Positions 1 to 17,452 of a DNA stretch of 17,452 nt are shown here, piece by piece; positions within the stretch are counted from its first letter, which is position 1; every line of letters starts with the position of its first letter. A model generated the notes under the pieces. The model worked only from the letters and a program-made list of their open reading frames with translations, was not told the origin of the DNA and ran no database searches. The position numbers were made by a program, and so were the translations under genes. Source of the stretch: an uncultured Clostridia bacterium (GTDB lineage Bacteria > Bacillota > Clostridia > Christensenellales > Borkfalkiaceae); NCBI GenBank assembly GCA_947176445.1, contig CAMWQK010000001.1, positions 1 through 17,452 of the forward strand, read 5' to 3'.

Positions 1-1376
1 CGGCACACCTCCGCGAGATTATAGAGAACCGCGCCGAGCCGCTCCCGTCTGCTCTCGTCTTTTGCGAGGATCCAGGGGGTCGTCTCGTCGATGTACTTAT
101 TTGCGCGCGCAACGAGTGCAAAGATTTCCGAAAGCGCCTCGGGCGCGTTGAGCTTCTCCATTGCGGACTTGACCTTTTCGAACAGTTCCTCCGCCATCTG
201 AACGAGCTCGCCGTCCGTGCCCTCGATTTTTCCGCGCGCGGGGAGCTTGCCGCCGAAGTACTGCCCGATCATCGCCGTCGTGCGGGAGACGAGGTTGCCG
301 AGGTCGTTTGCAAGGTCGGCGTTGATGCGCGTGAGCAATTTCTCGTTGGTATACTCGCCGTCGCTACCGAAGGGGATTTCACGCAGAAGGAAGTAGCGCA
401 CCGCGTCCGCGCCGTACCGCTTTACAAGCTCGTACGGATCGGTCAGATCCTTCTTGACCGCGTCCTGCTTGCTCTTGGAGAGCTTATCGCCGCCGATGAG
501 AAGCCACCCGTGTCCGTAGATCTGCTTGGGGACGGGTTCGCCGAGCGCCATTAAGATGGCGGGCCAGATGATGGCGTGGAAGCGCACAATCTCCTTGCCG
601 ACCATGTGCAGATTTGCCGGCCAGTATTTTTTGTAGAGCGTATCGTCTTCCGAAAGGAACCCAAGCGCGGAGATGTAGTTGCTCAGCGCGTCGATCCAGA
701 CGTAGGCGCAGTGCTTCTCGTCGAAGGGGAGCGGAACGCCCCACTTCACCGTCGTGCGGGAGACGCACAGATCCTGCAATCCCGCCTTTAAGAAGTTGTT
801 TACCATCTCGTTGACGCGGGACTTGGGCTGCAAAAATTCGGGGTTGTCCTCATACAGTTTGAGAATGCGGGGCGCGTACTTGGAGAGGCGGAAGAAATAG
901 CTCTCTTCCTTTTGCAGCGTCACCTCTCTGCCGCAGTCGGGGCACTTGCCGCCCTTTAACTGCGCCTCCGTCCACATGCTCTCGCACGGGGTGCAGTAAT
1001 AGCCACTGTATTCCGACTTGTAGATATCTCCGCTCTCGTAGAGCTTCTGATAGATTTTCTGCACGCACTTGACGTGATCCTCGTCCGTCGTGCGGATAAA
1101 GCGATCGTAAGTAATATCGAGGAGCTTCCACATATCTTTGAGCTCGGCAACCAGCGGATTAATAAATTCGAGGGGCGTGATGCCGCGCTTTTGCGCCTCT
1201 TTTTCCACCTTCTGCCCGTGCTCGTCCGTTCCCGTCAGAAAGTACACATCCTCGCCGAGCATCTGATGAAAGCGTTTGAGCGCATCGCAGATGACCGTCG
1301 TATAGCAGTGCCCGATGTGCCAGTTCCCGCTCGGGTAGTAGATGGGCGTCGTGATATAATACTTTTTCTGTTCCAT
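1..1376 (-). CDS. metG: Methionine--tRNA ligase (MetRS), C-terminus cut by window edge
   Basis: Class I aminoacyl-tRNA synthetase that charges tRNA-Met with methionine in the cytosol. The first 458 residues are present; the family is usually about 640-650 residues, so the last part of the anticodon-binding region and any C-terminal tRNA-binding domain lie outside the window. Seen directly: the HIGH motif at residues 20-23, the LTGTDEHGQK block at 47-56, a zinc knuckle with Cys128, Cys131, Cys145 and Cys148, the AYVWIDALSNY block around 224-234, and a KLSKS variant of KMSKS at 298-302. The ATG at 1374-1376 is preceded by GAGGAA at a workable distance. A long leader with an unusual palindromic element separates it from its predicted promoter. 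In Bacillus subtilis the homologue metS lies just after yabC (rsmI); here accessory genes intervene. The identification is secure. Confidence 0.97.
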   Translation of the reverse strand, partial: MEQKKYYITTPIYYPSGNWHIGHCYTTVICDALKRFHQMLGEDVYFLTGTDEHGQKVEKEAQKRGITPLEFINPLVAELKDMWKLLDITYDRFIRTTDEDHVKCVQKIYQKLYESGDIYKSEYSGYYCTPCESMWTEAQLKGGKCPDCGREVTLQKEESYFFRLSKYAPRILKLYEDNPEFLQPKSRVNEMVNNFLKAGLQDLCVSRTTVKWGVPLPFDEKHCAYVWIDALSNYISALGFLSEDDTLYKKYWPANLHMVGKEIVRFHAIIWPAILMALGEPVPKQIYGHGWLLIGGDKLSKSKQDAVKKDLTDPYELVKRYGADAVRYFLLREIPFGSDGEYTNEKLLTRINADLANDLGNLVSRTTAMIGQYFGGKLPARGKIEGTDGELVQMAEELFEKVKSAMEKLNAPEALSEIFALVARANKYIDETTPWILAKDESRRERLGAVLYNLAEVC

Positions 1377-1405
1377 ATGCAAAATTCCTCGCTTTTTATT
1401 CGTAT

Positions 1406-1686
1406 AACCAGAACATTCTAAACTCGAACTCGATTTTAGGGGGCAAAATTTGCTTGATACTTCGTTAAGCTCGCTTGCCGTACCACACGGTACGCCTGCG
1501 CGACCTTGCCTTGTCTGAATCAAATTTTGTTTCCCTAAAATTGCTACGCATCCGCGGCTGCGTATTTTGAGTTGATTTGTGCGCGGCGCGACTGCGGCGT
1601 ATAGAGACATACGCCAAACGGAGCGCCGTGCGAAAAGCATTCAAAAGCCGCGCCGCGGGCGGGTTCGGATTTGGAATGCTCTGGTT
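1406..1686. repeat. Nested palindromic element, MITE-like or structured metG leader
   Basis: This 281-bp non-coding stretch is bounded by 27-bp imperfect inverted repeats (1406-1432 against 1660-1686, 22 of 27 complementary). Inside are further inverted repeats: 1433-1452 with 1521-1541 (ATTTTAGGG and CAAAATTTG against CAAATTTTG and CCCTAAAAT), hairpin 1479-1484/1489-1494 (CGTACC/GGTACG), hairpin 1545-1550/1559-1564 (TACGCA/TGCGTA), CGCGGCGCG 1582-1590 with 1649-1657, and hairpin 1596-1602/1609-1615 (GGCGTAT/ATACGCC). It fills nearly all of the space between the metG promoter and start codon, so it would be transcribed as the metG 5' leader. It may be a miniature inverted-repeat element, an intergenic repeat of the genome, or a cis-acting RNA. 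No coding region is credible here. The palindromes are certain; their meaning is not. Confidence 0.75.
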
Positions 1687-1688
1687 AA

Positions 1689-1717
1689 ATTATAACCTTT
1701 TTTCGCCGAAATGTAAA
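1689..1717 (-). promoter_or_regulatory. Predicted vegetative promoter of metG
   Basis: On the minus strand TTTACA (1712-1717) and TATAAT (1689-1694) are separated by exactly 17 bp. The predicted start is near 1682, just inside the outer arm of the palindromic element, so the transcript would begin with the 5' arm of the closing stem and have a leader of about 305 nt. No terminator hairpin lies between the acetyltransferase stop (1725) and this promoter, so read-through from upstream is also possible. Confidence 0.65.
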
Positions 1718-1724
1718 ATGCTTT

Positions 1725-2285
1725 TTATAGCGATTTCAAATAATCCTCTTTGAGGATCGCCCGAACGTCGATATCCGTCCACTCGCCCGTAGAATGTAAT
1801 TTGAACCCGTCGCGCAGCGTCCCCTCGTATTTTAGCCCGCACTTCTCCATCACTCTGCCCGACGCGGGGTTCTGAGCGGAGTGCACCGAGTAGATACGGT
1901 GAAATCCCACCTCTTCAAAGCAGAACTTGAGAACGGCTTTCAGCGTCTCCGTCATGAAGCCCTGCCCCCAGAACTTCTTTGCCATGCAATAGCCGAGCAT
2001 GCCGCTTTGACTGTGCGTGTCCACCGATGAAACGCAGATATCGCCGATGGCCCCGCCTTCATACTCCAATGCCCAGTGATAGTAATCCGCGCGCTTGTAT
2101 CCCTCTTCCGAGGCGAGAAGAAACGCCCTCGTCTCCTCGATGCTCCCGTGCGGCGTCCAGGTGAGGAACCTTGTCACTTCGCCATCGTTCGCCCAGCCGC
2201 AGAACATCTCCTCCGCGTCGCTCACGCGGAAGGGGCGGAGCGTGAGCCGCTCCGTTTGAATGACCTGACTGCCCTTGTGCAACAT
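1725..2285 (-). CDS. GNAT family N-acetyltransferase (RimJ/RimL-like)
   Basis: A 186-residue acetyl-CoA-dependent acetyltransferase of the RimJ/RimL (Acetyltransf_3) type. It shows the family opening QTERLTLRPFRVSDAEEMF (residues 10-28), a central strand region ending in GDICV, and the acetyl-CoA binding segment GYCMAKKFWGQGFMTETLKAVLKF (family pattern Y-x5-G-Q-G-x-x-T/A-E). The C-terminal NPASGRVMEKCGLKYEGTLRDG block is typical as well. The substrate cannot be told: ribosomal protein N-termini, a small molecule or an antibiotic are all used by relatives. The start at 2285 is chosen because GGGAGGT precedes it; the frame stays open upstream to 2555, but that stretch holds the promoter and an attenuator. 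It is transcribed divergently from the TIR gene. The leader suggests regulation by transcription attenuation. Confidence 0.88.
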   Translation of the reverse strand: MLHKGSQVIQTERLTLRPFRVSDAEEMFCGWANDGEVTRFLTWTPHGSIEETRAFLLASEEGYKRADYYHWALEYEGGAIGDICVSSVDTHSQSGMLGYCMAKKFWGQGFMTETLKAVLKFCFEEVGFHRIYSVHSAQNPASGRVMEKCGLKYEGTLRDGFKLHSTGEWTDIDVRAILKEDYLKSL

Positions 2286-2299
2286 AATGACCTCCCGAA

Positions 2300-2333
2300 T
2301 ATAAAAATAACGGCTCTCCCGCAGGAAAGCCGT
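2300..2333 (-). terminator. Intrinsic terminator inside the GNAT leader (attenuator)
   Basis: In the minus-strand RNA a 10-bp stem (ACGGCUUUCC, 2333-2324, with GGAGAGCCGU, 2319-2310, one G-U pair) and a 4-base loop are followed by UAUUUUUAU. It lies between the promoter and the ribosome binding site of the acetyltransferase gene, so it would stop transcription before the gene unless an alternative fold forms. Confidence 0.72.
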
Positions 2334-2382
2334 CTCAACCGTTTTTCCGTACGCGAAAACTACCGTATTCCGTTGAATACGG
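2330..2382 (-). promoter_or_regulatory. Competing anti-terminator and upstream hairpin in the GNAT leader
   Basis: Hairpin 1 is a perfect 8-bp stem, CCGUAUUC (2382-2375) with GAAUACGG (2370-2363), loop AACG. Its 5' arm extended to CCGUAUUCAAC (2382-2372) can instead pair with GUUGAGACGG (2339-2330): ten pairs, one bulged A and one G-U. That alternative takes 2330-2333, the first four bases of the terminator stem. Hairpin 1 plus terminator therefore excludes the anti-terminator and the reverse. The pairings are visible in the sequence; the switch is inferred. Confidence 0.55.
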
Positions 2383-2422
2383 GCGGCATCGCGTACATGG
2401 GTTGTGTGTTCACGTATTTCAT
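2360..2422 (-). CDS. Candidate leader peptide (uORF) of the acetyltransferase gene
   Basis: A 20-codon ORF ending in TAG (2360-2362) whose last codons form hairpin 1 of the attenuator. It would start with ATG (2420-2422) 7 nt past the -10 box, so at or next to the predicted transcription start; the message would be leaderless. It has no Shine-Dalgarno sequence. Internal ATGs at codons 9 and 12 could be alternatives. The peptide begins MKYVNTQPMYAM and ends PPVFNGIR; it resembles no family I know. Its placement, rather than its sequence, argues that it is translated: short ORFs overlapping an attenuator are well known upstream of ribosome-related resistance genes. Confidence 0.4.
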   Translation of the reverse strand: MKYVNTQPMYAMPPVFNGIR

Positions 2423-2429
2423 GGATAAT

Positions 2430-2458
2430 ATTGTACCCTCTTTTCGTGCGGTTGTCAA
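2430..2458 (-). promoter_or_regulatory. Predicted promoter of the acetyltransferase gene
   Basis: TTGACA (2453-2458) and TACAAT (2430-2435) on the minus strand, 17 bp apart: a perfect -35 box and a 5 of 6 -10 box. Transcription would start near 2423, giving a leader of about 138 nt. Confidence 0.8.
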
Positions 2459-2496
2459 CCAAACGACGGCCCTTCAAAAAATTTTTGTTTCCCGTC

Positions 2497-2525
2497 TTGA
2501 AAGCGCGGACAAAGTGTGATATAAT
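2497..2525 (+). promoter_or_regulatory. Predicted promoter of the TIR-NB-ARC gene
   Basis: TTGAAA (2497-2502) and TATAAT (2520-2525) are 17 bp apart, with TG one base before the -10 box (extended -10). An AT-rich run, AAAAAATTTTTG (2476-2487), lies just upstream and could act as an UP element. The start near 2532 leaves a short leader of about 22 nt before the ATG. Confidence 0.82.
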
Positions 2526-2553
2526 CAAGACGAAACCACACAAGGAGCATACC

Positions 2554-4836
2554 ATGTCTCAGGCATTCCCGCACTACGATGTTCTCATATCCTATTCGAC
2601 AAAGCGCAAGGAGGTCGCGGAGGACTTTGCCGCCGAACTTGGAAAAAATGGCATCCATGTCTGGATCGCGCCCTTCTCCATCCCCGCAGGCTCGCAGTAT
2701 CCCGACGAGATATTTGCCGCCATCGACAACAGCGACATGGTGCTCTTCGTGCTCTGTGAAGAATCGCTGAGTTCCAAATGGTGCGTCAACGAGCTCCGCT
2801 ACGCCATCACCCAAAATAAAAAGGTTCTGCCCGTACAGATCACCGAGGTCGAGAATCCCTACGCGCGCATGCGGGATATCAACCGCCGCCTCTCCAAGCG
2901 GCAGATCTTCGCGCTCTACCCCGAGTATCGGGCAAAGATCGACGCGCTCATCGCGCAGAGCAGGGCGCTCCTTGCGAGCAATGCAGAGAACGTCTCCCGC
3001 CCCTACCCGCGCGACAATTACGACTTCGACGAGTACGCCGAGCTGTTTGTGGGACGGGAAACGGAGATCGGGACGCTTCACGACATGCTCCTCAACAACC
3101 GCATCGTCAATCTCTACGGCATGGGCGGGATCGGAAAGACCGCGCTCATGCGCAAGTTCTTTGCCGTATACGAGGAGGCGGACGCCTACCACAGTATGCA
3201 CGTCGCCCCGTACACGGTATCGCTGCAAGACACCATCGCCGCCATTCCGTTCGCGGGATTCGACGAGGCGGAGTATCTGAAACAGCTCCCCAAGACGGGC
3301 GAGTTCTCCAAGACGCAGGCGCTATACGAGCGCAAGCTGCAATTTCTGCAACAGCTCTCCTCGGAATGTCTGCTCGTTCTCGACGGGGCGGACAACTGCA
3401 CGGAAGAGGAGCTCCGCCCATTGAGAAGCGTGGGTTGCAATCTCATTATCACCTCGCGCAAGCGGTATCAGGGCTTTTTGGGCTACGAGCTCAAAGCCAT
3501 GAACGACGACGCGCTCATAGGGCTCTTCTTCTCCTATGCACGCCTCTCTAAGACGGCAGAAGAGGAGTGCGCCGCAAAGACGCTCATCGCGCGCGCGGGC
3601 GGGCATACGCTCACCTTAAAGCTGCTCGGCTGCTATGCCTACAACATGGGCTTTACCGCTGCGGAGCTGCTCGAAGAGGACGCGCTCTCCTCGCTTGCCG
3701 AGCTCGACACAGACGAGGAAAAAATCAGCACCCTCTTCCGTTTCAGCGAGCTTGCCGCGGAGGACCTCTACGCCCTGCAAATCCTGTCCCTCTTCCCCAA
3801 CGGCATCTCCAAGGGGAAGCTGCAAAAGATCGAACGCACCGCGCTGCGCCGCCTTCCGGAGCTTGCAAAACGGGGCTGGGTGATTGCGAGCGATACTTCC
3901 TATGCGCTGCATCAGATCGTACAGCAATGTGTTCTCTCCGGCTGTGAGATGACGACGGACGCGCTCCGCCCCTTCCTCAAAACCTTTGCCGAGGTGTTTC
4001 GCAGCGTGGGCTTTGAAAACGCCGAGCTGCACCTCATCGTCCGCCGTATCTGCTCGGCAGTCAAAGGCGACGATCACCTCGCCGCGCTCCTCTTCCATCG
4101 TCTCGGCACGTTCATCGGCGACTATTCCTACGCCGACACCTTCCATATCCCGTCCGAAATTTACGAGAGCCAGAACATGAACGTCGTCGGGCGCACCAAC
4201 AGCGAGTGTGTGAGCTTTGCGGCGTTTGACGAGTGCTTCGAAATCAACGAACGCGCGCTGAAAATCGCGCAGGCGCTTCCCATTCAGGACTACGATCTGA
4301 ATGCGTTCATCATCTCGTGCATGGGCAGTGCGCGGTTCAATCAGAACAAATTTTCCGTCGCGCTCGACTATCAGAAAAGAGCGCTTGCAGAGATCGAAAA
4401 AAAGCACGAGGAAGACAACCCCGTGCTCCTCATCGTGCTGAGCCGCCTCGGGATCACCGCGCTCGAGACGGGCGACTATGCCGACACGAAGCGCGCGTTC
4501 GAGCGGTATCTGCACATTGCGAAGACCTACCATACCCGCACGGGCAGCCCCGCGATGGCACTCTTCTATCTCGGCGAGCTTGCCTATAAACAAGGCAACT
4601 TTTCGGGCGCAGAGGAATACTACCTCGCCTCCGAAAAGGAGAATCCCGACGATCCCGCAACTTCCTTTGCGCTCTCCGAACTTTGGATGCGGCTCGCCTT
4701 TTTGTGCAAGGGCAGTGCGCGAAAGAGCCGTGCCCGCGAATACTTCCTGCGCGCTCGCGGCGTCAAGGAAAAAATACTGACGGACGAAAAGGACTTCACT
4801 GCCTTTGCCGCTCGCTACGACAAGGAATTTTTATAA
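2554..4836 (+). CDS. TIR-NB-ARC-TPR protein, candidate NLR-like immune sensor
   Basis: A 760-residue three-part protein. TIR domain at about 6-140: YDVLISYS (8-15), then SSKWCVNEL with Glu80 in the place of the catalytic glutamate of NAD-cleaving TIR domains. STAND/NB-ARC NTPase at about 160-460: Walker A GMGGIGKT (189-196), Walker B LLVLD (273-277), a sensor-like arginine in IITSR (302), GGHTLTL (349-355) in place of GLPL, and an LHQ triad (452-454) in the MHD position. The C-terminal part, about 560-740, is helical with TPR-like units (NKFSVALDYQKRAL, GDYADTKRAFERYL, GNFSGAEEYY). By analogy with other TIR-STAND proteins, ligand binding to the TPRs would trigger oligomerisation and NAD+ depletion; this is inference. 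The start at 2554 has AAGGAG 7 nt upstream; the longer frame from 2404 crosses the promoter. No terminator follows before spmA. Confidence 0.9.
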   Translation: MSQAFPHYDVLISYSTKRKEVAEDFAAELGKNGIHVWIAPFSIPAGSQYPDEIFAAIDNSDMVLFVLCEESLSSKWCVNELRYAITQNKKVLPVQITEVENPYARMRDINRRLSKRQIFALYPEYRAKIDALIAQSRALLASNAENVSRPYPRDNYDFDEYAELFVGRETEIGTLHDMLLNNRIVNLYGMGGIGKTALMRKFFAVYEEADAYHSMHVAPYTVSLQDTIAAIPFAGFDEAEYLKQLPKTGEFSKTQALYERKLQFLQQLSSECLLVLDGADNCTEEELRPLRSVGCNLIITSRKRYQGFLGYELKAMNDDALIGLFFSYARLSKTAEEECAAKTLIARAGGHTLTLKLLGCYAYNMGFTAAELLEEDALSSLAELDTDEEKISTLFRFSELAAEDLYALQILSLFPNGISKGKLQKIERTALRRLPELAKRGWVIASDTSYALHQIVQQCVLSGCEMTTDALRPFLKTFAEVFRSVGFENAELHLIVRRICSAVKGDDHLAALLFHRLGTFIGDYSYADTFHIPSEIYESQNMNVVGRTNSECVSFAAFDECFEINERALKIAQALPIQDYDLNAFIISCMGSARFNQNKFSVALDYQKRALAEIEKKHEEDNPVLLIVLSRLGITALETGDYADTKRAFERYLHIAKTYHTRTGSPAMALFYLGELAYKQGNFSGAEEYYLASEKENPDDPATSFALSELWMRLAFLCKGSARKSRAREYFLRARGVKEKILTDEKDFTAFAARYDKEFL

Positions 4837-4894
4837 CCGCTGTTTGCGATAAAACGATAAGCATATCCGCATAAATCCGCTCATAGAAAAGAAT

Positions 4895-5449
4895 ATGAAC
4901 GGTATTTTTGCGGTTATTTTTTTATGTTCGGCGGGGCTGTGCCTCATTCTCGATCCTAACTGTTTTCTGCCCGCGCTTCTTTCGGGCGGGCAGAAGGCGG
5001 CGACGCTCTCGCTGTCGCTCCTTGCCGTGTACTGCGTGTGGCTGGGGTTCTTTCAGGTGCTCGCAGACTGCGGGCTCGCGGGAAAACTCTCGGGCGCACT
5101 GCACCCCCTCTCCAAACGGCTCTTCCGTTCGACGGATAAAGAGGCGACCTTTCTTGCGACCTCCAACCTCACCGCAAATCTTCTGGGGCTTCCGGGAGCT
5201 CCCACGCCGCTCGGCATCAAAGCCGTGGAAAAGTTCTGCAAGGCGGGCAATTATTACGCCGCAGACATGCTCTTCGTGCTCAATGCGACGAGTCTGCAAC
5301 TTCTCCCCACGACGGTCATTGCCCTCCGCATTGCGGCAGGCTCCGTATCCGCATACGATATTCTGCTCCCCACGCTGCTTGCGACCCTGCTCTCGACCGT
5401 GCTCGGCGCACTGCTCGTGCGGCTACTTTGCGGGAGGAAGAAGGCATGA
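4895..5449 (+). CDS. spmA: Spore maturation protein A (SpmA-like)
   Basis: A 184-residue integral membrane protein, slightly shorter than the usual 190-200. It has several hydrophobic segments (about 3-18, 36-56, 120-145, 150-175) and the family signature SNLTANLLGLPGAPTPLGIKA at about 90-110. With SpmB it makes the Gate/nucleoside-recognition domain pair that affects spore-core dehydration in Bacillus and Clostridium, though related pairs also occur in non-sporulating bacteria; the transported solute is not established. The ATG is preceded only by a weak purine run (AGAAAAGAAT). The gene begins 58 bp after the TIR gene with no obvious terminator or strong promoter between them, and overlaps spmB by ATGA. 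Confidence 0.9.
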   Translation: MNGIFAVIFLCSAGLCLILDPNCFLPALLSGGQKAATLSLSLLAVYCVWLGFFQVLADCGLAGKLSGALHPLSKRLFRSTDKEATFLATSNLTANLLGLPGAPTPLGIKAVEKFCKAGNYYAADMLFVLNATSLQLLPTTVIALRIAAGSVSAYDILLPTLLATLLSTVLGALLVRLLCGRKKA

Positions 5450-5958
5450 AATACCTCTCTCTTCTCATTCCGCTTCTCTTTATCGCCGTTCTTCTCTACG
5501 CCGCCGTGAAGAAGGTCAAGCTGTACGACAGTTTTACGGCGGGCATCAAGGGTGCGATTCCGCTCATCGTCTCTATCTTCCCCTATCTCGCCGCCATTCT
5601 AATGCTCTCCGAGCTGTTTGAACAAAGCGGGCTCTCGGCGATCCTCACGGGCACGCTGTCACCCGTATTCGATTTCTTCGGCATTCCACCCGAGCTCTCC
5701 AAACTCGTGCTCATCAAACCCTTTTCGGGCAGCGGCGCGACCGCACTTCTCTCCGAAATTTTAAGCGCGTACGGCGCGGACAGCTATATCGGACGGTGCG
5801 CGTGCGTCTGCTACGGATCGAGCGAGACGGTGTTCTATATCTCCGCCGTCTATTTTGCAGGCGTCAAATATAAAAAGCTCGCGTTGCCTGTGTGTATTGC
5901 ACTCGCCGCGAACTTTTTAACCGTCGTATTCGGCTGTCTGATCTGTCGGGTTCTCTGA
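5446..5958 (+). CDS. spmB: Spore maturation protein B (SpmB-like)
   Basis: A 170-residue membrane protein and partner of SpmA. Hydrophobic segments are at about 2-19, 38-57, 118-135 and 148-166. Family blocks are present: SFTAGIKGAIPLIVSIFPYLAAILML near the start, KPFSGSGATALLSEI in the middle, and the GSSETVFYISAVYFAGVKYKK block near the C-terminus. The ATG at 5446 is preferred to an upstream TTG at 5428 because it has GGGAGG 8 bp upstream and overlaps the spmA stop as ATGA, the sign of translational coupling. A terminator-like hairpin follows 5 bp after the stop. Confidence 0.92.
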   Translation: MKYLSLLIPLLFIAVLLYAAVKKVKLYDSFTAGIKGAIPLIVSIFPYLAAILMLSELFEQSGLSAILTGTLSPVFDFFGIPPELSKLVLIKPFSGSGATALLSEILSAYGADSYIGRCACVCYGSSETVFYISAVYFAGVKYKKLALPVCIALAANFLTVVFGCLICRVL

Positions 5959-5959
5959 C

Positions 5960-6066
5960 AAAAGTAAAACCCCCCGAAACTCGCGTTCCGAGGGGTTTTA
6001 CTATATGATAAGGGGGAAAATTGATGAGCAATTTTGTGTACAAGTCTCGTTTCACTTAACTTGTAC
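5960..6066 (-). ncRNA. Candidate small RNA of three hairpins, antisense-facing spmB
   Basis: From a predicted minus-strand promoter (6071-6100) a transcript of about 105 nt would fold as GTACAAG/CTTGTAC (6066-6060 with 6044-6038), then AAAATTG/CAATTTT (6035-6029 with 6023-6017), then the 11-bp terminator stem with TTTTG after it. No credible ORF lies on this strand. Promoter, structure and terminator in the right order make an sRNA plausible, but there is no homology support. A tiny plus-strand ORF also lies here (see rejected items). Confidence 0.35.
5963..6002. terminator. Terminator hairpin at the end of spmAB, probably two-way
   Basis: A perfect 11-bp stem, AGTAAAACCCC (5963-5973) with GGGGTTTTACT (5992-6002). 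Read on the plus strand it ends the spmAB message with the U-run inside the stem. Read on the minus strand the stem is followed by TTTTGTC, which is the better terminator tail, suggesting it also ends a minus-strand transcript. Confidence 0.75.
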
Positions 6067-6070
6067 CTGT

Positions 6071-6100
6071 ATTATAATATACGGACATAGGAAAAGTAAA
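6071..6100 (-). promoter_or_regulatory. Possible promoter of the candidate small RNA
   Basis: On the minus strand TTTACT (6095-6100) and a perfect TATAAT (6071-6076) are 18 bp apart. The -35 box matches only 4 of 6 and the surroundings are very AT-rich, so a chance match is possible. The rest of the gap to the left and right (6003-6220) holds no gene that I can support. Confidence 0.35.
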
Positions 6101-6153
6101 TAAAATAAAATGAAAAAATAAAAAAATTTTTTTCTTTTTTGTTCCTTTCAATT

Positions 6154-6214
6154 CTTGTAAAAATGTATCATGCAGAAGCACGAATTTTGTAAGTTTTTAC
6201 AAGATACAAATTCG
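6154..6214. repeat. Interlocking inverted repeats downstream of the polymerase gene
   Basis: Two inverted repeats interlock: CTTGTAAAAA (6154-6163) with TTTTTACAAG (6194-6203), and CGAATTTTGTA (6181-6191) with TACAAATTCG (6205-6214, one bulge). The 3' arm of the first lies in the loop of the second, so they would form a pseudoknot or exclude each other. They sit in a very AT-rich stretch (6100-6220) just past the polymerase terminator. No function is known to me. Confidence 0.5.
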
Positions 6215-6224
6215 GACATAAAAA

Positions 6225-6247
6225 ATCCCGCCTGTATCAAGCGGGAT
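6225..6247 (-). terminator. Intrinsic terminator overlapping the polymerase gene stop
   Basis: Minus-strand stem ATCCCGC (6247-6241) with GCGGGAT (6231-6225), 9-base loop, followed by a run of Ts. The 5' arm is made by the last codons (Glu-Asp-Pro-Ala) and the TGA lies at the start of the loop, so a terminating ribosome would mask the stem. Confidence 0.78.
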
Positions 6248-7703
6248 CTTCCATATGCTTTTGTTTTTCTTTCTTCTTTTTTTGAATCGCGGCAAAGTCG
6301 CGCTTGTGCGCGCCCTCCGCGCAGACAAGGAGCACCGAATACAGAATGCCCGGTCCGAAATTGAAGAAGTGGCAGTCTACAATGCTCATCAGAATGAGCG
6401 AGGCGACAGTCAGTGCAATGTACGTCTTTTCCACGGTGGGACGGCGGAAGAACAGCCATAGCGTCTGCGCGCGGTGAAAGAGATATGCAACGATGCCGAC
6501 CGTACCGCAGCTTGCGAGAATCTGCACGTAGGTGTTGTGATAGCGGGGCGGCAGGAACGCATCCGGCGGAAGGGAGCCCCAACGGAAACCGTGACACTCG
6601 TAGAACCCGACGCCAAAGAGCGGCGCCTCTTTGAATTGTTTCCAGCCCTCCACATATGTAGGCAAACGCCCGTTGGGATCGAACGTGTCCTCCGGCCACG
6701 AGCCGAAGAGGACGTCGATTTTATCCCGATAGATAATTGCAACGACGATGAGCGCGATAAAGAGCGCTCCAAACACGCTTAAATTTGCCCAGCGATCCGC
6801 GCCTTTGCTCTTGATGACGGTAAGCAATGCACCGAGCCCGAACGCCACCGCGCCGAAGAGAATGGAGCCGCGGCTCTGCGTGAGCGCCACCGTGAGCATG
6901 AATACGCTTGCAAGAATGGAGAATATCCAGCCGTGCTTTTGCGTTGCCGCAAAGTACAGCGGCGGGGCGACGCACATCGCCATAACACAACCGATGTTAT
7001 TGTACATGCCCCATCCCGTATAGAGAAGCGCGCGCTGAATAGTACCGTCGATGATGACGTCCTGCCGAAGGTACAGATAGATGATCTCGACGGCGATACC
7101 GATCCCGACCGCGAGAAACACCGACGCAAAATACCCCTTTTTGACCGTATTCCAGTGCACGGCGTAATAGAAATAGAAGTACAGAACGGAGAGCGCGCAC
7201 AACTCCACAAAGCCGTAGAACGCCGTTCTTACGCCGTAATACCCGCTGAACGCGCCGCCGAAGATCATCGCAAGTCCGAATAAGATCAGCCCTGCGGCGA
7301 GCTTGGGGAACGGCTTTCTCTGCGCGGGGAAGGTAACGAGCTCGAACACGAGCCGACCGAGAAGCACGATCCCTGTCACGACGAGAATGAAAATAAACTG
7401 AACTTGAAAATAGGGCTGATAGAAGATCGCGTCTTCGATATTCTTTGCGGGATTGTTCTCCGCAGAAATGGTCATGTATCCGCAGCAACCGATGGGAATT
7501 ACGGCACGCATGTCCTCACAGAGGAACGCTGCAACGAGCCCAAACCCGAGATAGAGCCAAAACGTCAAAAGCTCCAACGCAAAAATGTTGGAGAGCACCA
7601 TGAGCGCGGCAACCAGAACGGGATACCACACCGAATTTACAAACCGCCGTATCAATTTGACGGGCAGGATGTCGTTGAGTTTTGGATACAAATGACACAG
7701 CAT
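6237..7703 (-). CDS. O-antigen ligase/polymerase-like membrane protein
   Basis: A 488-residue multi-spanning membrane protein with about ten to twelve hydrophobic segments from residue 25 to 462 and a Lys-rich cytoplasmic tail (475-483). It has the hallmarks of the Wzy_C/WaaL/RfaL superfamily: TQSRGS at 275-280 in a membrane segment, then a large external loop at about 325-390 ending in RYHNTYVQILASCGTVG (387-403), where the His-Asn pair is the conserved site. Relatives join or polymerise undecaprenyl-linked glycans outside the membrane, so a role in capsule, teichuronic or other cell-wall glycan is likely; the substrate is unknown. No glycosyltransferases flank it, so it is an orphan. The ATG lies only 6 nt past its -10 box, with no Shine-Dalgarno sequence. 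Confidence 0.85.
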   Translation of the reverse strand: MLCHLYPKLNDILPVKLIRRFVNSVWYPVLVAALMVLSNIFALELLTFWLYLGFGLVAAFLCEDMRAVIPIGCCGYMTISAENNPAKNIEDAIFYQPYFQVQFIFILVVTGIVLLGRLVFELVTFPAQRKPFPKLAAGLILFGLAMIFGGAFSGYYGVRTAFYGFVELCALSVLYFYFYYAVHWNTVKKGYFASVFLAVGIGIAVEIIYLYLRQDVIIDGTIQRALLYTGWGMYNNIGCVMAMCVAPPLYFAATQKHGWIFSILASVFMLTVALTQSRGSILFGAVAFGLGALLTVIKSKGADRWANLSVFGALFIALIVVAIIYRDKIDVLFGSWPEDTFDPNGRLPTYVEGWKQFKEAPLFGVGFYECHGFRWGSLPPDAFLPPRYHNTYVQILASCGTVGIVAYLFHRAQTLWLFFRRPTVEKTYIALTVASLILMSIVDCHFFNFGPGILYSVLLVCAEGAHKRDFAAIQKKKKEKQKHMEDPA

Positions 7704-7709
7704 ATAGCA

Positions 7710-7738
7710 ATTATATCACGATTTACTATTACGTGCAA
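7710..7738 (-). promoter_or_regulatory. Predicted promoter of the polymerase-like gene
   Basis: TTGCAC (7733-7738) and TATAAT (7710-7715) on the minus strand, 17 bp apart, with TG before the -10 (extended). The expected start, about 7 nt downstream, falls on the A of the ATG at 7703, so the message may be leaderless. Confidence 0.75.
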
Positions 7739-7775
7739 CCCTTTGGTGAATTTTATTTTATCATTTGACAATTTT

Positions 7776-8579
7776 TTACAGATCGAGCGTCTCTTTATAC
7801 AGCTCGTTTTTTGGAACGCCGCGATCGCGCGCAGCGCGCTTTAACGCCTCCTTTTTGTCCAGCCCCTCCCCCATATAGTGCAATACGTGTTCGCGGGGCG
7901 AGAGCGCGTTCAGGGGATTTTCCGACTCTTTTGCGCCCGATACGACGAGGACGTACTCCCCGCGCTTTTCTCCCGCAAGCCCTTCGGAGAGCAGGAAGGG
8001 CACGCTCTCCTCGTGGATTTTCGTGATCTCCCGAACGGCGCACGCCTGCCGCTCCCCGAGCGTTTCGAAGAGCGATTGAATATCCCGATCGACGTCCTGC
8101 GGAGCACAGTGAAAGACGAGCGTCTCGCGCGCGATACGATAACTTTCCAGTAACTTTTTGCGCTCCCCCGCCTTGTCGGGCAGAAACCCGATAAAGGTGA
8201 ACCTGTCCGCAGGCAACGCGGAGAGCACCAGCGCGCACACGAACGCGCACGCCCCCGGAATGACCGTGTAGGGCACGTTTGCTTCCCTTAAAACGCGGCA
8301 CACCTCCCTGCCGGGATCGGACACGACGGGCATGCCCGCATCCGACACGACGCAGATCGCCTTCCCCTCTCTTGCAAGCCCGATCATCTTCTCCGCCGCC
8401 TCGCGCTCGTTGAATTTATGGCAGGCGTAGAGCGGTTTTTTGATGTCGTACGCCGTCAACAGCTTCAACGTATGCCGCGTATCCTCGCAGAAAATGACAT
8501 CCGCGCCCTTGAGTGCTTCGAGTGCGCGAAGCGTGATGTCTTTCAAATTTCCGATAGGCGTTGCCACAAAACTGATCAT
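7776..8579 (-). CDS. rsmI: 16S rRNA (cytidine-1402 2'-O) methyltransferase RsmI
   Basis: A 267-residue SAM-dependent methyltransferase of the tetrapyrrole-methylase fold that 2'-O-methylates C1402 in the decoding centre of 16S rRNA. Diagnostic blocks: TPIGNLKDIT at 7-16, CEDTRHT at 31-37, SDAGMPVVSDPG at 79-90, a PGACAF motif around 119-124 and FIGFLP around 144-149. Length is normal for the family (B. subtilis YabC about 290). The ATG has AAGGAG upstream, which overlaps the end of trmN6, so the two genes are translated from one message. Nothing is unusual in it. Confidence 0.96.
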   Translation of the reverse strand: MISFVATPIGNLKDITLRALEALKGADVIFCEDTRHTLKLLTAYDIKKPLYACHKFNEREAAEKMIGLAREGKAICVVSDAGMPVVSDPGREVCRVLREANVPYTVIPGACAFVCALVLSALPADRFTFIGFLPDKAGERKKLLESYRIARETLVFHCAPQDVDRDIQSLFETLGERQACAVREITKIHEESVPFLLSEGLAGEKRGEYVLVVSGAKESENPLNALSPREHVLHYMGEGLDKKEALKRAARDRGVPKNELYKETLDL

Positions 8580-8589
8580 ATGTTACTCC

Positions 8590-9252
8590 TTAAATGTTGA
8601 CGTGGGTGGGCAGAACTTCCACGCCCTTCTTGCCGCCCTTGACCGCGGCAACGAGCACGGCGTACGGCTTTTCGCCCGCCTTGCCCGCAATAAACTGCAT
8701 CTTTTTGGGCTCTAACCCCACATTCGACAGCGCGGTGATGACTTCCGCCACGCGATCAGCACGGTGCACGAGCGCAAATCTCCCGCCGAATTTCAAACAC
8801 TTCTTCGCCGCCAAAATCAGCTCTTCGAGCGTTAAAAACAGCTCCTTTCTGCACAGCGCCTTCTTTTCGTCGGCGTTCTCAAATCCGCCGCGCTCGTAGG
8901 GGGGATTGCAGAGAATGAGCGAAAACTTTTCGGTATACTCCCCGCCGATATCCTGTAACCGGAGATTTTCAACGCGGAATACATTCGCTAAGTTGTTAAG
9001 CGCGACCGTCTTTTCACTCATCTCCGAAAGCTCTTTTTGCATTTCGAAGAGCGTGACGGACTGAACGCCCGTATTTTCGGCATAGAAGTGGAGCCCCACG
9101 ACTCCGCTCCCCGCGCAAAAGTCTGCAACCCGCTCGCCTTTTTTTGCTTTCAGAAAGCGCGCAAGCAATACCGAATCGGACGTAAACCGATACAGCTCGG
9201 AATCCTGTATAATTTTGTATTCCCCTATCAGGAGATCTTCAACTATTTCCAT
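8590..9252 (-). CDS. trmN6: tRNA1(Val) (adenine-37-N6)-methyltransferase family protein (YabB/TrmN6-like)
   Basis: A 220-residue Rossmann-fold methyltransferase. It has SAM motif I ADFCAGSGVVGLHF at about 43-56 and the catalytic NPPY at about 115-118, the mark of N6-adenine or N5-glutamine methylation. The N-terminus (MEIVEDLLIGEYKIIQDSEL then FTSDSVLLARF) matches the usual YabB/TrmN6 opening, which is why the start at 9252 is preferred although it lacks a Shine-Dalgarno sequence; the frame is open further up to a TTG at 9378. It precedes rsmI by 10 bp, the same order as yabB-yabC in Bacillus. The exact tRNA target in this organism is not shown by the sequence. Confidence 0.9.
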   Translation of the reverse strand: MEIVEDLLIGEYKIIQDSELYRFTSDSVLLARFLKAKKGERVADFCAGSGVVGLHFYAENTGVQSVTLFEMQKELSEMSEKTVALNNLANVFRVENLRLQDIGGEYTEKFSLILCNPPYERGGFENADEKKALCRKELFLTLEELILAAKKCLKFGGRFALVHRADRVAEVITALSNVGLEPKKMQFIAGKAGEKPYAVLVAAVKGGKKGVEVLPTHVNI

Positions 9253-9318
9253 GTTGATATTTTTTTCTTGAACAATGGTGCAAGGAAAACCACGCTTTTC
9301 CGCAGCACGCCTCAATTT

Positions 9319-9365
9319 GCGCAAAACCTTGCGCTTCTTGTCAGTTGTTGAAGAATGACAACAAC
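9319..9365. repeat. Two short perfect hairpins upstream of trmN6
   Basis: GCGCAA (9319-9324) with TTGCGC (9329-9334), loop of 4, and GTTGTTG (9344-9350) with CAACAAC (9359-9365), loop of 8. Together with the 16-bp stem at 9393-9431 they form a row of three hairpins in the 189-bp gap between trmN6 and the ferredoxin terminator. I see no convincing promoter in this gap. Confidence 0.5.
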
Positions 9366-9392
9366 CTAAACGCCGCAAATGAGTTACATTCC

Positions 9393-9431
9393 TCGAACGA
9401 TTTGTTTCTGCCCTTGAAACAAATCGTTCGA
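9393..9431. repeat. Perfect 16-bp inverted repeat with 7-nt loop
   Basis: TCGAACGATTTGTTTC (9393-9408) and GAAACAAATCGTTCGA (9416-9431) are exact reverse complements around the loop TGCCCTT. There is no T-run on either side, so it is not an ordinary terminator. It lies between the ferredoxin terminator and trmN6. It could be an operator, an RNA stability or processing element, or part of a leader of trmN6. Confidence 0.8.
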
Positions 9432-9441
9432 AACATTACGA

Positions 9442-9470
9442 AAAAGAGCGCGGCGATGCCGCGCTCTTTT
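9442..9470. terminator. Strong terminator of the ferredoxin gene
   Basis: A 13-bp perfect stem, AAAAGAGCGCGGC (9442-9454) with GCCGCGCTCTTTT (9458-9470), triloop, followed by Ts on the minus strand. It starts 12 bp after the ferredoxin stop. The A/T ends make it work in both directions. Confidence 0.9.
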
Positions 9471-9482
9471 CCAAAGCCGAAA

Positions 9483-9653
9483 TTATTCAGCCGTGATAGC
9501 TCCCGTAGGGCATCCGTCCTCGCAAGCACCGCAGTCGATGCAAGTTTCGGGGTCTACTACGTACGTCTCGTCACCGGGTGCGATCGCACCAACGGGACAG
9601 GTATCTGCGCATGCGCCGCAGGATACGCAAGCATCCGTAATTTTGTGAGCCAT
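9483..9653 (-). CDS. 2[4Fe-4S] ferredoxin, clostridial type
   Basis: A 56-residue low-potential electron carrier. Two cluster-binding motifs are complete: Cys9-x2-Cys12-x2-Cys15-x3-Cys19-Pro and Cys38-x2-Cys41-x2-Cys44-x3-Cys48-Pro, with the internal two-fold repeat of the family (DACVSCGACADTCPVGAI and TCIDCGACEDGCPTGAI). It serves as an electron donor and acceptor for anaerobic oxidoreductases such as pyruvate:ferredoxin oxidoreductase or hydrogenase, which fits a strict anaerobe. The ATG is preceded by GGAGGTT. It has its own promoter and terminator, so it is an independent, probably strongly expressed, unit set into the holB-ricT-trmN6 cluster. Confidence 0.96.
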   Translation of the reverse strand: MAHKITDACVSCGACADTCPVGAIAPGDETYVVDPETCIDCGACEDGCPTGAITAE

Positions 9654-9683
9654 GTGTTTCAACCTCCATTTGTTGATATCCGT

Positions 9684-9712
9684 ATTATATCACAACTTTT
9701 CCCGTTCGTAAA
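9684..9712 (-). promoter_or_regulatory. Predicted promoter of the ferredoxin gene
   Basis: TTTACG (9707-9712) and TATAAT (9684-9689) on the minus strand, 17 bp apart, with TG one base before the -10 box. It lies in the 81-bp gap between ricT and the ferredoxin gene; a weak CCG/CGG hairpin next to T-runs at 9715-9732 may end part of the ricT message. Confidence 0.65.
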
Positions 9713-9734
9713 GCCGAAAACGGAAAAAAGTTTG

Positions 9735-10589
9735 TTAATTCTCGGAATTTTTATCGTCGTCCTTATCGTCGGGCTCGTTTCCGCGCTTGAAACGGATATC
9801 CGCAAGCGGGAAATCGCGGTAGCAGAGCCCGTCGCCCTTTTCGATCTTGACGCGCACTTCCATTTTGAGCATATTCTGGGAGACGACCGTGCCCTTGCCC
9901 TCGGGCGTGCCGACGGTCGAGCCGACCTTGGGCATCTTCTTGTAGGCGTCCGCATAGTAGTCGTTCTCGTAGGCAAGGCAGCACATGAGCCGCCCGCACA
10001 GCCCGCTGATTTTGCCAGGGTTGAGCGAAAGCCCCTGATTTTTCGCCATTTTAATGCTGACCTTCTTAAAATCGGGCATGCAGCCCGCACAGCAGCACTC
10101 TCTGCCGCAGGGGGCAATGCCGCCGAGGATCCGCGTTTCGTCGCGAATGCCGACCTGACGAAGCTCGATACGGATATGGAACACGGACGCAAGATCCTTG
10201 ACGAGGTCGCGGAAGTCCACCCGCCCCTCCGAGGTAAAGTAGAAAATCACCTTGCTACCGTCGAAGGTAAATTCGCAGTCGATGAGCTTCATTTCCAGCC
10301 CGCGCTTTGCGATCTTCTCCTTGCACACTTGCATCGCCTCGCCGCGGCGCTGTTTGCCCCGCTCGATGGCGGCGAGATCCTTCTCCGTCGCAATGCGCAC
10401 GACGGGCTTCAACGGGGATACAATCTGCTTATCGTCCACTTCGCGTTCGGGATCGACGACGGTCGCGTATTCCAGCCCGCGCGACGTCTCTACAATGACG
10501 CCCTGCCCCTCTTCGAGCTTTAATTTCCCCGCGCTGAAATAGTAGGGCTTGCAGCCCTTTGTAAACTTGATCACGACAACCTTTGCCAT
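9735..10589 (-). CDS. ricT: RicT/YaaT, PSP1 domain protein of the RicAFT complex
   Basis: A 284-residue PSP1-domain protein. In Bacillus subtilis the homologue YaaT (RicT) works with RicA and RicF, binds an Fe-S cluster and acts with RNase Y in mRNA maturation, influencing sporulation, competence and biofilm genes. The diagnostic cysteine block is present: LGGIAPCGRECCCAGC (about 158-173) and SGLCGRLMCCLAYENDYY (about 198-215). The C-terminal tail is acidic (PDDKDDDKNSEN). The ATG at 10589 has GGAGGAGG upstream and is chosen over an in-frame codon at 10634 that lies inside holB. It overlaps the 3' end of holB by 19 bp, so it is translationally coupled. Partners RicA and RicF are not in the window. 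Confidence 0.95.
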   Translation of the reverse strand: MAKVVVIKFTKGCKPYYFSAGKLKLEEGQGVIVETSRGLEYATVVDPEREVDDKQIVSPLKPVVRIATEKDLAAIERGKQRRGEAMQVCKEKIAKRGLEMKLIDCEFTFDGSKVIFYFTSEGRVDFRDLVKDLASVFHIRIELRQVGIRDETRILGGIAPCGRECCCAGCMPDFKKVSIKMAKNQGLSLNPGKISGLCGRLMCCLAYENDYYADAYKKMPKVGSTVGTPEGKGTVVSQNMLKMEVRVKIEKGDGLCYRDFPLADIRFKRGNEPDDKDDDKNSEN

Positions 10590-11491
10590 TTGTCTCTTTC
10601 CTCCTCCATGCCGATCGCGAGCGTTTCGAGACACTGCGCAAGCGGCGCGTTCCAGCCGATTTGTTTTTCTGCAAGGACGGCAAGCTCCGCACCCTTCAAC
10701 AGTGCAGCCGCGGGATACCGCTCCGCAATTTCTTCCATTCTCGCTCCCCGACGGGCGGCGTACCGTGCCTGCCCCGTTTTGATGAGCAGCGCGTCGCGCA
10801 GCGTGAGCTTGAGCGCGGCGAGTACCGCCTTTTTATCCTTTCGCTCCCCGACGGTGCGCGCAACGCCGATACCGTCCCCGAGCAAAAATCTTTCGGCGAG
10901 CGTAAAGTCCTCGCCGCCGCCCGCGAGCAGCTCCTCCGCTGCGGAAAACACCCCGCCGCTCGCTGCCGCCGCCTCGGCGACTCCTTCCGCCGCTCCGTGC
11001 TTTCTTGTGAGCGCGCCTCTTATCGCCTCTTCGGGGAAGGGCGCAAGGACGATCTTTTTCATGCGCGAGAGCACCGTGGGCAGAACGGAATATTCCGCCG
11101 TCGCCCCAAGCAGGAAATAGACGCCCGCGGGCGGCTCTTCGAGCACTTTCAGGAGTTTATTCTGTACGAGCGCAGACGTGTTGTGAAACGCGTCGAGCAC
11201 GAACAGCTTTTTCTCCCCCTCGACGGGGCGGAGCAAGCTCTCATCGATGATCTTTGCACCGAGCTCCGCCGTCAGCTTCTCGCCCGCAGCGGGGTAGATG
11301 AGACAGTCGGAAAAGCTCTCCTTTTCAATGAGTTCGGCAACGCGCGAACCGTCTTTTGCCTGAAAGAACGCCTTTGCGCACTCTTTGAGGAGCGTGCGAA
11401 GATACTTCTCGTCCGGAAAGACGATAAGCGTCGCATGCGCGGCGTTTCCCATCGCCCGATATGCGGTTGTACTGCGCAAAAGCTCCTGCAT
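10571..11491 (-). CDS. holB: DNA polymerase III delta-prime subunit
   Basis: A 306-residue clamp-loader subunit. It has the AAA+ delta-prime features: a region in place of the P-loop that lacks a Walker A (so it does not bind ATP), KKLFVLDAFHNTSALVQNKLLKVLEEPPAGVYFLLGA (about 93-129) with the LLKxLEEPP signature, and TVLSRMKKI, which holds the Ser-Arg of the SRC finger although Cys is replaced by Met. The C-terminal half is weakly conserved and Ala-rich, as usual. AAGGAA precedes the ATG. It lies 2 bp after the decarboxylase gene and overlaps ricT; the holB-yaaT neighbourhood is widely conserved in Firmicutes and supports the call. Confidence 0.88.
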   Translation of the reverse strand: MQELLRSTTAYRAMGNAAHATLIVFPDEKYLRTLLKECAKAFFQAKDGSRVAELIEKESFSDCLIYPAAGEKLTAELGAKIIDESLLRPVEGEKKLFVLDAFHNTSALVQNKLLKVLEEPPAGVYFLLGATAEYSVLPTVLSRMKKIVLAPFPEEAIRGALTRKHGAAEGVAEAAAASGGVFSAAEELLAGGGEDFTLAERFLLGDGIGVARTVGERKDKKAVLAALKLTLRDALLIKTGQARYAARRGARMEEIAERYPAAALLKGAELAVLAEKQIGWNAPLAQCLETLAIGMEEERDKWQRLS

Positions 11492-11493
11492 GA

Positions 11494-12714
11494 TTATTCC
11501 TTATATACCAGCACGTTCCCGCTTTCAATGCCGAACGTGCCGTTATTTCCGCGCAATCTTCCGATTGCGCTCTCCGTGATTTTCTCCCCCGCAACGACGA
11601 GCGGAATGCAGGGCGGGAAAAGCCCGAACTCTCTTGCGCAGATCCTGCCCGCCGCAGTTTGAAGCGGCACTTCCTCTATCTCTTCTCCGTGCCCGCAGCA
11701 TACGCCGTCGCCCGATACGATTTCGCCGTATGCAACGCCCCTTGCAAGGCGCACAAGCGTTTTTAAGTCGCTCAATTTCGTGCACGGGGAGAGGTAGAAC
11801 ATGATATAGTTCCCGTCGTTGAACTCGGGGAACAGCCCGTTTTCTTCCAGATACTGCTGTGCGCGCGCGGCGTTTGCGCCGTACGGCAGAACGATCTTCG
11901 TCCAGTCGTCGTTTTCAAGTGCATGAAGCTCGCGCTTCAAATTTTCCGCCGCCCGCTCGATACCCAGTTTGCGCGGATATTTGACGGCGTATTCCACGCT
12001 CGCCATGATCGGATAGGAGGGCGACGTCGTGCGGAAGATCCCCACGCCCTCGCGCAGAAAATCAACGTACTTCCCCTTTGCCGAGACGACCGCACCCTGC
12101 GTGAGCGCGGGGAGCGACTTGTGCACGCCGTCTACCCACAGATCGGCATACCGCCCCGCGTACTCTTCTGTAAAGTGCAGGTGCGAGCCGTGCGCCCCGT
12201 CAATGAGGAGCGGCTTTTTCGCCCCGTCCGCAAGCGCGCGCGCCGCCTTTAAGGAAGGCAAGTATCCGTAATAGTCGGGCGAGGTCAGAAGCACCGCGTC
12301 CGCCTCACAAAATCCCCGCTTTAATTCCGCTTCGCTCGGCTGCATGGGAATGCCGCGCACGCAATCAACGCTGAAAAATACGGGCACGATCCCGAGCAGA
12401 AGGCAACCGTTTTTGATGCTCCTGTGCGAATAGGGCGAGAGCGCAACGCTGCGCACCCCCGCGCATTTTGCGGCATATAGCATGGAGAGCACGCCTGAGG
12501 TGCTCCCGTCCGTTAAAATAAAGCTCTTGTCTGCGCCAAGAATGCGCGCGATGTCCTCTTCCGCGCGGGCGATCGCGCCCGTGGGCGAGGAAAGATTATC
12601 GGTATAAGAAAGCTCGGTGAGATCGTCCTTCGTCTTCTTATGCCCCGGCGTGTGGAAGGAAATATGCCCCGCGTGCGCCTTCAAGATGGGCGCAATGTGC
12701 AATACCTCTTTCAC
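11494..12714 (-). CDS. PLP-dependent Orn/Lys/Arg decarboxylase family protein (YaaO-like)
   Basis: A 406-residue fold-type I PLP enzyme of the group III amino acid decarboxylase family. Signatures: ISFHTPGHKK (18-27), TDGSTSG (68-74) for phosphate binding, IDGAHGSHLHF (171-181) with the PLP-contacting Asp172, and DGVHKSLPALTQG (195-207) with Lys199 as the Schiff-base lysine. It is shorter than the usual 470-490 residues, with a reduced C-terminal domain. The likely reaction is decarboxylation of arginine, lysine or ornithine for polyamine synthesis; the substrate cannot be told. It starts with GTG and overlaps the stop of the upstream gene as GTGA. The homologue yaaO sits in the same position near holB in B. 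subtilis, which supports orthology of the locus. Confidence 0.88.
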   Translation of the reverse strand: MKEVLHIAPILKAHAGHISFHTPGHKKTKDDLTELSYTDNLSSPTGAIARAEEDIARILGADKSFILTDGSTSGVLSMLYAAKCAGVRSVALSPYSHRSIKNGCLLLGIVPVFFSVDCVRGIPMQPSEAELKRGFCEADAVLLTSPDYYGYLPSLKAARALADGAKKPLLIDGAHGSHLHFTEEYAGRYADLWVDGVHKSLPALTQGAVVSAKGKYVDFLREGVGIFRTTSPSYPIMASVEYAVKYPRKLGIERAAENLKRELHALENDDWTKIVLPYGANAARAQQYLEENGLFPEFNDGNYIMFYLSPCTKLSDLKTLVRLARGVAYGEIVSGDGVCCGHGEEIEEVPLQTAAGRICAREFGLFPPCIPLVVAGEKITESAIGRLRGNNGTFGIESGNVLVYKE

Positions 12715-13613
12715 TGCGCGTAACGCTCCGCAAGATAGCAGAGGAAGGAGACCGTCTCGAATTTCAGATCTGCGCCGCGATTCTGATTGTCGAAAATGAG
12801 CATGGTGATCGCTTCCGACGTTTTCACCGTGCTGTCTCCGCGCGTGTCGTTATAATAATACAGCCCCGTAAAGCCGCTGAGTCCGCCGACGTTGACGCCG
12901 TACGCGCCCTCCGAGCCGCTCTCGTCTTCGCAGACGCTCAAAGAGTAGGTGCCGTTCTCGAACAGCCCCATGAGCGTGAGATAGTCGGCTCTCAACTGTT
13001 CGATACGGGCGTACTCTTCCACGATACCCGCTTGCAATTTGCTCTCCGAGCGGTAACGCTTGTCCGATGTGTTGCGATCGCGGAAGCACTTTTCCGCCTC
13101 GTCCTTCTTGAGCTCCGCCGTCTCCCAGTTCGCACCGTAAAAGCGCATGAGATACGCTTCGCAGTCGCTGAAATACTTTTCGACGTTGCAAAAGCCGTAG
13201 ATGTTTTGCCGCACGAAAGTCTTGAAGTTGGAGATCTCTTTCACCGATCCGTCTTCGTTATACGTATCGATATCGGTGACAAACATCACCGTGCCCTCGT
13301 GTGCGGAGCGGCGGGCGGTGAGAACGGTATCGCCGTAGGACGTGCGCTGGAACGTCTCCACCGTCACGTCGAGAATGTCGTACGAGAACACGCTCTGCGA
13401 AAAGAGCCGATCTTCGAGATACAGATTGTCCGCGCCGTCGTTGAGGTCGGTATACGCATACACGTAGTAGACCTGCCCCTCGCGCGGACGGGTTTTTACC
13501 GTAGTAAAAAAGACGCAAAGAGCAACGACCGCCGCGGCGATCGCCGCGAGGATTTTCAGCCAATCGTATGAAAGCAGATTGCCGAGCCGCTGTTTTGTAA
13601 TTCTTGCGTCCAT
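12711..13613 (-). CDS. Unknown membrane-anchored extracytoplasmic protein
   Basis: A 300-residue protein that I do not recognise. Residues 1-18 are basic and cytoplasmic (MDARITKQRLGNLLSYDW), 19-38 form one transmembrane helix (LKILAAIAAAVVALCVFF), and the remainder is a soluble, Tyr- and Asp-rich domain predicted outside the membrane. No catalytic motif or lipobox is seen. It starts with ATG preceded by AAGGAA, 12 bp after lysS, and overlaps the decarboxylase gene by 4 bp, so it belongs to the operon. Codon use is like that of its neighbours. A link to cell-envelope assembly or to the trafficking of neighbours would be guesswork. Confidence 0.8.
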   Translation of the reverse strand: MDARITKQRLGNLLSYDWLKILAAIAAAVVALCVFFTTVKTRPREGQVYYVYAYTDLNDGADNLYLEDRLFSQSVFSYDILDVTVETFQRTSYGDTVLTARRSAHEGTVMFVTDIDTYNEDGSVKEISNFKTFVRQNIYGFCNVEKYFSDCEAYLMRFYGANWETAELKKDEAEKCFRDRNTSDKRYRSESKLQAGIVEEYARIEQLRADYLTLMGLFENGTYSLSVCEDESGSEGAYGVNVGGLSGFTGLYYYNDTRGDSTVKTSEAITMLIFDNQNRGADLKFETVSFLCYLAERYAQ

Positions 13614-13625
13614 AGTATTCCTTTA

Positions 13626-15119
13626 TTATTTCTTGGGTTTCATTGTGGGGAAGAGCAGCACGTCGCGAATGCTTGCGTTGTCGGTCAAAAGCATCACGAG
13701 ACGATCCACTCCGAGTCCCAGTCCGCCCGTGGGCGGCATACCGTGTTCGAGCGCGTCGAGGAAGTCCTCGTCGATCTGCGCATTTGCGCCCTGCGCGCGC
13801 TTGCGCTCCGCCTGCTCCGTCATGCGGCGGCGCTGGTCGATCGGATCGTTGAGCTCGGAGAAGGCGTTGCCCATCTCCATGCCCATCATGAAGTATTCGA
13901 AGCGCTCCGTCATCGTGGGATCGCTCGGCTTGCGCTTTGCAAGCGGAGAAATCTCTACGGGATAGTCATAGATAAAGGTGGGCTGAATGAGCTTGTCCTC
14001 AACGAACTCGTCGAAGAACGCGGCTAAGACGTGCCCTTTCGTCGTCTTGCCCTTTTCGAGCTCCACGTGCTTTTCCGCGGCGATCTTTTGCGCCTCTTCG
14101 TCCGAAGAGATCAGCGCAAAATCCACGCCCGAATATTTTTTGACCGCCTCGGTCATGGTGAGGCGCTCCCAGTGATCGAAATCGAGCGTCGTGCCCTGAT
14201 AGGAAATCTTCGTCGTGCCGCACGCCTCGTTTGCAACAAAGCGGTACATCTCCTCGACGAAATCCATCACCTCGAAATAGTTGACGTACGCCTGATAAAT
14301 TTCCACCGTCGTAAACTCGGGATTGTGCTTGGTGTCCATGCCCTCGTTGCGGAAAATTCTGCCCATCTCGTACACTTTCTCGAACCCGCCGACGATGAGC
14401 CGCTTCAAGTACAGCTCCGTCTCGATGCGGAGATACATGTCAAGGTCGAGCGCATTGTGGTGCGTCTTGAAGGGGCGCGCGTCCGCGCCGATTTCGAGGG
14501 GTAAGAGGATGGGCGTATCCGCCTCGACAAATCCTCTTCCGTCCAGAAAGTCGCGAATGCTCTTGATGATCTTCGCGCGGCGGAAGAACGTCTCTCTCAC
14601 GTCCTGATTCATAATGAGGTCGACGTGGCGGAGACGGTACTTCATATCGGTATTGACAAGCCCGTTATGTTTTTCGGGCAGGGGCAGGAGCGCCTTGGAG
14701 AGCATTTCGAGATGCGTCGCATGGACGGTGATCTCCCCCGTCTGCGTCTTGAACACCGTCCCGCGCACGCCCACGATATCGCCGATATCGTAGTCCTTCT
14801 TATAGGCGGTATACGTGTCCTCGCCCACGTCCTGTCTCGTGATGTACAGCTGCAACTGTCCGTCCCGATCGGAGATATGCGAAAAGGACGCCTTGCCCAT
14901 GATGCGGCGGGACATAAGTCTGCCCGCAACGCTCACTTCCTTGCCTTCCAGCGCCTCGAAATTCTCTTTGACCGAGAGGGAATTGCCCGTGACCGCGTAC
15001 TGCGTCTTTTCATAGGGGTTGTTGCCCTCGCTCGTAAGTTTTGCAAGTTTTTCGCGGCGGATACGCGCCTGCTCTTGCAGTGCCTCCGCCTCGTCGATTG
15101 TTCCCGTCGTCTCTGCCAT
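13626..15119 (-). CDS. lysS: Lysine--tRNA ligase, class II
   Basis: A 497-residue class II synthetase of normal length that charges tRNA-Lys. The N-terminal OB-fold anticodon-binding domain is at about 60-160 (VAGRLMSRRIMGKASFSHISDRDGQLQLY). Motif 1 begins around 175 (SIRDFLDGRGFVEADTPIL), motif 2 is YEMGRIFRNEGMDTKHNPEFTTVEIYQAY around 250-278, and motif 3 is GLGLGVDRLVMLLTDNASIRDVLLFP near the end. Small departures from the common sequence are PLEIGADARPF where PGGAxARPF is usual and RIETELYLKR for RIAPELYLKR; neither touches an obviously essential residue. AGAGGA precedes the ATG. The pair greA-lysS, 29 bp apart, is a common Firmicute arrangement. Confidence 0.97.
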   Translation of the reverse strand: MAETTGTIDEAEALQEQARIRREKLAKLTSEGNNPYEKTQYAVTGNSLSVKENFEALEGKEVSVAGRLMSRRIMGKASFSHISDRDGQLQLYITRQDVGEDTYTAYKKDYDIGDIVGVRGTVFKTQTGEITVHATHLEMLSKALLPLPEKHNGLVNTDMKYRLRHVDLIMNQDVRETFFRRAKIIKSIRDFLDGRGFVEADTPILLPLEIGADARPFKTHHNALDLDMYLRIETELYLKRLIVGGFEKVYEMGRIFRNEGMDTKHNPEFTTVEIYQAYVNYFEVMDFVEEMYRFVANEACGTTKISYQGTTLDFDHWERLTMTEAVKKYSGVDFALISSDEEAQKIAAEKHVELEKGKTTKGHVLAAFFDEFVEDKLIQPTFIYDYPVEISPLAKRKPSDPTMTERFEYFMMGMEMGNAFSELNDPIDQRRRMTEQAERKRAQGANAQIDEDFLDALEHGMPPTGGLGLGVDRLVMLLTDNASIRDVLLFPTMKPKK

Positions 15120-15148
15120 GGTATCCTCTGAACTGTAATTTTACGCTT

Positions 15149-15616
15149 TTAATTGATCTTCAAAATTTTAAGAGTATAGTCGCCGTCGGGCGCCTTGACC
15201 GTGACGCGCTCGCCCTTCTTGTGCTTCAAAAGCGCCGCGCCCACGGGGGATTCGTTGGAGATGATATTCTTCTCCATATCCACTTCCGTCGTACCCATGA
15301 TCGTGTATACGGTCTCCTCTTCGAACTCCTCGTCGTATACGGTGACGACCGAGCCGATATGCACCGTGGAGTTATCGTCCGACTCCTCGATGATCACGGC
15401 GTTCTTTACCTTGTAGTCGAGCTCGGCGATCTCGCCCTCGTTTGCCGACTGCTCGTTGCGCGCCGCATCGTACTCCGCATTCTCCGAGAGGTCGCCGTGG
15501 CTGCGCGCCTCTGCGATCCGCTCTACGATCTCCGCACGCTTGGTCGTCTGCAAATAGTGCAAACGCTCCACCGCCTCATCATACCCCTTTTGCGTCATGA
15601 AAAACTGGTCTGCCAT
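15149..15616 (-). CDS. greA: Transcription elongation factor GreA
   Basis: A 155-residue factor that enters the secondary channel of RNA polymerase and stimulates cleavage of backtracked RNA. The N-terminal coiled coil has the diagnostic hairpin-tip block EARSHGDLSENAEYDAARNEQ (about 36-56), with the acidic Asp42 and Glu45 that hold the Mg2+ ion. The C-terminal FKBP-like domain includes SPVGAALLKHKKGERVTVKAPDG. The start at 15616 is selected for AGAGGTGG upstream and the normal length; an in-frame extension to 15649 is basic and runs into the leader. It is the first gene of the greA-lysS-...-ricT operon and has a strong promoter with a hairpin leader. Confidence 0.96.
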   Translation of the reverse strand: MADQFFMTQKGYDEAVERLHYLQTTKRAEIVERIAEARSHGDLSENAEYDAARNEQSANEGEIAELDYKVKNAVIIEESDDNSTVHIGSVVTVYDEEFEEETVYTIMGTTEVDMEKNIISNESPVGAALLKHKKGERVTVKAPDGDYTLKILKIN

Positions 15617-15672
15617 CTTCCACCTCTTTTTTTTGCGCGATCCGCGCATTTGATTATTATGTTATAAGACGC

Positions 15673-15700
15673 CCGTGACCCCGCACAAACAGGGTCACGG
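15673..15700 (-). promoter_or_regulatory. Hairpin in the greA leader
   Basis: A perfect 9-bp stem, CCGTGACCC with GGGTCACGG (15673-15681 and 15692-15700), lies about 10 nt after the predicted transcription start and 56 nt before the greA start codon. It has no U-run behind it, so it is not a clear terminator. It may protect the 5' end of a long housekeeping message. Confidence 0.6.
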
Positions 15701-15716
15701 ACGCGTATCGCACTAC

Positions 15717-15745
15717 ATTGTACCATTCTTCTGCGCGTTTGTCAA
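15717..15745 (-). promoter_or_regulatory. Predicted promoter of the greA-lysS operon
   Basis: A perfect TTGACA (15740-15745) and TACAAT (15717-15722) on the minus strand are 17 bp apart. The -35 box begins one base past the stop codon of the aminotransferase gene. The leader is about 95 nt. Confidence 0.82.
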
Positions 15746-15746
15746 G

Positions 15747-16940
15747 TTACTTTCTCGCTTGCGGCACATTTTCCCCGTGCCTTTTTACAAACCGCGCAAT
15801 GCGCTCCACCGCCTCGGTGAGCTGTTCCATGCCCGTCGCGTACGAACAGCGCACGTGGTACTTCCCGCATTCGCCGAACGCATCGCCGGGAACGACCGCC
15901 ACGTGTTCCTCTTCGAGGAGCTTTCCCGCGAATTCGTCGCCCGTCAGCCCCGTGACTTCCACCGACGGAAACACATAGAACGCCCCGCGCGGCTCGAAGC
16001 AGCTGAGCCCCAGATCGTTGAAGGACTTGACGAGGTATCTTCTCCGCTTGTCGTACTCCCGCCGCATGTTCTCGACGGAGGCGAACCCGTCCTCGATCCC
16101 GCCCGCGAGCGCGGCGACCGCCGCGTGCTGCGACATGCGCGGCGCGCACAGCATGGTATACTGATGAATTTTCAGAATTGCCTTGTCGATCTCCGTCGGC
16201 GCGCATACGTAGCCGATGCGCCAGCCCGTCATCGCGAACGCCTTGGAAAATCCGCCGAGGAGCACCGTGCGCTCCTTCATGCCCCTAAGCGTTGCGACGG
16301 AGCAGTGCTGCGCCCCGTAGGTGAGCTCCGAATAGATCTCGTCCGAGATGACAAGAAGATCGTGCTTTTCGATGACGGGTACGATCGCTTCAAGCTCCGT
16401 CTTCGTCATGATGCCGCCCGTCGGGTTGTTGGGATAGGCGAGCACGACCGCCTTCGTCTTCGGCGTGATCACCCTTTCGAGCGCCTCGGGCGTGAGAATA
16501 AACCCGTTCTCCGCCGTGCACTGCACCGACACGGGCACGCCGCCGCACAGCGATACGATGGGAGAATAGGACACGTATGCGGGATCAGGCAACAAAATTT
16601 CGTCGCCCACCTCGCAGACGGCGCGTAAGACAAGGTCGATCCCCTCGCTCGCGCCGACGGTGACGATCGTCTGCTCGGGCGAATAGTCCACCTGAAAGCG
16701 CACCTGTAAATAGCGGGAGATGAGCTCGCGCAATTCCTTCAAGCCGCGGTTGCTCGTGTACTGCGTATACCCGCGCTGCAACGAGCGAATGCCCGCACTG
16801 CGGATATCCCACGGGGTGACGAAGTCGGGCTCGCCCACGCCGAGCGAGATCGCGTCGGGCATGGTCTCGACAATGTCGAAATATTTACGAATGCCGCTCG
16901 GTTGAAGTTTCTTCGCCCGATCGCACAGAAAACTTCTCAT
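15747..16940 (-). CDS. Class I/II pyridoxal-phosphate aminotransferase (AlaT/PatA-like)
   Basis: A 397-residue fold-type I aminotransferase. Seen: GASEGIDL (96-103) for phosphate binding, YPNNPTGG (169-176) with the PLP-contacting Asn, SDEIYSELTY (199-208) with Asp200 and Tyr203, the Schiff-base Lys233 in GGFSKAFAMTGWRIGY (229-244), and near the C-terminus HVRCSYATG with the carboxylate-binding Arg. Likely alanine, aspartate or another 2-oxo acid transaminase; the sequence alone does not decide. It overlaps the upstream Lrp-type regulator by 4 bp (ATGA). The same regulator-transaminase pairing is known as alaR-alaT in B. subtilis, which favours alanine metabolism. No terminator separates it from the greA promoter. 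Confidence 0.9.
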   Translation of the reverse strand: MRSFLCDRAKKLQPSGIRKYFDIVETMPDAISLGVGEPDFVTPWDIRSAGIRSLQRGYTQYTSNRGLKELRELISRYLQVRFQVDYSPEQTIVTVGASEGIDLVLRAVCEVGDEILLPDPAYVSYSPIVSLCGGVPVSVQCTAENGFILTPEALERVITPKTKAVVLAYPNNPTGGIMTKTELEAIVPVIEKHDLLVISDEIYSELTYGAQHCSVATLRGMKERTVLLGGFSKAFAMTGWRIGYVCAPTEIDKAILKIHQYTMLCAPRMSQHAAVAALAGGIEDGFASVENMRREYDKRRRYLVKSFNDLGLSCFEPRGAFYVFPSVEVTGLTGDEFAGKLLEEEHVAVVPGDAFGECGKYHVRCSYATGMEQLTEAVERIARFVKRHGENVPQARK

Positions 16941-17425
16941 GGCTGATAGGAGAGCCTCCGCTCCTTGCCCGCAGCGCGCGTGATGACGCCCTCGGTCTTA
17001 TATTTTTTGAGAATGAAGTGCGTCGCCGTGCCCGTGACGCAGTTGAACGTGGAGATGCACTCGGAGATGAACCGCGCGACGCCCTTAATGGAAGGCGCCT
17101 CGACGATGACGAGGAAATCGTACGTGCCGCTCATGAGGTATAAGCTCTTCACCTCTTCGTGACCGGCGATCTCCTCCGCAATGCCGTCGAAGCCGGAGCC
17201 GCTCTGGGGGGTCACCGTGACCTCGATGAGCGCCTCGACGAGGTCTTCCTCCTCTTCGAGATTGCACACTGCCGTGTATTTGACGATCACGCCCCGCTTT
17301 TCGAGCGCGCGAACGGCGCTTCTGATATTCTCCTCCGTTTCCCCGAGCATGACTGCCATTTTTTCCGCCGTCGTGCGGCTGTCCTCGGCAAGGATCCCGA
17401 GGATATCTTTTTCCAGACGGTTCAT
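16937..17425 (-). CDS. Lrp/AsnC family transcriptional regulator
   Basis: A 162-residue regulator with an N-terminal winged helix-turn-helix (residues 1-55: MNRLEKDILGILAEDSRTTAEKMA, then ALEKRGVIVKYTAVCNLE) and a C-terminal RAM ligand-binding domain (about 65-140: EALIEVTVTP, then EVKSLYLMSGTYDFLVIVEA). Lrp family members sense amino acids and usually control genes next to them. Its 4-bp overlap with the aminotransferase gene says the two are co-expressed, and it probably controls that operon; the promoter would lie outside the window. AGAGGAG precedes the ATG. Confidence 0.93.
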   Translation of the reverse strand: MNRLEKDILGILAEDSRTTAEKMAVMLGETEENIRSAVRALEKRGVIVKYTAVCNLEEEEDLVEALIEVTVTPQSGSGFDGIAEEIAGHEEVKSLYLMSGTYDFLVIVEAPSIKGVARFISECISTFNCVTGTATHFILKKYKTEGVITRAAGKERRLSYQP

Positions 17426-17452
17426 GATATTCTCCTCTCACGTGTTTTCTAT

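Follow-up and report, generated by a model that had tools for sequence, protein, structure and literature searches.

The trp, his, and ilv leaders are the classic ribosome-mediated transcription attenuators, and ermBL, msrDL, and vmlR are leader peptide systems that respond to antibiotics. Attenuation resembling that of trp is described for the ilvB1 leader of Mtb in the available part of one account (PMC13236596), and toiL is presented, in the available text of another (PMC12121999), as an upstream open reading frame (uORF) that senses several classes of antibiotics. For mycobacteria, the available portions of two articles (PMC9031893 and PMC13236596) describe leader-peptide attenuation that begins at the very 5' end of the transcript, and they relay from Canestrari 2020 that leaderless short open reading frames (ORFs) containing poly-cysteine act as attenuators. 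Our literature search, conducted mostly without subscription journals, returned no published description of the two clostridial leaders considered here, one preceding the gene for a GNAT acetyltransferase and the other preceding tyrS.

The GNAT leader resides on the - strand of a 17,452-nt stretch of DNA from an uncultured Clostridia bacterium of the gut (contig CAMWQK010000001.1), which was analyzed as a whole and is referred to as the window; its features are listed in Table 1. The original prediction placed a promoter, a leader ORF, a first hairpin (hairpin 1), and an intrinsic terminator in front of the acetyltransferase gene, and all four are present on this strand. The promoter (TTGACA-17-TACAAT, 2458-2430) matches 11 of 12 consensus positions, the leader ATG (2422) lies 7 nt downstream of the -10 box, and the terminator is counted by program at 11 pairs, compared with the 10 first proposed. 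Region 2 (CGUACGGAAA), the candidate antiterminator strand, starts at a distance of 9 nt from the stop codon, counted from the first base of the latter, and shares bases with the 3' arm of an outer stem (1:2) that comprises 8 bp in the predicted fold. RNA spanning positions 2300-2424 folds with a z score of -5.6, and none of 200 shuffled sequences folds to an equally low energy. Terminator-like patterns are by themselves at chance level in positions 1-6000 of the window (6 found, 6.4 expected), so the weight of the terminator call falls on its conservation. No covariance model in Rfam, including those for T-boxes and riboswitches, matches the window at its gathering score, and when E values of up to 5 are admitted, the sole match is to a microRNA model (13.7 bits) and is not credible.

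Table 1. Positions of the GNAT leader, its associated features, and the neighboring TIR gene within the window
Feature	Position	Strand	Remarks
-35 box TTGACA	2453..2458	-	Near-consensus promoter
-10 box TACAAT	2430..2435	-	17-nt spacing to -35 box
Probable transcription start	2422/2423 (A of ATG or 1 nt earlier)	-	Inferred from spacing
Leader ORF MKYVNTQPMYAMPPVFNGIR + TAG, 20 codons, probably leaderless	2360..2422	-	Predicted
Outer stem 5' arm (region 1) GUACGCGA, codons 9-12	2389..2396	-	Fold
Hairpin 1, over last codons, abutting stop codon TAG	2363..2382	-	Fold and covariation
Outer stem 3' arm UCGCGUAC, overlapping proposed antiterminator strand	2349..2356	-	Fold
Region 2, proposed antiterminator strand	2344..2353	-	Duplex, -11.8 to -13.8 kcal/mol
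GUUGAGACGG, partner of 2372-2382 in the original prediction	2330..2339	-	-9.5 kcal/mol
Region 3 UUUCCUGCG, pairing partner of region 2 within terminator 5' arm and loop	2320..2328	-	Predicted pairing
Intrinsic terminator hairpin (regions 3:4), then T-rich tail ATTTTTATAT	2309..2334	-	-19.0 kcal/mol
Shine-Dalgarno GGGAGG of GNAT gene	2291..2296	-	Sequence
GNAT acetyltransferase, 186 aa, ATG at 2285	1725..2285	-	Acetyltransf_3, E 2.4e-34
TIR-NB-ARC-TPR protein, 760 aa, STAND/NLR-like	2554-4836	+	

To place the leader in an evolutionary context, we built a leader family from the DNA upstream of GNAT homologues in the same genus, and an initial survey of these homologues uncovered the same arrangement in nine further genomes. 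An alignment of 10 leaders, anchored at the ATG, yielded a consensus hairpin, 10 of whose 16 pairs show compensatory changes, and provided a covariance model that excludes both promoter and terminator. Applied to 103 genomes of the genus, the model returned 19 matches at E values of up to 0.01; 18 of these are real, and the remaining one (G097) falls within another gene. The entire unit of promoter, ORF, hairpin, terminator, and GNAT gene occurs in 18 of the 103 genomes, always as one copy, and in each of them the gene following the leader encodes a GNAT of the same family, the promoter matches 10-12 of 12 positions, the leader ORF, with its 20 or 21 codons, is open, and the terminator lies 19-30 nt beyond the stop codon, with the intervening spacer assuming many lengths. 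Four covariance matches (in G097, G136, G295, and G386) were discarded: the best promoter score among them is 9 of 12, and those in G097 and G136 are located inside a long open frame, while the ORFs in G295 and G386 consist of just 8 and 4 codons, respectively. Searches at higher ranks, in which stricter filters cause weak matches to be lost, detected no further real copy among 398 genomes of the family (genus included; E up to 0.01) and only those in G000 and G004 among 396 genomes of the order (E up to 0.001). At the 59 loci where a GNAT homologue occurs without the leader, the best match to the model has an E value of 0.14.

The 18 leaders are related by descent and, hence, do not amount to 18 independent tests. 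Nevertheless, the ORF, hairpin, and terminator, whose loss from homologues had been named beforehand as grounds for abandoning the original prediction, are retained in all 18, and the claim of a translation-linked transcription attenuator governing a GNAT gene is upheld by this conservation. Comparison of the loci shows that the predicted promoter, ORF, hairpin 1, and terminator form a conserved unit with the GNAT gene; the element in the window is a real, conserved attenuator, and one that is very probably linked to translation.

Hairpin 1 is paired in 94.4% of cells over the 18 leaders (reached by 0 of 500 shuffles), 7 of its 10 pairs have changes on both sides (a number reached by 6 of 500 shuffles), and its covariation score is matched by 0 of 500 shuffles. 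The outer stem, when assessed in fixed columns across the 18 leaders, is paired in 69% of cells, and its change measures do not exceed those of shuffles; as a family-wide feature, it was set aside for want of covariation support in these columns. From start codon to hairpin 1, there are 37 nt in 14 leaders and 40 nt in the remainder (the window, G028, G073, and G070), such that this distance varies by one whole codon only, while the spacer from stop codon to terminator assumes many lengths between 19 and 30 nt.

We consider it likely that the element is a ribosome-position-dependent (trp-type) transcription attenuator whose transcript probably begins at or beside the leader AUG. Under this model, a leading ribosome that reaches the stop codon would mask region 2, allowing the terminator (3:4) to form and leaving the gene off; a ribosome held near codons 5-16 would instead leave region 2 free, and the 2:3 pairing could then form before the 3' arm of the terminator exists, turning the switch on and permitting transcription of the GNAT gene. 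The coupling of transcription to translation, the kinetics, and the direction of the switch are what we infer. The trigger would most likely be slow decoding of a control segment (codons 9-15), either because a charged tRNA, with Met as the candidate, runs short or because a drug acts on the ribosome.

In 17 of the 18 leaders, 6 nt separate the -10 box from the start codon, and in the window 7 nt do so; this near-constant spacing indicates that initiation at the leader ORF is probably leaderless. The start codon itself is ATG in 17 leaders and CTG in the other (G068, locus L120), yet the latter keeps its promoter, ORF, hairpin, and terminator. Over the 103 genomes, an ATG follows a strict sigma-A-like promoter at a distance of 6-7 nt past the -10 box in 1145 places, versus 333 places at 14-15 nt (a 3.4-fold difference), and frames of at least 50 codons are open at 40 of 55 and 30 of 38 of the 6-7-nt places that were read. 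Some of these long frames, judged by eye, presumably encode RuvC, thioredoxin reductase, and PrmA, and leaderless genes look to be common in this genus. At a single locus (L191), what we take, from its resemblance, to be greA is preceded by a leaderless 26-codon ORF and a weak terminator-like hairpin.

The frame of the leader ORF is the only one that is free of stop codons in all 18 leaders. Its pN/pS value is 0.78, whereas the two alternative frames give 1.06 and 0.97; over codons 10-20, the three frames are alike in this respect (0.75, 0.72, and 0.66). Conservation at the C-terminal end of the peptide coincides with hairpin 1, and the N-terminal half varies freely. The openness of the frame, together with the weak contrast in pN/pS, signifies that the frame is conserved more clearly than the peptide; the case for a peptide-arrest motif is, accordingly, a weak one.

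A census of promoters in the genus exposed a sister to the GNAT leader: short leaderless ORFs with a terminator (e.g., MKRSLAVAIYGYSYYALV and its relatives) situated before tyrS, which we take from its sequence to encode tyrosyl-tRNA synthetase (tyrS-upstream loci L187, L188, L193, L216, L222, L223, L225-L234, L240, L251, L255, L267, L269, L282, and L284). The tyrS gene was sought in 61 of the 103 genomes and matched in 57, and 30 loci were fetched, of which 4 were left out because their start was not found by the motif rule. Of the 26 readable loci, 14 have a leaderless Tyr leader with 3-6 Tyr codons, mostly at codons 10-15, and the window's own genome has such a leader before tyrS (MKRELFNAIYSYPYCNAANTVFCA, L269). 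In the L187 and L216 leaders, the folded hairpin spans the stop codon. Complementarity between the stop-adjacent strand and the terminator arm was evaluated with a 24-nt strand (14 nt in the case of GNAT leaders) for 16 tyrS loci, 15 of which gave results: in 12 of the 15, no more than 7 of 300 shuffles equal the duplex, and the test fails in L233, L229, and L269, where 121, 181, and 185 of 300 shuffles match it. No Rfam family was detected in any of 12 tyrS loci examined, a set that includes two leader-bearing ones.

Read from its codons, the predicted cue of the tyrS leader is plainly tyrosine. For this reason, amino acid supply is at least as likely as a drug to be the kind of cue to which the GNAT leader responds; moreover, the tyrS leaders are a precedent from within the genus and make leaderless leader-peptide attenuation a recurring practice there, as opposed to an interpretation imposed on a single locus.

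The codons of the GNAT leaders offer a candidate amino acid. Met makes up 39 of the 345 non-start residues (11.3%, versus 2.1% in the GNAT proteins, a 5.5-fold enrichment), it is the commonest residue at codons 9-15 (28 of 126), and it occurs at least once after the start codon in every one of the 18 leaders, with the ATG at alignment columns 34-36 being invariant and, thus, specifying one invariant Met. Cys accounts for 8 of the 345 residues (one in each of 8 leaders, more in none), and there is no Cys run. It is possible, if on balance doubtful, that the leader is a methionyl-tRNA sensor in which the invariant Met codon and its Met neighbors hold the ribosome back, as the Tyr codons at much the same positions would in the tyrS leader. 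Weighing against such a sensor, three leaders (G035, G027, and G028) have a single Met codon after the start, Asn and Phe are also enriched in the leader peptides (4.9-fold and 2.7-fold, respectively), the ATG may have been retained for the sake of RNA structure, the 18 leaders are related, and the GNAT is without a known link to Met. Given the relatedness of the leaders, the additional enrichments, the single-Met leaders, and the potential service of the ATG to the fold, we treat the Met signal as a lead only.

The alternative cue is a drug, and here the identity of the regulated protein matters. By profile match, the GNAT is an Acetyltransf_3 protein; it is weakly similar to the NCBIfam models for RimJ, RimL, AAC(6'), bleomycin acetyltransferase, and spermidine acetyltransferase, all of which score far below cutoff, and no NCBIfam model, including those for resistance families, reaches its cutoff. 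The nearest solved structures (3fbu and 1nsl) are described only as acetyltransferases and are followed by ribosomal-protein and spermidine acetyltransferases, and a wide protein search recovered 570 relatives, with almost none named among the best 120 of the 570. An attenuator of the erm/msr/vmlR type would be drug-inducible: a ribosome arrested on the leader by a ribosome-targeting antibiotic would induce a GNAT that modifies either the drug or a ribosomal target. The leader is of a like kind in its architecture, aminoglycoside acetyltransferases and relatives of RimJ/RimL are found among the GNATs (the window GNAT has weak, sub-cutoff matches to both), and the sensing of several antibiotic classes by one uORF has a counterpart in toiL (available text of PMC12121999). 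Such an arrangement is nonetheless a tentative proposition, in that no nascent-peptide motif is under clear selection, the N-terminal half of the peptide is variable, no resistance family matches the GNAT at cutoff, and there is no match in PADLOC.

At E values of up to 1e-20, this GNAT is encoded by 55 of the 103 genomes of the genus, with one copy in each, and 17 leader-bearing sequences group as one clade (SH-aLRT 92) in a quick tree built from 77 GNATs; the window GNAT falls beside this 17-member clade without firm placement, and a single clade of 18 is compatible with the data (p-AU 0.517). The gene that we take from its sequence to be spmA is within the fetched stretch at 16 of the 17 other leader loci (the exception being L113). 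In the window, the TIR-NB-ARC-TPR gene separates the GNAT gene from what are presumably spmA- and spmB-like genes; it has no match in the other leader loci fetched, and its product has just weak TIR matches among anti-phage models. Two loci contain related GNAT genes that do without the leader: in L045 (2880-3010), beside spmAB, the promoter directly precedes the Shine-Dalgarno sequence, and in L006 (about 1400-1500), a promoter and a terminator-like hairpin precede the gene with no ORF between them.

Which strand serves as the antiterminator can be judged from complementarity. In most leaders, the strand beginning at the stop codon complements the terminator 5' arm and loop (e.g., UGACUUGGCG with CGUCGGGUCA and GUUUGGCG with CGCCGAAC), and over the 18 leaders, the predicted duplex averages -12.9 kcal/mol, versus -8.1 kcal/mol when shuffled (0 of 300). 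Tested singly, 13 of the 18 leaders rank 24 or better of 500 shuffles, the poor ranks being those of G027 (61), G035 (72), G028 (167), G070 (219), and, in the fixed frame, the window (254). The best upstream 14-mer partner of the terminator arm starts -3 to +2 nt from the stop codon in 15 of 18 leaders. In the other three, it starts elsewhere: 8-11 nt ahead of the stop codon in G073 and G070, and at region 2 in the window. At the level of the family, the antiterminator predicted in the 18 leaders is mutually exclusive with the terminator.

The original prediction proposed a different switch, in which the 5' arm of hairpin 1 (CCGUAUUCAAC) pairs with GUUGAGACGG and, thereby, removes the base of the terminator. 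The window does contain this pairing, with an energy of -9.5 to -10.5 kcal/mol; in the fixed frame (-10.5 kcal/mol), it beats the stop strand (-5.4 kcal/mol); a shifted stop-side strand is stronger still (-13.8 kcal/mol) and is the one chosen by the fold when the ORF is blocked. In the 17 other leaders, its counterpart amounts to -2.4 to -6.3 kcal/mol in 16 and -9.0 kcal/mol in G004, and the stop-strand pairing is the stronger of the two in every case. As a general switch, it was rejected in favor of the stop-adjacent partner, which is the best in 15 of 18 leaders. Because the stop strand of the window is weak unless shifted, the pairing first proposed retains a small chance of operating in the window only, although we consider this unlikely. 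The stop-adjacent partner also removes a puzzle that attended the earlier scheme, namely, how stalling could favor the antiterminator while the ORF covers hairpin 1.

We modeled the ribosome as a block extending to 15 nt beyond the start of the P-site codon and folded the nascent RNA, i.e., the RNA without the 3' arm of the terminator, with the leader blocked at a chosen codon. With the block at the last codon as opposed to mid-ORF, the 5' arm of the terminator shows less pairing with upstream RNA in 17 of the 18 leaders (slightly so in G067 and G068). Mean occupancy in the window is constant under this model (0.64 and 0.63), and the best structure goes from -10.8/-15.7 kcal/mol to -7.8 kcal/mol with the loss of part of the stem. 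For unblocked RNA, the predicted state is mixed, ranging from 0.06 to 0.97 over the leaders. Once the complete terminator is included, equilibrium folding favors it at almost every position of the ribosome (two codons of G073 clearly depart from this); equilibrium folding was consequently dropped as a model of the switch and the nascent RNA used in its place, and the switch, if it operates as proposed, must be kinetic and decided while the RNA grows. Taken as a predicted structure, the 2:3 pairing of region 2 with the terminator 5' arm and loop is supported by both complementarity and modeling.

It is conceivable that the RNA acts without translation, as a metabolite- or protein-binding leader in which the ORF is incidental, and the clearer conservation of hairpin 1 than of the peptide speaks for such a role. 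We judge this improbable, since no Rfam family matches, the frame of the ORF is the sole stop-free one throughout the 18 leaders, the spacing from -10 box to start is nearly constant, and the cue of the tyrS sister lies within its ORF. That the leader is a constitutive partial terminator, which is unregulated and merely lowers expression of the GNAT, accords with the nearby homologues that do without it (L045 and L006) but is very improbable, as the ORF, the covarying hairpin at the stop codon, and the complementary strand would all be needless.

The trp-type attenuator, which we continue to favor, could be part of a larger scheme in which the genus runs leaderless trp-type attenuators that sense slow decoding: the tyrS leader would read tyrosyl-tRNA, and the GNAT leader would read a conserved Met-containing segment and induce a RimJ/RimL-like GNAT able to neutralize a poison of translation, for instance an aminoacyl-nucleotide that inhibits tRNA charging. 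We offer this as speculation, with little expectation that it is correct in full. RimL and microcin C provide the precedent for an acetyltransferase disarming an aminoacyl-nucleotide. Were the GNAT to act in this manner, translation stress would switch on its own antidote, and more generally, the role of the GNAT may follow from finding what stalls the ribosome on its leader.

Set against the systems already described, the GNAT leader shares with the trp type a short leader ORF, exclusive antiterminator and terminator structures, an intrinsic terminator before the structural gene (in 18 of 18 GNAT leaders), and, as proposed here, a ribosome at the stop codon that masks the antiterminator strand. 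It differs in lacking a run of control codons for the amino acid of a pathway, in controlling a GNAT rather than a biosynthetic operon, in being probably leaderless, and in having a covarying hairpin that abuts the stop codon. The antibiotic-inducible leaders (ermBL, msrDL, vmlR, and toiL) likewise place a short ORF and alternative RNA folds before a gene; theirs are systems with a drug, an arrest peptide, and a resistance gene, whereas the GNAT leader is known from sequence alone. In common with the mycobacterial poly-cysteine attenuators, the GNAT leader would have a leaderless short ORF on which the speed of elongation controls the next gene, but it occurs in Clostridia, contains no Cys run, and has an intrinsic terminator before the GNAT gene. 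The closest likeness is to the tyrS leader, with which it shares a strict promoter, an ATG 6-7 nt past the -10 box, an intrinsic terminator, and, in most cases, a stop-adjacent antiterminator; the tyrS leader is distinguished by Tyr codons that name its likely cue and by its target, tyrosyl-tRNA synthetase. Together, the two clostridial leaders, one of them with a readable cue, constitute a pair in which to study how the first ribosome on a leaderless transcript is coupled to RNA polymerase.
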